A stretch of 64,000 nt of DNA, from positions 248,001-312,000 of the forward strand of contig JACQEP010000004.1 of the NCBI GenBank assembly GCA_016200485.1, given 5' to 3'. Below the pieces are notes generated by a model. That model saw only the letters and a program-made list of their open reading frames with translations. It searched no databases and was not told where the DNA came from. Positions 1 through 64,000 of this stretch are shown here, piece by piece (within the stretch, counting starts at the first letter, position 1; every line of letters begins with the position of its first letter). A program made the translations under genes and the position numbers. The stretch is from Gammaproteobacteria bacterium. GTDB lineage: Bacteria > Pseudomonadota > Gammaproteobacteria > Tenderiales > Tenderiaceae.

Positions 1-719
1 TTTTTGTCGCCACGATCCAGAATCAACTCCTGGGATGGGTAGACCTCCTGGCCATCCCCTACACGGGCGTAGGCGATTATTTCCAGCAACGCAAATGCCT
101 TTCCTGCGAGACCATTTTTGATTACTTCCACCAAGGCATCGAAGTTGGCTTTTGCCGCTGCCGGCACATCGAAACTGCGCAGTGAAAAATTCAGTGCGTC
201 AAATTCCCAGCTTTGAATCTGTTTGCCATCCTGAAGATGATTAACCTGCACAACCACCTGCTCAGCCCCCAACCGGTTGCGCCACAAAAAGCGGCCATTG
301 GCTATGTTGTGTGCATAACGACGCGCCAATTCGGCAAAACCATTGTTTTCGACATACTGCTGAACAGTGGTCTGTAACTGTTTTTGATACTCCATACTAT
401 TGCAAGCGGATGGCGTACCTGCACCACCGAGCACCTTGAGTGTGAAACGGGCGCGCAAGGTGTCTGCATCATTGGGCAATGTCGCCACATCAACTGTTTG
501 CAGATTGGGGGATTGAATAGAGGCATCCAGCTTTGCAGGATCTTGGTCTTTGGTGGCAAGGCGATTTGATATGGTGCCACGCACCGATTTTGCGCGCACC
601 TCAACAACCTGCCATTGATGACCATTCTCCCTGCCATCCCAACGGCCTGCACTAAAGAGCGCATCGGAAGGGTCTAGTTTGCGTTCGAATGCCAATACGG
701 AAGCTGTTTTGTCTACCAT
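1..719 (-). CDS. csy3: Csy3 (Cas7f), type I-F Cascade backbone, truncated by window edge
   Basis: This is the first 239 codons of the type I-F Cas7 protein, which polymerises along the crRNA as the backbone of the Csy surveillance complex. The N-terminus reads MVDKTASVLAFERKLDPSDA and continues with SVRGTISNRL, both hallmark Csy3 sequence. The reading frame stays open to base 1, where IAYARVGDGQEVYPSQEL is still family-like, so roughly 100 codons lie outside. The start is set by an AAGGAGA ribosome site 6 bases upstream of the ATG. It lies 12 bp after csy2 in the same operon. csy4 and the CRISPR array would be expected further left. Confidence 0.95.
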   Translation of the reverse strand, partial: MVDKTASVLAFERKLDPSDALFSAGRWDGRENGHQWQVVEVRAKSVRGTISNRLATKDQDPAKLDASIQSPNLQTVDVATLPNDADTLRARFTLKVLGGAGTPSACNSMEYQKQLQTTVQQYVENNGFAELARRYAHNIANGRFLWRNRLGAEQVVVQVNHLQDGKQIQSWEFDALNFSLRSFDVPAAAKANFDALVEVIKNGLAGKAFALLEIIAYARVGDGQEVYPSQELILDRGDK

Positions 720-731
720 GATGTCTTCTCC

Positions 732-1703
732 TTAAACGATATTGTTAATGGTGTCTGGTTGATTTGAATAGTGATTCACACAGCAATAGAGACCGCGCTC
801 TATGTCTGAGTGGTGATGCCATAGAAGTTGTTGCAATGAAGTTAAACGGTGCGGACTCACCCACTCGCCCAATGAATAGAGGCTCTCAACGAAACGGAAT
901 GGCGTGCCATCATCGCGGGCGTTGAGCACCTCGCCCGGCTGATAGAGCGCTGAGATGGCCGCGTAACCAACCGGAATAGGCACCAGCCAGCCGGGATGCC
1001 TGCGGATACCCCACTGTTTCTCCTCCGGTTTATCAGGGTTGGGCTGATCTGGTTCTATATTCAGCCGCGCAAGATCGAGCAGGGCATCCAGGGCGTTAGC
1101 ATTGGCATTCGTTGCCCGCATTTCGCCAAGATGGTCCGCCAGACGATCCTCGCGCTGTACCAGCGCAAACCCAGGCAGCAGCCGCCGTTTTAATTTGCGG
1201 AAGATGGCGTCACGCTCAACCTCACTTTGCGGCAGCATAAGGAGCTGTGGCTCATAACGCTTGCCTTGCCGTTGCGGCAACAGGCTTCCTCCAGCCAAAC
1301 GCATGGTGTGCGCAACTTGCATCAAGCGTTGCGCAACAAACTCAATCTCATCGCTATCAATGCGGCCTTGAATGGCAATAAGCAGACTTATCTCCATGTG
1401 AGCACGCCCCTCTTCCACGATGGCGGCGGTGGAACCATCTTTCGTCAGCGGGTTGCGAGTCAGATTAAACACCTGGGTATATTTGCCAGCGGGACGGCTT
1501 ACCTGTGGCTCAAAACGGTGGCAGACAATCCCCACCCCTTCAAACCTCAGCGCCAGTTCATCCGCAACCTTGCGTTGCATGGCGTGTATAAAACCGGCAA
1601 AGGCAGTGGGCGATGGAAAGCCCCAGGTCAGCGGGCCAGAGACGGCATTGGCATTTTGCACCTGCAAACAGGGCAGGAGAATAACGGCATCGGGATTATT
1701 CAT
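732..1703 (-). CDS. csy2: Csy2 (Cas5f), type I-F Cascade subunit
   Basis: A 323-aa protein of the type I-F Cas5 family, which caps the 5' handle of the crRNA together with Csy1. Family signs are the N-terminal segment ILLPCLQVQNANAVSGPLTW, the GFPSPTAFAGFIHAM stretch just after it, and SLLIAIQG near residue 110. Length is normal for Csy2. The start overlaps the end of csy1 by 8 bp, so the two are probably translationally coupled. Transcription is leftward from cas1. No defect is visible. Confidence 0.95.
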   Translation of the reverse strand: MNNPDAVILLPCLQVQNANAVSGPLTWGFPSPTAFAGFIHAMQRKVADELALRFEGVGIVCHRFEPQVSRPAGKYTQVFNLTRNPLTKDGSTAAIVEEGRAHMEISLLIAIQGRIDSDEIEFVAQRLMQVAHTMRLAGGSLLPQRQGKRYEPQLLMLPQSEVERDAIFRKLKRRLLPGFALVQREDRLADHLGEMRATNANANALDALLDLARLNIEPDQPNPDKPEEKQWGIRRHPGWLVPIPVGYAAISALYQPGEVLNARDDGTPFRFVESLYSLGEWVSPHRLTSLQQLLWHHHSDIERGLYCCVNHYSNQPDTINNIV

Positions 1704-3009
1704 AACTCTCCACCTCCAGATGCAACATACGTAACGCTTTATCTAAATCCGATTGCCATTGACCCGCAGCTGCATCACCAAAAGGCAATGGATTCTTGGG
1801 ATCACTCAGCCCGGCATTCAACCAATTGGCAAAGCGTTTACACACTGCCTCTTTCCAATCGCCCCAGACATACGTTTTCCGGAACTCCTCATCCTCATGC
1901 GTTCGATATGGATTAAGCCAACACCGCTCGTTGATGTTGAGCTTGCACTCCTTTTGCAGCGTCCAGCTCTCTTCGATGTCGCGCAGCTCCGCCGCGAATG
2001 ACAACAGCTCATCGACGATATAGCCCACCAGTTCAATGCGCTTATTGCGAACGTGCATGTTGTTAACATCCTGCACGCGATAGAGAAACTCGCGCAGAAT
2101 GCGCATCAACTCTTTCACACGGGGACGGCGGCCAAACCAGCCATCGAATACGCTCTCTACGCGCAAGGGCGGTTTAACCTGATCGGACTGCCAGCTCGGT
2201 GGAACCGAACGGAGCAGATAGTTTTCGCCATAGCGCTCACTATTCAACTGGCTGATATTTTGGGGCTTGGTTCCCCCGAACTGCTGGATAACCATGTTGG
2301 GATATTCACGATAACCGTGAGCGTGCTCTTGATCGTTGCGCCGGGCATCACGCGCCGCCTTGGCCGCTTCTGAAAAACGGTCTTCACGAACAGTGCTCCA
2401 GACATGATGCACTAGCGAAGTGGGAAACAACGGTGCTAACAGATGGTATTGCCCATCGCCTACCGGCCAATAGAGTTGCTTGGCCAATTTATGCGACGTG
2501 GGCGTTCCTGAGCTTTCGGCAAGCTTGGCGAAGCTCTCCATCCATGTTGAAGCAAGCTCGCTATTGGCAGACAAAGCGGCCTGCATCGCCGGATCGTTTT
2601 CGGCAGCCCTGGCGAGCAGGTTTTTTTCATCCACCTCCAGCCGCAGAAATTTATACACATCCAGCGCGGCTGCATTACCCACCACATCGGGCGGGCACTG
2701 CTCAGGCGCGGTATGGGTGCCGACAAGCAACTCTCCCGACTGCGGATTACCCAAGACACTCAGATTGGTGCCTTTGGCATCTGAGTGGATATATTTGATC
2801 GCATGAGTTACCTGCTGAATCTGCCCAACGCGGCGGGCAGCATCGGCAATCCAGGTCTCCGGCACATGTGCCTCGACCAACTCCTGGCGCTTCTCCTCCT
2901 CATCCTCTTTGAGCTTCTCCAGTTTGGGCTGGAGGCGTTCTTGAAGAAAGCCTGCTATTACCGCCCTTATCTGGACAATGCTCTCGTTATGTTGATCATC
3001 TGTTTCCAT
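1696..3009 (-). CDS. csy1: Csy1 (Cas8f), type I-F Cascade large subunit
   Basis: A 437-aa homologue of Csy1, the subunit that with Csy2 forms the PAM-reading tail of the I-F surveillance complex. Recognisable parts are the N-terminal AVIAGFLQERLQPKLEKLK, the AIKYIHSDAKGTNL segment near residue 95, and the C-terminal tail with conserved Trp-rich stretches. The size is typical. It lies 76 bp downstream of cas3 on the same strand and overlaps csy2. I see no frameshift. Confidence 0.94.
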   Translation of the reverse strand: METDDQHNESIVQIRAVIAGFLQERLQPKLEKLKEDEEEKRQELVEAHVPETWIADAARRVGQIQQVTHAIKYIHSDAKGTNLSVLGNPQSGELLVGTHTAPEQCPPDVVGNAAALDVYKFLRLEVDEKNLLARAAENDPAMQAALSANSELASTWMESFAKLAESSGTPTSHKLAKQLYWPVGDGQYHLLAPLFPTSLVHHVWSTVREDRFSEAAKAARDARRNDQEHAHGYREYPNMVIQQFGGTKPQNISQLNSERYGENYLLRSVPPSWQSDQVKPPLRVESVFDGWFGRRPRVKELMRILREFLYRVQDVNNMHVRNKRIELVGYIVDELLSFAAELRDIEESWTLQKECKLNINERCWLNPYRTHEDEEFRKTYVWGDWKEAVCKRFANWLNAGLSDPKNPLPFGDAAAGQWQSDLDKALRMLHLEVESYE

Positions 3010-3085
3010 TCATACCCTCCAATTGACGCACTGATTTCAATACTTCGTTATGTTGTTAAATCAAAACTTCCATCCTGAAACTCAT

Positions 3086-6000
3086 TCAATATTTGCTAAA
3101 CCCCAACGCCTGATCGTAACTCCACCCCTTTCCGTTCTTATCCTCTGGCAGATCAATGTAGCCATAGCGCCGGGCACACGCTGCTTCGTCCTGGTTGAGA
3201 AACTCTGCCAGCTCACTCACTGCCGCCAAATAATCAGGCGCCCCCCAAAAGCTGATGCGAGGGCCTTGAATTAGCTCTATGCGGTGCAAAAGATTGTTAA
3301 CGTGATTAACAACGCCATTGGGCAGGTACTGACAAAATTCAATCTGCCCATCATCATCAAGCAACAGGGCGTAGCGCTGGTTGTCGTCCGGGTCATAACG
3401 AAACGGTTGTCTGTTTTGCAGGTATGCGCTGAGGTTGGCGCGGGTCTGCCACCACCAGAGGGCGGGCAAGCGAATCTGTTGATCCCCCTCCTTTGCCCCG
3501 AGCATCAGGTCGTGCAGGCAGGCGTGTTCCAGGTCCACGAGATTCTGTTTTGGGTTTGACGGTTCGCGCTCACGAATGCGGCTACTGGCATCAATGACAG
3601 CTAACTGATCCTGCGTCAGCAGGCCACTGGTACGATGGCTCTCCAATCTGAAGTGGTTGCTTTCAAATCCGGGGCGGCAGAATGCTGGCTCCCCTGGCTT
3701 TTCCAAATGGAGGACATTGGTATCGAGCAAATAGATATTGGGACTTTCCACCATGCCTTGGCGATGGCGTCGCACCCGTCCAGCCAGCTGGATGATGGAG
3801 CGCATGGAGGAGGGTTCGACGATGGCCCAGTCGTAGTCGTGATCGCGGCCCACTTCGGCGACTTGAGTCGCCAGGATGACAAAGAGGTGATTCTGCTCCT
3901 GCAACTGATCCAGTATCTGGCGCAGTTCGGCATCGGCAAAGATGTCGTGGTCTTCGTTGCGGTTAAGCAGTTTATCCAGCCTCTTCTCAATGGCGGAGCG
4001 CACCAGCAGTGGATGCTGCGCGTGGTAGACACAGAGATGAACATGGCAATCGCTCTGCCCGCCCAGTGTGTAGAGCGCCTGGGCCACCTGTACCAGCGGG
4101 TTGATATTGGCCATGCGAATCAGGCCGAAACTTACGCGCTTGCCGGTGATGGGGTCAGGGGTGTGGTGAGCGGCGTGCAAGGCGTGGAGCTGTTGATGTA
4201 GTTCGGCAGCCAAGGCTTGGCAGATCGCTGGCCGCGTCTGCCCCAGGGCTATCTCCAGCGGTTTGATCACTGCCTTGCGGCGTTGCTCCTGTTGCGCGGC
4301 TTTGGCCAGTTGGGTCTGGCGCTTATCTACGAACTGCAAATGGGCCTGAAGATAATTGTCCCCTGCGTCACAAAGAGTGCTTTGGGGCGTATTTAATTCA
4401 TCAAACCAGGCGCAGCAGATGTTGACTGCCAATCCGTGCAGACCGCGATTCTTTTGATAGACACTGCGCCCGGCCAAATAGGCTTGGAACAATCCCTGTA
4501 CCAGCGCAGGTGGCAACGTGGCGGATGAGAGCAGAACCCGGCTGCCTAACATGCCCGCCCAATGCACCAAGCGGGTGAGCGCTGGCAGATCTTCCAGGGC
4601 GAAGTCATCTGGCTCATCCAACACCAGGTCTGAACTCATCAATCGCAACATGGGCGCAATCTGGTGGCCGCCACGGGTGCTTTCGGTGGCTGGCATCAGG
4701 TGGTCGATGGTGCAGGCGAGAATCGGTGCGTTCAGCAGCTTTTGCGCATCGTGGTTGCTGCTTAGCCATTTGTTGAGCGGGCCATCCTCCAGGCTGCCTT
4801 CAAAATGGACGTGGTTACTCTCCGGGATGAGTCCTTCGCTGGATTCTGCTCCACGCTGGGCGAGCGAGCTCTCCTGTCGATCAAGCTCTTTCTGTTTTTC
4901 AAACAACTCGCGGACAGGGCCGCCACCGACGAGCACGGCCATGTCCTCATCTCCCAAGCCCAAACGTGTGCGATAGGCATCACCGGTTTGCAGCGTGAGT
5001 GTTCGCAACCCCAGCGCAATATTGAAACGCACCCCCTGTTGAGGATCGGCCAGGCCATACATGATGCGGCCATTGGCGAGTGTTTTACCGCACCCCGTTG
5101 AGGCCATGTTGATGCCGAAAAAGCCCTGTTCACTGCTCTTGGTCTGAAGGCTGGATGCCAGATCGAAGGCTTTGTCCTGCCAGCGGAACCGGGGAATTTT
5201 TCTGCGCTGGCAAAAGCCCTTGTGGCGAGCAATGCGTGGTAACTGATGACCCATACGCGGCAACGCCTGCATGATTCGGCTGGCGTTGATCTCTACTCCA
5301 ATCAGGTGTTCATCGAGACGTTGATTGGGGGTGTTGCTGCCATCGCGCAGGGTATTGGCGATCAACGGAAAATCGGCATCGCCATAACGGCTGTGGCTCT
5401 CTTGCGCTGAGTAGTAGTGGTCAGCCAGCATCAGCGCCATGCGCGAAAGGTGCACGACATAAGGGTTTTCAAACCAGTCGGTGGTAAGCAGCTGCGGGCG
5501 TTGCAATATGGCTTTGGCAAGTTTACTGGCGTGTTCACACCAGTGTTTACTGGCGAAGGGCAACCCTTTTCTGAACGACCAACACGCGGCTCGCTCTTGT
5601 TCGCTTACCTCTCTTGCACCACACCAATTTGCAGCGATACTCCTTGGCAATTCGCCCAGCTGTTCTAACGAAGGATGATCATCCCCTATCGGTGCTGGCA
5701 CACGATGATGGCTGACGATCAACCAACCTATGAGACTTGCCAATGGCGCTTTGTTGTCGAAGGTTCTGAACGGGCCTCGTTGTGATTTACCAAGGCCATC
5801 ACTCTTTATTTCATTTAACCAGACCGGCATTTTCTCCGGCGTCAATTCCACCAAGCGTTGCAGCCACGTTTCATCACTGCTGCCGCTCACAAAGGCTTCA
5901 AACAGTCGTAGCGATACCCATTCGTGGCGATAGGCATCTGCTAAAGGAGTTTTGCTTTTGAGCTTTTTTTGAAAGGCATCATTAGCCTTGCCCAGATCGT

Positions 6001-6367
6001 GTAATAGCCCTGCCAATGAGGCGATCAGACGAATGTCCTCACCACTGTGCCAATCGTTTTCATCCTGGCTGCGCAACACATTGCGTTGCGTGGTATTGGT
6101 CGGCGTGGCCCCTTGGGCATTGAATTGCGTGGCGTCACCCACGATCCACAACAATTCGCTGTGGTCTTTACCTCTGATCCAATGGCACGCGACAGCGGTA
6201 TTTTTACGCGCGGTTTTGCGCAGCATTTTATGCAGGGTTTGCAGCCCATCCCTGGTGATATGGGTTTGCCAGGTGCGATCACCCCGGCGTTCCGCGAACT
6301 GATCGAGAATACGGCGCGTCTCACTCAGCGCCCGTTTGCTGCATTGAGAGACAAGCAATACATTCAT
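3086..6367 (-). CDS. cas3: Cas2/3 fusion helicase-nuclease, type I-F
   Basis: A 1093-aa Cas2-Cas3 fusion, the layout diagnostic of type I-F. It serves as adaptation partner of Cas1 and as the nuclease-helicase that degrades targets marked by the Csy complex. Residues 1 to about 95 are the Cas2-like domain. An HD nuclease motif LLHDLGKAND has HD at 123-124. A Walker A ASTGCGKT lies near residue 420, then a DEPD box (LVLDEPDDF), motif III LLSSATLP, and motif VI QLAGRVRRHRQG near residue 900. All catalytic motifs look intact. The ATG overlaps the cas1 stop as ATGA, which implies coupled translation. Confidence 0.97.
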   Translation of the reverse strand: MNVLLVSQCSKRALSETRRILDQFAERRGDRTWQTHITRDGLQTLHKMLRKTARKNTAVACHWIRGKDHSELLWIVGDATQFNAQGATPTNTTQRNVLRSQDENDWHSGEDIRLIASLAGLLHDLGKANDAFQKKLKSKTPLADAYRHEWVSLRLFEAFVSGSSDETWLQRLVELTPEKMPVWLNEIKSDGLGKSQRGPFRTFDNKAPLASLIGWLIVSHHRVPAPIGDDHPSLEQLGELPRSIAANWCGAREVSEQERAACWSFRKGLPFASKHWCEHASKLAKAILQRPQLLTTDWFENPYVVHLSRMALMLADHYYSAQESHSRYGDADFPLIANTLRDGSNTPNQRLDEHLIGVEINASRIMQALPRMGHQLPRIARHKGFCQRRKIPRFRWQDKAFDLASSLQTKSSEQGFFGINMASTGCGKTLANGRIMYGLADPQQGVRFNIALGLRTLTLQTGDAYRTRLGLGDEDMAVLVGGGPVRELFEKQKELDRQESSLAQRGAESSEGLIPESNHVHFEGSLEDGPLNKWLSSNHDAQKLLNAPILACTIDHLMPATESTRGGHQIAPMLRLMSSDLVLDEPDDFALEDLPALTRLVHWAGMLGSRVLLSSATLPPALVQGLFQAYLAGRSVYQKNRGLHGLAVNICCAWFDELNTPQSTLCDAGDNYLQAHLQFVDKRQTQLAKAAQQEQRRKAVIKPLEIALGQTRPAICQALAAELHQQLHALHAAHHTPDPITGKRVSFGLIRMANINPLVQVAQALYTLGGQSDCHVHLCVYHAQHPLLVRSAIEKRLDKLLNRNEDHDIFADAELRQILDQLQEQNHLFVILATQVAEVGRDHDYDWAIVEPSSMRSIIQLAGRVRRHRQGMVESPNIYLLDTNVLHLEKPGEPAFCRPGFESNHFRLESHRTSGLLTQDQLAVIDASSRIREREPSNPKQNLVDLEHACLHDLMLGAKEGDQQIRLPALWWWQTRANLSAYLQNRQPFRYDPDDNQRYALLLDDDGQIEFCQYLPNGVVNHVNNLLHRIELIQGPRISFWGAPDYLAAVSELAEFLNQDEAACARRYGYIDLPEDKNGKGWSYDQALGFSKY

Positions 6368-7344
6368 TGAGCTTTGCTCCCCAACTCCGTTGCAATGGCC
6401 TTCAGGGTATCAATCATAAAATCGAGTGACTCATTGCGGGTCAGCCCTTCGATGCAGGCTTGGCGGAACTCCTGTTCGTCATGTCCGGCCATGGCGGAAA
6501 TAAATGCCTGCGGCAGGATAGTGGCGTCTTTCACCAGATCGGCAACATCAAACACCAAACCACCTCGCCGTGTTTTGCCATGCAGCACCGCCAAACCATG
6601 AGGCAGTCCCAATACCCATGTGGCTGTGGCGCCAAGTCCGTAAGCAAGGTAATTGCCGTGATCGAGAAAGCGATTAGCTGGATCAGAGCCTGTACCATTT
6701 TTGGCGCGGGTGAACTCTTCGTCATATCCCACCGTGCGCACGGCGATTTTAAAAAGCTCCTTGGTCAGACGAGCTTCAAGGGTGAGCAGATCATTGGTAC
6801 TGGGTGCCACTTCAATGGCAGCTGCGGTGCGTTCCAACAGGGGTTGAAGCAGATTGCGCAATATATCAAAACCTGCCTCACGGAGGGGACGACTATTCAG
6901 CCACTGCTGCTCCAGACGTTGCAGTCGCGCCTGCTGAAAACGTTTGGCCGCTTCAAGGCGCAGTGCATCGTCAAACCAGAAACGTACCCAGCACTGAAGA
7001 TATTCGGTGGGTCGGTATTCGCTTTGTGGTGATAACCAGGCAACCTCCACATCCACTTCGTTGGCGCTGAACAGCGGTGTGCCGCCTCCACCACAGAAAC
7101 CCACCAGCACACCAGCTTTGGCCAATTCGCGCATCGCCGCTTGGGTGATCGAGGTTCCTGTCCCCAGCAAAACACAGGTGGTGTTGGCGATGGGGATATT
7201 CCAATAGAGGGATGACTTGCCCTCATCAGTGACGTACTCCACTCGCCCACCATTCACCAGCACGCGGCAATGTTGCAGGTAATAGATGTTGGCACGCTTG
7301 GAGTGCAAAACACTTTTTAAATCGCTGGGTGATATGTCATCCAT
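6364..7344 (-). CDS. cas1: Cas1, type I-F spacer integrase
   Basis: A 326-aa Cas1 of the I-F type, the integrase that inserts new spacers with Cas2/3. I chose the start MDDISPSDLKSVLHSKRAN because I-F Cas1 proteins normally begin this way. An in-frame ATG 13 codons upstream is less likely. Family signatures are YYLQHCRVLVNGGRVEYVTD, LLGTGTSITQAAMRELAKAG and VGFCGGGGTP. Likely metal ligands sit in LEARLTKELFK and in the HGKTRRGGLVFDVAD region near the C-terminus. It is the first gene of the cas operon and overlaps cas3 by 4 bp. Confidence 0.96.
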   Translation of the reverse strand: MDDISPSDLKSVLHSKRANIYYLQHCRVLVNGGRVEYVTDEGKSSLYWNIPIANTTCVLLGTGTSITQAAMRELAKAGVLVGFCGGGGTPLFSANEVDVEVAWLSPQSEYRPTEYLQCWVRFWFDDALRLEAAKRFQQARLQRLEQQWLNSRPLREAGFDILRNLLQPLLERTAAAIEVAPSTNDLLTLEARLTKELFKIAVRTVGYDEEFTRAKNGTGSDPANRFLDHGNYLAYGLGATATWVLGLPHGLAVLHGKTRRGGLVFDVADLVKDATILPQAFISAMAGHDEQEFRQACIEGLTRNESLDFMIDTLKAIATELGSKAQ

Positions 7345-7370
7345 ATTTCCTATCTCTCTATCCCCATCCA

Positions 7371-7405
7371 GCGGATTACGCAAAAAACGCTCATCCGCCC
7401 TACAT
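7371..7405. repeat. REP-like hairpin of the TGTAGGGCGG family upstream of cas1
   Basis: Arms GCGGAT and ATCCGC flank an A-rich loop, followed by CCTACAT. Read on the minus strand it begins ATGTAGGGCGGATGAGCG. A clean member of the same family lies inside the prophage at 28668. This one sits in the leader between the Bro gene and cas1. Confidence 0.6.
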
Positions 7406-7458
7406 TTTCTATCCCGCTCACACCGTCTCCTTCACCACCGAATTCATAATCAGGCTGC

Positions 7459-8325
7459 TCAGCTCTTTCTCTTCTTTTTGGCCGCCTTGGATTTTGTCAG
7501 CTGTTTGTTTCTGGTGACCGGTAAATAATGACTGCCTGAAACCACCTTGTTACCCGTTTTGCTTTCCAGCTCTTTGCGTGCCCGTTTGGCGATGCCGCCG
7601 CCACTCTTTGCGGCGTTTTCATTTTCTTTCATGCCTGTGGCATCGGTGCTTTCGGCGATCTGACGGGTGGACAATTCGGCCAGTGCGGTGAAGATCAGCT
7701 CTGCTTCGGTCATGTGGTCGTGCAGGTTGTGATCTTTAAGTCCTTTCATTTCTTTGTGTTGTTTTACGCTTACGCCAGTCCACTCCTGATGAATGATGTT
7801 GGTGAGGATGGCAAACTCTTCACCCTGTTTTATGTCGTGGTCGGCCCAGTAGTCGGTGAGTTTGTTGCGGCTCTCCTGCCCGGTCATGCGTTGCTGTATC
7901 CATTTGTCGCTGCGGCCATGTTGTTTCCAGGTTTCGCGGGCGCGGTCGAGCGAGCGTGAGGGGTCGGCCATTTCCTGCATCCGTTCGTAACCGACCTTGG
8001 CCAGCCATAATTTGATCGGTTCTGCCTTGGGGCTGGGGACGGACTGCATCAGACGGAGCAGGGTTTCGGCGGTGGCGACATCGGTGGGGCGTTGCTTGCC
8101 GTCGGCGGCGGCCATTTTCAACTGGTTACAATTTGTAACCACTTCACTACCTTCCTTGGCCAGACGATTTTTCAATACTTTCCAATAGTTCCGGGCTACT
8201 TGGAAATCGGGCTGCTGTGTAAGCACCTGAACAATATCGACTACGGAGAACCACCAGGTTTCCGACTCGTTGTCATAGACCCGGCGGATTTGATGGCTTT
8301 CGAACAGCGCCATGTCGGTTTTCAT
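7459..8325 (-). CDS. Bro-N domain protein, phage antirepressor-like
   Basis: A 288-aa protein with an N-terminal Bro-N fold: FESHQIRRVYDNESETWWFS, then VVDIVQVLTQQPD and RNYWKVLKNRLAKEG. The C-terminal half carries the segment LWLAKVGYERMQEMADPSRS and a helical EWTGVSVKQHKEMKGLK. It ends in a lysine-rich tail, SKAAKKKRKS. Bro-N proteins bind DNA and are often phage antirepressors or DinD-like. It lies in host DNA immediately left of the prophage and 115 bp upstream of cas1 on the same strand, so readthrough into the cas operon is possible. Its actual role here is unknown. Confidence 0.75.
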   Translation of the reverse strand: MKTDMALFESHQIRRVYDNESETWWFSVVDIVQVLTQQPDFQVARNYWKVLKNRLAKEGSEVVTNCNQLKMAAADGKQRPTDVATAETLLRLMQSVPSPKAEPIKLWLAKVGYERMQEMADPSRSLDRARETWKQHGRSDKWIQQRMTGQESRNKLTDYWADHDIKQGEEFAILTNIIHQEWTGVSVKQHKEMKGLKDHNLHDHMTEAELIFTALAELSTRQIAESTDATGMKENENAAKSGGGIAKRARKELESKTGNKVVSGSHYLPVTRNKQLTKSKAAKKKRKS

Positions 8326-8470
8326 TTATCAACATCTCTCTGATATGGAGGGTGGATTGAAGGTCTGGAAAAGCCGGGCAATTACCCTCTCCTCGGCAAC
8401 TGCTCCATGCGTTGCCCTACCTCGTGCATCCCGGCAATTGCTCCTGCATTGCCCTATCTTCCGCCATCCA
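8326..8470. repeat. Host hairpin-repeat cluster at the prophage insertion site
   Basis: This non-coding stretch holds two tandem hairpin units about 38 bp apart: GGCAAC at 8395-8400 with GTTGCC at 8411-8416, and GGCAAT at 8433-8438 with ATTGCC at 8448-8453. They are linked by short GC-rich spacers. The right edge, CCGCCATCCA, is the left half of a palindrome whose other half (TGGCGG) lies at 47874 beyond the prophage. A 31-bp piece (8392-8422) recurs in reverse orientation at 38207-38237 inside the prophage with one mismatch. Confidence 0.8.
8466..8470. repeat. Left target-site duplication ATCCA
   Basis: ATCCA directly precedes the prophage TG terminus and is repeated directly after the right CA terminus at 47869-47873. 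Mu-family transposition makes a 5-bp duplication of this kind. Confidence 0.9.
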
Positions 8471-8588
8471 TGTGGGGTGGTGACAGAAATGCGATAACGG
8501 ACTCAAACAAAAAACGCGCCAGATTTCGCCTAATAACAAACAGTTACACAAAAACGGCCTAGATTAAATTTAACAGTGAAAATGCGAC
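8471..8588. other. Prophage left end with transposase-type sites
   Basis: The terminus is TGTGGGGTGGTGACAG, followed by AAATGCGA at 8487-8494. A second site, AATTTAAC-4 nt-AAAATGCGAC, lies at 8567-8588 and matches the right-end site at 47822-47843 in inverted orientation at 16-17 of 22 positions. The region between is AT-rich and has no gene. These features fit MuA binding sites, but binding itself is inferred. Confidence 0.8.
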
Positions 8589-8708
8589 AAAAAATAGCAA
8601 ATCGACCATTTTTACCAGCAATAATTAGCCAGAATACTGGTAATAAAGTGTCTTCAAATCACCATTAAGTGGCTATTGATGACACTTTAAAGCCGCCCTA
8701 AACCCTCT

Positions 8709-9470
8709 TCACCAGTTTCTAATAATCAACTCCTTTGCCAATTTGGCGCGCCCGCCACCACCGACGGTGTAGGGGATGTCTACGGTCGAGATTGTCAGCC
8801 CGGAAAACACTCGCCGCATCTCTGGGTGGTCGTTGACGCTGATGATCATCTTGCCTTTGATCGTCCTGGCGGATTCGGCCAGTGCCTCATACTGCTCTAA
8901 ACCGAAGTCCACCCCATAACCCTCGGTCTCCCAATACGGGGGATCGGCATAGAACAGGGTGTACTCCCGGTCGTATTTTGCCAAACATCTTAGCCAGGAC
9001 AGGTTCTCGATGTAACATCTGGACAGCCGGAGGTGGGCTTCGCTCAGATCTTCTTCGAGGCGCAGCAGGTTCAATCGTGGTGGGCTGCTGGGGGCGGTAC
9101 CGAAGGTTTGGCCATGTACCTTGCCGCCGAAACTCATTTTTTGCAGGTAGAAAAACCGGGACGCCCGCTGGATATCGGTCAGGGTTTCCGGGTGGGTCAT
9201 TTGCAACCACTCATACATCTGGCGGCTGACCAGGGCATGTTTAAATTGGCGGTGGAATTCCTCCAGATGATACTTAACGACCCGGTACAAGTTCACCAGC
9301 TCACCGTTGATATCGTTGACTACCTCGGTTTTGGCGGGCTCCTTCATGAAAAAGAGGGCCGCCGCGCCGCAGAATAATTCAACGTAACAGTCGTGCGCCG
9401 GGAAGATGGGTAATAGGTGTTTAGCCAGGCGACGTTTGCCGCCAATCCAGGGGATGATCGGGTGTGTCAT
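8709..9470 (-). CDS. DNA adenine methylase, D12/Dam class
   Basis: A 253-aa N6-adenine methyltransferase of the D12 class. The SAM-binding start is PWIGGKRRLAKHLLPIFP (residues 7-24), followed by YVELFCGAAALFF. The catalytic motif DPPYW is at residues 176-180. It closes the leftward phage operon and lies nearest the prophage left end. In phages such enzymes usually protect DNA from host restriction or mimic Dam marks. The target sequence cannot be read from the protein. An AAGAGG ribosome site precedes the ATG. Confidence 0.9.
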   Translation of the reverse strand: MTHPIIPWIGGKRRLAKHLLPIFPAHDCYVELFCGAAALFFMKEPAKTEVVNDINGELVNLYRVVKYHLEEFHRQFKHALVSRQMYEWLQMTHPETLTDIQRASRFFYLQKMSFGGKVHGQTFGTAPSSPPRLNLLRLEEDLSEAHLRLSRCYIENLSWLRCLAKYDREYTLFYADPPYWETEGYGVDFGLEQYEALAESARTIKGKMIISVNDHPEMRRVFSGLTISTVDIPYTVGGGGRAKLAKELIIRNW

Positions 9471-9750
9471 GTGAGCCTCTTTTTGGTGTTGATTGTGATA
9501 GGCTTACCCGGCTGCGATCGCGGCGGGGGCGCCTTGGCTGGCTCACGGTCTGAGTTACCGTGGGTTGGCGGCCGGGACGGTGCTCTAACACCTTCCTGGT
9601 CGCGTCCTTCTCCTTGAAAATTGGCCCGGATGGGCCGATAATTCGTATTGACCGCTCTGACAACCGGGAAATCGCCGGTCCGGTTGGGTAATCCCGCCCT
9701 GGTAGCGGGCTACTCTTACGAGGGAAGTGGCGTACCTCCTGAGCGGTCAT
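9421..9750 (-). CDS. Possible small phage ORF after gpF, unknown function
   Basis: A 109-codon frame whose ATG overlaps the gpF stop (ATGA), which argues for coupled translation, and whose 3' end overlaps the methylase start by 50 bp. The product would be Pro/Arg/Ser-rich with no recognisable domain. The DNA contains several GC-rich hairpins, for example GGCCC-GGAT-GGGCC near 9625, so it could instead be structured untranslated RNA. I regard coding as possible but unproven. Confidence 0.35.
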   Translation of the reverse strand: MTAQEVRHFPRKSSPLPGRDYPTGPAISRLSERSIRIIGPSGPIFKEKDATRKVLEHRPGRQPTVTQTVSQPRRPRRDRSRVSLSQSTPKRGSHDTPDHPLDWRQTSPG

Positions 9751-10991
9751 ATTTTCCCTTCCACCAATTCGTAAAAGTTCGCGTCTTTCAGATTTCGCAG
9801 TTCGACCAAACCGCCTGGACTAATCGCATTAGTCTGCGCAGAGTGACGGCCACCGCCCGTGGTTCTGGCTTTGATCTTGTAGTTAACTTTCATCACCAAT
9901 TTACTGCGCCGATCTTCCCCTGGTGTGCTGAACACATACAGCAAACTATGGTCGCGCTTGTCATAAAGGACGGCTTCTGGTTTATCGAGAAACTCAGGCA
10001 GCGCGCGAACCATATCTGCCGGGATGTGGCGTCCGTCCTTGGCGTCACGCAGCATGTGCATGACATCTTTATCGGTGATGGTAATCACGGCCGTGGTCGG
10101 TGCTTTGCCTCGGGCGACCAATCCGTCGACGGATGACGGTGATAAATAGCCCACCGTTTTAATCTCACCCAACGGGCGCTTGCGAGTGAGCAATGAATTG
10201 GCCCAAGGGGAAAAATCATTCGTCAAATGCGGTACCAGATCGCTGGCGTTAGCGAGCGCCGTAGTCCGTAAATCCACCGGCATTTGCATCACTGCTTCAC
10301 CGAATGCGATATCCGGCCCCAACCATGCCTTGCCGACGTTGTAATCCCAGCCGACATCGATGCCTTTGGGCACGTCACCGTAGACCTCACCACTGACAAC
10401 GTTGATGCGTTCGGTTGGATCCAGCGCGGGGGCGTTAGAGACTACTAACCCTTCTTGCTCCATTTGACGTTGCGACAACGTCCGCACCGTGCAACGGCAG
10501 CCCCAGCCATTCGGCGGATAATGAGTACTCCACCAGGCATCATCGATGGGTAGCACCGTACCATCCCACATCGCATGCTGCGGCCGCACGCGCGAATCAC
10601 CGGCAGTCATGTATTGCAGATAGGGCCGCCGTTTCTTGGTACGCTGGGCTTGCTGCCATGCCCCTGCCGCGTGGGCGGTGCGCAGATTGGTGTCATAGAT
10701 GATGCGCGTGCGCCAACCGCGAGTGCCCTTGTAACTCCAGCCATGCTTGGCCACGGCCTCATCGAACTGCTTGCGGAAATCGGTGATGGTAGTGCCGTTA
10801 GCGATCGCGTCGTCGACCGCCGCACGGATATCCTTGAGCAGATCAAGCTTGGTAGCTCCGGCGACGGTGAATGCTTTGGCGTTGGTTTCGCCCGCGATCT
10901 GATCCCAGTACTCCGTGGGCAAATTGAGTTTGCCACGGAAATGGTCGATGGCTTCCTGAAACGGGACGCTGCCGTATTGCGGTTCAGACAC
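9747..10991 (-). CDS. Mu gpF-like (gp30) minor head protein
   Basis: A 414-aa protein of the phage Mu gpF / SPP1 gp7 family, a minor capsid protein bound at the portal. The domain lies around residues 60-190: TRIIYDTNLRTAHAAGAWQQ, then RPYLQYMTAGDSRVRPQHAM and HYPPNGWGCRCTVRTLSQRQ with its paired cysteines. Translation starts with GTG just after the stop of the upstream PPC-motif gene. Genes run portal, PPC-motif protein, gpF, so one gene is inserted compared with Mu. The C-terminal third may be a separate phage-specific domain. Confidence 0.85.
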   Translation of the reverse strand: MSEPQYGSVPFQEAIDHFRGKLNLPTEYWDQIAGETNAKAFTVAGATKLDLLKDIRAAVDDAIANGTTITDFRKQFDEAVAKHGWSYKGTRGWRTRIIYDTNLRTAHAAGAWQQAQRTKKRRPYLQYMTAGDSRVRPQHAMWDGTVLPIDDAWWSTHYPPNGWGCRCTVRTLSQRQMEQEGLVVSNAPALDPTERINVVSGEVYGDVPKGIDVGWDYNVGKAWLGPDIAFGEAVMQMPVDLRTTALANASDLVPHLTNDFSPWANSLLTRKRPLGEIKTVGYLSPSSVDGLVARGKAPTTAVITITDKDVMHMLRDAKDGRHIPADMVRALPEFLDKPEAVLYDKRDHSLLYVFSTPGEDRRSKLVMKVNYKIKARTTGGGRHSAQTNAISPGGLVELRNLKDANFYELVEGKI

Positions 10992-10993
10992 TG

Positions 10994-11560
10994 TTATGCC
11001 CCCCCACAGCGACGTGCCAATTCACACAGCCACTCAGCAAATACCAGCGGCGTGTGCTCGCGTTCCGCCTTGGTTATATGTGGGCGGTAGCCGCTACGCT
11101 TCCTGCTTTGTACCACATGCGTCGGCTCATCCAGTCTAATTGGTATCGGCGGCACATTCGCCGGGTCACAACCTACAATGTAAAGCCACGTCGCTTTTTT
11201 TGCCCGATGCCCCCACCAGTGCTGATGTATAGGTAGTGTCCACCCCCGCCACTCATCGCGTTCGCCTGGCGCAGGGAGTCCAGCCGTCAGCCACAGCAGA
11301 GATGCTTCGGGGTGCTCTAGCACCCCGCCAAACTGTCTCACTTGTTCAACAGCCCATAAGGCCAGCTCGCGTTCACCTTCGCGTGGTTTGGCGAATGTCC
11401 GTAGCCGTCCCCAAGCTCGGCACGGTGGATGAGCTACCACGGGCTGGCCGCCCGGCCAGCCCGTGGCATCCCTTTCTTCATCCCACACGTCGCAACCAAT
11501 CAGAGCCTTGTAATTGCTGTCAGCGCGGGCGAAGAGCACGGCCACATCAGCCAGCATCAT
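10994..11560 (-). CDS. PPC-motif phage protein, possible DNA-modifying enzyme
   Basis: A 188-aa protein between portal and gpF genes, overlapping the portal stop by 14 bp. It contains VVAHPPCRAWGRLRTFAK (PPC at residues 45-47), and later GGVLEHPEASLLW and TWLYIVGCD. Pro-Pro-Cys followed by an acidic-proline segment is reminiscent of a degenerate cytosine C5-methyltransferase-like fold seen in phage proteins, but a full motif set is not visible. Function remains unknown. I infer a DNA- or nucleotide-modifying role at low confidence. Confidence 0.6.
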   Translation of the reverse strand: MMLADVAVLFARADSNYKALIGCDVWDEERDATGWPGGQPVVAHPPCRAWGRLRTFAKPREGERELALWAVEQVRQFGGVLEHPEASLLWLTAGLPAPGERDEWRGWTLPIHQHWWGHRAKKATWLYIVGCDPANVPPIPIRLDEPTHVVQSRKRSGYRPHITKAEREHTPLVFAEWLCELARRCGGA

Positions 11561-13049
11561 CCACCCCCTTCAACATCCCCACCATCAACGCCTGCTGGGT
11601 CAACTCTCCCAGCCGCTGATCGTCGATTTTGGGATACAGCTTCACCAGCCCGTCGCGGAACTGTTCCAGCGTCTCCACCTGATTCAGTAATTCACGAATC
11701 GGCGCGGCCATGTCGGCGATGATGTTGTCGGCCTCGGTGGCGGCTTGATCGGCGAGGCGGTCGATCGCATCGCCTCCGGCATCCGCCGCAAAATCATGAC
11801 TGCAATGCGGGCAGGAATGACTGCTGAATTGTTGCGGCATGGCGGGTGCAGCAGCGGTGCGCGGCAGCACGTCCTCGCCCTCTTGAGGCATGGGAATCTG
11901 CAATCGTTCATGAGCCCACGCGGCCGGGATATTGATATAGCCGCGCGCCTTGTCGATCGCCTCCACCCAGTCCTGGCGCGCGTCGGCCTCTTCGTAAAAC
12001 TCGAAGCGTGGCGGCTGCGCCCCGGCGATGTTGATTTCGGTGATCCAGGCGAACAACTCGCTCATTGTGTCGGCGACGATGGTGCGGTCGGACTCGTTCA
12101 CATCCTGCTCACGGCCACGATGAGTATCCGCCGCCGCGCGGGAACCCTGGCCCTGGATCTCGGTGGCCAGTGTTTGTGAGGTGAGCGCCTTGCTCATCTC
12201 GCGGTTGCTGATGTCGATCAGACGCTCATGCACCAATTGACCGCTGGAACTGGATTCCAACAGCTCTACCGTGCCGTTATCGGGAATCGCCGCCACGGCA
12301 TCTTCCACCATTCTCGCCAGCGCATCGGCCAGCGCGTCCTGATCGGCCTGCGACGTGCCGGGCGGATATTTGCCGATGGCCCACGGAATGCCGTATTTCT
12401 CGCAGAACTTCACGAAGTAGCGGAACCCGGAATGCTTAAAGGTGTAGGGCCAGAGACAGCTCGAATACAGCGCCACGCCATAGGGGTTGTCGTGGCTCGG
12501 CATGTGGCGGGTCAACAACCATTTATAGGGACCGAGTTCTTCGCCCAACATCGGCTGAGAGCGCGTTTTCAATCGCAGCGTGTTGTTGATGTCGAACGCA
12601 AAACGACGCGACGGGCGATCCACCACCGCCGAGGGCATCAGATATTGATCCTGCCGCGCCCACACCACCTCATGGGCTTGATAACCACGGAACACCGCTT
12701 GCGCCATGTTCCAGAGCACGTCCGGCCAGCGCAGGCCAGATGCTGGGCGCACCTTCATGAACTGCTCGCACAACTCCAGCGCACGTACATCGGCGGGCGT
12801 TTCACCTCCCGCCTGCAACCGCCACTCGAAACCCAACAGTGCCGAACGGATGACGCGCAGCTCACCCATCACATGGGCATCGGAGATGATCGCATCGAAG
12901 GCTTCGTCAGCTTTACCCAGCCGCCGCAGCACCGTATCCGGGTTCGGCAGCACGGTGAGGGCCGAGAAAAAATTCGGATCGGTATCGCGCGTCGCAATCT
13001 CGCGGGCGAGATTCTGGCGGCTGGCGTTTTTGAGGTCGGTGGTGTTCAT
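11547..13049 (-). CDS. Mu gp29-like portal protein (DUF935)
   Basis: A 500-aa protein of the DUF935 family, the portal of Mu-type heads through which DNA is packaged. Supporting segments are GFEWRLQAGGETP near residue 75, RGYQAHEVVWARQDQYLMPS, and FVKFCEKYGIPWAIGKYPPG around residue 215. The last 90 residues contain HSCPHCSHDFAADAGG, a short CxxC stretch, then a helical tail. It overlaps the small zinc-ribbon-like gene upstream by 4 bp. Length fits the family. Confidence 0.9.
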   Translation of the reverse strand: MNTTDLKNASRQNLAREIATRDTDPNFFSALTVLPNPDTVLRRLGKADEAFDAIISDAHVMGELRVIRSALLGFEWRLQAGGETPADVRALELCEQFMKVRPASGLRWPDVLWNMAQAVFRGYQAHEVVWARQDQYLMPSAVVDRPSRRFAFDINNTLRLKTRSQPMLGEELGPYKWLLTRHMPSHDNPYGVALYSSCLWPYTFKHSGFRYFVKFCEKYGIPWAIGKYPPGTSQADQDALADALARMVEDAVAAIPDNGTVELLESSSSGQLVHERLIDISNREMSKALTSQTLATEIQGQGSRAAADTHRGREQDVNESDRTIVADTMSELFAWITEINIAGAQPPRFEFYEEADARQDWVEAIDKARGYINIPAAWAHERLQIPMPQEGEDVLPRTAAAPAMPQQFSSHSCPHCSHDFAADAGGDAIDRLADQAATEADNIIADMAAPIRELLNQVETLEQFRDGLVKLYPKIDDQRLGELTQQALMVGMLKGVDDAG

Positions 13050-13246
13050 AGTTGTTTACTCGCCTGTTCCCATAATTTGTCGAACGCATCCCATTCATCT
13101 GGAAGCAACCCCGCGCGCACATATTCACGATTGGCCTTCAGTATTAACTCCGCGAGCGATGACTTTGCGTACAGGTTTCCATGATTCGTTATCCAGTCCA
13201 CGCGCCCGCAATTAGGGCATGGTGATGGTGCGGGTACGAAGCTCAT
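13046..13246 (-). CDS. Small CPNCG-containing phage protein
   Basis: A 66-aa ORF starting MSFVPAPSPCPNCGRVDWIT. The start is fixed by its ATGA overlap with the terminase stop, and its own end overlaps the portal start by 4 bp, so it is embedded in a coupled chain of head genes. One CxxC pair is visible and no second pair, so it is at most half a zinc ribbon. I do not recognise it. Confidence 0.65.
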   Translation of the reverse strand: MSFVPAPSPCPNCGRVDWITNHGNLYAKSSLAELILKANREYVRAGLLPDEWDAFDKLWEQASKQL

Positions 13247-14856
13247 CCATACCTCCGCAAATCTGTCGTATTGCGCCGCCCGCGCGTGGCGATTGTGGGC
13301 ACACCGCCCATGCGGCTGATGGCGGCCATCCACAACATATGCAGCGCATCAGGTCCATCGTCGTGATCGGCTTTGGGCCAGTGACGCAGCTGCTCCAGTA
13401 ATGTTTTTTGCTTGGGATGAAAACGAATCAAGCCGTTGGCGACATGCGGTTGCAGGGATTCGATGCGCAGTGCTTTGTCCGCGTGTGGCGTGACCCCCAC
13501 GGCAGGCACCGGTGTACCTCGCGCAGCGGAACGTTTGACCAGCTCAGTGCGCAGGAACTCCTGGAACTGTACCGCTTCCACTATCCACACCAGGCAGTGA
13601 TATTCCACATGCATTGAGATCACATCTTCGATGATCCGGTCCGGCAAGCGTTTGGCGATCGCGGCCTCGACCACATCCAGAATGCCGTGCTCTCGATCAA
13701 AACCACCCACCAGAATCGCCGAGGGATCACGGCCCTTATTATTCTTGCCGAGCGAAGGATCGACGCTACCGAAAAATATCCAATCCCGGCACGGCATCAC
13801 CCAATATTGAACCGTGCCGAAGGGCGCATCCTTGGAATTGATCGGATCGTTCTGCAGCTCGGAATCAAATGCCTCATGCCCGTCGCGCGCACGCACGATC
13901 ATCAGGCGGTGTAACGGCCGTGCCGATGGCCAGCTCACCACCGCGCCCGTATCCATCATTGCCTGCCGCTCGCGGTAGAACGCCATCGCGGCATCCTCAC
14001 CCTCATTGAGCAGAAATTCCTCGAACTTGTCCCACAAGTCCATGCGGTGCGGCCATTCAATCACCGCCTGAAAACGCTTGGTCCGCCACAGCGGGTTTTT
14101 CAGAATGCGCGACAGCACCGAGTCGTAATGCAACACGGTGCCTATATAGACGACATCCATCGAGCCATCGGCGGCACCCAATTTGAGCACGGTCTTTTTC
14201 AGCCACGATTCGAGCTTGTCGCGCTGCTCCGGGCTGCGCACGTTTTCATCATTTTCCAGATCGTCACAGACCACCAGGTCGGGCCGGTGCGGGCCATGCC
14301 GCAAACCGCGCATGCGCTTACCGGAACCGAAGGCCTGCACCTTGATGTTCTGCGCTGTAAGAATCACGCCCTGCTGCCACACGCGACCCTGGCCCACGGC
14401 CTCCGGAAAGTCCATTTGCAAACGTGGATTGGCTTCAAGCTCTGCCTTAATTGCCTCCGACATCGTCGCCGCCTGGTCGAAGGCGTCCATGATGATGGGA
14501 ATGAAATGCTTCAACTGGAAAACAATGCACCAGATCACGAAGATCTGTGACGTGATCGTTGACTTCGCCTCACCACGCGGCGCCGCAACACCCAGCAACT
14601 CACCCGCGTGACTGTTCACGATCACCGGCAGCTCCTGATACAGAAATTCATGCAGCAGGCTGTTTTCATATTTGACATAGTGCGGGAAATAGGTGCGCGC
14701 AAAAAATTCGAGGCTGTCACGCCCCTGATTTCTACGTTGCGCCGAGGCGGCGGGGTCAACGGTGAATCCCGAGACCTCCGCCTCGATGATACGGCGCAGG
14801 TCATCGGCCAGCAGGGAGAGGCTGAGGAGGAAATTCTTGGGCGAGTGTTTGGCCAT
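13243..14856 (-). CDS. Large terminase subunit (Mu gp28-like)
   Basis: A 537-aa packaging motor. The ATPase has a Walker A-like AAPRGEAKST (residues 91-100) and a Walker B LVVCDDLEND (194-203). The nuclease half shows FGSVDPSLG and the C-terminal HDDGPDALHMLWMA, matching RNase H-like terminase nuclease acid positions. It follows the DUF1804 gene and a 61-aa membrane ORF, and is coupled by ATGA to the next gene. In Mu-type phages it packages headful DNA starting from the integrated phage end. Confidence 0.9.
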   Translation of the reverse strand: MAKHSPKNFLLSLSLLADDLRRIIEAEVSGFTVDPAASAQRRNQGRDSLEFFARTYFPHYVKYENSLLHEFLYQELPVIVNSHAGELLGVAAPRGEAKSTITSQIFVIWCIVFQLKHFIPIIMDAFDQAATMSEAIKAELEANPRLQMDFPEAVGQGRVWQQGVILTAQNIKVQAFGSGKRMRGLRHGPHRPDLVVCDDLENDENVRSPEQRDKLESWLKKTVLKLGAADGSMDVVYIGTVLHYDSVLSRILKNPLWRTKRFQAVIEWPHRMDLWDKFEEFLLNEGEDAAMAFYRERQAMMDTGAVVSWPSARPLHRLMIVRARDGHEAFDSELQNDPINSKDAPFGTVQYWVMPCRDWIFFGSVDPSLGKNNKGRDPSAILVGGFDREHGILDVVEAAIAKRLPDRIIEDVISMHVEYHCLVWIVEAVQFQEFLRTELVKRSAARGTPVPAVGVTPHADKALRIESLQPHVANGLIRFHPKQKTLLEQLRHWPKADHDDGPDALHMLWMAAISRMGGVPTIATRGRRNTTDLRRYG

Positions 14857-15041
14857 TAGCGGTCAATAAACAGAAACCACAAGACCAAGAGTGGCCATGA
14901 AAAAAATATGGCCGCACGGCGAGCGATGGTGTTTTTAGTTTCAACCCCAGCGCACATCCCAATTGCCTCTATCGCTACTTCGGTGACGAAATAACCGATG
15001 CACCAAACAAGCAGCAATACAATGAATAAAATAACGCTCAC
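14856..15041 (-). CDS. Small two-helix membrane protein
   Basis: A 61-aa ORF with two hydrophobic stretches, ILFIVLLLVWCIGYFV at the N-terminus and AIFFSWPLLVLWFLFI at the C-terminus, joined by a short polar loop. It overlaps both neighbours by 1 to 4 bp. Its place next to the lysis group makes a holin or other membrane lysis role possible, but there is no family-level evidence. Confidence 0.6.
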   Translation of the reverse strand: MSVILFIVLLLVWCIGYFVTEVAIEAIGMCAGVETKNTIARRAAIFFSWPLLVLWFLFIDR

Positions 15042-15535
15042 CCAAACACCTCGCTCACTCGCTGCCCAAATGGCTCCAGAATCGCCGCGAACGCTTCAAG
15101 CTGATGCGGGTAATGTTCACGGATAAATTTGGCCAACTCTTCGATCACTTCCAGCGCCACCGCCAGTTTCGCCAGTTTCGCATCGCCGCCACCGGCCGCC
15201 TTCATGGTCTTGGTGTAGGCGTCAGCGAGTTGTGAAAGCGCCTGCGCCTTGGCCAATGGATTGGCAGCGCCATCGCGGATTTGTTCGACCGTGGTTTGAA
15301 ACAGCAGCACGAAGTCTTCGAGCAATTGCGCCGTCACGGCGCTGGATCCGCTCTCGGCCAGGCGTGAAGCCGCGCGCGCCTTGTCCCAGTCATCACCCGT
15401 CTCCGCCGCTTCACGTTTCCATTTGCGCGCGGTGCCATAACTCACGTCGGCCTTGTCGGCCGCCGCGTCCAGTGATAATCGCTCAAAGATATAGGCGCGC
15501 CTTACGACTGCGCGGATTTCCTGTGGATGCGCCAC
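15038..15535 (-). CDS. DUF1804 protein, small terminase-like (Mu gp27-type)
   Basis: A 165-aa protein matching the DUF1804 family of Mu-like phages. The N-terminus is a helix-turn-helix: RRAYIFERLSLDAAADKADV followed by SYGTARKWKREA. The remainder is helical and mediates assembly in small-terminase-like proteins. Position immediately before the large terminase supports a DNA-recognition role in packaging. The end of the gene overlaps the next ORF by 4 bp. Confidence 0.82.
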   Translation of the reverse strand: MAHPQEIRAVVRRAYIFERLSLDAAADKADVSYGTARKWKREAAETGDDWDKARAASRLAESGSSAVTAQLLEDFVLLFQTTVEQIRDGAANPLAKAQALSQLADAYTKTMKAAGGGDAKLAKLAVALEVIEELAKFIREHYPHQLEAFAAILEPFGQRVSEVFG

Positions 15536-15536
15536 A

Positions 15537-15773
15537 TCATGCTCCGTGGTTATTGAAGACTGCGGCCTTGACCGCTTCGGCGATGAGCATTATGCCGAGC
15601 CCGGAAACGCCTCCCGCGACCATGCCATTGCGGGCGGCTTGTGTTTCGACGTTACGCAATCGGTCATCAATACCGTCGATCTTGACCCCTTGCTTATCCA
15701 CCGCCGACCGGATGCCGGTCAACTCGCCCTTGATTTCACCCAGCATCAGCATGACCTGATCATTGCCACTCAT
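15537..15773 (-). CDS. XhlA/DUF2730-like membrane-anchored coiled-coil protein
   Basis: A 78-aa protein starting MSGNDQVMLMLGEIKGELTG, followed by a coiled coil (VDKQGVKIDGIDDRLRNVET) and a C-terminal membrane helix (VAGGVSGLGIMLIAEAVKAA). This layout resembles XhlA- or DUF2730-type phage proteins. The start is set by a TGA/ATG overlap with the DksA-like gene. A lysis accessory or holin-like role is an inference from layout and neighbours. Confidence 0.6.
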   Translation of the reverse strand: MSGNDQVMLMLGEIKGELTGIRSAVDKQGVKIDGIDDRLRNVETQAARNGMVAGGVSGLGIMLIAEAVKAAVFNNHGA

Positions 15774-16018
15774 CGATAACCACCTTTCTTTTTGTCGTGA
15801 ACACACTGGCACTCGGTACACCGCGCCGCATCCGGTTTTGCTTCGAGCCGATTGATCGGAATTGTGTTGCCACAGTCACGGCAACACGGCAGGCCATCGA
15901 TCATCAACGGCTTCTCTGTTGTTTTGGTCTGCGTCAGTTCACGCTCAATGGCCGATTGATTCAGGCGATCGGTGAAGTCGCTGGCGGCATCGATGGGGTC
16001 AGCAAAACGTTCCAGCAT
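15770..16018 (-). CDS. TraR/DksA-type zinc-finger protein
   Basis: An 82-aa protein with a C4 zinc finger: CCRDCGNTIPINRL followed by CTECQCVHD at the C-terminus, typical of the short TraR/DksA proteins carried by Mu-like phages. Those bind the RNA polymerase secondary channel. The upstream part, MLERFADPIDAASDFTDRLN, is the usual coiled-coil arm. The ATG is joined as TAATG to a preceding 11-codon frame, and an in-frame GTG 6 codons upstream is the alternative start. Confidence 0.8.
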   Translation of the reverse strand: MLERFADPIDAASDFTDRLNQSAIERELTQTKTTEKPLMIDGLPCCRDCGNTIPINRLEAKPDAARCTECQCVHDKKKGGYR

Positions 16019-16053
16019 TACAGCGCCCCCAGCCACGAGAATTTAAATTTCAT
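16018..16053 (-). CDS. Eleven-codon upstream ORF coupled to the DksA-like gene
   Basis: ATG at 16053 follows a GGAG ribosome site and encodes MKFKFSWLGAL, ending TAATG so that its stop overlaps the next start. It may act as a coupling leader. It is too short to judge by protein similarity. Confidence 0.35.
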   Translation of the reverse strand: MKFKFSWLGAL

Positions 16054-16076
16054 AACGGTCTCCTTGTCCAAAATAA

Positions 16077-16583
16077 TCACTCGCCACGCGCGATCTCCAG
16101 GGCGTCATCCATTGACCAGATGCCGGGGACGTAAATCGTCTTAGGTTTTCGCGTTAGGCGCGGCATCTTGATCGCCGTCATCTGATCACACAGCGCCTTA
16201 CCGGGATGCCACGCGATATGCGTCCATTGCCCGAATTCGTGGATCAGTTGGTGATAGGTATCGAGGTTGGCCGCGATCAAATCACAGACCTGCAACGGCG
16301 TGTGCCCAGCCACGACAAAGTCAGCCGCTTGGCCTCGCAAATGGTCAGAGTCCTTTGAGCCGTTTACCCATTTATTAACGAGCGGCGGTCGATAACCAGA
16401 AGTGATATGCACCGGGCCTAATGCGTCACGGATGGGTTGCAACACCTGTAGGCATAATTGGGTAAGGTTGTAAAACTCAATCGACTCTAATGGAACATTG
16501 ATCATAATGCCGTTACGCGCAGCGATATCGGAACGGGTGAACTCATCAAGGAAGAAGTTGCGGGAGAGCTGGATGCGCTTCAT
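16077..16583 (-). CDS. Peptidase M15A-type endolysin
   Basis: A 168-aa cell-wall peptidase of the M15 family, expected to cleave peptide cross-links for host lysis. The zinc motif is SDHLRGQAADF with His81 and Asp88. The third ligand is in THIAWHPG (His122 or His126). The substrate-side signature VHITSGYRPPLVN precedes it. It has no signal peptide, so a holin would be needed. The start MKRIQLSRNF is set by its ATGA overlap with the 59-aa ORF upstream. A frame extending 23 codons further is unlikely. Confidence 0.87.
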   Translation of the reverse strand: MKRIQLSRNFFLDEFTRSDIAARNGIMINVPLESIEFYNLTQLCLQVLQPIRDALGPVHITSGYRPPLVNKWVNGSKDSDHLRGQAADFVVAGHTPLQVCDLIAANLDTYHQLIHEFGQWTHIAWHPGKALCDQMTAIKMPRLTRKPKTIYVPGIWSMDDALEIARGE

Positions 16584-16759
16584 GCCGCCGCCTTCCGGTG
16601 GCGTTGCCGCGCGAGATGATTGCGCACATGTGCTTCGATCAACCCGAGCCACTCGGGCGGCACTTTCTCCAACGCGGCCGCACGCTCAGCGCGTGTGCGC
16701 ATGAGGATGATTTCGGCGGCATAGTGCCGTGGGCGTTTGTTTTGTGGTGTGATGGCCAT
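16580..16759 (-). CDS. Small conserved-type Mu-like phage protein (59 aa)
   Basis: The ORF reads MAITPQNKRPRHYAAEIILM and then an arginine-rich helical segment ending RQRHRKAAA. It opens the late leftward transcript, 27 bp downstream of an inverted repeat that may bind Mor, and its stop overlaps the endolysin start. Short basic proteins with this kind of start occur beside endolysins in Mu-like phages. Role unknown. Confidence 0.65.
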   Translation of the reverse strand: MAITPQNKRPRHYAAEIILMRTRAERAAALEKVPPEWLGLIEAHVRNHLARQRHRKAAA

Positions 16760-16785
16760 GACGGGATCATGGCGCAGAGGTTAAC

Positions 16786-16815
16786 GTTTGCGAGGATGTG
16801 AAATAATTCGCAAAC
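16786..16815. promoter_or_regulatory. Inverted repeat upstream of lysis/head operon, candidate Mor site
   Basis: GTTTGCGA at 16786-16793 and TCGCAAAC at 16808-16815 form a perfect 8-bp dyad with 14 bp between. It lies in the 76-bp gap between mor and the first late gene. Mor/C-family activators bind dyads just upstream of promoters lacking a good -35, so this is the natural candidate target. Confidence 0.55.
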
Positions 16816-16835
16816 CGCAGAATCAGGTGAGCGGC

Positions 16836-17246
16836 TTATTGTGATCCCGTTTTGCCGAATAAATCAGGCGTCGGATTTTCGTTGTCGCTCTGGCAGATAT
16901 TGATCACCTGACGACGGCTGAGTTTGTAATCTCTCGCTGTCCGGATTTTATTCGATCGCGCGACGGCGGCACGGATAGCGAGGTTACGCAGTTGCTTGAC
17001 GATCTTGTCATCCTTCGGCAACTCGATCGTTTGCCCGGCCAGGTCAGACTTGGCCAGCGCCGCGATAGATTCAGGTTGCAGAATCGCCTTGAGCTGCTGC
17101 GAATGCTCGATGGTCGTGGGGATGTAACACGGTACGCCGCCGCGCCGCTGGAGCAGCAGAAATGTCTCAGGCAGTCCGATGATCGCGATCAGTCGCTTGA
17201 TGCGCGGCGGCAGCAATGCCGGATCGACCAGCTGCAGATCATCCAT
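16836..17246 (-). CDS. mor: Mor/C-family transcription activator
   Basis: A 136-aa protein of the Mor family, which switches Mu-like phages from early to middle/late transcription. The N-terminal dimerisation part includes LPPRIKRLIAIIGLPETFLL and GVPCYIPTT. The C-terminal helix-turn-helix is IRTARDYKLSRRQVINIC. Only one Mor/C-type gene is present, unlike Mu which has both mor and C, so this protein may serve both steps. The start overlaps the gemA stop by 8 bp. Confidence 0.87.
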   Translation of the reverse strand: MDDLQLVDPALLPPRIKRLIAIIGLPETFLLLQRRGGVPCYIPTTIEHSQQLKAILQPESIAALAKSDLAGQTIELPKDDKIVKQLRNLAIRAAVARSNKIRTARDYKLSRRQVINICQSDNENPTPDLFGKTGSQ

Positions 17247-17685
17247 TCAACGTCACCCCGGCATGACGGGCCTTGTCCTTCAACACTTCAATGCAACGAT
17301 TCAGATCTGGTGATGATGCCCACTCCAGGCGAGCTTTACCGGTAATTGCGGCGCAGAATTTCAGCATCGCCTTTTCACTGCGGTCATACATCACACCTGC
17401 GTCAGCCAGCTGGCACCAGATCGCAATGATTTTATTGACGCGTGCGGTGCGCCAATCTTCGGTTTTGCCGCTGCTACGCTTGGAGGCGGGCTTGAATCCC
17501 TTGGCTTTCATCGCCTCCACAGCAGCCACCAGCGCGCCGATCGACATCGTGGTGGCAGACACATGTCCATCCTGCTCTTTCGCGCCGTGCGCGGCCAGGA
17601 AGGCGCGATAAACATCATCGTCCCAGCCGAGCTGCTGACGGCCGACTTGGAGCAGCGTGTAATAACGGTGGCGGTTGTTGGTCAT
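17239..17685 (-). CDS. gemA: GemA-like regulator (DUF1018, Mu gp16)
   Basis: A 148-aa member of DUF1018. Typical segments are YYTLLQVGRQQLGWDDDVYR near the start, a GHVSATTMS motif, and the C-terminal KFCAAITGKARLEWASSPDL. GemA in Mu affects host gyrase and gene expression, although its mechanism is not settled. It is coupled to mor by overlap. Length is ordinary for the family. Confidence 0.83.
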   Translation of the reverse strand: MTNNRHRYYTLLQVGRQQLGWDDDVYRAFLAAHGAKEQDGHVSATTMSIGALVAAVEAMKAKGFKPASKRSSGKTEDWRTARVNKIIAIWCQLADAGVMYDRSEKAMLKFCAAITGKARLEWASSPDLNRCIEVLKDKARHAGVTLNG

Positions 17686-17690
17686 CGGCT

Positions 17691-17975
17691 TTATCCTAGC
17701 TCTTGCTCGAACATATCAACGGTCTTATCATCCCTGAGCGGTATGACCTCACCCACAGGAACAAACGCCGTGCAACAGGGTTTGCCGTTTGCATCGTATG
17801 TCCATTCGTTTGGGTACTCAGGATTATTAACGTTGTAAATAAAAGTCGCGCTGACGATCGGACAACCATCACCGTATCCATCACGGTATGCCTTGTCACG
17901 TTCGCAGTGATCACACCAGGCTGCGATAAAACATTCACCCTCAGTGCCATTGCTTGGTCGATATTCCTCAGACAT
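17691..17975 (-). CDS. Cysteine-containing phage protein, unknown
   Basis: A 94-aa acidic ORF with six cysteines, including ECFIAAWCDHCERDKAYRDG and GKPCCTAF. A ribosome site AAAGGGGGA precedes the ATG. The spacing of CDHC hints at a metal site, but the pattern is incomplete. It sits between the outer-membrane-like gene and gemA. No function is assigned. Confidence 0.65.
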   Translation of the reverse strand: MSEEYRPSNGTEGECFIAAWCDHCERDKAYRDGYGDGCPIVSATFIYNVNNPEYPNEWTYDANGKPCCTAFVPVGEVIPLRDDKTVDMFEQELG

Positions 17976-17985
17976 ACATCCCCCT

Positions 17986-18432
17986 TTACTTGATTTTAAA
18001 TTTCACCTGCAGCGCCACCGTCGACGCGACATGCTTTTCCACCTTCGGAATGAAAATCAGATTCAGCGCGACGCAGCGGCTCTTGATCATCATGTAGGGC
18101 GCGGCCATCGGGATCATGCGGCCATCGCGCCATTTGTAACCATCGATCACTCCAGCGAAGGCGCCGCCGCTGATCGACCCGTGCTCATAAGGCCGCCAGC
18201 CATAAACGATGTAATGTGAATCTTGCGATAAACTATTGCGATATTTGCCCGCTGCGATGAAGCTCTGCTTGTCGAGTTCCAGTTCCACGCCAATGCCAGG
18301 ATTACGGCCGTTCATCCCGCTGGTACCCGGATGCCAACTGACGCCACCCATGTTCAGCCAAAGGGCGCGTTCATCGGCCATCAATGACGGCGCCGATAAT
18401 AGGAGCATGAAGGCAATTATGTATCTGATCAT
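17986..18432 (-). CDS. Exported, probable outer-membrane beta-barrel protein
   Basis: A 148-aa protein with a clear signal peptide, MIRYIIAFMLLLSAPSLMA, cleaved before DERALW. The mature part is rich in alternating and aromatic residues with NPGIGVELELDKQSFIAAGK, YRNSLSQDSHYIVYGWRPYE, and a C-terminus VASTVALQVKFKIK that ends like a beta strand. This fits a small outer-membrane barrel, loosely PagP/PagL-sized. It is encoded within the leftward early/middle block, after a hairpin terminator, so it may alter the host surface during lysogeny or infection. The exact activity is unknown. Confidence 0.65.
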   Translation of the reverse strand: MIRYIIAFMLLLSAPSLMADERALWLNMGGVSWHPGTSGMNGRNPGIGVELELDKQSFIAAGKYRNSLSQDSHYIVYGWRPYEHGSISGGAFAGVIDGYKWRDGRMIPMAAPYMMIKSRCVALNLIFIPKVEKHVASTVALQVKFKIK

Positions 18433-18449
18433 CGTGTTCTCTCTTCGTT

Positions 18450-18470
18450 AAAATCGCCCCTTACGGGGGC
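18450..18470 (-). terminator. Hairpin terminator after gam
   Basis: On the minus strand GCCCC-CGTAA-GGGGC is followed by GATTTTAAC. It could end most of the early transcript, leaving gemA and mor dependent on readthrough or their own promoter. The T tract is short, so strength is uncertain. Confidence 0.55.
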
Positions 18471-18573
18471 TAGTCGGCGCGGTCATCCGGTTGGAAGGGA
18501 CTAGACCCGCACTGCTGCTGATGTGTCGGCTCAGTCAGCGCACCGCCCGCGTGGCGCGGGTACGATGTGTTGA

Positions 18574-19101
18574 CTACGCGACTTCTTCTAACTCGGTTTC
18601 AAACGGCACGATCACGAAGTCTTCCTTCTGCTGGATCGAGATGCCTTTGATGTGCTGCACTGCCTCTGGCTCGGCCAGCACGGCTTCTTTATCCAGCTCT
18701 TCCTTGATGCGGATGAAACGTAAGAGCTGTAAATCCTTGAGTGCCTGCAATACTTTGTCCAAGCCACGCGCAGAGACGGAAGGCGGCCGCATGCGCCAGC
18801 GTACTTCGCCACTGGCGAGGTTGGCGGTTTTCACCTTGCCGCCCTGGGTGAGCGTGTCACGGTTGGCTTCGCACCAGGTGTGCACACCTTCGGTGAGTGC
18901 AGAGATGGCGTCGGCATGTGGCCGCGCTTCCTCTTCGTATTTCTGGCGAATCGCCGCCAGTTCATCGTTCATGATGGTTTGAATACGGGCGCGCTCGCGT
19001 TGACGGCGACCGATCTCGGCGATAGCGTCGACAGCTTCTTCGCGGCTCTGCGGCACGCGGGATTGCACTGCCTCGGTTTTAATGCGGGTTACTTTGCTCA
19101 T
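18574..19101 (-). CDS. gam: Gam-like host-nuclease inhibitor
   Basis: A 175-aa homologue of Mu Gam, which coats double-stranded DNA ends and blocks exonucleases; it is Ku-like. Signs are the long basic coiled coil RRQRERARIQTIMNDELAAI, the middle SGEVRWRMRPPSVSARG, and the conserved end VLQALKDLQLLRFIRIKEEL. The protein length equals the Mu protein closely. It starts 4 bp inside the preceding gene. Confidence 0.9.
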   Translation of the reverse strand: MSKVTRIKTEAVQSRVPQSREEAVDAIAEIGRRQRERARIQTIMNDELAAIRQKYEEEARPHADAISALTEGVHTWCEANRDTLTQGGKVKTANLASGEVRWRMRPPSVSARGLDKVLQALKDLQLLRFIRIKEELDKEAVLAEPEAVQHIKGISIQQKEDFVIVPFETELEEVA

Positions 19102-19490
19102 TGCGTTGGTTCCTCTTGGTTAAGTTCGAGCGCCACTTGCGACAGCAGCTCGGGGGTGGTGATTTTCCGCAGCGCTTTCTCGCGGCGCAGGGATGACATG
19201 GCACGCACGTGGTGCCAGTCGGCTTCTTCGGTGAGATCGTCCGGATTGTCGGCATAGAAATAGCCGCCGCCCTTGCCGGACTTATGAGCAATCGGTTCGC
19301 CCGCGCGTTGCAGCGCTTCAATCATTGAGCGCAGCGGGCGAGTTTGGTCGATGCGCCGCCAAGGGATAATCACGTCGCCGGTGGCAGATGACCACAGTGC
19401 TTCCTTCTTGATGCAGTTATTCGGCCCGACATGTTGCTTGAGGATGTCGAGCACTCGTTCCTTGATGACCTGACGATCCATATCGATCAT
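19098..19490 (-). CDS. Early phage protein, unknown (130 aa)
   Basis: A 130-aa ORF with MIDMDRQVIKERVLDILKQH and PLRSMIEALQRAGEPIAHKS, which look like helices of a winged-helix DNA-binding fold followed by GGGYFYADNPDDL as a wing-like segment. It overlaps gam by 4 bp and the upstream gene by 4 bp. A DNA-binding regulator is possible but inferred only from pattern. Confidence 0.65.
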   Translation of the reverse strand: MIDMDRQVIKERVLDILKQHVGPNNCIKKEALWSSATGDVIIPWRRIDQTRPLRSMIEALQRAGEPIAHKSGKGGGYFYADNPDDLTEEADWHHVRAMSSLRREKALRKITTPELLSQVALELNQEEPTQ

Positions 19491-20020
19491 GAAATCTCCC
19501 CTGAATGTTTGCGGCCACGGATTTTTGCCAAATGTTGGTCGGCGAGCGCTCTGCGTGCCGCCTGGTCAACGGGCTGTGGCGTACCTGTCCGGTTGCCTTC
19601 CGGGCGCACACGGCGTTGCTGTTCGATCTTTTGTTCTTTCTGGCCCGCCGCCTTCATGCTCATGTTGGCGACCACGGCGAAGAGATAGCCGTGATCCTTG
19701 AGCGGCAGGCGCAGCTTGTCGCGGGTGCCGAGCATGTGGTCGATGGCTTCGCGCCAGTAGTCGAGTGGTGCGGCCCAGCTGCGGCCGTCACGTTGTACCT
19801 CAGCCGCTTTGATGGCCGCCGCCAATTCATTCAATCGCGCCGCCAGCGCATCCATGCGCATCGCACGACACCCAGGACTGAACAACCCCATATAGGCAAC
19901 AATGCGGCTGGCCAGCGACGGCGCAATCTCCAGCGCCGCCGCCAATGCCTGGCGTGCATGCGCATCCTGCAACGCCGCGTCGAGCGTGAACTTGAAGCCG
20001 CAATCGGGGCACACGCCCAT
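19487..20020 (-). CDS. Early phage protein with N-terminal CPDC zinc-ribbon start
   Basis: A 177-aa protein starting MGVCPDCGFKFTLDAALQDA. The TGATG overlap with the preceding ORF selects this start, although an ATG three codons earlier is possible. The central segment SRIVAYMGLFSPGCRAMRMD resembles proteins found between B and gam in Mu-like phages. The C-terminal third is basic (KIEQQRRVRPEGNRTGTPQP). Function is unknown. Confidence 0.7.
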   Translation of the reverse strand: MGVCPDCGFKFTLDAALQDAHARQALAAALEIAPSLASRIVAYMGLFSPGCRAMRMDALAARLNELAAAIKAAEVQRDGRSWAAPLDYWREAIDHMLGTRDKLRLPLKDHGYLFAVVANMSMKAAGQKEQKIEQQRRVRPEGNRTGTPQPVDQAARRALADQHLAKIRGRKHSGEIS

Positions 20021-20241
20021 CACGCCCATTGCCGCGCCCGCCAACTGAATTGCAGGAACAGCGGGCCCACGATCACGGTCATCGCCCGCCAGTGCAGCAG
20101 ACGGGAGACATGCGCGGATAGCAGATATTTGCGCTCGCCGTAAGGCATGTCCTGGCCCCACATCGCAAATCCGCACAGACCTACTGACGCCATATAGCGT
20201 TTGCTGACTACGTGCAGCACGGGTTGTGTGGCGAGCATCAT
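20020..20241 (-). CDS. Small early phage ORF (73 aa)
   Basis: It begins MMLATQPVLHVVSKRYMASV and ends FSWRARQWA with TGATG coupling to the following gene. It is aromatic-rich with no clear domain. Reality is supported by overlapping stop/start on both sides. Confidence 0.55.
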   Translation of the reverse strand: MMLATQPVLHVVSKRYMASVGLCGFAMWGQDMPYGERKYLLSAHVSRLLHWRAMTVIVGPLFLQFSWRARQWA

Positions 20242-20345
20242 CAGTGATGCTCCTCATTCGCACCCATCAGTGCGGAGACCAACAATCCGATGACCATACC
20301 CATAAACATGCCTGTCCAGATCGCTAACACCATCCACCCGTTCAT
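20241..20345 (-). CDS. Tiny membrane protein (34 aa)
   Basis: The ORF reads MNGWMVLAIWTGMFMGMVIG and ends LLVSALMGANEEHH, a single hydrophobic helix. Its start overlaps the stop of the gene before it as ATGA, and its stop overlaps the next start. That chained coupling makes it credible despite its size. Role unknown. Confidence 0.55.
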   Translation of the reverse strand: MNGWMVLAIWTGMFMGMVIGLLVSALMGANEEHH

Positions 20346-20596
20346 AGCTCGCACCCCCAATGTAATTGGCAATTTTCAAACGAGGTCGCCATCACCACCT
20401 CGCGCCCGCTGGCGGCGGGACGAATCATGTGCAGACCGCCGCCCAGCTTGGCGCGCAAATCTTCGTCGCGGCCGCGCAGCCAGATTTTGGGGCGCATCTC
20501 CGTGACATCGATGCAGGCGACATCGATACCCATTTCCTGCAGCTTCATCGTCGCGACCTCGGCAAGCGTCAGGTTGTAGAGAATCCGGTTTCTCAT
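20342..20596 (-). CDS. Early phage ORF, unknown (84 aa)
   Basis: An ORF of 84 codons starting MRNRILYNLTLAEVATMKLQ. It lies in a run of ATGA-coupled genes between B and gam. I see no recognisable motif. Confidence 0.6.
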   Translation of the reverse strand: MRNRILYNLTLAEVATMKLQEMGIDVACIDVTEMRPKIWLRGRDEDLRAKLGGGLHMIRPAASGREVVMATSFENCQLHWGCEL

Positions 20597-20814
20597 TGCG
20601 CCACCTCCATGTTTACGTGACTGACGTCAGCTTCAGCGCCAAACCGCCGAGTGCTAGCGAACAGCGGTCGTGACCTTCGTGATACCGCATCAAGAATTTC
20701 GCGCGGATAGTTCAGGAATGCCTCAAACAAAACGCCATAGCGCCATAGTTCACGCGCTTCAAACTCGTTGCCCCAATGCTCAATGTATTCATCGCTGAAC
20801 GTTTGCATGATCAA
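20593..20814 (-). CDS. Early phage ORF, unknown (73 aa)
   Basis: An ORF of 73 codons with WGNEFEARELWRYGVLFEAF and FLNYPREILDAVSRRSRPLF. It overlaps the MuB-like gene stop by 4 bp and the next gene by 4 bp. No domain recognised. Confidence 0.6.
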   Translation of the reverse strand: MIMQTFSDEYIEHWGNEFEARELWRYGVLFEAFLNYPREILDAVSRRSRPLFASTRRFGAEADVSHVNMEVAQ

Positions 20815-21782
20815 ACCCTCATCGCATGCAGGCCGGCCATCGTCTTGCTGTTGATGTCGCTGATTAATGACGCAGTGATGGCGGTCTTGTTATTGCGCGC
20901 ATAGCGCCAGGTGTTGCGCAGCAAATTGCGCAGGGGACGGGCGCGGCCTTTACAGTGTTTTTCAAACGCCTTTAACACCTCTTCACCCAGCGTTTCATCG
21001 CCGGTTAAATAGGCGTGCACCATCATGCGGATGTCATCGCCGCTGACCTGCTCGGCGACGGACGGCCAGAACCCCACGCGGTCGCACAGCTGCTTGCGGC
21101 AGCCCGTGGCTTCCGTCAGTCGCGCCAGCAGTTCGATGTTGCCCACCAGGACTACCCCCACCTGGGCGATGTCGGAGATGCGGCGCAGCGCACCGAAGGA
21201 TTTGTCCGGCAGGTGGTCCGCCTCATCCACCAGAATCACCCGGTCAGTGGTCCGCAGTGCATTGATCACCGCGTCGATCTTGGTCGCCAGGCTCGCGCTC
21301 GGCGCAATCACCGTCCCCGTGGCGGTGACCACCATGCGCACAAAGGTGGAGTTGTCGATGCCGTCGAACGCCTCGACGATGATGGCGCTGGGCGAACGGC
21401 GGGCGTATTCACGCAGAGCTGTGGTCTTGCCGATGCCCACCGCGCCGTAATAAACACCGATATCCTGATCGCTATGCGCGCGGCGGCAGATGCGATCCAC
21501 GCTCTTGTAAATAGAGGTCTCGCAGAATGGGATGTCCGCCCGGCCCGAGCGGTCACGCTCCAGCTGACTGTCGATGGCATCCACCAGTTTCAGCAGCCAC
21601 TTCGCGGGCGGCGAGAGGAACTTGCCATTAATCACCTGGCTCATCGTGCTGCCATCCACCCCCGCGGCCCGCGCCAGCTCCGCCTGGCTGTGCGACCCCA
21701 CCGCCAGCCAGGCGTGAATGCGCCGGCACTGCTGTACATCCTCGGCCTGATAGTGGGCCGGGTAACTGATTTCCTTGCTCAT
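20811..21782 (-). CDS. MuB-like transposition target ATPase
   Basis: A 323-aa AAA+ ATPase of the MuB type, which binds target DNA and stimulates the MuA transpososome. The N-terminus has a helix-turn-helix (HSQAELARAAGVDGSTMSQV). Walker A is GAVGIGKTTA (113-122) and Walker B is VILVDEADHL (183-192). The C-terminal KGRARPLRNLLRNTWRYARN fits the DNA-binding tail. It directly follows the transposase gene with a 42-bp gap. MuB also marks the prophage against self-integration. Confidence 0.92.
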   Translation of the reverse strand: MSKEISYPAHYQAEDVQQCRRIHAWLAVGSHSQAELARAAGVDGSTMSQVINGKFLSPPAKWLLKLVDAIDSQLERDRSGRADIPFCETSIYKSVDRICRRAHSDQDIGVYYGAVGIGKTTALREYARRSPSAIIVEAFDGIDNSTFVRMVVTATGTVIAPSASLATKIDAVINALRTTDRVILVDEADHLPDKSFGALRRISDIAQVGVVLVGNIELLARLTEATGCRKQLCDRVGFWPSVAEQVSGDDIRMMVHAYLTGDETLGEEVLKAFEKHCKGRARPLRNLLRNTWRYARNNKTAITASLISDINSKTMAGLHAMRV

Positions 21783-21824
21783 GCTATACTTCCTCCTGTT
21801 GTTGACGTTGTTGAAAGTGCTGCA

Positions 21825-23525
21825 TCAAGGCTCAAAGGGATCGAACAGATTGGCGTCCAGCCGATCCCCGCGCGCCGGTTCAAATTCCGGGAGCGACCCG
21901 AAGGGGTCGATCTCGGTTCCGAATGATTCAATCGTGGTGAAGGTGTTGTTGAGGCCCATGTCTTCGATGACATGACTGGCCTGATCGGCGTCGATCCCGC
22001 GCTGGGCGCGGCGTGCTCTCTCCTCTTTCTTTAAATCCAGGCGTCGTTGTGCATTGCTCTCGGCCTTGATTCTCTTGTCTTCCATTGCGGAGGTGGAACG
22101 ATAAGGGGCGCTCTTGATTTTTTGGGCATCACAAATCCAGCGTTCCTGCCCGTCCAGAATGCGCACGTAGCTATCGTCATAGATGTTGTATTCGACGATC
22201 ACGCGCTCCTGGTTATAAGCGCCCAGGCTCGTCCTGTTCAGATACTCGCGATTCAGCAGACTGACCGCGCAGCGCTGCACGACGCGCGACGCATGATCCC
22301 AAAAGAATGCGTGCTCGATCTCCAGCGGCGGGCGCGGCTGGAGTGCCTGCCATAGGCTGGCGGGGGTGCCGCCGACTTCATGGTGGATGCGTTCTTCGTT
22401 GTACCAGCGGATAAACTGATCTAGCTCGACCCGGAACTGTTCCAGCGTCATCAATTGAATCTCGCCGCGTTCGACGGCGGCCAGATACTTCTTCAGCGCC
22501 TCGGGTGATTTGCCGGGGCCGCAGTAACCGGGGAAGCGGCGCAGGAACTCGTTCTGTAATGTCTGGTGCCAGCGCTCGATGTACCCGTTGTCCTTTGGGT
22601 TGCGTGCCCGCGGGTGTGTAGGATCAATGCCGAGACGGTCATAAAAACGGCGCACCATCTTGTTTGAAAAGCCGGGGCCGTTGTCCGCCTGCACATCGAG
22701 CGGCACATGGTTGTTCTTGATGATGGCATCGGTCAGCGCGTGCAATGTGGAGACAGCTGATTCAGACTCCGACAACCAATAACCCGCCAGATAACGGCTG
22801 CGCACATCAATGGCTGGCGTGATCTCGTAGCGCGCCGGACGCTGGCCCGTCGGGTGCTGCAAATAGATCGGCATCATGTTCCCATCCGACTGGTAGCAGT
22901 CCCCGACAGCGATATGCTCGACTGTGCGGCGCACATAGGGGCGTTGAGTGCTGTCGTACTTGAGGTCACCCAACCGGCTGCGATTGTTGCGCACGTCGGC
23001 GGGCAATGTTTTATGCCAGCTCCTGACGCGCGCCGGGGTGGCATCCTTGATCCCCTCCTGTTGCAGCATCTTGGCGATCCACGCAGGCTTCACGTCATTG
23101 GCGCTATACAGATAATGCAGCGCACGCGGCTCCCACTCGTACACCTGACGCTGGCTCCCCTTGTGCTTTGGCGCCCCCGCCAGCCGCTCACCCTGGAGGT
23201 ACTTCGTGTACTGCTTGTCCCAGCGATACAGCGTGGCGCGATCAGGGCAGGCGCCGATCCTGGTAGGGCGCAACGTCACCAGCGCCGTCAGCAACGTGAC
23301 CGGCAGCAGCCCCTTATTGAACTGGCGAACAAACTCGTCAATGCTCGGGTTCATGGAGTCAGTCCCCAGCCCGGCGCGTAGTTTGCGCACGTAGCGCATC
23401 ACCACCACCAGGGCGTACTGCTTCTGCTCTTGCCTGGCAGACAACACAGGAGGCTCGGGGTCTGGCTCTGTGGCCCCCACTACACGCAGGTGTGGCGGCC
23501 GCTTAACGGCTAATCTGTGACTCAT
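21825..23525 (-). CDS. MuA-like DDE transposase
   Basis: A 566-aa transposase that cuts the phage ends and joins them to target DNA. The RNase H-like core shows VGDCYQSDGNMMPIYL (Asp209 or Asp214), QADNGPGF (Asp281) and NGYIERWHQTLQNEF (Glu317); the last two acids are 36 residues apart, as in DDE enzymes. N-terminal regions hold helix-rich end-binding domains. The C-terminal part contains the basic LDLKKEERARRAQRG. It should act on the TGCGA-containing sites at both prophage ends. Confidence 0.95.
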   Translation of the reverse strand: MSHRLAVKRPPHLRVVGATEPDPEPPVLSARQEQKQYALVVVMRYVRKLRAGLGTDSMNPSIDEFVRQFNKGLLPVTLLTALVTLRPTRIGACPDRATLYRWDKQYTKYLQGERLAGAPKHKGSQRQVYEWEPRALHYLYSANDVKPAWIAKMLQQEGIKDATPARVRSWHKTLPADVRNNRSRLGDLKYDSTQRPYVRRTVEHIAVGDCYQSDGNMMPIYLQHPTGQRPARYEITPAIDVRSRYLAGYWLSESESAVSTLHALTDAIIKNNHVPLDVQADNGPGFSNKMVRRFYDRLGIDPTHPRARNPKDNGYIERWHQTLQNEFLRRFPGYCGPGKSPEALKKYLAAVERGEIQLMTLEQFRVELDQFIRWYNEERIHHEVGGTPASLWQALQPRPPLEIEHAFFWDHASRVVQRCAVSLLNREYLNRTSLGAYNQERVIVEYNIYDDSYVRILDGQERWICDAQKIKSAPYRSTSAMEDKRIKAESNAQRRLDLKKEERARRAQRGIDADQASHVIEDMGLNNTFTTIESFGTEIDPFGSLPEFEPARGDRLDANLFDPFEP

Positions 23526-23531
23526 CGGTGG

Positions 23532-24536
23532 CTACCCCTGCTGCTTGCGTGGGCGGCCGCGACGGGGTTGCAGCGACAGGTCGATCTGCCGATGCTTGGC
23601 GCGCTGCTCCGCAATGGCCATGAACGACTGATACTGGCGCTGCCCGCGTGCCGCATCCTCTTCCGCCAGTTGAGGCGGGAGCACGTCGATGTCGGCGTGG
23701 TAATCCGCAAAGCGGTCAAAGCCGTGGGCAAACAGCGCGCTCGCCGTGGCATGCAGCCCCTGCAGGGCGTACATCAGCGGATGGACAATGGCGTCAAACT
23801 CGGCGCGCGGCAGGTCGAGCGGCAGCAGCGCCACCCGCTCCATCACCGACTGCAAGGTGTGGGCGTTGGCGCGCAGCGCCTCGGTCTCGTCCAGCACCGC
23901 CCGGCGCAGCTCCAGCACATGCTGGTTGGTCTCCGGCAGCAGCTGGCGGCGGCGCAGCGCCTCATCCTGCTCGGCAATCACCTCGCGCAGCTCCGCCTCC
24001 TTGGCGGCCTTCTTCTCCAGCTGCTGGCGCAGATTGATCAGTTCGCGCAGCTCCTCGCGGTTCATGACTGCGGCTTCATCCAGGGCGCCAGAGGCGAACA
24101 GGTCGTCGATCATCGGAGCGGGGGCGCTGGCCAGGGCGGCCAGCTTCCGTTGTGGCAAAGTTGCGGCGCGCCGCATATTTGCCTCTGACAGATGCACCAG
24201 CATGCTCGCTACTTTGATGTCTTCGTTAACGCTCCGGTAGCTGCGGCCCCGGTCCTCTATCCATCCCATGAATGCGCCGTGGCCCAGCTCCTTCTTTTTG
24301 AGCAGATAGCCGATGCCACGCCCGACCTTGCCAAAATCCTCTTGTAACTCCTCTCGTTCTAGCCATGCATTCAGTGCCTCTCCGTGCAGCGGCCGGCCCT
24401 CCGCCACTGGCAGATTACATTGCACCTGGTCTTGCAGCGCCAGCACCCGCTTGGCAATGATGCGCGCCTCGTCGTCATGCGCCAGGGCAATGTTGGCGGC
24501 GGGGGCCGGGGTGGTACTCTGTTTGGTCTTGCTCAT
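23532..24536 (-). CDS. DUF3102-like early protein with coiled coil and AT-hook end
   Basis: A 334-aa protein. I set the start at MSKTKQSTTPAPAANI because that ATG overlaps the preceding stop. The segment GRGIGYLLKKKELGHGAFMG followed by WIEDRGRSYRS resembles DUF3102 proteins. A long charged coiled coil occupies about residues 160-230. The end RRGRPRKQQG is an AT-hook-like DNA-binding tail. It lies directly before the transposase, so a role in replication or end organisation is plausible but unproven. Confidence 0.7.
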   Translation of the reverse strand: MSKTKQSTTPAPAANIALAHDDEARIIAKRVLALQDQVQCNLPVAEGRPLHGEALNAWLEREELQEDFGKVGRGIGYLLKKKELGHGAFMGWIEDRGRSYRSVNEDIKVASMLVHLSEANMRRAATLPQRKLAALASAPAPMIDDLFASGALDEAAVMNREELRELINLRQQLEKKAAKEAELREVIAEQDEALRRRQLLPETNQHVLELRRAVLDETEALRANAHTLQSVMERVALLPLDLPRAEFDAIVHPLMYALQGLHATASALFAHGFDRFADYHADIDVLPPQLAEEDAARGQRQYQSFMAIAEQRAKHRQIDLSLQPRRGRPRKQQG

Positions 24537-25015
24537 TGATGCGCTCCCTCTTCGGTCCGTTGCCACGCCTTCTCATCCCATGCAACCGTCAGGTCGGCGT
24601 CGTTGATCTTGAGGTTGCGCGCCTCCTGCGCCAGTCGCTCCAGCATGGAGGCATAGCTATCCAGCGAATTGTTGAAGGCATCAAGTTGAGGCCTGTTTTC
24701 GAACGTCAGGGTTGCGCCGTTATTGCCATGAGCGCCGAGCAGCCACATCGCGCCAGCGCGGATGAAGTGCTCCAGCGGTACACGAACCACCTCTTCGCGG
24801 TCATCAAGCGCTGCCTCATAAGGGGGGAGCTGCGAGGCGTTGATTGATGGGCTATTCCCCACGTTGTAGTCGTTGTCATACCAGTCAATCCACAAATAGA
24901 GACCGCGACACACATCCGCCTCAAATTCATCCTGCACACGCGGTGCCTGTGTGCGCGTGTAGCGCCAGCCGCGATTGCTCAGCTTCGGTAAATCAATTAC
25001 GTTTTGATCACTCAT
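24533..25015 (-). CDS. Early phage protein, unknown (160 aa)
   Basis: A 160-aa acidic ORF with DEFEADVCRGLYLWIDWYDN and FIRAGAMWLLGAHGNNGATL. It is coupled to both neighbours by 4-bp overlaps. No domain recognised. Confidence 0.65.
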   Translation of the reverse strand: MSDQNVIDLPKLSNRGWRYTRTQAPRVQDEFEADVCRGLYLWIDWYDNDYNVGNSPSINASQLPPYEAALDDREEVVRVPLEHFIRAGAMWLLGAHGNNGATLTFENRPQLDAFNNSLDSYASMLERLAQEARNLKINDADLTVAWDEKAWQRTEEGAHQ

Positions 25016-25257
25016 TCATTCATCTCCATTTTCGAAATAGACGCCAAGGGCGCAAACAAATGGTTGTAGTAGTCGTTATGGGCGCGGCAGCGTTCCAGCA
25101 GCTCGCGCACGGTCAAGTCCTCGATGGGGCCAAACTGCGTCAGGCGGCGGGCCAGCCCTGCGGTATAGTCGAAGTTGCAATCGGAGTGGCTGCCGATCTC
25201 GCGCAGCACCTCGCAGACATGGGTGTGGGTGGGGTCGATGTGGGTGAGGGGGGTCAT
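25012..25257 (-). CDS. Early phage protein, unknown (81 aa)
   Basis: The start MTPLTHIDPTHTHVCEVLRE is chosen from the ATGA overlap with the gene upstream; a frame reaching 30 codons further has no ribosome site. It is followed by a segment with several histidines and leucines. Function unknown. Confidence 0.6.
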   Translation of the reverse strand: MTPLTHIDPTHTHVCEVLREIGSHSDCNFDYTAGLARRLTQFGPIEDLTVRELLERCRAHNDYYNHLFAPLASISKMEMNE

Positions 25258-25487
25258 GCGGCACCTCCGGCGTGATTTGGAGATAGGCCCATCACGCTTG
25301 CGGCAATCATCCCGAGGGCATATCCGGGGATTTCGAATGTCCGCCACATCTCCAGAGAGAATTTATGAATGTCGCCGATCTGTGCCAGTGTGAACTGGCC
25401 ATCGGCCAGGAATTGAGCGGTTACCTTTATGTAGGGCAGCAGCTCTTCGGATGACGGGGTGGCGTTAAAGTCGACTGAGGTGTTCAT
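25254..25487 (-). CDS. Early phage protein, unknown (77 aa)
   Basis: An ORF starting MNTSVDFNATPSSEELLPYI with a hydrophobic end LGMIAASVMGLSPNHAGGAA. Overlaps the Ner-like gene and the next gene by 4 bp each. No assignment. Confidence 0.6.
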   Translation of the reverse strand: MNTSVDFNATPSSEELLPYIKVTAQFLADGQFTLAQIGDIHKFSLEMWRTFEIPGYALGMIAASVMGLSPNHAGGAA

Positions 25488-25711
25488 GCCGCCGCCCCTC
25501 TTTTGCTCGGGGTGTCATACCGGCCATTGGGAAACAGGCGGTGCAGCGGGGTGTTGGTGACTTTAGAAATGAAGCTTGCTATTTTGTGGCTACGGTGTTG
25601 GTCACGAATGACCTGGCTAATGGCTGACGGCTGCACCTTGAGGTACTTGGCCATCTTGGAGGGGGGCCAACCAGCCTTCACCATCAGTGAGTAGATGTCT
25701 GCCCAGTGCAT
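25484..25711 (-). CDS. Ner/Nlp-like DNA-binding regulator
   Basis: A 75-aa helix-turn-helix protein, first gene of the leftward early operon. The domain is MHWADIYSLMVKAGWPPSKM followed by AKYLKVQPSAISQVIRDQHR, matching the short Nlp/Ner type. Ner in Mu represses early and repressor promoters after infection. The ATG is preceded by AAGGAG. Its start lies 86 bp downstream of the -10 of the early promoter. Confidence 0.82.
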   Translation of the reverse strand: MHWADIYSLMVKAGWPPSKMAKYLKVQPSAISQVIRDQHRSHKIASFISKVTNTPLHRLFPNGRYDTPSKRGAAA

Positions 25712-25796
25712 GGGGGACTCCTTGAATATTGGGGGCGGCCTGGCAGGGCTGCCATTTTTTGGGGTGTCGGGCTGTAAATTCGCAGCCGTTGAAAGG

Positions 25797-25825
25797 AGTA
25801 TAGATACGGTTTACCGTATCGTCAA
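25797..25825 (-). promoter_or_regulatory. Phage early promoter with operator in the spacer
   Basis: On the minus strand a TTGACG -35 (25825-25820) and a TATACT -10 (25802-25797) are separated by exactly 17 bp. That spacer is almost all of the palindrome GATACGGT-AA-ACCGTATC. A repressor bound there would sit between -35 and -10. It should drive the Ner-to-gam operon. Confidence 0.85.
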
Positions 25826-25845
25826 TACATATGGATACGGTTTAC
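25803..25845. promoter_or_regulatory. Repressor operators: full palindrome plus half-site over repressor start
   Basis: A full dyad GATACGGT-TT-ACCGTATC lies at 25803-25820. A third GATACGGTTTAC half-site lies at 25834-25845, inside codons 2-5 of the repressor, 31 bp further on, close to three helical turns. Binding at the second site could regulate the repressor gene itself. Binding is inferred from symmetry and position. Confidence 0.75.
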
Positions 25846-26205
25846 AAAAGATTTATTGAGGAACGAGAGCGTCTTGGTCTGAAGCAGGGGGATGTGGCGG
25901 AACTGTGCGGGGTAAGAAAGGCGACTGTTTCAGCGTGGGAGAATGGTTCCAAAATCCCACCTGAAGCTCTAGCGATACTGATGGGTAAGGGGCTGGATGT
26001 GTTCTATGTCCTGGTCGGTCCCGGTATTGATGGCCCTCAGCCGCTGTTGCTAACGCTGCAGGAGCGCGAAGTGATGGATGGCTACCGCAGTCTGAGCGAG
26101 GTAGCGCAGGGCCAACTACGCGCCTATTTGCATGCCAAGCTGGAAAGTGATGTGAGCAAAGGAACCGCCCGTGGTGTGCGTGAACGAAAGAAGCAAGACC
26201 AATAA
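25831..26205 (+). CDS. Prophage repressor, XRE/Cro-CI helix-turn-helix
   Basis: A 124-aa protein with an N-terminal helix-turn-helix, ERLGLKQGDVAELCGVRKAT then VSAWENGSKIPPEALAILMG. The C-terminal half (LLTLQEREVMDGYRSLSEVA) is a short helical oligomerisation-type region with no peptidase S24 domain, so LexA-style self-cleavage is not expected. It is divergent from the early operon. There is no Shine-Dalgarno in front of the ATG. A weak promoter TTGAAA at 25789 with TACCGT 17 bp further would give an almost leaderless mRNA, as known for lambda cI. Confidence 0.83.
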   Translation: MDTVYKRFIEERERLGLKQGDVAELCGVRKATVSAWENGSKIPPEALAILMGKGLDVFYVLVGPGIDGPQPLLLTLQEREVMDGYRSLSEVAQGQLRAYLHAKLESDVSKGTARGVRERKKQDQ

Positions 26206-26227
26206 AGATAAACAAGGGGGGGTAATC

Positions 26228-26953
26228 ATGGGGTTTTGGAATACGTTATTTGGGGGTAATAAAAATAATCAGCCAGCAATGACCCTCACTGTTTCCGAGG
26301 TAACTGTTAGGCCGGATACGTCTGAAGAAGCGCGGGCGGATCAACTGCTGAAGGATGCTACTCAAAAGAGGAATGAGAAGAGCATGGATGAAGCTATATC
26401 GCTGCTTCAGGAGGCGTATGGACTGATGGCGCGATCAACAACCTCTTATCCAATTAAAACATTCCTTCGCCCCCCGTCTTATTTGCTGCTAGCAGATCGA
26501 TGCCCAGAGGCAATGGTTGAATTCAAAAAGCTGCTCATTAATGCGCCAGTGAGGATTGCCAAAGAATATTCTCATTGTACCAGGCAGGAACAGCAGGGGC
26601 TTGCTGCGATGGATCGGTCGGTAATTTTGGGGGATATGTGTTCTGTAATGCAGCGGATAAAGAAGTTCGAATGTGCGGTTTACTATCAAGTACTCACCGA
26701 CGCTAATCATGCTGTTGGCTTGAAGTTACAAAAAAGGGTGGATGAGCAGGAGATGTACAGAGATCGCGAAGTCTGGGGTGATAATGTGGATGAGTTATTA
26801 GCTAAGGCTGGGAAAGAAGAACTCATGAATGCCTTGGTGGACAGGTGCATGGTCTTTGCAAAAACATGTTCGCTTCCTGCGCTGGATAAGCTTGCAATTG
26901 ATGTCGCAGCGCTGCTCGAAGTAGAGGCGATCCTCAAAAAAGGATATGTATGA
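26228..26953 (+). CDS. Accessory lysogeny-region protein with TPR-like helices
   Basis: A 241-aa protein just downstream of the repressor, with a strong ribosome site (AAGGGGGGG) before MGFWNTLFGGNKNNQ. Paired helices such as DEAISLLQEAYGLMARSTTS and VEFKKLLINAPVRIAKEYSH suggest TPR-like repeats; this is pattern-based only. It sits in the slot where Mu-like phages carry lysogenic genes and could be expressed with the repressor. A decayed copy of its 3' end lies at 27492-27597. Function unknown. Confidence 0.65.
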   Translation: MGFWNTLFGGNKNNQPAMTLTVSEVTVRPDTSEEARADQLLKDATQKRNEKSMDEAISLLQEAYGLMARSTTSYPIKTFLRPPSYLLLADRCPEAMVEFKKLLINAPVRIAKEYSHCTRQEQQGLAAMDRSVILGDMCSVMQRIKKFECAVYYQVLTDANHAVGLKLQKRVDEQEMYRDREVWGDNVDELLAKAGKEELMNALVDRCMVFAKTCSLPALDKLAIDVAALLEVEAILKKGYV

Positions 26954-27309
26954 AAAAGATGAATGGATTCGCGTTGCTGATCTTCGAAGCATTGTTTTTT
27001 TGTGCGGCGAATGCGTCCGGCGATAATTCAACTCCAGCCGACAGGAAGGCAATGGATGAGTTTAGACAGTCGGTCTTTGTAAAAGATTTATACGTATCGC
27101 CAGACCATATGAATATCGGGGTGCTTCGTCGAGAAAAACAATGGGGGTCTTCAATGTTTGCTCGGTGGGCCTGCGGTATTTTGGCGCGCAATGGAAGCCA
27201 GCTCGCCGCTGTCCGGTTTGTTGATATTGAAGAGGTGGTACATCAGAACAAAAGCCCTACACAAGCGGAGATCAGCGAATTTTATTGCACTCCATCCAGG
27301 CTACCTTAA
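26950..27309 (+). CDS. Exported accessory protein, unknown
   Basis: A 119-aa ORF overlapping the previous stop by 4 bp. The start MKKMNGFALLIFEALFFCAA is a signal peptide with probable cleavage near NAS. The mature part contains ADRKAMDEFRQSVFVKDLYV and CGILARNGSQLAAVRFVDIE, with three cysteines. It probably acts in the envelope together with its partner gene. No family recognised. Confidence 0.6.
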   Translation: MKKMNGFALLIFEALFFCAANASGDNSTPADRKAMDEFRQSVFVKDLYVSPDHMNIGVLRREKQWGSSMFARWACGILARNGSQLAAVRFVDIEEVVHQNKSPTQAEISEFYCTPSRLP

Positions 27310-27491
27310 AACACCCCCCCAGCCAAACGCCCCACAAGCCGCCACACCCCTCCGGGTGCGGCCCTTGTATGGATGCGGTCATGAAAACGGTTTTTCAAGG
27401 GGTTTCAAAGGCCTTTAAACGCTATTGCCAGCGCCGCCGCTTGGGTGGAGCGCCAGCGGAACCGGGGCGGGCAATCGGAAAGGAGGGAAAA

Positions 27492-27597
27492 ATGAAGAAG
27501 CAACGTCCATTTCTCGTTGGATGAGCTGGCAACTGATATTGCAGCCCTGCTCGAAATAAAAATATCCTGGTCGCCCAATGGCCCGAAAACGCCACCT
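27492..27597 (+). pseudogene. Relic of a paralogue of the TPR-like accessory gene
   Basis: After AAGGAGGGAAAAATG the frame stops after 10 codons. The adjacent frame then reads SLDELATDIAALLEIK, closely parallel to ALDKLAIDVAALLEVE at the end of the gene at 26228. This fits an internally deleted, frameshifted copy. The same ribosome-site block (GGAGGGAAAAATGAA) recurs before the ORF at 27784. Confidence 0.6.
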
Positions 27598-27730
27598 TAA
27601 GGCGCTTCGCCGGGATTCCCGCCACCCTTACCTAGGTTTTGGGTGTTCCATCCCGTCCACGCGCCTTAACCCCATTTAAAAACCATTTAAAAACGATATA
27701 CGGTGCCGGGGCTATGGCAAAAATACAAAC

Positions 27731-27755
27731 GGGGCGCGAACAGCGCCCCTTTTTT
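27731..27755 (+). terminator. Rho-independent terminator
   Basis: GGGGCGC-GAACA-GCGCCCC followed by six T residues. It should stop rightward transcription coming from the repressor region before the small ORFs upstream of the protease. A short RNA starting near 27705 after GATATA is also conceivable. Confidence 0.88.
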
Positions 27756-27783
27756 CATCAATCGTTATGGTGAGGAGGGAAAA

Positions 27784-28215
27784 ATGAACGATGAACAAGG
27801 TGAATATTTAAGTTGGTGGCGTGTTATTGAATTGCTGTGGCCGTTGAATGATATGTTTCGCGCGCGCCTGATGGACATCCGCAAGCTGGAGTATGATGAG
27901 GCCTTCGAAGAGGAGGCGGACTCCGCCATTGCCGCCTATGTTAAAGCTCCAGGCGCGGGCGCCTGGAGCGGCATCTCTGCGGGGGCGTGGCGTGTATTGT
28001 TGGAGCGTCACCAGCAGAGGCTGGAGTTGGCAATGCATAATGAGATTGAGGGCGTGCGCCCTCTCACGGCGCCGGCAGGTCTGAACGAAGCCGATCAATT
28101 AATCTTTCTAATGCTGGTTTGGCTTGGGCGAATGAAGCTTCCGTTTCCAGCAGCCGACCGATCTCTGCTCGAATTATCGGCAGGGCGGCCATCGCCCTCG
28201 GTGAAAGGGCATTGA
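27784..28215 (+). CDS. Accessory ORF upstream of the protease gene, unknown (143 aa)
   Basis: The start MNDEQGEYLSWWRVIELLWP follows GAGGAGGG. The body is helical and acidic, with EYDEAFEEEADSAIAAYVKA and GAWRVLLERHQQRLELAMHN. Its last 150 bp overlap a minus-strand ORF with a strong ribosome site, so one of the two may be non-coding. It lies in the variable slot upstream of the protease/scaffold gene. Function unknown. Confidence 0.55.
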   Translation: MNDEQGEYLSWWRVIELLWPLNDMFRARLMDIRKLEYDEAFEEEADSAIAAYVKAPGAGAWSGISAGAWRVLLERHQQRLELAMHNEIEGVRPLTAPAGLNEADQLIFLMLVWLGRMKLPFPAADRSLLELSAGRPSPSVKGH

Positions 28216-28270
28216 TGCTGAATGCTCGAGCCCTGGCTTCATTGATCATTGCGGTGGATATCGGTTTCAT
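28064..28270 (-). CDS. Small ORF antisense to the preceding gene (68 aa)
   Basis: ATG at 28270 has a near-ideal AAGGAGA site 6 bp upstream. The product MKPISTAMINEARARAFSIN continues as a helical chain with RLLETEASFAQAKPALERLI. It is the only leftward gene in this accessory region. No recognised family. Confidence 0.5.
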   Translation of the reverse strand: MKPISTAMINEARARAFSINALSPRAMAALPIIRAEIGRLLETEASFAQAKPALERLIDRLRSDLPAP

Positions 28271-28350
28271 GGTGGTCTCCTTGTAATCCATGTAGGGTGG
28301 GCGTGCTTGGCGCGCCCGTGGGGAAGTTGAGTCAACAGAAGGAGGATGCA

Positions 28351-28593
28351 ATGACAGAGATTGAGTTAGAAAAGTTTATTTCAAACGCCATATCAAGTGC
28401 TCCTGTCGGGAAAAAAGTAGAGGTCAGATTCTCTGGTGTGGCCGTCCCCATCGAAATTAAAATGAAGTTCGCGGGTGGATGGGTGATCAATTACATCCTT
28501 ATCCCCGGCATGCCCTTGGAGTTCATCAAAGGCGAAGCAGGCTATCTGAATGAAGTTGGTATCGCCCTCTTGCCCAATGATGGGCTTAAGTAA
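28351..28593 (+). CDS. Small accessory ORF just upstream of protease operon (80 aa)
   Basis: MTEIELEKFISNAISSAPVG follows the strong ribosome site AAGGAGGATGCA. The rest has beta-rich segments (KVEVRFSGVAVPIEIKMKFA, GGWVINYILIPGMPLEF). It is a compact mildly acidic protein in the slot where several Mu-like Pseudomonas phages carry anti-CRISPR genes. No sequence-level link to any known anti-CRISPR is claimed. Confidence 0.6.
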   Translation: MTEIELEKFISNAISSAPVGKKVEVRFSGVAVPIEIKMKFAGGWVINYILIPGMPLEFIKGEAGYLNEVGIALLPNDGLK

Positions 28594-28823
28594 TAGGTTG
28601 GCGCCGCTTTTATTGCGTAGAGAAACTTTTAATTCGGACTGCATGTTCATTCTCTTATTCTCCATCCGGCGGGTTACGCTGCGCTAACCCGCCCTACATT
28701 GGTATCAGACGGCGCTTGACGTAAACGCCTGCAAGATGCACGCTATTACTGCTACCTGAATATTCCCACCTGTGAAATTTTTCGCAACTCAATAAACACC
28801 TTCGCCGCTGCCATCATGGCGGC
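28594..28823. other. Intergenic region with a REP hairpin before the head operon
   Basis: Non-coding. It holds a perfect hairpin GGCGGGTTA-8 nt-TAACCCGCC at 28668-28693 followed by CTACAT. The remaining 130 bp are AT-richer and should contain the promoter of the rightward structural operon, but I cannot point to clear -35/-10 boxes. Confidence 0.6.
28668..28699. repeat. REP-like hairpin, TGTAGGGCGGGTTA family, inside the prophage
   Basis: Nine-base perfect arms GGCGGGTTA/TAACCCGCC around CGCTGCGC. A degenerate relative lies next to cas1 at 7371 and another at about 28290-28320 (GTAGGGTGGGCG). Its presence in the phage suggests acquisition from host DNA. Confidence 0.7.
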
Positions 28824-29978
28824 ATGTCAAAGGCAAACGTTCTCCACTCTGATTTTCGCGGCTTCGATGACTTCATCGAGGTCTTTCGTGCGGGCGAGCA
28901 GGTGTCATCCGATGGCACGCGCCGCACCTGGTCCAACGATGAACTGGACCAGATGGTGGCTAATCATAGTGCCGCCACTGCCGCGCCCATTGTGATCGGT
29001 CACCCTCAGGTCAACGATCCCGCCTACGGCTGGGTGAATGAATTGAAGCGTGATGGCGATTCGTTATTCGCCAAGTTCCGCGATGTGCATCCGGAGTTCT
29101 CCAAGGCTGCCGAGGATGGCGCCTATCGCAAGCGCTCGGTGCGCGTCTATAAGACACCGCAAAACGGCTTCGCCCTCGAACACGTGGGCTTCCTGGGCGC
29201 CAAGCGCCCGGCCATTGCGCTCGATGCGATGAACTACTCAGCCCGCGCCGAGGGTGAGGTGTTCGATTTCGAGGCGGATTGGGTTACGCCGAACATCTTG
29301 GCGCGGATGATGCGCCGGATGCGCGAGTTCCTGATCGAGAAGTTTGGCGCCGAAGAAGCCGACCGCGTGATGCCGGACTACGAAGTCAGCAGCCTGGCCG
29401 ATCACGCCAACAGCATCATGAACGACAACGCCAAACCTTCATCTATTTTTTCCGCTCCCAACAAAGGAGAAACCATCGTGACACCAGAAGAACATCAAGC
29501 AGCGCTCGATGCCGCTGTTAAAAAGGCGCAGGCCGATTTCAGCGCACAACAAACCACGCTGCAACAGCAGCTTGACGCCGAACGCCGTCAACGCCTGCAG
29601 GGTGAATTCTCTGCCTTCGTTAAAGGCAGCCATCTGACGCCTGCTCAAGCAGAAGGCGCGGTGGACTTCATGCTGCAGCTCTCCGATGCCACCGAGGCGC
29701 AGTTCGAATTCAGCGCCGGTGAAGGTGATAAGGCGCAGAAGATCAAGAAGTCGCCGCTGCAGTGGTTTAAGGATTTTGTCAGCGCCGTGCCGCAGCAAGT
29801 AGCGTTGGGTGAGAGCGCCGCTGAAAACGTGAAAGGCGAACGCGCCGAGTTCACAGCGCCACAGGGCCACGCAGTGGATGGCGAACAGCTCGCGAAGCAC
29901 CAGAAGGCGAAGGATTACCAAGCCGCCCATCCGGGCACCGATTATATGACGGCGGTGTCCGCCGTCAGCAAGCTATAA
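28824..29978 (+). CDS. Mu gpI-like head maturation protease with C-terminal scaffold
   Basis: A 384-aa protein of the Mu I family. The N-terminal protease part has FIEVFRAGEQVSSDGTRRTW, APIVIGHPQVNDPAYGWVNE and YRKRSVRVYKTPQNGFALEH. The C-terminal half is a coiled scaffold (AQQTTLQQQLDAERRQRLQG). An internal ribosome site and GTG at 29478 should make the scaffold half separately. The ATG at 28824 lacks a strong ribosome site. It begins the rightward virion operon. Confidence 0.87.
   Translation: MSKANVLHSDFRGFDDFIEVFRAGEQVSSDGTRRTWSNDELDQMVANHSAATAAPIVIGHPQVNDPAYGWVNELKRDGDSLFAKFRDVHPEFSKAAEDGAYRKRSVRVYKTPQNGFALEHVGFLGAKRPAIALDAMNYSARAEGEVFDFEADWVTPNILARMMRRMREFLIEKFGAEEADRVMPDYEVSSLADHANSIMNDNAKPSSIFSAPNKGETIVTPEEHQAALDAAVKKAQADFSAQQTTLQQQLDAERRQRLQGEFSAFVKGSHLTPAQAEGAVDFMLQLSDATEAQFEFSAGEGDKAQKIKKSPLQWFKDFVSAVPQQVALGESAAENVKGERAEFTAPQGHAVDGEQLAKHQKAKDYQAAHPGTDYMTAVSAVSKL
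29478..29978 (+). CDS. Internal scaffold start within the protease gene (Mu gpZ-like)
   Basis: AAAGGAG lies upstream of GTG ACA CCA GAA in the same frame as the protease. It would yield a 166-aa helical scaffold that begins MTPEEHQAALDAAVKKAQAD. This mirrors Mu I/Z and lambda C/Nu3, where the scaffold is made from an internal start. Confidence 0.75.
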   Translation: MTPEEHQAALDAAVKKAQADFSAQQTTLQQQLDAERRQRLQGEFSAFVKGSHLTPAQAEGAVDFMLQLSDATEAQFEFSAGEGDKAQKIKKSPLQWFKDFVSAVPQQVALGESAAENVKGERAEFTAPQGHAVDGEQLAKHQKAKDYQAAHPGTDYMTAVSAVSKL

Positions 29979-29988
29979 GGAGCTATCC

Positions 29989-30336
29989 ATGAGTCAACAG
30001 AACATTGCATTGCTGACGTTGGCGGTGACCCTCACCGGCACCGTCGCCGCTAACCGCTTCGTCACTCCGGCGGGTGCGCAGGCAGGCGCCGATGTCAACA
30101 CGCTGGGCGGTGCGCGCACGGCGGGTGTGTCCGGCGAAAAGATTCCGGTGGATGCCCTCGGCACCGCTGTCATCGCAGCAGGCGCCGCTGTGGCCGCTGG
30201 CGCCACGGTGAAGTCCGACGCCAATGGCAAGGCCATTACCTGGGCAGTCTCCGGCGCCAAGGTGGGTATCGCGCTGGAAGCCGCGACTGCCGCCGACCAA
30301 CTCATCGAAGTACTTTTGATTCCAAACGCTGCATAA
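29989..30336 (+). CDS. DUF2190-like capsid decoration protein
   Basis: A 115-aa Ala/Gly/Val-rich protein with TVAANRFVTPAGAQAGADVN and GVSGEKIPVDALGTAVIAAG, the pattern of DUF2190-type head decoration proteins. AAGGAG precedes the start. It sits between scaffold and capsid, the normal place for a decoration protein. Confidence 0.7.
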   Translation: MSQQNIALLTLAVTLTGTVAANRFVTPAGAQAGADVNTLGGARTAGVSGEKIPVDALGTAVIAAGAAVAAGATVKSDANGKAITWAVSGAKVGIALEAATAADQLIEVLLIPNAA

Positions 30337-30348
30337 GGAGACTGAACC

Positions 30349-31284
30349 ATGCCGCAATTAACTCCCAGCCAGGCTCGCGTCATTGACCCGATCCTGACGA
30401 CCGTAGCCCAGGGCTACAAGAACGCCGACCTGGTAGGCGAATCGCTGTTCCCGGTCGTGCCCGTCGAACAACGCGGCGGCAAGATCATCTCCTTCAACAA
30501 GGAAGACTTCCGCCTGTATGCGACGGGCCGCGTGCCAGGCGGCAACACCAAGCGCGTGCAGTACGGTTATCAGGGCAGCGCGTTTGCGCTGGAGCAACAT
30601 GCGCTCGAAGGCCTGGTGCCGTTCGAACTCATGGAAGAAGCGAATGCCGTGCCCAGTATCGACATGGCACGTATCGCGGTAATGAAGACGCAGAACATCA
30701 TCGCTCTCCGCAACGAGAAGGCGCAGGCCGATCTGGCGACCACCGCAGCCAACTACGCCGCCAGCAACAAGACCACGCTCTCCGGCACCTCGCAATGGAA
30801 CGATGCGGCGTCGACGCCGATCGCCAATATCGAGACCGCCAAGGAAGCAGTGCGCAGCCTGATCGGTCGTCGCCCCAACACCGTGCTGCTCTCGGCCAAG
30901 GCGTTCAATGCACTCAAAGTGCACGCCTCGATCATCGACCGCATCAAGTACACCGGGCGCGACGTGGTGACCACCGAGTTGCTGGCATCGTTGTTCGGTG
31001 TGCAGCGCGTGATGGTCGGTGAAGCTGTGTATGAAGACGCCAGCGGCGCCATGACTGACGTGTGGGGCAAACATGCAGTAGTGGCCTACACCGAAGTCGG
31101 CGGTCTGGTTGACATGGGCCTGCCGAGCTACGGCTACACCTACCGCCTGCGCGGCTACCCGATCGTCGAGTCGCCGTACCAGGATCGCAACGCCAAGAGC
31201 TGGGTGTACCCAGTGACCGATGAACTCTCGCCTGTGATCGCAGGTGCGAGCGCCGGTTATCTGATCACCAATGCCGTGGCGTAA
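30349..31284 (+). CDS. Major capsid protein
   Basis: A 311-aa capsid protein. It follows the decoration gene by 12 bp with AAGGAG before the ATG. Supporting segments are NADLVGESLFPVVPVEQRGG near residue 25, VQYGYQGSAFALEQHALEGL, and the C-terminal GYTYRLRGYPIVESPYQDRN. I infer the HK97-type fold from gene order and family likeness rather than from a motif. A large hairpin lies 175 bp downstream. Confidence 0.85.
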   Translation: MPQLTPSQARVIDPILTTVAQGYKNADLVGESLFPVVPVEQRGGKIISFNKEDFRLYATGRVPGGNTKRVQYGYQGSAFALEQHALEGLVPFELMEEANAVPSIDMARIAVMKTQNIIALRNEKAQADLATTAANYAASNKTTLSGTSQWNDAASTPIANIETAKEAVRSLIGRRPNTVLLSAKAFNALKVHASIIDRIKYTGRDVVTTELLASLFGVQRVMVGEAVYEDASGAMTDVWGKHAVVAYTEVGGLVDMGLPSYGYTYRLRGYPIVESPYQDRNAKSWVYPVTDELSPVIAGASAGYLITNAVA

Positions 31285-31458
31285 CGGGATTCCCCGCGGG
31301 AACGCCGCTGATCCAGGCGTGACGCTGGGAGAGACCAGATTGAATACCGTGATGATGAGGATGAAGGGCGGCTCTGCCTGAGGTGTGTTGGCCGTACAGC
31401 ATGGATATCGGCCCGCGACCAAACGTAGCCATGCCGGTAACCGCCCGACCCAAGCAGT

Positions 31459-31482
31459 CTCCCGGCGCATCTGCGCCGGGAG
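31459..31482. terminator. Perfect hairpin in the gap after the capsid gene
   Basis: CTCCCGGCGCA-TC-TGCGCCGGGAG forms 11 perfect base pairs in the 223-bp gap following the capsid gene. There is no T run, so it may attenuate transcription or stabilise the upstream capsid mRNA rather than fully terminate. Confidence 0.6.
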
Positions 31483-31507
31483 TTGGGATTAACCCGAGGA
31501 ACCCAAT

Positions 31508-31921
31508 ATGACCCAGAAACGCTACGAAGCATTGACGCCGATCAATCACGACGGCGAAGGCTACGCCATCGGCGCCGACATCGAACTCGACGGCAAACAT
31601 GCGGACTCACTGCTGGCGGTGAATGCTATTAAGCCTAAAGAAGCCGCTGCAGATAATGCGGGCAGCGATACGAGCGGCAAAGTTGTCCAGCTCAAGACCA
31701 AAACCACTGAAAGCGCCGACGAACCTACGACTCCAATCGGCCGCCAGGCAGAAATCGTTAAGGCAATCGCCAAGCTCGATGCGGACAGCATGGCGCACTG
31801 GACCAAGGACAAAAAGCCGGACGTCAGCGCGCTGAATGAAATTCTGGGTTGGGCAGTGAAAGTCACCGCCGCCGAGCGCGATGCGGCGTGGGCGATGTTG
31901 CAACCGAAGGACAGCGCCTGA
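31508..31921 (+). CDS. Virion operon protein, unknown (137 aa)
   Basis: MTQKRYEALTPINHDGEGYA is followed by a short beta part, then a Lys/Thr-rich linker and a helical C-terminus (ILGWAVKVTAAERDAAWAML). Located just after the capsid, it may be a head-completion factor. Its stop is joined as TGATG with the next gene. Confidence 0.6.
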   Translation: MTQKRYEALTPINHDGEGYAIGADIELDGKHADSLLAVNAIKPKEAAADNAGSDTSGKVVQLKTKTTESADEPTTPIGRQAEIVKAIAKLDADSMAHWTKDKKPDVSALNEILGWAVKVTAAERDAAWAMLQPKDSA

Positions 31922-32253
31922 TGTTTGTGCTGGCCATCATCGGCGTGATCGCGTTGATCATCGTAACGATGATGGCCATTGCGGTAGCTGTCATTCTGCG
32001 CGGCCGCAATTGTGTGAGTTACGCATTGCCACGCTGGCTGCGCGGCGAGGCGAAATATTTAGTGATTCGGTGGTCACGTGCGCGGTGGCGCGGATTGCGA
32101 GTTCCGCATTTATTGATCATGCGCCATGAGGGCAGCGAATTACATCACTGGCAACCGCACGAATTCCGCGATGGTCCAGTCGCAGATGTGAGCAGCAAAT
32201 CACTCGGGTGGATTATTGATCACGACGGCTATGTGAAAACCGGGGACAAATAA
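31921..32253 (+). CDS. Membrane-anchored protein in virion operon (110 aa)
   Basis: The start MFVLAIIGVIALIIVTMMAI is a single membrane helix and is set by a TGATG overlap. The rest is basic (WSRARWRGLRVPHLLIMRHE). Such an ORF between capsid and fibre-like genes is unusual. Function unknown. Confidence 0.6.
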   Translation: MFVLAIIGVIALIIVTMMAIAVAVILRGRNCVSYALPRWLRGEAKYLVIRWSRARWRGLRVPHLLIMRHEGSELHHWQPHEFRDGPVADVSSKSLGWIIDHDGYVKTGDK

Positions 32254-33107
32254 TGCACGCAAACGGCATAAAAGAGACAACTATAACGGCAGGGAACGGC
32301 ACCGTGACATTGTCAGCCGTCACCGGCTTTGTGCGTTTTAGTGACGCATTCGCAATCAATAGTCTGTGTAGTTACGCGATCCACGATGGTAACAATTGGG
32401 AATGGGGACTGGGTATCGTGCTGGCTGGCAACACGTTACAGCGATATAAGGTACTCGCGACCTATGCCTCCGGCGTCTATAATTCCGCGACGCCGACGAA
32501 ATTGGTGCTCTCAGGAGCGAGCGCAGATGTAATATGCACTGCAATTGCCGGCAATTTTAACGCGACGATGCCTGCAGTATCTTCAAACATTGTGGGCGCG
32601 TTTGTTGCGTCGGAACACATTGCCGGGTTTGGCGGCGCTACTGTAACGCTGAGTGCGAATCGACTATATGCAACACCGTACCTAACGCAGGGCATGATCG
32701 CTGTCAATTCGCTCATCTGCTATGTATCGACCGCGGCGGCGGGGAAAAAAATCCGCATCGGCCTCTACGATATCGATGCGTTTTCGGGTTATCCGAATAA
32801 TCTGATACTGGAATCGACCGATATAGACGCGGGCACCACGGGCAAAAAGACCTCAACCTTCAGTACTAAACGACTGAATCCGGGCTGGTATTACGCCGCC
32901 GCCATCAGTGATGGCGTCCCAGCAATGTTGGCATCGCCCGCATCCGCAGCATCGTTTTCACCGGTCGGCATGGATGCCTCGTTGTTGCAAAATACCTATA
33001 CGTATAAGGATGTCTCCGCCGGTTGGTTAGCGTTGCCTGACCCGGTTTCGCCGCCCTTCATGTTCAGCAACTCAAATTCGCCATTAATCGTACTGGGGTC
33101 CGCATGA
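32253..33107 (+). CDS. Predicted virion surface protein, unknown (284 aa)
   Basis: A beta-rich protein starting MHANGIKETTITAGNGTVTL. Its N-terminal part (FVRFSDAFAINSLCSYAIHD) resembles small adsorption-module segments, and the C-terminal half (LNPGWYYAAAISDGVPAML) looks like a carbohydrate-binding-type sandwich seen in fibres. The next gene overlaps it by 4 bp. This is inferred from composition only. Confidence 0.55.
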   Translation: MHANGIKETTITAGNGTVTLSAVTGFVRFSDAFAINSLCSYAIHDGNNWEWGLGIVLAGNTLQRYKVLATYASGVYNSATPTKLVLSGASADVICTAIAGNFNATMPAVSSNIVGAFVASEHIAGFGGATVTLSANRLYATPYLTQGMIAVNSLICYVSTAAAGKKIRIGLYDIDAFSGYPNNLILESTDIDAGTTGKKTSTFSTKRLNPGWYYAAAISDGVPAMLASPASAASFSPVGMDASLLQNTYTYKDVSAGWLALPDPVSPPFMFSNSNSPLIVLGSA

Positions 33108-33607
33108 TTACGTACGCCGAAAAAGGGTCGGGGCTTCATCGAGTTATCGCGGCCTCGGGTCATTGGCTCGAGCAACGCAATGGCGAGTGGATATCGAGCA
33201 ATGACGCCGCCGTCCAGACGATCATTGACGGCTACATGCTCGCCGACACGCAGGCTGAAATATGCACTGCCATCGACGCGCACGCCGCGACAGTGCGCGA
33301 GCGGGCGACCGCCGGAGTATCAGCGGCGGAAATGTCTAGCTGGAGCCTGAAAATTGCCGAGGCCCGCGCCTATACGGCGAGCGGCAACGCCAGCGATGCG
33401 GCGCCGCTGTTGACTGTCGAGGCACAGATTCGCAATGTGCCGTTGCAAGCAGTCGTAGATCGCGTGATGGCGAAATCCACTGCGCTCCAAATGCTAGAGG
33501 CGACCATTGCCGGTGTCGCGGGGCTGCATAAAGATGCTGTGCGTTCGACGACGAATTTCGCGGATGCGCTGGCCTATGATTGGTCAACGGGCTGGCCCGC
33601 GTTATGA
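33104..33607 (+). CDS. DUF4376-like fibre-associated protein
   Basis: A 167-aa protein with ASGHWLEQRNGEWISSNDAA at the front and a helical end, CTAIDAHAATVRERATAGVS, resembling fibre-associated DUF4376-type proteins. It overlaps both neighbours by 4 bp. With the preceding gene it makes a small fibre-like module placed inside head genes. Confidence 0.55.
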   Translation: MITYAEKGSGLHRVIAASGHWLEQRNGEWISSNDAAVQTIIDGYMLADTQAEICTAIDAHAATVRERATAGVSAAEMSSWSLKIAEARAYTASGNASDAAPLLTVEAQIRNVPLQAVVDRVMAKSTALQMLEATIAGVAGLHKDAVRSTTNFADALAYDWSTGWPAL

Positions 33608-34647
33608 GTTTCGGATCAGCACCCTTTGGCACGATCCCACTGGGTACCACACAGGCTAGTGCGGGTGGCGGCCCAACACTGATCACAGCCAGTGATACAT
33701 TGTCTGTGTCATTGAGTGACGTCTCCGGGTCGGTACTTCTATCCAGCCTGGCCGACGCGCTGGACATTTCAATCACCGACACGGTTCAGACGGTTTCAGT
33801 CGTGATCGCCACTGCAGATACCCTCTCTGCTGCCATTACCGATGCGCAAACCAGTCAACTCTCCAGCAACCGCACCGATGCGCTCGATCTCGCCATTAGC
33901 GAGGCAGTGAATCTTCTCTCATTGCTGACCCGCGCCGACGGGCTGGATATGTCTGTCACCGATGTCAGCAATCTGCTGGTAAGCCTGGCAGCCAGCGATA
34001 CCGTGAGCATGTCCACCGCTGAGGGGTTGACTAATATTGTGGTCGCGCTGCAACTGGCCGATACCCTCGGCATCTCGATCACGGATGCCACGCAGGCAGT
34101 GTTCGCGCTCTTGGCGCGGACGGATGCTCTGAATATCTCGATTGTCGATGTGTCGAACAATTTCTCCACGCTGGCGCGCAGCGATGCCGTGACGATGTCA
34201 GTGACGGATGGTGCAACGATTCAAGTCACTCTGATCACGGGCGATACGGTGAGCCTGTCACTGACCGAAGGGTTGACGAATATTGTGGTCGCCCTACAGC
34301 TGGCAGACGCGCTCGGCGTTTCAATCACCGACGCCGCGCAGGCCGTATTCGCGTTGCTCGCCCGCGCCGATGATCTCAATGTTTCCGTGGCCGAATCCGT
34401 CAGCATCCTGGCATCACTGAACCGCGCCGACACGCTCGATCTGAGCGTGGCCGAACAAACCACGCTGCTGGGGTTAATCCAGGCGCTCGATACGTTGGCA
34501 GTGTCCGTGACCGATTCGGCATCGCGACAGGCGATCGGCAGCATTATCGCGCGGCTCACAGCCAAGCTCAGCATTTATCCCACGCTCGCGGCGGCACTGA
34601 AAAATTATCCAACGCTGTCGGCATCGATTACAGTTACTCAACGCTAA
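33604..34647 (+). CDS. Virion protein made of fourteen 20-21-residue repeats
   Basis: A 347-aa protein. After MSFGSAPFGTIPLGTTQASA, a start typical of phage structural proteins, it contains 14 tandem units of 20 or 21 residues with the pattern D-[TA]-L-x-[VI]-S-[IV]-[TS]-[DE] followed by leucines and an Ala-rich turn, for example DTLGISITDATQAVFALLAR. Units 6-7 (EGLTNIVVALQLADTLGISI) and 10-11 (EGLTNIVVALQLADALGVSI) are near copies, giving an 82-residue super-period. The pattern fits a beta-solenoid or stalk. No enzymatic motif is seen. It is probably a fibre or head spike. Confidence 0.75.
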   Translation: MSFGSAPFGTIPLGTTQASAGGGPTLITASDTLSVSLSDVSGSVLLSSLADALDISITDTVQTVSVVIATADTLSAAITDAQTSQLSSNRTDALDLAISEAVNLLSLLTRADGLDMSVTDVSNLLVSLAASDTVSMSTAEGLTNIVVALQLADTLGISITDATQAVFALLARTDALNISIVDVSNNFSTLARSDAVTMSVTDGATIQVTLITGDTVSLSLTEGLTNIVVALQLADALGVSITDAAQAVFALLARADDLNVSVAESVSILASLNRADTLDLSVAEQTTLLGLIQALDTLAVSVTDSASRQAIGSIIARLTAKLSIYPTLAAALKNYPTLSASITVTQR

Positions 34648-34669
34648 ACGGCAAGACAAAGGTGAACTA

Positions 34670-34903
34670 ATGCGCAACGAAAAAATGCAGGCACAAATTA
34701 CAGAGCAGCGCTTCGAACTGGTGAAGTTCGATGGCGAGCCGCCAGCGCCAGGCGAAGTCAAGGAGCCCGCCGAGATCATCGAGGGCGGCGATGGGATTGA
34801 GACGGCCATCACCTACCGTAAGGGCGAGGGCGACACGCTCAAATTGTTTACTGGCGACGGCAATGGCTACGCCATCTTGGCAAAAGAGGAGCCACGTGTA
34901 TGA
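34670..34903 (+). CDS. Small virion-operon protein (77 aa)
   Basis: An acidic ORF starting MRNEKMQAQITEQRFELVKF. It is separated from the repeat protein by 22 bp and overlaps the next ORF by 4 bp. Not recognised. Confidence 0.55.
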   Translation: MRNEKMQAQITEQRFELVKFDGEPPAPGEVKEPAEIIEGGDGIETAITYRKGEGDTLKLFTGDGNGYAILAKEEPRV

Positions 34904-35127
34904 AGATGAATATGCATCACTCAGGGTTTTGTGGTGAAAAAAGCTATGAGCCGGGCATTGTGGATGTGAATCACGACCACGCCCGCATGGTGTTCCTGCA
35001 TGGCCACGGATGTCCGGTGAATGAAGCCGATGAAGCGTTGAGCTTTGATGATGCCTGTGCACTGTTCCGGCTGCAGCCGGCCGAGATCGTCATTGCCACC
35101 GTCAACCACGCGCCGCAGGAGGCTTAA
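34900..35127 (+). CDS. Small virion-operon protein (75 aa)
   Basis: The ORF starts MKMNMHHSGFCGEKSYEPGI and is His-rich, with HDHARMVFLHGHGCPVNEAD. It overlaps the preceding stop by 4 bp. Metal binding is possible from the His/Cys pattern but speculative. Confidence 0.55.
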   Translation: MKMNMHHSGFCGEKSYEPGIVDVNHDHARMVFLHGHGCPVNEADEALSFDDACALFRLQPAEIVIATVNHAPQEA

Positions 35128-35129
35128 TC

Positions 35130-35510
35130 ATGGGAATGACAAATGCATTCCGCGACTATGTCGCACAGCAATCCATCGGTGAAGCCGTCACCGCGTTCAA
35201 TGCCGCCAACGCCTACCTTGGGGTAGGCGATTCCACTGCCGTATTTGCAGCGACGCAAACCGATTTGCAAGCCGCGACTAACAAGCTGCGCAAGGCGATG
35301 GAGGCCACCTACCCACAGCGCTCGGCGAATGTGCTGACGTTCCGCTCACTGTTCGGTACGGCCGACGCCAACTGGGCCTGGGCCGAATGGGGCGTCTTCA
35401 ACGCCGCATCGGCAGGCACGATGATGAACCGCAAGGTCGAAGCGCTCGGCACAAAAACCTCGGCGCAGAGCTGGCAGTTGACGATAACGAACACCCTGAA
35501 CGCGGTGTAA
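35130..35510 (+). CDS. Phage structural protein, unknown (126 aa)
   Basis: A 126-aa protein with MGMTNAFRDYVAQQSIGEAV, AANAYLGVGDSTAVFAATQT and a C-terminal QSWQLTITNTLNAV. It is beta-rich with the look of a virion accessory protein. Position two genes before gp36. Confidence 0.6.
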   Translation: MGMTNAFRDYVAQQSIGEAVTAFNAANAYLGVGDSTAVFAATQTDLQAATNKLRKAMEATYPQRSANVLTFRSLFGTADANWAWAEWGVFNAASAGTMMNRKVEALGTKTSAQSWQLTITNTLNAV

Positions 35511-35513
35511 CCG

Positions 35514-35837
35514 ATGCCTGAACTGCTCTACATCCGCAACACCAACACCATCGAGCTGGCCCAGCTCAAGAACGCTGAGTCTGGCGCCTTGCTCGATGGG
35601 GCGTATACCGTGCGCGCCACGATTAAGTCCGGCGGTGTGAATGTGAGTGGCGATAGTTGGCCGGTGGCGCTTACATATGCGGGCGCGAATGGCCGCTTTG
35701 TCGGCCGCGTGTCACATCAGTTGGTGCTGACGGATGGCACAGAGTATGACCTGATCGTTGAGGCCTTCAGCGTCACGGACAATGTCTATGGCGAATGGAA
35801 TGACAAGGTCACTGCCGCAGTGCGAGGACAAAACTGA
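35514..35837 (+). CDS. Ig-like small virion protein (107 aa)
   Basis: A 107-aa beta-sandwich-like ORF: MPELLYIRNTNTIELAQLKN, then GAYTVRATIKSGGVNV and TEYDLIVEAFSVTDNVYGEW. Its stop overlaps the gp36 start by 1 base. Role in the head-tail joint or decoration is guessed from position. Confidence 0.6.
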   Translation: MPELLYIRNTNTIELAQLKNAESGALLDGAYTVRATIKSGGVNVSGDSWPVALTYAGANGRFVGRVSHQLVLTDGTEYDLIVEAFSVTDNVYGEWNDKVTAAVRGQN

Positions 35838-36250
35838 TGACCTATATCACCCGCAAACAGCTGATCGACCGCTTCGGTAATACCGAGCTGGAGCAGCTCA
35901 CTGATCGTTTGAACCGTGGCCAGATCGATACTGCGGTGCTGGATGAGGCGATCGCCGACGCCGGTGCCACCATCGACAGCTATCTGCAACAGGCCTACAG
36001 CCTGCCGCTGGCGCAGGCGCTGATTGACGCCAGTCCGTTGAAACGTATCTGCGGTGACCTGGTGCTGTTTTATCTCTACTCCAACGGCGCGCCGGAACAC
36101 GCCGAGAAGAATCACGACAAGGCCATCGCCTGGCTGCGCGACATCGCCAGCGGCAAGGCGACGTTGGGCGAACAGGATACCCAGGCCGTGGGCGGCATGC
36201 GTGTCACTACGTCACAAGGCGTGAGCAATCACGACTGGGAGACATACTAA
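35837..36250 (+). CDS. Mu gp36-like head-tail protein (DUF1320)
   Basis: A 137-aa DUF1320 protein: MTYITRKQLIDRFGNTELEQ, AIADAGATIDSYLQQAYSLP, and KRICGDLVLFYLYSNGAPEH. This family is a head-completion/connector component in Mu-like phages. TAATG couples it to the gpG gene. Confidence 0.85.
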   Translation: MTYITRKQLIDRFGNTELEQLTDRLNRGQIDTAVLDEAIADAGATIDSYLQQAYSLPLAQALIDASPLKRICGDLVLFYLYSNGAPEHAEKNHDKAIAWLRDIASGKATLGEQDTQAVGGMRVTTSQGVSNHDWETY

Positions 36251-36756
36251 TGGCTGGGGCAAAGCTCATCGTTCACGACGAAGAAGTCCGCGCCGCGCTG
36301 CGCAAACTGCAAGCGCTGGATCGACAGGCGATGCTTGCGGAGATCGGCAGTTATGTGGTGAGCGCGACCAAGGCGCGTTTCCGCAAGAGCGAAGCGCCGG
36401 ACGGCAGCAAGTGGCAGCCATTGTCCTATGTCACCAAGCTGGCGCGCATCGGCGGCCGCAAGGCATTTAAAAAACGCGGCGGCTTGACGTCCCGTGCACA
36501 ACGAACGCTTGGCAACATGCTGCCGCTGATTGATCGCGGGCACCTGATGGGCTCGATCACTTATAACGTCAGCGGCGATTCCGTCGCCATCGGCACCAAT
36601 AGGAAATACGGCGCCATTCACCAGTTTGGCGACATGGCCGGACGCGGGCGCAAGGTCAAGATTCCCGCCCGTCCGTTCCTTGGTCTGAGCCGCACCGACC
36701 GCATCGAGGTCGACCACATCATGCGCAGCTATGTGCAGGGAGTGATGCCGCGATGA
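36250..36756 (+). CDS. Mu gpG-like virion morphogenesis protein
   Basis: A 168-aa protein of the phage virion morphogenesis family: VRAALRKLQALDRQAMLAEI, GSYVVSATKARFRKSEAPDG and IGTNRKYGAIHQFGDMAGRG. It is linked to tail completion. In Mu the gene sits beside gpF; here it lies after gp36, far from gpF, which is encoded on the other strand. Confidence 0.87.
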   Translation: MAGAKLIVHDEEVRAALRKLQALDRQAMLAEIGSYVVSATKARFRKSEAPDGSKWQPLSYVTKLARIGGRKAFKKRGGLTSRAQRTLGNMLPLIDRGHLMGSITYNVSGDSVAIGTNRKYGAIHQFGDMAGRGRKVKIPARPFLGLSRTDRIEVDHIMRSYVQGVMPR

Positions 36757-37187
36757 ATCTGGATTTAACAATTCTTGATGATGCCGTGCTGTCGCGATTG
36801 CAGGATCAATGCGCCGGGTTACGCACCATCGCCACGCTGGAATATGAAGAGCAGGTGCTGGAAAACACCTCTGACCCATTGCCCGCCGTTTATACGCTGA
36901 TCAACGGTGCAGCCTATGACACTGAGGCGGGTAATAGCCGTTATCAGGAGGGCGATGTCACTGTCACTGTGTTTGTGAAGACTCGCAATCTGCGCGGCTT
37001 CGGCGCAGCGCGCAAAGCCGATGACGGCGCCTACGCCATGATCCAGCAAGCCGCGACCGCACTGCTGGGCTACGCGCCCGGCGGCTGCGGTTATTTCAAT
37101 CTGGTCGAGATCGGCGCGGTGCGCGTCACCAAGCTCGACGCCATTTATGCCATTCAATTTACTGCTGCCACTGAGGAGAGCTACTAA
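36753..37187 (+). CDS. Mu gp37-like protein (DUF1834)
   Basis: A 144-aa DUF1834 protein with YEEQVLENTSDPLPAVYTLI, GAAYDTEAGNSRYQEGDVTV and RNLRGFGAARKADDGAYAMI. These are head-tail joining proteins in Mu-type genomes. Overlaps both neighbours by 1-4 bp. Confidence 0.83.
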   Translation: MNLDLTILDDAVLSRLQDQCAGLRTIATLEYEEQVLENTSDPLPAVYTLINGAAYDTEAGNSRYQEGDVTVTVFVKTRNLRGFGAARKADDGAYAMIQQAATALLGYAPGGCGYFNLVEIGAVRVTKLDAIYAIQFTAATEESY

Positions 37188-38143
37188 TGCCAACCAATTA
37201 CAAAGGCGGAAATTCACAACTGCTGCTGCAGCGTCAGCTGGTGGCGCGCACCGCGCCGACACCTGCCGCGTTCAAGATGAAATTCCTCGATCTTGAAATC
37301 AGTGATAGCGAACCCTATGCCGAGAACAATACCATCGACAACTCGTCGCCGCTGGGCGCGAAGCTCGGGGATTCCGATGAGGCGTGGACTGCAAAGCTTA
37401 ACGCGCCGCTCGACCTCAACGACATCGGCCAATGGCTGGCGCTATTGTTGGGTGCGCCGGTGACGACCGGTGCCGGGCCATACACGCATACCTTCACGCT
37501 CGGCCTGAGCGACCGGCCGTTTGCATTGTTGGATCTGGGGTACACCGATGCGCCCAAATATCGCCGCTGGCTGGATACTGTGATCAACTCGATCAGCTGG
37601 AATATCGCTGAGCGCGATCAGAACATGAGCCTTGATCTGGCACCAGCAGTGGAAGTGGTTCCGCGCCCGAGTGCGGTATTTCATGCCTCCCCCACCAGCT
37701 TTGCCGCCAACCGCGCCTGTAAAAAGGCGGGGAATATTTACGATGTCTCCGGATCCAATACGCTAGGTCGTGTCACAGCGGCTAACATCAGCATCAGTAA
37801 TAATCATGAGTCGGTGCATATTGCAGATGGACTCGCTGGGTACGGCGCTCACATTCTGGGTCTGCCATCGATCAGTGGCAGTCTGACAGCGTTATTCGGC
37901 AGCGATTCTGCGGTGATGGACTACATGGAAGGCCACACCTCCAAGCCGCTGGTGTTGGTGAGCAAGAACGCCGCTGGCGATAACTCGCTGACCGTGAATA
38001 TCGCCAATGTCGAGTTCGATAAACCCAAGCACAAGGTGCCAACCAGCAAGGGGTTGTTGATCGATACCAACTGGCGCGCCCACTCCGGCGGCGCGGCACC
38101 GACCATCGTGCTTGTGAATGGGATTGCCAGCTATGCGTCATAA
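37187..38143 (+). CDS. Phage tail tube protein
   Basis: A 318-aa tube protein as in non-contractile Mu-like phages. Segments include MPTNYKGGNSQLLLQRQLVA, LGLSDRPFALLDLGYTDAP and LPSISGSLTALFGSDSAVMD. No sheath gene accompanies it, which supports a siphovirus tail. Length and position before the chaperones fit. Confidence 0.85.
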   Translation: MPTNYKGGNSQLLLQRQLVARTAPTPAAFKMKFLDLEISDSEPYAENNTIDNSSPLGAKLGDSDEAWTAKLNAPLDLNDIGQWLALLLGAPVTTGAGPYTHTFTLGLSDRPFALLDLGYTDAPKYRRWLDTVINSISWNIAERDQNMSLDLAPAVEVVPRPSAVFHASPTSFAANRACKKAGNIYDVSGSNTLGRVTAANISISNNHESVHIADGLAGYGAHILGLPSISGSLTALFGSDSAVMDYMEGHTSKPLVLVSKNAAGDNSLTVNIANVEFDKPKHKVPTSKGLLIDTNWRAHSGGAAPTIVLVNGIASYAS

Positions 38144-38396
38144 GAGTGCTCAGACTGAATCCCCTCTCCCGCTAGCGGGAGAGGGTAACGAGCGCATGGA
38201 TGCGCGAGGTAGGGCAACGCATGGAGCGGTTGCCGAGGGAGAGGGCGTCACGTTCATCGATGCGCATTATCAGCAGCGCGATATCGAAATCGACGGCGCG
38301 ATGCTGGAAGTGCGAGGCGGTCGCGTCACAGTCACCGATCCCACGCTCATCGATGCACTGGATAAAACGTATGGAATGACACGGGAGAAAAACTGA
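38133..38396 (+). CDS. Small tail-region protein carrying an in-frame host repeat
   Basis: An 87-aa ORF overlapping the tail tube stop. Residues about 10-38 derive from an 87-bp block of host-type repeats (ESPLPLAGEGNERMDARGRA then THGAVAEGEG) that keeps the frame open. The remaining part, VTFIDAHYQQRDIEIDGAML, looks like an ordinary phage protein. The stop overlaps the next start as TGATG. Function is unknown and it may be damaged or tolerant of the insert. Confidence 0.7.
   Translation: MRHKSAQTESPLPLAGEGNERMDARGRATHGAVAEGEGVTFIDAHYQQRDIEIDGAMLEVRGGRVTVTDPTLIDALDKTYGMTREKN
38161..38247. repeat. 87-bp host-type repeat block inserted in a tail gene
   Basis: It starts with the perfect palindrome CCCTCTCCCGC-TA-GCGGGAGAGGG (38162-38185), then GCGCAT-GG-ATGCGC, then GGCAAC-10 nt-GTTGCC (38213-38234). 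The last part matches 8392-8422 at the prophage target site at 30 of 31 positions, inverted. The palindrome recurs at 49516-49539. 87 bp is a multiple of three. Confidence 0.85.
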
Positions 38397-38764
38397 TGTT
38401 GATGCTGGGTGCACCCAAACAAGAAGTGAAATGGCCAGAGGCTGGAATCACGCTGGAGCTGATTCCATTGCCCGAAGATGTCGATCAAAAACTGGTGCGC
38501 GAAACGGTGATCGAGGTGCGTGATGACAAAGGCAAGCTCACCGACGTGAAGCGCGACGTGACCCGCTACGCGCAACTGGTCGGAAAACACTGCATCAAGG
38601 GCTGGAGCGGTGTGGTCAACGCCGAGCGTGAGCCAGCAGCATGCACACCCGACGCCATCGATCAGTTCATGCTCATCGATGTCGCGCAGACATTCGTGTT
38701 TGGCAAGGTGAAGGGGCTTGCCTTGCATTTAGCCAACGAGGTCGACGACGCAAAAAACGCCTGA
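38396..38764 (+). CDS. Tail assembly chaperone G-type
   Basis: A 122-aa chaperone-like protein starting MLMLGAPKQEVKWPEAGITL and ending EVDDAKNA, located between tube and tape-measure genes. Its 3' end holds the -1 slippery heptamer A-AAA-AAC two codons before the stop. This is the standard G/GT arrangement of siphovirus tails, in which G binds and solubilises tape measure. Confidence 0.82.
   Translation: MLMLGAPKQEVKWPEAGITLELIPLPEDVDQKLVRETVIEVRDDKGKLTDVKRDVTRYAQLVGKHCIKGWSGVVNAEREPAACTPDAIDQFMLIDVAQTFVFGKVKGLALHLANEVDDAKNA
38752..38758 (+). other. Programmed -1 frameshift site A AAA AAC
   Basis: The heptamer is in the correct phase of the chaperone frame (GCA AAA AAC GCC TGA). A -1 slip enters an open frame of 98 codons ending at the tape-measure start. 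Confidence 0.85.
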
Positions 38765-39054
38765 CCGCCCGAGTCGAGTGGATACGCTCGGGCGGACCAA
38801 TGGCGTTAAAGGCGCTTGCCGATCTCGGCGAGGAGCCGGAGGAAAGCGACATGCCGCCGCTACTGGAATGGGAAGCGCCGCTCTGGGCGCTGTACCAAAC
38901 CCTCAAGCGGCAATGGCGGACGGGATTCGAAGGCGCGACCGGGCTGGACTTCAATGTGTTTTTGCCGGTGATCGAGAAGCGTGGCTGGGATGTGGATCTG
39001 AGTCTGGAATTATTGGCGGTGATCGAAGGGGCGATGCTGGTGCAGAATGGGTAA
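38758..39054 (+). CDS. T extension of the frameshifted tail chaperone GT
   Basis: Read in the -1 frame after the slippery site, this adds about 98 residues (RLTARVEWIRSGGPMALKAL, then PPLLEWEAPLWALYQTLKRQ) to give a GT protein near 219 aa. An internal ATG at 38800 exists but has no good ribosome site. It overlaps the tape-measure start by 8 bp. Confidence 0.82.
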   Translation, partial: RLTARVEWIRSGGPMALKALADLGEEPEESDMPPLLEWEAPLWALYQTLKRQWRTGFEGATGLDFNVFLPVIEKRGWDVDLSLELLAVIEGAMLVQNG

Positions 39055-41107
39055 ACAAGTTGCCGAGTTAAGTATTGTCATCACCGTCGACGGCAAGCAG
39101 TATGCAGCCACGCTGGATCAGGTCGATGCCAAGACGGCGCAATTTAGCAAGACGGCTGAAAAGTCGGCCGCCGGGTTGTCTCATTTAGCCGGACAAGTCA
39201 AAGCGCTCTACGGCGCATTCGCGGCCTATGGCGCTTTGAATCTTGTAAAGAATATCGTTGACATCAATGCGGAGTTTCAAAGGCTAAACGCCAGCCTGGT
39301 CACGGTCACAGGTTCTACGGCCGCAGCTGATCAAGCATTTTCGATGATCGAAAAATTCGCAACCACTACACCCTACCAATTGCAAGAAGTGGTCGAAGCC
39401 TTCATCAAATTAAAGGCACTTGGACTGGATGCCTCAGAAGACTCTCTCCGGTCATACGGCAACACAGCCTCGGCGATGGGTAAGTCACTCGATCAAATGA
39501 TCGAGGCAGTGGCCGATGCCGCGACGGGAGAATTCGAGCGGCTGAAAGAATTCGGCATCAAGGCTAGCGTGCAGGGCGATCAGGTGGCGCTCAGGTTCAA
39601 GGGCGTCACTACCATCGTGGGAAACAACGCGGAAGAGATCACCAAGTATTTGCGGCGGATTGGTGAAGAGGATTTCGCCGGTGGTATGGCGCGGCAGATG
39701 GATACGTTGGGCGGCAAATTCTCGAACCTTGGCGATGCGGCAGGATCATTGGCCAGAAGCATCGGTAAGGCGGGATTAAACGACCTAATCGGCGATATTA
39801 CGGAAGAGTTAAATCAGGCAACAATCGCCCTCGATGAGTTCATTAAAGACCCAAATAAGTTGCCCGATTGGGCCAAGGTCGGTGCGTTCACGCTGTTTAA
39901 ATTGAAACAGGAGTTCATTGATCTGGGTGATGTCATCGGCGCGACGGGTGCAATTTTAAATTTAGAAGTCGGCCCCGGTATGTTTGATCGTCTCGACGCC
40001 ATTCTTGAAGCCCGCCGCGAAAAGCGGCAGCAGATTGAAAAAGAGACTGAAGCGTTCGTGGCCAAGCTTGAAGGCATTGGCAAGCCGGGCAATGCGGCGC
40101 CAGCCGCGCCAGCTTTGCCGCCACCCGCTACTAACAAAGGTCGCCCTCGCGATTCGCGGCGCGATCTGGAAACCGCCGAAGAATACGGCAAATACATGTA
40201 CGAACTGGCCCGCCAGGCTTATCCCGATGCAACGCAGTCCGCCGAGGAATATGGCCAGGCGATGGCCAAGCTGGTCGTTGAACAGACCAAGACCGTCAAT
40301 GATGCGTACATAGATCGCCTCGCCGCCGCCGAACAAGTTGTTCGCGATAACTACACCGCCACAGACACGTTCACTGACGCCATGATTCGCCTGAATGCGC
40401 AATGGCTGACGGGCGATATCAGTACCGAAACCTATACCGACGGGATCGCCAGAGCCGAGAAAGCGATGAAGGATTTCGGCAATACCGGCACAGATTCAAT
40501 GAAGGAATTAATTGATGCCGTGCATGGATGGGGCAATGAGTTCACCAACACATTGGCTGATGCCGTAATGACAGGTAAATTGAATTTCAGCGATCTGGCC
40601 GATTCGATTATTCGCGACTTGCTGCGCATCCAGATTCAGAAAGGCATTACCGACTCCATCCTCAACGTCGATTGGAAAGGATTATTTCCCGGCGGATCCA
40701 GTCCGGCCTCAGGCGCGACAGTAACCCCAAGCGCTGGCGCGGTGATTGCCCACGCTGGCGCCATTATCGGCCAGGACGGCGGCCATCGCATCGTGGACGC
40801 CTCTGTGTTTCATGGCGCGCCCCGTTATCACACCGGAGGCATTGCAGGCAACGAAGTTCCGGCGATCTTGCAGCGCGGTGAAGGTGTATTTACCCAGGCG
40901 CAGATGCGTGCCTTGGGCAACTCCAGCCCAGGCGAACTCCGCGTCATCCTCGAAAATCGCGGCGCGCCAAAAGAAGCACAACAGGCGCAGGTGAACTTTG
41001 ACGCCAAGGGCATGGTCGTCACGATCATGATAGATGACATCCAACGCGGCGGTCCTGTTTCAGGTGCAATGAGTCGCACCTTTGGCTTGCAGCGAGGAGC
41101 AGCCTGA
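39047..41107 (+). CDS. Tail tape measure protein
   Basis: A 686-aa tape measure. The N-terminal part has QFSKTAEKSAAGLSHLAGQV and the family segment FEAFSMIEKF-type (AFSMIEKFATTTPYQLQEVV). A following piece is KALGLDASEDSLRSYGNTAS. The C-terminus has ELIDAVHGWGNEFTNTLADA and a glycine-rich membrane-type stretch. By the known length relation the tail would be roughly 100 nm. It starts inside the GT frame. Confidence 0.88.
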   Translation: MGKQVAELSIVITVDGKQYAATLDQVDAKTAQFSKTAEKSAAGLSHLAGQVKALYGAFAAYGALNLVKNIVDINAEFQRLNASLVTVTGSTAAADQAFSMIEKFATTTPYQLQEVVEAFIKLKALGLDASEDSLRSYGNTASAMGKSLDQMIEAVADAATGEFERLKEFGIKASVQGDQVALRFKGVTTIVGNNAEEITKYLRRIGEEDFAGGMARQMDTLGGKFSNLGDAAGSLARSIGKAGLNDLIGDITEELNQATIALDEFIKDPNKLPDWAKVGAFTLFKLKQEFIDLGDVIGATGAILNLEVGPGMFDRLDAILEARREKRQQIEKETEAFVAKLEGIGKPGNAAPAAPALPPPATNKGRPRDSRRDLETAEEYGKYMYELARQAYPDATQSAEEYGQAMAKLVVEQTKTVNDAYIDRLAAAEQVVRDNYTATDTFTDAMIRLNAQWLTGDISTETYTDGIARAEKAMKDFGNTGTDSMKELIDAVHGWGNEFTNTLADAVMTGKLNFSDLADSIIRDLLRIQIQKGITDSILNVDWKGLFPGGSSPASGATVTPSAGAVIAHAGAIIGQDGGHRIVDASVFHGAPRYHTGGIAGNEVPAILQRGEGVFTQAQMRALGNSSPGELRVILENRGAPKEAQQAQVNFDAKGMVVTIMIDDIQRGGPVSGAMSRTFGLQRGAA

Positions 41108-41463
41108 TGGCGACGTTCCCCTCTACCGGCAAATTACTCTTCAATGGTTTTGCCGAGCAACGCCAGCCTGCTGTGGTGCGTACCGAGATGGACTCCGGCC
41201 CGCCGAAGCAGACTAAAAAGCTGAGCCGTGTCATGATCACCCGGCCGGTCACGTATTTATTCGCAGCCGCCGACTACGCATCGTTTCTGACCTGGTTCGA
41301 GACCACGATTAACAACGGCAACGACTGGTTCGACTGGACCGATCCGCGCACCAGCACAGTCAAGCAGGCGCGCATCGTTGGTGGCCAGCTCGATGAAGCC
41401 CGCCCACGCAACGGCAAGCTCACCTATTGGACGGTGAGCTTCAAATTGGAGACATGGCAATAA
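41107..41463 (+). CDS. Minor tail protein (118 aa)
   Basis: A 118-aa ORF with MATFPSTGKLLFNGFAEQRQ, TRPVTYLFAAADYASFLTWF and DWFDWTDPRTSTVKQARIVG. This resembles the small tail-tip proteins that follow the tape measure in siphophages. The stop overlaps the next gene start (TAATG). Confidence 0.72.
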   Translation: MATFPSTGKLLFNGFAEQRQPAVVRTEMDSGPPKQTKKLSRVMITRPVTYLFAAADYASFLTWFETTINNGNDWFDWTDPRTSTVKQARIVGGQLDEARPRNGKLTYWTVSFKLETWQ

Positions 41464-41936
41464 TGGCCGTCACCGTCTCTACCAATTACAAAACCCAGAC
41501 CAACCGCACCAGCGGCACAGCGCCGCTGATTTTACTGGAAATCACGCATCCCAATTTGCCGCAACCCGTCCGCCTGGTGCAGGACAATCAGGACATCGTC
41601 AGCAACGGCAATACGTTCACGGCGATGGGCTTTGAGATCACGTTACCCGACGACAAGGAACAGGGATTGCCGCAGGCAAAGATCGCGATCGATAACGTCG
41701 GCAAGGAGCTGACCAGCTGGCTGGACGCATCGGGCGGCGGCAAAGGCGCCAAGGTGCGCGTGATGCAGATTATGCGTGATGCGCCGAACGTGATAGAGAT
41801 GGACACCACGCTCGATCTGAGCAACGTGAGCATGAATGTCTTTAAGGTCGGCGGCACGCTCGGCTATCAGGACATTCTGAACCAGCCCGCGGTGACTTAT
41901 ACCTATCGGCCCGACACCGCGCCGGGGTTGTTTTGA
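41463..41936 (+). CDS. DUF1833-like tail tip protein
   Basis: A 157-aa DUF1833-type protein: MAVTVSTNYKTQTNRTSGTA, LLEITHPNLPQPVRLVQDNQ and TFTAMGFEITLPDDKEQGLP. These proteins occur at the distal tail in non-contractile phages. The start is chosen from TAATG overlap. TGATG joins it to the next gene. Confidence 0.8.
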   Translation: MAVTVSTNYKTQTNRTSGTAPLILLEITHPNLPQPVRLVQDNQDIVSNGNTFTAMGFEITLPDDKEQGLPQAKIAIDNVGKELTSWLDASGGGKGAKVRVMQIMRDAPNVIEMDTTLDLSNVSMNVFKVGGTLGYQDILNQPAVTYTYRPDTAPGLF

Positions 41937-42319
41937 TGGCGCACTGGTCGGAGCGTTATATCGGCGAGGTGTATATCGAAGGCACTGGCGACTGTGCCGC
42001 GTTTGCTGCCCGCGTGCAGCGTGAAGTATTCGGCCGCGTGATTGCATTGCCCACTGCCCGCGCGCATGGCATGCGTGGCCAGAGTGCGCAGATTGAGTTG
42101 CACAAAGCCAACTATGGCGATCGCATCGATGAGCCGCAGGAAGGCGACGCAGTGTTGATGATCGGGCGCGGGCGGTTGGATCACATCGGGGTGTATTGTG
42201 TCGCCGGAGAGCCCTGCGTGTTGCACGCGATGCGCAATGCCGGGAGGGTGGTGATGCACCGGCTGCGCGATCTGGAAAGCCAGGGATTGACCACCGAGGG
42301 CTTCTATCGATGGAAATGA
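41936..42319 (+). CDS. NlpC/P60-like tail-tip peptidase
   Basis: A 127-aa protein with GDCAAFAARVQREVFGRVIA (a putative catalytic Cys near residue 20), GDAVLMIGRGRLDHIGVYCV (candidate His) and a third conserved histidine in VLHAMRN. This matches the compact tail-tip NlpC/P60 peptidases that help DNA entry through peptidoglycan. It lies right before the J-like gene, as in lambda K-J. Confidence 0.8.
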   Translation: MAHWSERYIGEVYIEGTGDCAAFAARVQREVFGRVIALPTARAHGMRGQSAQIELHKANYGDRIDEPQEGDAVLMIGRGRLDHIGVYCVAGEPCVLHAMRNAGRVVMHRLRDLESQGLTTEGFYRWK

Positions 42320-45300
42320 TCCCGCGCGATCATGCCCTAGTGCCCGTCACCACTGAACCAACGCTGGTCTGGTGCCCGCACCCGATGCTGGCCGACATCG
42401 GGCGGCAGATGTTCTCGGCCGCGTTTTTGCCGGGAGAATCAATTGCCGCCTATCTGCGTCGTGTTGAACTGCATCTCGCCAACCGGCCGGTGGTGCTCTG
42501 CCTGAATGGGCAGGTGATCGACCGTACAGAATGGGTGACTATCTATCCACAGTCCGGCGACATCATCACCGTGCGAGCGCGGCTGCAAAATGGCGGTGAT
42601 GGTGACAGTAACAAAGTCCTGCGCACAGTGTTGACGATTGCGGTGATTCTTGTCGCCGTCCAATTCGGCGGAGCGCTTGCCCCACACCTATGGGCGGGCG
42701 CGACAGAAGCGATGGGCACTGCGCTTATCTCTATCGGCGGCTCCCTGCTGATCAACGCCCTGCTACCGCCCCCCGGCCCGCAACTACGCAACGCCCAAGG
42801 CCTCGGTCAATCCAGCCCGACCTATGCGCTCAGCGGCGGCCAGAATCGCGCGCGGTTGTTTGAGCCGATGCCGCTGATCATTGGCACGCATCGCGTGTAT
42901 CCTGATCTCGGCGCCAAAACGTACACCGAATTTCAGGGCAACGACCAGTATTTGTATCTGGCACTGAATTTCGGCCTCAATGGCCAGGATGTTTCGTTTT
43001 CCAGTTGGCAGGTCGGTGACACGCCCACCACCAGTTTTCAGGATTTTAATCAGACTAACGATCTGCAAATCGCTGGCGCCAATGGCAAGCTGACACTGTT
43101 TCCGTCAAACGTCGATACGCTGAACGTCGGTGCGCAGCTAACGGGGCCCACGAATCTCGTGACCAACGGGCGGTTTGACGACTGGACTGCATGGACGTTT
43201 GGTGGCCGTTGGCGGAAAAGCGGCTATTTTGCAAATCATCAATACTGGGCATTAGACGGCTACGACACTGCGGATTCTGTGCTGCAGCAGAATATCGCAC
43301 CGACCTCTGGCCAGGTGTATCGAGTGGACTACACGCTGCTCAATGTGAGCAGTAGCGGCAAGAATGTCACCGCCAATCTGGCGGGCACTAATGGCACGCC
43401 ACGATCGGCAAGTGGGCGTTACGTCGAAAACATCACCGCCGGTGCCACTGGACTCTTCAAGGCAACTGCAAATTATCAATTTGTTGGTGCGCTTGATAGC
43501 GTCCAGGTTACGCTTAATGATGGCTCTGATTGGCAAACCCGCACCAGCTCCGCCAACACTACCGCGCTTGCCGTTGATCTGTCCGGCTATCTGTTTTACA
43601 CCACGCCAGACGGCATGACGACGCATACTATTGAACTAGAGATCGAGTACCGTACCGCAGGCAGCGGTTCATTCGTGCCCTATAACGGGACCGATGGTTT
43701 GGTTGTGTTGACGAATTCAGACCGCACGCCCATCCGCAAAACAATCAAATGGAGCGTGACAGAAGGCCAGTATGACGTGCGCGTGCGCCGCATCACGGCC
43801 GCCGAAGGCGACGCCAAATACACATCAGATATCACATGGACCGCACTGCGCAGTTATCAACCCGATGCCGCCGATTACACCGGCCAAGCCCGTGCCGCCA
43901 TCCGATTGCGCGCCAGCGGCCAGATGCAGGGCTCCATCGACGCCATCAATGCCTTGGCCACGGCGCTGTGCGAAGCCTGGAATGGCAGCGGCTGGTCCAA
44001 GACCGCCAACAGCAATCCCGGCTGGTGGTTCCGCTGGTTTGCGCTAGGCAAGAAAAACACCTCCGGCCAACGCATTTATGGCGGCGGCTACACCGATGCC
44101 GAACTTGATCTCGCCGCGATCAAGGCATGGGGCGCCTGGTGCACTACCAAAGGCTTGGGTGTGAATCTGGTGCTCGACGGAGCGATGAGCGTGCTTGACG
44201 TGCTGCAGGCGATCGCGCGCTGCGGCCGCGCTTCAGTGACGTGGGGCACGGGCAAACTGGGCATCATTTGGGATGCCGACGCCCAGCCAGTGACGGCGGT
44301 GTTTTGTATGAGCAACATCGTCGCCGATAGTTTCTCGATTGATTACATCACTGGCCAACTGGCGGATGAAATCATCGTCGAGTTCATGAATCCGGCGCTC
44401 GGCTATAAACCCGACACCGTGCGCGCCACAGTGCCGGGCGTGATCACGCCAGTGAATCCCGTCAAGATGCAGATTTTCGGGCTGACCGATAAGGTCCAGG
44501 CGGGCAAGGAAGCTAATCTGGTCGCCGCCGCGCAAGCCTATCGCCGCCGCCGCATCACCTGGGACAGCGATTTTGAAGGCATGACCTCGCGCCGCGGCGA
44601 TGTGGTGACGTTGTCGCACGATCTCACTCAGTGGGACTACTCCGGCCGCCTGGTGGCAGGCACCACTACCGTGCTGACGCTGAGCCGCAAGGTGCCGTTT
44701 ACACCATCGACTCAGCATTACGTTGGTATCCGCAAACCGGACGGCATCTACAACATCTACAGCGTCGTATACCAGGCTGGCGAGAGCGACACCATCACGC
44801 TGGCATCGTCATTGCCGTCCGCGCCAGATGCCGACATCCCGCGCGATTGGCTCTGGTTCTTCGGCCCGCAAGCCACGCCCGGCAAGAAGGTCAAGATCAT
44901 CGACATCACGCCGCAAAGCGAAAGCCGCGTGCGCATCGTCGCCACCGACGAAGACCCGGCCTATTACGCCGCAGAGAGCGGCGCCTATCAATACGTGAAC
45001 CCGGCCGTGTACGGGCAGCAATATCCAACGCTCAGCGGTCTGGAGACCAAAGACACAATCACATTGGTCGGTGGGGGATGGGCGGTGACAATCTCAGTGG
45101 TGTGGGCGGCCGTAGGCGAGTATATGGGCGCATGGGTGCGCTGGCGCCGTGCAGGTGAGGAGTGGCATCTGCTGGGCTCCTTCCCTGGCCGCACGGCGCA
45201 ATTCCAATCTGGCCCGACGGGCACGATTGAGGTTGAGGTTATTGGCTTCAATAAATTTGGCCGCAGCGGCGCATCGAGCCGCGTGTCGGCGAGTTACAAC

Positions 45301-46293
45301 ATCGTCGGGGACGATGACCCGATCGAAGATATCCCGTGGCTCATCGCCGCGCAGAATGGCGATCTGATGCAGCTCACCTGGGGCGAGGTATCGAATATTG
45401 ATAAAGCCGGATATGAGTTCCGCCGCTATCCGGATGTCACGACTGATTACGTTAAAGCCTGGAACGAAGGCGCGCCAGTGTTGACGTCTGCGCCCGGCAA
45501 TGCCCATACCACCGCGCTGATTCCGCCCGGCAAATGGATTATTTTGGGAAAAGCATTTGATATTAATGCCACCCCAATCTATTCAGTCAACCCGACCATC
45601 GACCGCATCGACTTTGTCAGCACCTATGACGTGATTGACAGCTACGCTTACGCGCCCGATTTTCTCGGCACGCTCGATGGATTCGTAAAGCACTGGACCG
45701 GCGTGATGGTACCGATGGGGCGTCTGCCGATGTCAGCGTATGGCTGGGAAGGCTTCGACATCTGCGTGCCCGATCCGGTCGATACCAGCACCTACACACC
45801 GCCAGAAATTGACATCGGCATCGATAACAACGTGCGCGCCTTCGGCGATGTGGACTATGGATTGTGTTATGGCAACACCTCCGCAGGCACGCCTGTGCTG
45901 CAGCTTGACTACCGAACGACCGCCGGCGCCTATGACGGCTTCGAGAACTGGAGCATCGGCATTCGCAATGCTCGATATTTCCAATTCCGCGTGACGATGG
46001 ATAACACGGCGGGCGTCGGCTATCTAAAAACCACAAATGCCACCGTCGACCTGAAAGAGCGCAGCGAAAAGTTTGAGAATATTGCGGTCAGCGCCAGCGG
46101 CACTGCGATTGTTTTCGCGCAGCCATTCCACCGCACGCCATTCCCGCTGCCAGGTCTGGTGGCCGGAGGGCCTGAATTGCAAACGCATTACGACACCATC
46201 ACCACCACCGGCGCGACGGCATACATCTACAACACCACGACGCATGCCTACGTCGCCGGGACTATTTCAAAAGCTGAATTTACAGGGGTATAA
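42310..46293 (+). CDS. J-like central tail tip / host-specificity protein
   Basis: A 1327-aa protein like lambda J. The N-terminal part has membrane-like hydrophobic segments (VLTIAVILVAVQFGGALAP and GTALISIGGSLLINALLPPP) typical of the I/J region, then a tail hub portion including VLDVLQAIARCGRASVTWGT and YITGQLADEIIVEFMNPALG. Its later half has fibronectin-like parts (WRRAGEEWHLLGSFPGRTAQ) and a probable receptor-binding C-terminus (ITTTGATAYIYNTTTHAYVA). A carbohydrate-binding-like insertion (NGRFDDWTAWTFGGRWR) is present near residue 290. Confidence 0.87.
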   Translation: MEMIPRDHALVPVTTEPTLVWCPHPMLADIGRQMFSAAFLPGESIAAYLRRVELHLANRPVVLCLNGQVIDRTEWVTIYPQSGDIITVRARLQNGGDGDSNKVLRTVLTIAVILVAVQFGGALAPHLWAGATEAMGTALISIGGSLLINALLPPPGPQLRNAQGLGQSSPTYALSGGQNRARLFEPMPLIIGTHRVYPDLGAKTYTEFQGNDQYLYLALNFGLNGQDVSFSSWQVGDTPTTSFQDFNQTNDLQIAGANGKLTLFPSNVDTLNVGAQLTGPTNLVTNGRFDDWTAWTFGGRWRKSGYFANHQYWALDGYDTADSVLQQNIAPTSGQVYRVDYTLLNVSSSGKNVTANLAGTNGTPRSASGRYVENITAGATGLFKATANYQFVGALDSVQVTLNDGSDWQTRTSSANTTALAVDLSGYLFYTTPDGMTTHTIELEIEYRTAGSGSFVPYNGTDGLVVLTNSDRTPIRKTIKWSVTEGQYDVRVRRITAAEGDAKYTSDITWTALRSYQPDAADYTGQARAAIRLRASGQMQGSIDAINALATALCEAWNGSGWSKTANSNPGWWFRWFALGKKNTSGQRIYGGGYTDAELDLAAIKAWGAWCTTKGLGVNLVLDGAMSVLDVLQAIARCGRASVTWGTGKLGIIWDADAQPVTAVFCMSNIVADSFSIDYITGQLADEIIVEFMNPALGYKPDTVRATVPGVITPVNPVKMQIFGLTDKVQAGKEANLVAAAQAYRRRRITWDSDFEGMTSRRGDVVTLSHDLTQWDYSGRLVAGTTTVLTLSRKVPFTPSTQHYVGIRKPDGIYNIYSVVYQAGESDTITLASSLPSAPDADIPRDWLWFFGPQATPGKKVKIIDITPQSESRVRIVATDEDPAYYAAESGAYQYVNPAVYGQQYPTLSGLETKDTITLVGGGWAVTISVVWAAVGEYMGAWVRWRRAGEEWHLLGSFPGRTAQFQSGPTGTIEVEVIGFNKFGRSGASSRVSASYNIVGDDDPIEDIPWLIAAQNGDLMQLTWGEVSNIDKAGYEFRRYPDVTTDYVKAWNEGAPVLTSAPGNAHTTALIPPGKWIILGKAFDINATPIYSVNPTIDRIDFVSTYDVIDSYAYAPDFLGTLDGFVKHWTGVMVPMGRLPMSAYGWEGFDICVPDPVDTSTYTPPEIDIGIDNNVRAFGDVDYGLCYGNTSAGTPVLQLDYRTTAGAYDGFENWSIGIRNARYFQFRVTMDNTAGVGYLKTTNATVDLKERSEKFENIAVSASGTAIVFAQPFHRTPFPLPGLVAGGPELQTHYDTITTTGATAYIYNTTTHAYVAGTISKAEFTGV

Positions 46294-46295
46294 CC

Positions 46296-47318
46296 ATGAC
46301 CGTCGGAACCCGCAAGCAAACAAACTATTTAACAGACGATCCATCCACCTACAAAGCCGCCATCGACGGCAATACCAAAGTGGACGCCTTGATCGCCGGA
46401 GCCTTCGCTCCGCATGAAGCCACAACACCGAATATGACGGTTAAAGTAGATGCCGGAAATTTGCTGATCGGAAATACTCTAGTCTCCGCCGGACAACAAA
46501 CGACCGGCACGATTACGGCCCCGGTTGGCAATCCCCGAATAGACAGAATCGTGATCGATGCGATCACGGCAATTGTTAGTATTATAACGGGGACTCCTGC
46601 CGCTTCTCCGACGCCGCCCACGATCACCACCGGGAAAGTACCAATCTGTTACGTGTTGCTTCAGACGAGCAGTACGGCAATCACTAATAACATGATTACG
46701 GACGAGAGACCCTTGATTCAGTCGCCGTCGATACTACCTCAAAATGTTGGTGTTGGCGCCGGGCCCCTTGATTGGTACTCCGGTCATGCGGGCTTTGATG
46801 TCGGCGCTGCATCATTCATCGGTCTGGAGGACCAGACAAGACTTTACAACAATCTGAGATTGGATGCCGCGGGCGTTTATAGGTACAAAAATAACGGTTA
46901 TGGCTCATTATTATTGCTGGACAAAGCAGATGGAGCTTTCCGTTTTTACAGCGCGCCTAACAATACATCTGGAGCAGGCGCAGCCGCAACAATTACCGGC
47001 CACGAAATGCTTATCAGAAATAAAAATTACTTCATAGGCAGCGTGCAGTGGATCTCAGGTTCAACTTGGGTGAATAATTTACCACCCGGCTGGACCGTGT
47101 CCCGTTCTAGCGTCGGGGTGTATACTGTCACACATAATCTGGGTGTTGCGGCCACACCGTTGGTCGTGGTTAGCGCTGAAGCTAACGGCCCTAATTGGGT
47201 CGCAAAGGTAATCGCACATCTCTCGTCGGGGAATTATACGGCCTTCTATGTGGGAACTTTCGATACGGCCAATGCGTCGGTTGATAGTTGGTTCACCTTT
47301 ACGCTTGCGTTGGCATAA
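46296..47318 (+). CDS. Tail fibre-type protein
   Basis: A 340-aa Gly/Ala/Thr-rich protein. The N-terminal portion (MTVGTRKQTNYLTDDPSTYK, then TGTITAPVGNPRIDRIVIDA) fits a fibre attachment part. The C-terminal RSSVGVYTVTHNLGVAATPL is a typical fibre-tip beta fold. It is the last virion gene. Base composition is a little lower in GC than in its neighbours, suggesting recent exchange. Confidence 0.75.
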   Translation: MTVGTRKQTNYLTDDPSTYKAAIDGNTKVDALIAGAFAPHEATTPNMTVKVDAGNLLIGNTLVSAGQQTTGTITAPVGNPRIDRIVIDAITAIVSIITGTPAASPTPPTITTGKVPICYVLLQTSSTAITNNMITDERPLIQSPSILPQNVGVGAGPLDWYSGHAGFDVGAASFIGLEDQTRLYNNLRLDAAGVYRYKNNGYGSLLLLDKADGAFRFYSAPNNTSGAGAAATITGHEMLIRNKNYFIGSVQWISGSTWVNNLPPGWTVSRSSVGVYTVTHNLGVAATPLVVVSAEANGPNWVAKVIAHLSSGNYTAFYVGTFDTANASVDSWFTFTLALA

Positions 47319-47337
47319 TCAGTTTGGCGGAATGGAT

Positions 47338-47724
47338 ATGGCCGGGATGCGAATTCTGACTATTTGCGCTGTTTTATTCATCGCCTGGCGGGCCGAGGCA
47401 GGCCCTCTCGACGAAACCCGCTACTGCGGCCCACCCAGGCGCGACGCTAAAGGTCAGATCATCCGCCGTGCCGACGTGCTCACCGCGTTCAAGCGCGAGC
47501 ACACATGCCCCGTGACCGGAGTCTCGACCGGTGCATGCCCCGGCTGGGCCATCGACCACGTCATCCCTTTGGCCTGCGGCGGCTGTGATGCCGTCAGCAA
47601 CCTCCAATGGCTACCCAACGGCCTCAAGTCAGTCGCCACAATCGGCAAGGATCGATTCGAACGTAAGATATATGGCGGACACGTGGACGGCGCGGGGAAC
47701 TGCACTGCCCCGCCGATGCTGTGA
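47338..47724 (+). CDS. Exported HNH-type nuclease
   Basis: A 128-aa protein with signal peptide MAGMRILTICAVLFIAWRAE-A. The mature part contains an HNH-type core, CPGWAIDHVIPLACGGCDAV followed by SNLQWLPNGLKS, with cysteine pairs around it. It is the last gene before the right end. Export to periplasm or outside makes a role in degrading incoming or free DNA, such as exclusion of other phages, conceivable. ATG at 47332 or 47347 are alternative starts. Confidence 0.72.
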   Translation: MAGMRILTICAVLFIAWRAEAGPLDETRYCGPPRRDAKGQIIRRADVLTAFKREHTCPVTGVSTGACPGWAIDHVIPLACGGCDAVSNLQWLPNGLKSVATIGKDRFERKIYGGHVDGAGNCTAPPML

Positions 47725-47821
47725 CTAGGGAATTGAGGCGGGTTTAATCTCGTTTTAAATGGCCCACAAAGCCTCTTTAAAGCCGCTTACAATGGGATAT
47801 GAAAAAACGGCTAAACCGGTC

Positions 47822-47868
47822 GTCGCAAATTGAGCGTTAAATTGTCGCAAATTGGGCGTCGCGCTACA
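47822..47868. other. Prophage right end with two tandem 22-bp transposase-type sites
   Basis: Two adjacent 22-bp units both begin GTCGCAAATTG (47822 and 47844). The outer unit is 3 bp from the CA terminus. This R1-R2 spacing is like Mu. Read inward, TGCGA sits at positions 20-24. Confidence 0.85.
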
Positions 47869-47873
47869 ATCCA
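47869..47873. repeat. Right target-site duplication ATCCA
   Basis: ATCCA directly after the CA terminus, identical to 8466-8470. Removing the prophage and one copy rebuilds the palindrome CCGCCAT-CC-ATGGCGG. Confidence 0.9.
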
Positions 47874-47952
47874 TGGCGGGCGCATGCACCCAACACCCCA
47901 ATTGTTTTCCACCTTTGTAGCACAGGGGGTGCTCCAAAACGTGATACAACCT

Positions 47953-49437
47953 CTACTGGAGACAACATTTCTTGTACTTCTTACCACTGCCGCAGGGACA
48001 GGGATCATTGCGGCCGGTCTTTGGAATCTCCCGCATGTAGGGCGTGAAGACATCGGCATCGAAATCCCAGTCATCCTCTTCCCATTCACCTGATTCATTG
48101 GCGATGATTTCCTCTTCCCAGCGTTGCTGGCGCTTTTCGATGGCTTCGGGGTCGTAAAACTGCCAGGGGTTTTTGAAACATTCCCATTCGGGCTGGTCTT
48201 TCATCTCCAAGTAAGCCTTTTGCACCTCATCCGCCGAGAAATACACAACCCGTTCCGGTTGCCGCGATACCAAATCATCCAGCAAGGCTCGATGCCGGGT
48301 GCGCGGAAAACACAGCAGCACGTAACCGGCAGACAAACGTAATTCCCAATCTTCTCGTTCCTCAGCAGCAATACCGGCCAGCCAGTCGATTGCTTGTTCG
48401 AGCGCGGACTCGCCGTTGCGTTTTGTATCCGCAACAACAACATCAATCGCATTGGCTCGAATAAACCAGTCCACACTACGGTCTTGGCACAGCTCACGCA
48501 TGGGAGATACAACAGTTTCGGATTTGTTCTGGAACAATGCGGGCCAATATCCGGCGAGCCACTCCTGCAAACTATCCTCCTCTGCATCTGACATGCGCCG
48601 CATAAAGTCGATGAGCAGCAGGCCGGCGCGTTCGGAGGGAATCAACCCCAGGATCATGACGGCATGCAGTAACAGCCACCACTCGCCCAATTCACACTCG
48701 CCGCTCCAGATGTCATCGTCAGCCAGCAGCTCGCTCAGAAGCCCCACCATTTCATCACCACGACAGGCGCATTCGTCGATGACGTTGCGCGGCACACGAT
48801 CTTCATCGTCGATCATCAAATCCAGCAATTCTTCTGAATCAAGCTGGGCAAGTTGCTCGTCAGAGTAGACTGGCGGCGGAAGAATGGAATCTATTTCGCC
48901 GCTGCCCAATGCGGCGTTGACTGCATCGAGATCAAAGGCTTCGGGGTCGAAATCTTCATCGATCCATTCGAGCAGTTCTGTGTACTTTGGATTTGCGGGA
49001 TCGCTTAACGCTTCGAGCAGATAATCATAGCCGGGAATGCCGCCACAGTCTTCGGGCGGACAGGCGCATTCGCCGGCGAGGCAGACAGGATAACTCGCGC
49101 CGGATTCGGCGCTGAGTATTTTTTCAACTTTGATCTCATGTTCCCAGCTATCGCCGAAATCATATTCGTAGATGAAGGTGTCGCCTTCGGTAACAATTTT
49201 ATCGAGTCGAATCTTGCGCTCGTTTATTGTGTCATCAGGGAAATGTGGATCGGGTTCACCGTAGGAAATTCGACCGGCGCGAAAAACATGCAAATGAGAA
49301 TTACTCCAGCCCATTGCTGCTTGAAGAACATCATGCAGTTCTTCAAGTGTGGTATCGCCCTTGACCTGAAGACACCGCCAGATGGGTGGTTGACTGTGAC
49401 TCAGCGTCACTTTGAGTTGATAGATATTTTGGCCCAT
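47953..49437 (-). CDS. pRiA4b ORF-3-like / SEC-C multidomain protein
   Basis: A 494-aa host protein. Residues 1-170 are the pRiA4b ORF-3 type: [32 protein letters not shown] and [18 protein letters not shown]. The middle is DUF1186-like, helical and acidic. The C-terminus is a SEC-C zinc motif, [20 protein letters not shown]. It starts the host DNA right of the prophage. Its function is not known; the SEC-C element suggests protein or nucleic-acid contacts. Confidence 0.85.
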
Positions 49438-49515
49438 GTTTTCATCTTCCCCACTTCTTCAGAACTTCTCTATTGATACGGCATGAATATGTTTGAAATC
49501 GCGCCCTCTCCCCAA

Positions 49516-49539
49516 CCCTCTCCCGCTCGCGGGAGAGGG
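49516..49539. repeat. Host palindrome CCCTCTCCCGC/GCGGGAGAGGG
   Basis: Perfect 11-bp arms around TC, the same palindrome as in the phage tail gene at 38162. It lies in the 237-bp gap between two host genes, where it is a simple intergenic hairpin. Confidence 0.8.
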
Positions 49540-49674
49540 GGTATTCGTGCCGATCGAAGTTAAAACTTCTTTTGGCCGGATCAATAAGAACCTGATTCCA
49601 CTCCGATATCCAACCTTCCCGATCCCAACCCTATCACATGTCCTATTCCAAAACGTGATGCACCTCATCGCCTT

Positions 49675-50646
49675 TTATCCCTCATATAACCCAGCCGCCT
49701 CAGCCAGCCGCTCCTTCACTGCTAGCCGCAACTCGTCCGGGGCGATGACTTCCACATCCGGCCCGTATTTCAGGATGTCCATAATCAGTTCCTGAGACTT
49801 TCCGTAAGGTATACGCAGCTCGTAATCTCCGCTTTCCAAAAATTTTCCTGTTTGCCTGGGGTGCCATCGTTCTTCACCGACCCAGCGAGATGCATTCGGT
49901 GTGAAATGGAGAACAGCAACCTTGTCCGCCTTGCCTGAGAAAATTCCGTACGCATCTGCGAAATATTCCTCAAGCATTTCGTTATCAATCTCCTTGGTCT
50001 TTTGATCAATGAGATTTATCTGTGTAATCTTGTCAATAGAAAAACTACGTAAGTTATTTCGCAAGTGACAGTAGGCATCCAGATACCAGTTGTCCCGATA
50101 ATGAATCAATCGTTGAGGAGAAACGGTGCGATGAGTGACTTCATCACTGGTACGGGCATGATATTGAAATGACAATTGCTTGCGTTGAAGTATCCCTTCT
50201 GCAACTTTTTGAAATGCGTTCCCACCATTGCGTACTCCCATACCGAGTACGCGGATGCGTTGTGTAAACTCACCATTACCGAACTGCCTGTTGGCAAGCA
50301 GCACTTCAATACGTTTCTGAAAAGGCCGCAAATGATCTTCGAGCAGGCCGGGTTGAATATCGCGGATAAGTTGACTGAGAATAGCGAGCGCCTGGAGTTC
50401 GCCAGCGTTGAACCAGAGTCCGGGTAGTTCGTAGAAGTGATTACCCTCTTTGCGGTCGTAGTAATAGCCATTATTTTTGGCATCGAACGCAATGGGGGCG
50501 CCGAGAAAGCTCCTCATGTAGTTGATGATGCGCCCGACGGTTACCCGTTCGCACTCAAGCTCCTCTTCGATGCGGGTACGCGGCACAGGATAACGAACAG
50601 TACTTAATATCCTGTGCAAAGCATAGATTCGGTCGAATTTATCCAC
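49675..50646 (-). CDS. HTH-WYL transcriptional regulator
   Basis: A 323-aa regulator. The N-terminal winged helix is FDRIYALHRILSTVRYPVPR, then TRIEEELECERVTVGRIINY. The C-terminal WYL domain includes VSPQRLIHYRDNWYLDAYCH and LRSFSIDKITQINLIDQ. WYL proteins sense ligands, often nucleotide-like, and often sit in defence loci. I chose GTG at 50646 after AAAGGCGGGGAATCAGGC. An ATG 11 codons further upstream is possible. Confidence 0.85.
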   Translation of the reverse strand: MDKFDRIYALHRILSTVRYPVPRTRIEEELECERVTVGRIINYMRSFLGAPIAFDAKNNGYYYDRKEGNHFYELPGLWFNAGELQALAILSQLIRDIQPGLLEDHLRPFQKRIEVLLANRQFGNGEFTQRIRVLGMGVRNGGNAFQKVAEGILQRKQLSFQYHARTSDEVTHRTVSPQRLIHYRDNWYLDAYCHLRNNLRSFSIDKITQINLIDQKTKEIDNEMLEEYFADAYGIFSGKADKVAVLHFTPNASRWVGEERWHPRQTGKFLESGDYELRIPYGKSQELIMDILKYGPDVEVIAPDELRLAVKERLAEAAGLYEG

Positions 50647-51138
50647 GCCTGATTCCCCGCCTTTCTGATAAAACATCAAATTTATATGATTTAGGGGTTA
50701 GGATCATCTGTTTTTAGGCGCTAAGCAACTGTCATTTAATACAGGTCACCCTCCGAAGGGGATGGGGTCTACTGATGGCTCGATTTTAGTTTTGGATAGT
50801 GATGGCACGGCGCGCCCCTTTCGAATAGTCAGATCAAGCTCAGATTGATGTGAGATGCAGACTTTACTTTTGGAGGGAGTACAGAGTGCCTTTTACCGAA
50901 TAAAATTTCGGGCCAGAAAGAACATTGGCACAACCCATGGAGAGAACGTATGACCAGAAATGAACAAGGCCAGCAACTAGCTGACCTTATTCGGAGAAAT
51001 GGCGCGCCCGGAGAGATTACTCGGACCCTCGCCCCTGCGGGGCCAGCTTCACTGTTCTGCGCGGCTAACGGCGCTGGTCGAACTCGCTATTTGATATTGA
51101 TATCGGGAGTTCGAATATTTGTGTTCAGATTACACAAA
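50647..51138. other. Non-coding stretch with a copy of the tRNA-Arg 3' end
   Basis: Mostly gene-free. At 50938 a ribosome site GGAGAG leads to ATG at 50950 and the frame MTRNEQGQQLADLIRRNG, which runs into a 20-bp copy of the tRNA-Arg 3' end (50999-51018), so it may be the stump of a disrupted gene. The rest contains GC-rich inverted segments (CGCCCCTGCGGGGC). Confidence 0.55.
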
Positions 51139-51140
51139 AG

Positions 51141-51167
51141 AAAAAGGCTCCACATAAAGGAGCCTTT
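51141..51167 (-). terminator. Terminator of the tRNA-Arg transcript
   Basis: On the minus strand AAAGGCTCC-7 nt-GGAGCCTTT runs into TTC after further T residues. It lies 8 bp past the tRNA 3' end. Confidence 0.85.
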
Positions 51168-51175
51168 CATGTATA

Positions 51176-51252
51176 TGGCGCGCCCGGAGAGATTCGAACT
51201 CCCGACCACCAAGTTCGTAGCCTGGTACTCTATCCAACTGAGCTACGGGCGC
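51176..51252 (-). tRNA. tRNA-Arg (anticodon ACG)
   Basis: The 77-nt cloverleaf begins GCGCCCGTAGCTCAGTTGGA, has anticodon stem-loop CCAGG-CTACGAA-CTTGG, T-arm GGGAGTTCGAATCTCTC, and ends CGGGCGC-G-CCA with CCA encoded. Confidence 0.96.
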
Positions 51253-51319
51253 ATATTCGGAAAGGGGGCAATTATCCCGGTAGGCCTTGAGACTGTCAAG
51301 GAATCCCGCTGGATAAAGA

Positions 51320-51412
51320 TGGCGGAGAGAGAGGGAGTCGAACCCTCGATACACCTTTTGAGCGTATACTCCCTTAGCAGGGGAGCGCCTTCGACCACTC
51401 GGCCATCTCTCC
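51320..51412 (-). tRNA. tRNA-Ser (anticodon GCT)
   Basis: A 93-nt tRNA with long variable arm. It starts GGAGAGATGGCCGAGTGG, the anticodon loop is CTCCC-CTGCTAA-GGGAG, and it ends CTCTCTCC-G-CCA. It lies upstream of tRNA-Arg on the same transcript. Confidence 0.96.
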
Positions 51413-51590
51413 ACGTGTCGCATGCGACTGCGGCGGCATTATACCCGATGATTTCGCAGATTACGAATTTGGAAATAAACGCCAACTCTGCTGGAATCAA
51501 TAAGCGAACTCATTGATTTTCCACATCACTTACTAAGTCCTAGGATACCTGTTGTAGCGGGGGCGGTAAAGCGCTGTTCTTTAACTATGC

Positions 51591-51812
51591 TTAGCTTGGG
51601 GGTTGATGGTCTTCAGCCGCGTCATCTTTATCTTTGCCGTTACCGGCCTTTTCTTGCTGAATACGTTGATAGATCTCTTCGCGATGGACGGAGACATCTT
51701 TGGGAGCACTGACACCGATGCGAACCTGATTGCCTTTAACACCGAGCACTGTGACCGTGACATTATCTCCTATGATCAATGTTTCACCCACACGACGGGT
51801 CAAAATCAACAT
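51591..51812 (-). CDS. csrA: CsrA carbon storage regulator
   Basis: A 73-aa CsrA that binds GGA motifs in mRNA leaders. The family start [20 protein letters not shown], the RNA-contacting [20 protein letters not shown] and the tail [10 protein letters not shown] are intact. The last 15 residues are an unusually acidic/Lys-rich extension ([16 protein letters not shown]). AAGGAG lies before the ATG. It is downstream of lysC across a terminator, so it likely has its own promoter. Confidence 0.96.
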
Positions 51813-51966
51813 ATTTTTCTCCTTGTTCTACGGCCCTTTGTTAGCCCCCGGTCCATCCGGTGCTTTGGGGTGGTGACAGTTCTGTGTTTTCCCACCTACC
51901 TTCTTGTTTTGTTATCGACCATTTAAGGGATTACTGAAGATACCCCTGCAGTCTATGTGAGGAAAT

Positions 51967-51992
51967 AAAAAACCGCCCGGAGGCGGTTTTTT
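51967..51992. terminator. Bidirectional terminator between lysC and csrA
   Basis: AAAAAACCGCC-CGGA-GGCGGTTTTTT is symmetrical, with A and T runs on both sides. It ends the lysC transcript on the minus strand. Confidence 0.9.
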
Positions 51993-52022
51993 GAGCATAA
52001 AACAACCCATTGTTTTATATAA

Positions 52023-53240
52023 TTATTTTTTATCTAATCCAAAAGCAGTGTGCAATGCGCGCACGGCCAGCTCGAGGTATTTTTCATCCACCACGACGGA
52101 AATTTTGATCTCGGAGGTCGAAATCATGCGGATATTGATCGCTTCCTGGGCCAGGGCCTTGAACATGCTGCTGGCAATGCCGGCGTGGGAACGCATCCCT
52201 ACTCCAACAATGGAAATCTTGACGATCTTGTTGTCACCGGAGACCTGGCGGGCACCCAGTTCTTTGGCCGTACGCTCCAGGATGGATAGCGCCTTGGTGT
52301 AGTCGTTGCGGTGCACGGTGAAGGTGAAGTCAGTGCTGCCGTCTTCGCCGACGTTCTGGATAATCATGTCAACCTCGACGTTGGCCTCGCCAATCGGGCC
52401 GAGGATGCGGTAGGCCACGCCCGGCTGGTCGGGCACGCCGAGGATCGTCAGTTTGGCCTCGTCACGGTTAAAGGCGATGCCGGAGATTATCGGTTCTTCC
52501 ATACCTTCTTCCTCATAAGTGATCAGGGTGCCGCCGCCCTCTGTAAAACTGGAGAGGACGCGCAACGGAACATTGTATTTGCCGGCGAATTCGACCGAGC
52601 GGATCTGCAGAACCTTGGAACCGAGGCTGGCCATTTCCAGCATTTCTTCGAAGGTGATGCGATCCAGGCGCCGAGCCTCAGGGACGACACGCGGGTCAGT
52701 CGTATAGACACCATCGACGTCGGTGTAAATCTGACATTCATCGGCCTTGAGTGCGGCGGCCAAAGCCACCGCCGTCGTATCGGAACCGCCGCGGCCGAGC
52801 GTCGTGATATTGCCCTGCTCGTCCACACCCTGGAATCCAGCGACCACAACGACCCTACCTTTGGCCAGATCGTCATGCATCCGCTTATCGTCGATCTCGA
52901 CGATACGGGCCTTGTTGAAGGCGCTATCGGTGAGAATATGTACTTGAGCGCCGGTGTAGGAACGCGCGGGCACACCACGTTTTTCCAGCGCCATGGCCAG
53001 CAGCGCGATGGTAACCTGCTCGCCAGTGGCGATCATGACATCGAGTTCGCGCGGCGCAGGGTTGGGGTCGATAGACTTTGCCAATTCGATCAGGCGATTG
53101 GTCTCGCCACTCATGGCAGACAGCACAACCACCAAATCGTGGCCTTCATTGCGCCATTTGATGACCTTCTCGGCGACATTTTCGATGCGCTCAACGTTGC
53201 CCACCGAGGTGCCGCCGTATTTTTGAACGATTAATGCCAT
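52023..53240 (-). CDS. lysC: Aspartate kinase
   Basis: A 405-aa aspartokinase that phosphorylates aspartate, the first step to lysine, threonine and methionine. The kinase core starts ALIVQKYGGTSVGNVERIEN, with VALAAALKADECQIYTDVDG in the middle. Two C-terminal ACT domains (DQPGVAYRILGPIGEANVEV, VGVGMRSHAGIASSMFKALA) give feedback control. It is monofunctional with no homoserine dehydrogenase part. Confidence 0.95.
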   Translation of the reverse strand: MALIVQKYGGTSVGNVERIENVAEKVIKWRNEGHDLVVVLSAMSGETNRLIELAKSIDPNPAPRELDVMIATGEQVTIALLAMALEKRGVPARSYTGAQVHILTDSAFNKARIVEIDDKRMHDDLAKGRVVVVAGFQGVDEQGNITTLGRGGSDTTAVALAAALKADECQIYTDVDGVYTTDPRVVPEARRLDRITFEEMLEMASLGSKVLQIRSVEFAGKYNVPLRVLSSFTEGGGTLITYEEEGMEEPIISGIAFNRDEAKLTILGVPDQPGVAYRILGPIGEANVEVDMIIQNVGEDGSTDFTFTVHRNDYTKALSILERTAKELGARQVSGDNKIVKISIVGVGMRSHAGIASSMFKALAQEAINIRMISTSEIKISVVVDEKYLELAVRALHTAFGLDKK

Positions 53241-53342
53241 AGTTATGTGTCTTGTAAAGAATGTGCGTGAATACTACTTTAACGCTATAAAAAAATCATC
53301 TGGCTGCAACTTGCATCTAGGAATCCATCACCACTCTAACTA

Positions 53343-53475
53343 AGAATCCGCTTGGATTCTGCCGCCATTCTCAACCACCCCGTCCGCTTCGCGTCCACCC
53401 CTCCTTATCCAAGGAGGGGATGTCAGTTCTCCCCTCCTCCTGAGGGAGGAGGGGTGCCCCGAAGGGGTGGGGTGG
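53343..53475. repeat. Mosaic of hairpin repeats upstream of lysC
   Basis: Three perfect hairpins follow each other: AGAATCC-gctt-GGATTCT, CCCCTCCTT-atcc-AAGGAGGGG and CCCCTCCTCC-tgag-GGAGGAGGGG, then a GGGGTG-rich tail. Such blocks are dispersed intergenic repeats, and here they fill the gap between alaS and lysC. Confidence 0.75.
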
Positions 53476-53484
53476 TGGGGCAAA

Positions 53485-56112
53485 TTACAATGCCAATTGC
53501 TGCTTGATCCAATCCGGCACACCCTTCAGGGCGCCGTCGAGTGCGGCAGGGTTGTTGCCACCCGCCTGCGCCATGTCGGGACGGCCACCGCCCTTGCCGC
53601 CCACCTGCAGGGCAACCTGATTCACCAGTTCACCGGCTTTAACACGATTGATCTGATCTTTGCTCACCCCTGCGGCCAGCATCACCTTGTCGCCATCAAC
53701 CGCAGCTAAAATCACCGCCGCTGACCCAAGTTTGTTTTTAAGCTGATCGACGGTATCACGCAGGGTCTTGGCATCGGCACCTTCCAGCCGCGCCGCCAGT
53801 ACTTTAATCCCCGAGATCTCAATAGCCTGTGACATCAGTTCACCGCCTTGATTGGCAGCGGCCTTCGCTTTCAGTTGCTCCAGTTCTTTTTCCAGCTTGC
53901 GGCTCTTGTCGACCAGTTGCCGCACTTTGTCGCTGGCATCGTCGCGCCCGCCTTTGACCAGATCGGCGATGCTCGCCAGGCGTTGATCCAGACTATCGAT
54001 ATAGGCCAATGCGTTTTCACCCGTCACCGCTTCGATACGGCGCACACCCGAGGCGATACCCGCTTCGGAAATGATCTTGAACAAGCCGATATCACCGGCG
54101 CGCTTGGCGTGCGTACCGCCGCACAGCTCAGTTGAAAACTCGCCGATGCTGAGTACACGCACGCTATCACCATATTTTTCACCGAACAACGCAGTCGCGC
54201 CGGCTTTCACGGCATCGTCATAGGCCATGACGCGTGTCTCAACATCGTTATTGGCACGAATCTGGGCATTCACCAGGCGTTCAATCTCGTTGAGCTGTTC
54301 GCGGGTGATAGGTTCGAAGTGCGAGAAGTCAAAGCGCAAACGCTCGGCGTTAACCAACGAACCTTTTTGCGCGACATGCTCGCCCAACACGTTACGCAGT
54401 GCAGCGTGCAACAAATGAGTTGCCGAGTGATTGAGACGTATTGCCTGGCGACGTGCGTCATCAACGTCGGCTTGCACACTGTCACCGACACGCAATGTAC
54501 CACGCTTGAGCGTACCAATATGGGCATGCACTTCCGGCCCTTGTTTGACGGTATCCTGCACGGCAAACAATGCATCTTTAGCGCGCAGTTCACCGCGATC
54601 ACCCGCCTGCCCACCGGATTCGGCATAGAACGGTGTGCGATCCAGAATGACCATACCCTCTTCACCGGCATTCAACGCGTCGACGGCATGTTCACCGCGA
54701 TACAAGGCAACGACTTTGGCTTGATCACTGACGCGCTCATAGCCACTGAATTCGCAACGGACATTAATATCCAAACGTCCCGGATAAGCCACACCAAACT
54801 GACTGGCGGCACGCGCGCGCTCACGTTGCGCTTCCATCGCCCGCTCAAACCCGGCTTGATCAATCGCCAACCCACGCTCACGGGCGATGTCTGCGGTCAA
54901 ATCTGCCGGAAAACCATAAGTGTCATACAGCTTGAACACGGTTTCGCCGGGAATGACTTTACTCTTGAGACGTGCGATGTCGTCTTCAAGAATCTTCATC
55001 CCTTGATCCAGCGTTTCGGCGAAGCGTTCCTCTTCCAGACGTAGAACTTTCTCAACCTGCGCTTGCGCCTTCACTAATTCGGGATAGGCGGCACCCATTT
55101 CCTGCGCCAGTGCTGCCACCAATTTGTGGAAGAAGGGTTGATTCTGGCCCAGCTTGTACCCGTGACGAATCGCGCGACGGATAATGCGGCGCAACACATA
55201 ACCGCGACCTTCGTTTGACGGTAACACACCATCAGTAATCAGGAAGGCACAGGAACGGATGTGATCGGCGATGACGCGCAAAGAACTATTGGCGTGATCA
55301 GTGCAACCTGTCGCCGCCGCAGTCGCCTTGATCAAACTCTGGAACAAATCGATTTCGTAATTGCTGTGCACGCCCTGCAACACGGCGGCGAGACGTTCCA
55401 GCCCCATGCCGGTATCGACCGAAGGTTTGGGCAGCGGCGTCATCACGCCATCGGCACTGCGGTCATATTGCATGAACACGAGATTCCAGATCTCGATGTA
55501 ACGATCACCGTCTTCTTCCGGCGTGCCGGGCGGACCACCCGCAATATGCGGGCCGTGATCGTAAAATATTTCGGTACAAGGACCGCAAGGACCGGTATCA
55601 CCCATCGACCAGAAATTATCGCTTTCATGGCTGCGACCGCCGGGTTTGTCACCGATGCGACTGAAGCGATTGGCATCGACACCGATTTCTTTCAACCAGA
55701 TGTCCGCGGCTTCGGTATCTTCGGCATACACTGTTACCCACAACCGATTTGCAGGAAGTTTCAGAGTTTTAGTTAAAAACTCCCAAGCAAACTTGATCGC
55801 ATCGCGTTTGAAATAATCGCCGAAACTGAAATTGCCGAGCATTTCAAAGAAGGTGTGATGGCGCGCGGTATAACCGACATTTTCCAGATCGTTGTGCTTG
55901 CCACCCGCACGGACACAGCGCTGACTGCTGACGGCGCGCTTATAGTGACGGTGTTCCAATCCCAGGAACACGTCTTTGAATTGCACCATACCGGCATTGG
56001 TAAACAACAAGGTCGGATCATTTCCCGGCACCAGCGAACTGCTGGCAACCACTTCATGACCATGTTGCCGGAAATATTCGAGAAAGACTCGACGAATCTC
56101 TGCGCTTTTCAT
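53485..56112 (-). CDS. alaS: Alanine-tRNA ligase
   Basis: An 875-aa AlaRS that charges tRNA-Ala and clears misacylated Ser/Gly. The catalytic part begins [20 protein letters not shown] with [20 protein letters not shown] and [18 protein letters not shown]. The editing domain has [18 protein letters not shown] and the zinc motif [16 protein letters not shown] near residue 660. The C-Ala domain ends in a glycine-rich [17 protein letters not shown]. Length is normal. Confidence 0.97.
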
Positions 56113-56147
56113 ATTTTGTTTTCTAAGAATTGAATTCTGAAAAAAAG

Positions 56148-56606
56148 TTATTCTGTTTCTGCAATATCTTCTGTTGCCATCACAGCGTTAATTTGTTCCG
56201 TCGTAAACCCGCGATATTGTAAAAATCGCATCTGTTTTGCCCGTTCTTCATAGGTCTGCGGCATTTGCGCCCCAAAACGCTTGCGCCGCACTTCACTCGC
56301 CCGCCGCCGCCACTCAGCCTCACTCGGCATTGGCGTGGCGACATCATCATTCAACTCATGTTGCCGCAATTCCTGCCGCAACCGCACCGGACCAACACCG
56401 CGATTCACTCGCGACTGCACCAGTGCTTCGGCAAATCGCTCATCGGACAAATACCGTTCCCGCAGCAACTCGGCAATCACTGATTCGATAACCGCCGACT
56501 CAAAACCTTTTGTCTGCAATTTTTGTTGCAATTCGTGCCGGGAATATTCGCGCCGGGTCAGCCACCGGAGGGCGGCTGCCCGGCACTCTTGTTGCGGCGA
56601 TGCCAT
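56148..56606 (-). CDS. recX: RecX regulator of RecA
   Basis: A 152-aa RecX, which binds RecA filaments and limits strand exchange. Start [20 protein letters not shown]; then the family helices [40 protein letters not shown] and [17 protein letters not shown]. An in-frame ATG 22 codons earlier overlaps the recA end and is less likely. It begins 10 bp after recA, so the two are one operon. Confidence 0.92.
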
Positions 56607-56616
56607 TAGCGCAGGA

Positions 56617-57666
56617 TCAAACCTCTGCCTCGATCTCAGCAGCAATATCTTCAATCGCCGCTGGAGCTGCAACCACTTTGGTCAACAACTTGGCGCGCAG
56701 CTTGGCCTCGATTTCCTGTGAGACTGAAGGATTGTCCTTGAGGAACTGACGCACATTATCCTTGCCTTGGCCAATACGGTTGCCATTGTAGCTGTACCAG
56801 GAACCGGATTTATCGATCAACCCTTCTTTGGCCCCCATATCGATGATCTCACCTTCGCGTGACACACCTTCGCCGTAAAGGATTTCGAAGTTGGCTTCTT
56901 TAAACGGTGGCGCCACCTTGTTCTTGACGACCTTGACACGAGTTTCGTTACCGATCACTTCGTCACCCTTCTTGATCGCACCGGTACGGCGAATATCAAG
57001 ACGGACAGAAGAGTAAAATTTGAGCGCGTTACCACCGGTCGTCGTTTCGGGATTGCCGAACATAACGCCGATCTTCATGCGGATCTGGTTGATGAAAATC
57101 ACCAACGTGTTGGAACGCTTGATGTTGGCGGTGAGCTTGCGCAACGCCTGCGACATCAGCCGCGCTTGCAGACCAACATGGGTATCACCCATCTCGCCTT
57201 CGATTTCTGCTTTTGGCGTCAGTGCGGCCACAGAATCGATGACGACCACATCAACGGCGCTCGAACGTACCAGCATGTCGGTAATTTCCAGCGCCTGTTC
57301 GCCGGTATCCGGCTGCGACACCAGCAGGTCATCGACATTAACACCGATCTTGGCGGCATAACTCGGGTCCAGCGCATGTTCGGCATCGATAAAGGCCGCT
57401 GTGCCACCCATTTTCTGTATTTCAGCCACGACCTGGAGGGTCAGCGTCGTCTTGCCGGAAGATTCGGGACCATAAATTTCCACCACACGACCACGCGGCA
57501 GACCGCCGATACCTAGCGCGACGTCCAGGCCTAGAGAACCTGTAGATACAACAGACACATCACGGGCAACGGTTTCATCACCCATCCGCATGATCGAACC
57601 CTTGCCGAACTGGCGTTCAATCTGTCCCAATGCTGCGGTGAGTGCCTTGCGCTTATTATCATCCAT
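56617..57666 (-). CDS. recA: RecA recombinase
   Basis: A 349-aa RecA, the strand-exchange and SOS-coprotease ATPase. Start [20 protein letters not shown] with AGGGG-type ribosome site upstream. Walker A is [10 protein letters not shown] (66-75), followed by [10 protein letters not shown] and [10 protein letters not shown], and by the loop [20 protein letters not shown]. Catalytic Glu and Lys appear intact. No canonical CTGT-N8-ACAG LexA box is seen in the 118 bp before the ATG. Confidence 0.97.
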
Positions 57667-57784
57667 TACGTCTTTCCCCTCGGTTGATCTTTGAACTTCC
57701 GGCTTGGCGCGGCCATGCCTCCGCCGCATTATCACATAAGAACAGGGGGCAGGGGAAAGGGGAAACGGGAAAAGCCACAAACGC

Positions 57785-58324
57785 CTAGTCCAGTGGCCAA
57801 GCACGGATGACTTCGTAGTTCGAGCCTGTTTGATTTAACTCAGAACGCACCAGCACAAAGCGATCGACCGGCCATGCCACCGGTTCGGGACGAACTGCCG
57901 GCGGTCCACGCCGCACCTTGCGCGCCAGGGTGAGATGGGCCTGATAGGGCCGGGGATCGGGTTTGAATCCACACCTCTCCAACCCTTGTTGTAACTGGCT
58001 GACGAGCTGTTGCAGCGCGAACGGTGTGGTTTGTGGCGACAGCCAGGCAACCTGCGGTCTGCGCCAATAGCCGAGCCGCTCCAGACACAGATTAAAACGC
58101 GGTGCATGAACGCCATCAGCCGCGTTTTCGACGCAATACTGCTGATCTTCAGCTACATCTCCGAGAAAGAATAAGGTTATATGCAAATTGGCCGCGGGAA
58201 TTAAACGGCCGATGCCGGCAGGGAGCGCCTGTTGTGCCCAATTGGCCCAGATTTCTTGCAGCGCGGCCTCCGGCCAGAGGGCGAAAAACAATCGTTGTGA
58301 CTTTAATGCTTCTCTAGCGGGCAC
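57785..58324 (-). CDS. thpR: RNA 2',3'-cyclic phosphodiesterase (LigT/2H family)
   Basis: A 179-aa 2H phosphoesterase. The two HxT motifs are HITLFFLG (His48) and HLTLARKV near residue 130. The start overlaps the pncC stop by 11 bp, which fits the order pncC-thpR-recA. Substrates are 2',3'-cyclic ends of RNA. The biological role in this operon is unclear. Confidence 0.9.
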
Positions 58325-58814
58325 GGCCGGTTAACAATTCCAATATACCCAGCAGGGCCACTTCCACCGCCTGTGTCCGCACCTCGGCCCGATTGCCACT
58401 GAAATGCACGCAGCGGCTGACCATGGGATAGGCCACGCCACCCCAGGCGAACCACACCATGCCGACCGGCTTGTCGAGCGATCCGCCCCCTGGCCCGGCG
58501 ATGCCGCTGACTGCCACCGCCACATGGCCATGACTCCGCGCCAGCGCACCGGTCACCATCTCTCGCACCGTCTCCTCACTGACGGCGCCGTGCTGAATCA
58601 GCGTCTTGTGAGTCACTCCCAACATCTCCTCCTTTGAGAGGTTGGTATAAGTCACGAATCCGCGCTCGAACCATTCCGAACTCCCGGCGATGGCAGTAAT
58701 CCTCTGCGCCACACCCCCACCGGTGCATGACTCCGCCGTCACCAGCATCAAACCCCGCTCATGCAGGGCATCCCCCACCGCCTCTGCCAGGGCGCTCAAA
58801 TCATAACGTTGCAT
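58314..58814 (-). CDS. pncC: Nicotinamide-nucleotide amidase (CinA C-terminal type)
   Basis: A 166-aa PncC that deamidates NMN back to NaMN for NAD recycling. Motifs are LMLVTAESCTGGGVAQRITA near residue 20, VAVSGIAGPGGGSLDKPVGM near 105, and the C-terminal HFSGNRAEVRTQAVEVALLG. It lacks the N-terminal CinA domain, which is normal for this gene. The first gene of the recA operon. Confidence 0.93.
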   Translation of the reverse strand: MQRYDLSALAEAVGDALHERGLMLVTAESCTGGGVAQRITAIAGSSEWFERGFVTYTNLSKEEMLGVTHKTLIQHGAVSEETVREMVTGALARSHGHVAVAVSGIAGPGGGSLDKPVGMVWFAWGGVAYPMVSRCVHFSGNRAEVRTQAVEVALLGILELLTGRAR

Positions 58815-58921
58815 CGATCATTCCCGGCTCACTGCGTTTAACCCGCTTAGGTTTTGGATTTCCGTTCTTTTACGGTAGCATACGCCGGCATCGACGCCTG
58901 CCCAAGATAGTTATAGAGAAC

Positions 58922-59782
58922 ATGCCCCCATTAATCGAGCGCCTCCAGTCCTGGTTCCAATATCCGCTGCCCCACCACTGGCTGTCGCGCGTAATTTATC
59001 ATGTGATGCGCATCCGGCAAACTACGATCAAGAACTGGCTGATCCGCACCATCGTGCGTCGTTATCAAGTCGATATGAGTCTGGCGCAGGAGCCTAATCC
59101 GGAGCGTTATCCCGATTTCAACACCTTTTTCACCCGTCCGTTGCGCACGGGTGTGCGCCCGATTGCTGCCGATCCGAATGCCATCGCCTGCCCGGTCGAT
59201 GGCACGGTCAGCGAGGCTGGCGCCATCACTCATGGTCGCGTCTATCAAGCCAAAGGTCTTGATTACAACCTGTTGACGCTGCTGGGCGGCCAACAACATC
59301 TCGCCGATCTTTTCGAGGACGGCACGTTTGCCACGATCTATCTTTCGCCGCGCGATTATCATCGCATTCATATGCCGCTCACTGGCACATTACGGGAAAC
59401 GGTGTATGTTCCGGGACGGCTGTTCAGCGTCAATCCCGCCACCACGCGCACGGTGCCCGGATTATTTGTCCGCAACGAACGCTTGGTGGCGATTTTCGAT
59501 ACCATTGCCGGACCGATGGCGATGATCCCCATCGGCGCGATTTTTGTTGCCGGCATCGAAACAGTGTGGAGCGGCAATTATGGCGACAGAATGTTGCGCG
59601 ACTTTGAACACCGCCGTTTTGATGACCAGGCACCGACACTGGAAAAAGGCGCCGAAATGGGCCGCTTTAATATGGGCTCGACCGTCATTCTGCTCTTTGG
59701 CCCAGGCAAGGCGCAGTGGAATCCCGATTTAAAAACGGGCCAAACTACGCGCATGGGCGAGGCAATCGCTCAGATCCTTTAA
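58922..59782 (+). CDS. psd: Phosphatidylserine decarboxylase proenzyme
   Basis: A 286-aa enzyme that makes phosphatidylethanolamine at the inner membrane. It self-cleaves at GS in FNMGSTVILLFG (Gly252-Ser253), a Met replacing the more common Leu of LGST. Catalytic Asp93 (CPVDGT) and His150 (YHRIHMP) fit the triad. I begin at MPPLIERLQSWFQ since the upstream frame has no ribosome site and runs back into pncC. It is divergent from pncC. Confidence 0.93.
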   Translation: MPPLIERLQSWFQYPLPHHWLSRVIYHVMRIRQTTIKNWLIRTIVRRYQVDMSLAQEPNPERYPDFNTFFTRPLRTGVRPIAADPNAIACPVDGTVSEAGAITHGRVYQAKGLDYNLLTLLGGQQHLADLFEDGTFATIYLSPRDYHRIHMPLTGTLRETVYVPGRLFSVNPATTRTVPGLFVRNERLVAIFDTIAGPMAMIPIGAIFVAGIETVWSGNYGDRMLRDFEHRRFDDQAPTLEKGAEMGRFNMGSTVILLFGPGKAQWNPDLKTGQTTRMGEAIAQIL

Positions 59783-59800
59783 CTAAAATCTCGGGATATT

Positions 59801-59883
59801 TGCAAACCTCTTTAACTTAACGGCCATTTGCTGCTATGTTTATTTAAGTATGTTTGTTAAATAAGATAACCAAGAGGTTTGCA
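59801..59883 (+). promoter_or_regulatory. Inverted repeat sequestering the ribosome site of the DUF3330 gene
   Basis: TGCAAACCTCTT at 59801-59812 is the exact complement of AAGAGGTTTGCA at 59872-59883. The right arm contains the AAGAGG Shine-Dalgarno and the A of the ATG. Between them lies a nested hairpin, TTATTTAA-9 nt-TTAAATAA. If transcription begins upstream of 59801, translation would be occluded until the stem opens. Confidence 0.55.
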
Positions 59884-60101
59884 TGGGACAACCCAATCGC
59901 CACACACCACAAGGCCCGCTCCTGACTTGCGAGGTATGCATGAAAGAGATTCCGGCGTCAGTCGCCCAGAGTTATGAGGGGCCAGACTATGTGCTTTATT
60001 TTTGCGGCAGTGACTGCTTTGACAAGTGGGAGCATCGGCAAGCCCGCAAGGGAGATCGGCCAAAAAAGAAGACTTCTTCGACCAAACCAAAATCCCCCTA
60101 A
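59883..60101 (+). CDS. DUF3330 small zinc-type protein
   Basis: A 72-aa protein with LLTCEVCMKEIPASVAQSYE and YVLYFCGSDCFDKWE, two CxxC-like pairs typical of DUF3330. The C-terminus is Lys-rich (KKKTSSTKPKSP). Function is unknown; the family probably binds a metal. Its start codon lies in a long inverted repeat. Confidence 0.85.
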   Translation: MGQPNRHTPQGPLLTCEVCMKEIPASVAQSYEGPDYVLYFCGSDCFDKWEHRQARKGDRPKKKTSSTKPKSP

Positions 60102-60123
60102 CCAGGCTGTCAAGAACTATAAC

Positions 60124-60507
60124 TTAATGGGTAACGGTCTCATCGCGGTGACGCAACACTTCCCGCAATGAGCGGAAGGCAGCGGCATCGAAGTCGCGGA
60201 ACATGATCCCCACCCCATTATCCGTGGCACGCACCACTTTGGCCGGGATGCGGTATTTACGATAGTTGGTTGCCTCCCCCAACCGGAAGACCAAATCCAC
60301 CGACGCCTCCATCGGCGGCACCCATTGATGCAGTTCCAGAAACACCCCGCCGAAACTGACATCACGGGTCTGGCAATTCACGACTTCCATCGACTGGAAA
60401 TAGAGGTCGACGTTCAGTCTGGCTGGCGTGCGAGTTGTCCACCGTCGCTCCATGGCATCATCCTTTTGCGTGCTCGTTATTTGCTGTTTGTTATTATTAT
60501 CATCCAC
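60124..60507 (-). CDS. PilZ-domain protein
   Basis: A 127-aa protein with the PilZ c-di-GMP pattern: ERRWTTRTPARLNVDLYF, then RDVSFGGVFLEL (D/N-x-S-x-x-G) and a third segment GVGIMFRDFDAAAF. It probably responds to c-di-GMP in motility or surface behaviour, but the partner is unknown. The first Arg cluster is intact. Convergent with the DUF3330 gene. Confidence 0.82.
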   Translation of the reverse strand: MDDNNNKQQITSTQKDDAMERRWTTRTPARLNVDLYFQSMEVVNCQTRDVSFGGVFLELHQWVPPMEASVDLVFRLGEATNYRKYRIPAKVVRATDNGVGIMFRDFDAAAFRSLREVLRHRDETVTH

Positions 60508-60749
60508 CTGCCACCCCTTGATTTTTATCGCTACCGACTAAACAACTTTTACATCAAGCACAATACCGCATTAAATATGCTAGCAATTTTTATACCAGTT
60601 TAAGATATTAATGATCATTTACCTAAAAACTTATTATAAACAATGATATAAAAGTCAGCGCCTTTACCGCTCCACGCCTTTAGCTTTTCAAAAAATCACA
60701 ATTCGCTTTGAAGTGTAAACTTTTCCGACACTTCACTTAAATGCTAGAC

Positions 60750-61724
60750 TTATTTAATAGGAAACGCCAAGGTCGCCCCCAAGTTTGCCACCCCAGCGGC
60801 ACACATCAGCAAACGATCAATCCCCAGCGCCACGCCGGCACAATCCGGTAAACCATGGGCCAGTGCGGCCAACAGTTGCCGATCCACAGTCACCGGCGGC
60901 AATCCCAGCTCATTCCGGCGCTGTAAATCTGCGGCAAAGCGCCGTGCTTGTTCGATACTGTCCGTCAGTTCATGAAACCCGTTGGCGAGTTCCATACCTT
61001 TAACATACAGCTCGAAGCGCTCGGCGACAGGCGGAGAGCCGGGCCGCACCTGCGCCAACATCGCTTGCGAGGGTGGATAGTCGTAAACAAACAGCGGCCG
61101 CGCTTGCCCAAGCTTTGGCTCCAGCACATGAGTGAACAACAGCGCCAGCCAGCCATCAATATCCAGCCCGGCTGATAAATTAGTGGTGTGGATGTCATGC
61201 CGTTCAACGCAGGCACGTAATTGTTCTACGGAAACAGCATGCGGATCAATGCCCAGCTGTGTCTGGCAAAGTTCGCGATAGGTAATGCGATCGGCGGCAG
61301 GCGTCCCCAGCATCACAGACACCAGTGTATCGACCTCCGTCATGAGCATGAGGTGATCAAATCCCGGCCGGTACCATTCCAGCATGGTGAATTCAGGATT
61401 GTGATGCGCGCCCGCCTCGCCGTTGCGAAAGGCCTTACCGATTTGGAAGATCGGCCCGCTGCCCGCAGCAAGCAGCCGCTTCATAGCAAACTCAGGTGAA
61501 GTTTGCAGATATAGATCGCGACCCTCGGCGGCACCGGGCCCACGATAGCGACAGATGAAACTTTCCAGATGGGGATCGGTGGAACCACCCTCTGCCAGTA
61601 GCGGTGTTTCCACCTCCATGATATTGCGCTCTGCGAAAAAAGCCCGGATTCTCGCCAGAACCCGGGCCCGTAATTGCAGTTGTGCCAGTGATGCGCTGGG
61701 ACGCCAGTCTATTTCAGAAGTCAT
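60750..61724 (-). CDS. epmA: EF-P lysine ligase
   Basis: A 324-aa LysRS-like enzyme without anticodon domain that attaches beta-lysine to EF-P. Class II motifs are ERNIMEVETPLLAEGGSTDP, FAMKRLLAAGSGPIFQIGKA with FRNGEAGAHHNPEFTMLEWY, and ALGIDRLLMCAAG at the end. I start at MTSEIDWRPSASL because the longer frame is derived from a repeat sequence. Size is typical of EpmA. Confidence 0.95.
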   Translation of the reverse strand: MTSEIDWRPSASLAQLQLRARVLARIRAFFAERNIMEVETPLLAEGGSTDPHLESFICRYRGPGAAEGRDLYLQTSPEFAMKRLLAAGSGPIFQIGKAFRNGEAGAHHNPEFTMLEWYRPGFDHLMLMTEVDTLVSVMLGTPAADRITYRELCQTQLGIDPHAVSVEQLRACVERHDIHTTNLSAGLDIDGWLALLFTHVLEPKLGQARPLFVYDYPPSQAMLAQVRPGSPPVAERFELYVKGMELANGFHELTDSIEQARRFAADLQRRNELGLPPVTVDRQLLAALAHGLPDCAGVALGIDRLLMCAAGVANLGATLAFPIK

Positions 61725-61744
61725 TATCCTGAAAACCACTGTTG

Positions 61745-61866
61745 AACCACAGAGGCACAGAGAACACAGAGGACACAAAAATTCACTGAGCTGATTCCCC
61801 GAGCGGGTGAATCCAGTATTTGAATAAGATCATGAATTTTCTCTGTGTCCCCTGTGCCTCTGTGGT
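61745..61866. repeat. MITE-like inverted-repeat element between epmA and efp
   Basis: The ends are ACCACAGAGGCACAG and its complement CTGTGCCTCTGTGGT, extended by ACACAGAG on both sides, with a short unique middle. About 122 bp, no ORF. It reaches into the intergenic gap that would hold the epmA promoter. Confidence 0.75.
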
Positions 61867-61879
61867 GAAAGATATTGGA

Positions 61880-62449
61880 TTATTCCTTGACGCGGGAAAC
61901 GTACTCACCCGAACGCGTATCAACCTTGATCAGTTCGCCGAGATCGACGAACAGGGGTACACGCACGACGGCGCCGGTTTCCAGGGTTGCGGGTTTACCA
62001 CCGCCGCCAGAGGTATCACCACGCACGCCGGGATCGGTATCGGTGATGCGCAGGATGACAAAATTAGGTGGTGCCACGGCCAGTGGTGAATCATTCCACA
62101 AGGTGACGATACAAATCTCTTCACCCTTGATCCATTTAGCAGTATCACCCACGGCTGTTGCACTAGCGGCGTATTGTTCAAAGCCATCCTGCTTCATGAA
62201 ATGGTAGAACTCACCATCGTTGTAGAGATACTGCATTTCAGCATCCACCACGTCGGCACCTTCGACGGTATCACCGGATTTGAAGGTACGCTCGATAACG
62301 CGTCCGGTCTTGAGATTCCGGATCTTCACTCGGCTAAAGGCCTGCCCCTTGCCCGGCTTCACGAATTCATTTTCAACGATGGCGCAGGGATCGCCATCGA
62401 GCATGATCTTGAGGCCAGCTTTGAATTCACTAGTGCTAATTGTCGACAT
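61880..62449 (-). CDS. efp: Elongation factor P
   Basis: A 189-aa EF-P that rescues ribosomes stalled at polyproline. The modification loop is [12 protein letters not shown] with Lys34 available. The KOW, central and OB domains are complete ([35 protein letters not shown] at the end). Start [12 protein letters not shown] is chosen over a longer frame 16 codons upstream. It lies between its two modifying enzymes. Confidence 0.97.
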
Positions 62450-62550
62450 ATCGTCCTCGTTATGCGTTTGCCGGGAGCGGCCAGATACCGCTGCCATACG
62501 GTATACTAAAGGCCCGCAATTATCGCATAAATCGGTCCCGGCGCGAAAAC

Positions 62551-63603
62551 ATGTTACCGCCCATCACCACCCCCTGGCCGCCAGCTACCTGGCAAAAATC
62601 GCTGGCAATGGCCATCCGCGATCCGCGAGAGTTGTTACAGCTGCTGGATCTGGAACACCTCAATCTGGCGGATATCCTTAGCGCCAATGCCGAGTTTCCG
62701 CTGCGTGTTCCCCGTGGATACGTAGCACGCATGAAAAAGGGCGATCCCAACGACCCCTTGCTGCGCCAGGTATTGCCTCTAGGCCAGGAATTAGCGCTGG
62801 CCCCGGGTTTCTCCGTCGATCCTGTGGGTGATCAGAACGCAGTCAGTGGCCGCGGCCTGTTACAGAAATATCAAGGGCGGGTATTGGTACTCGCTACCGC
62901 CACCTGCGCCATTCATTGCCGTTACTGTTTCCGCCGTCATTTCCCCTACGGCGACCACAAAGGTAATCATCAGGATTGGACAGCCATTATTGAACCTATC
63001 GCCGCTGACACAACAATCCATGAGGTCATTCTCAGCGGGGGCGATCCGCTTTCACTCGCCGATCATTACCTGGCTGATTTGGTGGCACAGCTTAATGAGA
63101 TCCCACACCTCAAACGCCTGCGCGTGCATAGCCGCTATCCGATTGTGTTACCGGAACGTATTGATAACGGTTTATTGAAGTGGATCGACAACTCGCGTCT
63201 CAAACCTGTGTTTGTAATGCATTGCAATCACGCCAATGAGATTGATCACCACGTTGCTACGGCGTTGGCCACATTGAGCACACATGGCGTCGCCTTGTTT
63301 AATCAGGCCGTATTACTGAAGGGGATCAATGACAATGCCACAACACTCATTGAACTCAGCGAACGCCTGTTTGAGCACGGCGTGACTCCCTATTACCTGC
63401 ATCTTCTGGATCGGGTGCAAGGCGCAGCCCATTTTGACGTTCCAATAGCACAGGCACACGTTTTGATCGAGGCACTCAGACACAAGCTCCCGGGCTATCT
63501 GGTGCCGCAACTGGTAAGAGAAGTTGCGGGCGCGCCTTATAAAATTCCGGCGACAAATGTAGGGGCGACTCATGAATCGCCCCTACTACAGTTTCTTTTT
63601 TGA
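62551..63603 (+). CDS. epmB: EF-P (R)-beta-lysine mutase, radical SAM
   Basis: A 350-aa lysine 2,3-aminomutase-type enzyme that makes the beta-lysine for EF-P. The radical SAM cluster is CAIHCRYC with Cys119, Cys123 and Cys126. The GGD segment is [14 protein letters not shown]. The PLP lysine candidate is in [10 protein letters not shown]. After PAT the last residues ([15 protein letters not shown]) are translated from a palindromic repeat/terminator rather than normal protein. Start ATG at 62551. Divergent from efp. Confidence 0.93.
63559..63600 (+). terminator. Palindromic repeat acting as terminator, overlapping epmB 3' end
   Basis: GTAGGGGCGA-8 nt-TCGCCCCTAC forms ten perfect pairs and is followed by CAGTTTCTTTTTTG. 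It provides the last codons of epmB and its terminator at the same time. Confidence 0.75.
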
Positions 63604-63996
63604 CTTTTCCTTATCCAAAGCTTCATCCGCCAGATCAATCACATCATCACTCACGTCTATTTTAGGCAATTCAATCTCATCCTCCGAGGACTCCAGCGCC
63701 GCCAATATCTTTGACTCGTCAACAGCAACAGTCGCGGCTATTGCAGGCGTCTCTTTTCCCAGGGTTGGCGGCTCATTCTGAATAGTGGTTTCGGCCGGTT
63801 CTTCAACCATCTCATCCATTACTGGCAAAGACTCGGACTCCGCAGCCGCTCCTGACTCTTGCTCCGGCGCAAACGTCGCCACCATCGGCTCTGCTATACC
63901 TTCAGCTTCATTCTCCGGCATCTCTTCTTCGCTCGGAGTCGGCTGTGATTCAACCGCTGGCGCTGGTGCAGCGGGTGCAACATTCGATCCCATCAT
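63586..63996 (-). CDS. Acidic Pro/Glu/Ala-rich protein, probably cut by window edge
   Basis: A 136-codon frame starting MMGSNVAPAAPAPAVESQPT and full of Glu and Pro, with a basic end DKEKSKKKL. The upstream side is at the window edge, so the true start may lie outside. It is low complexity, like an extension of a larger membrane or cell-surface protein. It overlaps epmB by 18 bp at the 3' end. Confidence 0.5.
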   Translation of the reverse strand: MMGSNVAPAAPAPAVESQPTPSEEEMPENEAEGIAEPMVATFAPEQESGAAAESESLPVMDEMVEEPAETTIQNEPPTLGKETPAIAATVAVDESKILAALESSEDEIELPKIDVSDDVIDLADEALDKEKSKKKL

Positions 63997-64000
63997 ACCC

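Follow-up and report, generated by a model that had tools for sequence, protein, structure and literature searches.

In a Mu-like prophage of a tenderiaceous gammaproteobacterium, two dispersed repeats of the host genome, which together form a composite, have very probably entered a small phage gene situated between the genes for the tail tube and a tail-assembly chaperone. The DNA analysed (the window) is a stretch of 64,000 nt from Gammaproteobacteria bacterium (Tenderiaceae; GCA_016200485.1, contig JACQEP010000004.1, positions 248,001-312,000 of the forward strand), and its prophage, with Portal_Mu and Phage_Mu_F domains, is Mu-like.

The composite repeat and its phage gene

The initial annotation of this DNA had described an 87-bp block with three dyads, held in frame after the tail tube gene, and this description is borne out (Table 1). 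The dyads are CCCTCTCCCGC-TAGC-GGGAGAGGG (38162-38185), GCGCATGGATGCGC (38192-38205) and GGCAAC...GTTGCC (38213-38234). The reported match of 30 out of 31 bases with 8392-8422 was recovered as well, on the opposite strand; the first palindrome, thought to equal one at 49516, is nearly but not fully identical to it (23 of 24 bases, 49516-49539). The block indeed consists of host-type repeat DNA, although not of a single repeat: a 39-bp CCCTCTCCC hairpin repeat is split by a 48-bp element nested within it. When 38189-38236 was removed by script, the joined flanks formed a 39-bp sequence that is identical to 49502-49540 at 36 positions (92%) and matches 10 further places in the host genome sample. 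The inner element reads CGA, a 6-bp stem with a GG loop, GAG, GTAG, a 6-bp stem with a 10-nt loop, and GA. Both lengths, 39 and 48, are divisible by three, and five of the six frames of the element are open, so that the ORF survived; it begins at ATG38118 or ATG38133, overlaps the stop codon of the tail tube gene and ends with the stop at 38394-38396.

Table 1. Positions of the features in the window.
Feature	Position	Strand	Basis or remark
Tail tube gene (Phage_tube_2)	37187..38143	+	Pfam PF18906 E 2e-16, PHROG 290
Small phage gene with block	38133..38396	+	87 aa from ATG38133, 66 aa from ATG38196
Tail assembly chaperone-like gene	38396..38764	+	PHROG 313 E 9e-6; 61% identity to L245
Composite repeat, in frame, 87 bp = 29 codons	38160..38246	+	Alignment with L245, L246, L248, L249
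Outer 39-bp CCCTCTCCC hairpin repeat, left part	38160..38188	+	Joined flanks vs 49502-49540
Inner two-hairpin element, 48 bp	38189..38236	+	cmsearch 78.3 bits, full length; boundaries from empty sites
First hairpin of element, 6-bp stem, GG loop	38192..38205	+	Stem covariation
In-frame ATG within element (alternative start)	38196..38198	+	
GTAG motif, directly 5' of second hairpin	38209..38212	+	Sequence
Second hairpin GGCAAC / 10-nt loop / GTTGCC, nearly invariant	38213..38234	+	
Outer hairpin repeat, right part	38237..38246	+	Joined flanks
Second window copy of 48-bp element, left stem degraded	8393..8433	-	cmsearch 48.3 bits, E 7e-10
Empty copy of outer hairpin repeat, without 48-bp element	49502..49540	-	Joined-flank match

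Neither motif gave a match in 100 dinucleotide shuffles, which together with the genome search rules out chance palindromes. No Rfam family matched above its gathering score in 38000-38500, and a weak match to a known structured RNA, Antizyme_FSE (18 vs 40 bits), was disregarded. An integron attC site was considered from the GGCAAC/GTTGCC arms, but the attC consensus boxes do not seem to fit. The second element copy in the window is located outside the phage genes: directly to the left of the prophage lie a Cas1 and a Bro-N gene (6364-7383 and 7459-8325), and the degraded copy is found between these and the phage genes.

Close relatives of the phage are rare, and first searches with the tube protein alone gave none. 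Alignment of the neighbouring terminator protein yielded L245, and tube alignment then yielded L246, L248 and L249, all from IMG/VR. Their tube proteins are 49-54% identical to ours, and the synteny of the small gene and the chaperone gene was read directly in the four loci; in more distant phages the small gene is absent. In all four relatives it encodes 59-66 aa and lacks the block. The small gene studied here is 49% identical to the syntenic ORF of L245 over a 47-aa core, and in the alignment the block separates a variable N-terminal stretch from the conserved core, which begins V-T-F/Y-x-D. That the block is a native part of this phage family is rejected on the basis of these four relatives; phage relatives carrying the same segment without repeat nature, which the initial annotation had named as evidence against its reading, were looked for and not encountered. 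AlphaFold2, run on five sequences only, gave a mean pLDDT of ~46-61 over residues 1-40 and ~86 over the core; the model thus predicts a confident beta-rich fold for residues 39-87 and a low-confidence N-terminal tail, including the insert, that is probably disordered. Because the relatives are only ~50-60% identical, the order of insertion and the original N-terminus are not readable from them, and since their ribosome-binding stretch is missing here, the event may have involved more than plain insertion.

That the block remained in frame, as the initial annotation stated, is clear; that it adds 29 residues to the protein is unproven, since the element carries an ATG of its own (ATG38196), and the possible starts before the conserved core, a point overlooked earlier, lie only inside or upstream of the block. 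We rate a small protein with a 29-residue insert (peptide MRHKSAQTESPLPLAGEG) and one that starts at the element's ATG (MDARGRATHGAV) about equal. The latter, whose chances we put marginally short of even, would mean that the repeat replaced the start region, with GGGAGAGGG of the outer hairpin as ribosome-binding site and an incidental upstream frame. The resulting 66 aa are within the range of the relatives, whose strong Shine-Dalgarno sequence between tube stop and start is lacking here; the upstream ATGs have weak ribosome-binding sites only, and N-terminal REPs have often turned out to be extragenic in fact (PMC3733652). However, a strong hairpin encloses the SD-like GGGAGAGGG, which lies 10-11 nt from ATG38196, the sequence ATGCGTCATAA, where the ORF overlaps the tube stop, permits coupled re-initiation at 38133, and the N-terminal MRHKSAQT is similar to the MANKTQT of the relatives.

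Host copies and wider distribution of the 48-bp element

The whole-genome count proposed in the initial annotation yields 29 host copies of the inner element by blastn and 33 with a covariance model, the best copy outside the tail gene having E 1e-24. The 48-mer of the tail gene is identical to one host copy (L006), differs by 1-2 bases from four others and by 2 from the closest sampled foreign copy, and resembles the host subfamily more closely than it does nearly all of the foreign copies sampled. Judged from this identity and closeness, the phage copy was likely acquired from this host lineage.

At least five other repeats serve as sites for the host copies, each target family being occupied at a constant position and with the element always in the same orientation (a slash marking the element): CCAACGCGGA/GACGCAGAGACGCGG; the CCCTCTCCC hairpins, GGTTA/GGGTGAGG; GGGGTG/GGGTGGTGG; GAAAAAGCGGA/GTTTACACG; and TGTA/GGGTGGGTTAGC. 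For 25 of the 29 copies the joined flanks match intact targets across the junction in a 26% sample of the genome (~780 kb, window included), whereas random intergenic 70-mers do so in 16% and random positions in 8% of cases (Fisher p ~3e-15; the controls were searched against slightly less sequence, 779 vs 897 kb including duplicates). The joined flanks restore empty targets, and no target duplication was seen. The target repeat GCGGA/GTTTACACG...AATGAGCATTTTGAG is split at one point by two subfamilies of the element, CGAC and CGAG, in different species (L150, L168, L317 and L318, besides L013 and L017 of the host itself), and this pattern suggests repeated independent insertion.

Within the Gammaproteobacteria, the covariance model detected the element in 69 of the 369 genomes and 54 of the 272 genera sampled, with a distribution that is patchy even inside the family of the host. 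The matches listed by a pattern scan of contigs included Methylococcaceae, Chromatiaceae, Solimonas and Endozoicomonas, among others, again inside repeats. The first stem covaries, keeping its pairing through compensatory changes: it is 87% paired, where shuffled columns reach 71% on average and 74% at most (2000 shuffles). The second stem yields no evidence of covariation because the search pattern had fixed it, and it is nearly invariant; almost every copy retains GTAG. The element boundaries agree with tandem arrays whose period is exactly 48 bp. Such head-to-tail arrays occur at L181, L191, L209 and G178:C7:2768-2911, and some are in frame in long ORFs, where they would form 16-residue protein repeats.

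The parallel drawn earlier with palindromic elements able to invade coding sequence is a good one, as other in-frame intragenic copies exist. Among 132 copies, several keep the reading frame of a conserved gene; the genes concerned are cysN-like, recC, yhdP, one for a histidine kinase, those of transposases of the IS91 and IS110 types and a Fic-family gene. Pfam domains run across the insert in CysN, RecC and the IS91-like transposase, and domain matches flank it in YhdP, the histidine kinase and IS110. The commonest frame, DCMDAGGRATHGAVAE, is that used in the tail gene (ERMDARGRATHGAVAE). A second phage carries a nested composite of the same kind in frame in a capsid/protease-type ORF (Phage_capsid_4; L321:5136-7445, IMGVR_UViG_3300022240_000048, and L322); it sits on the opposite strand, and the relative L326 (47% identical) lacks it. 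A degenerate in-frame copy, DDCMDAGGRATQDAKAD, was also noted in the BREX gene pglX of a plasmid (L323:3501-3533, NZ_CP133280.1; NZ_CP093250.1).

Probable origin and proposed mobility of the element

We propose that a REP-like element of 48 bp inserts with base precision within or beside other hairpin repeats, its orientation being constant for each target family. It would move as single-stranded DNA, with an enzyme acting in trans, and the copy in the tail gene would derive from the present host lineage. Lying in a variable and predicted-disordered tail just before the core, the insert would for that reason be tolerated by the protein, either as 29 additional residues or as a new N-terminus from the element's ATG, and the change may have been close to neutral for the phage. 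In draft assemblies, repeats may collapse or misjoin. An assembly artefact or chance low-complexity sequence is, however, highly improbable here: the flanks of the block are two parts of one gene that is syntenic with four relatives, shuffled sequences gave no matches, and a similar composite occurs on two other contigs of another phage. Somewhat unlikely, too, is that ordinary recombination or replication slippage copied an existing chromosomal composite and that the element has no dedicated mobility. Composites of outer repeat and element are indeed present elsewhere in the host (L002-L005; L003 is 88% identical over 86 bp), but in many taxa the element has precise 48-bp edges at fixed points of at least five unrelated repeats, and its CGAG and CGAC subfamilies occupy one target repeat in related species, which together fits targeted insertion better than plain recombination; for the tail gene taken alone, plain recombination may still account for the block.

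As to the mobilising enzyme, our leading but tentative guess is one of the RAYT type. The element would then be a GTAG-REP mobilised by a Y1 tyrosine transposase (RAYT/TIRYT) that cuts single-stranded DNA at the GTAG-tagged hairpin, a possibility to which we give roughly one chance in three. It is consistent with GTAG directly 5' of a hairpin, the covarying stem and the lack of target duplication, and the host has 9 Y1 transposase genes, some of whose terminal repeats are among the target repeats; in G062 the element splits the terminal repeat of one such gene. No transposase associated with the element was found, however: none of the nine host Y1 genes is flanked by it, although some of the scanned ORFs were wrongly oriented, and 845 kb of foreign loci gave zero matches, a weak test as only some query ORFs were correct. 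Moreover, the junctions on the GTAG strand are A/C and A/G instead of the CT of the REP transposases studied biochemically (PMC8266576). Y1 genes are present in 11 of 12 element-rich vs 8 of 12 element-free genomes, a co-occurrence that is suggestive at most. The well-assembled genome G248 (99% complete) holds at least 13 copies and no detectable Y1 transposase gene, which may point to a different mobiliser or to an enzyme since lost. The hairpin terminal repeats GTAGGGTGCGC, GTAGGTCGGGTTAGCG and GTAGGTTGGGGTGACGAAGG, which flank Y1 genes at L037, L038, L040, L041 and L311, are among the targets of the element. A broader reading, which we hold with even confidence, is that of an undescribed, horizontally spread 48-bp mobile hairpin with base- and strand-specific landing in palindromic repeats, which by virtue of its length and codons would act as a frame-neutral 16-codon cassette in genes of hosts and phages and sometimes form exact tandem arrays or provide a start codon.

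Known repeat families and significance

Coding palindromes such as the Rickettsia palindromic elements (RPEs), intragenic GTAG REPs, REPs nested in palindromes and possibly non-coding N-terminal REPs have already been described (PMC3733652, PMC2229807, PMC10969869). GTAG REPs, of which intragenic copies and copies inside longer palindromes are known (Di Nocera et al. 2013, PMC3733652), resemble the 48-bp element in their GTAG by the hairpin, their dispersed, tandem or grouped copies, their in-frame copies in repair genes such as recBCD and, in some species, their insertion inside other palindromes. Accordingly placed GTAG is found here at the foot of a short stem-loop (38209-38212, before GGCAAC...GTTGCC), and the 33 copies in the host genome are dispersed and mostly intergenic. 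In contrast, GTAG REPs are single stem-loops of 20-40 bp or inverted dimers, whereas this element is a 48-bp unit with two different, non-inverted hairpins; it also differs in that at least 54 genera have one sequence in common, its target repeats are several and unrelated, some copies lie in structural genes of phages, and no associated transposase was seen. With the RPEs it shares a palindromic repeat that lies in frame in unrelated, conserved genes (CysN, RecC, YhdP, histidine kinase, transposases) and would be tolerated as extra peptide, but these are by description ~100-150 bp long and specific to Rickettsia, whereas the 48-bp element is nested in other repeats and occurs in Gammaproteobacteria and in phages. 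As with TIRtrons/TIRYT, GTAGGGTGGGTTAGCG-type hairpin repeats flank Y1 transposases of the host and serve as targets (PMC3733652), although the element itself is not such a terminal repeat at any locus examined. MITEs such as ERIC and the 107-bp Correia repeat (PMC2229807, PMC10969869) are likewise small, non-autonomous mobile elements whose open frames are fused to those of genes; unlike these, the element has ends (CGA...CGA) that are not terminal inverted repeats, and neither a TA duplication nor any other was seen at the restored targets. No description of the 48-bp family was found in the open-licence literature by sequence words and topic, a search that does not reach sequences in figures. 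The kind of element, REP- or RPE-like coding palindromes, is therefore known, and the 48-bp family apparently undescribed.

New protein segments can arise when small repeats enter coding regions. Owing to the sharp 48-bp edges, the many empty sites, the covarying stem and the wide taxonomic spread, the choice of targets and the mobilising enzyme are now directly testable. The copies in two phage structural genes indicate that phage genes too acquire such repeats, and phages could transfer them between hosts.
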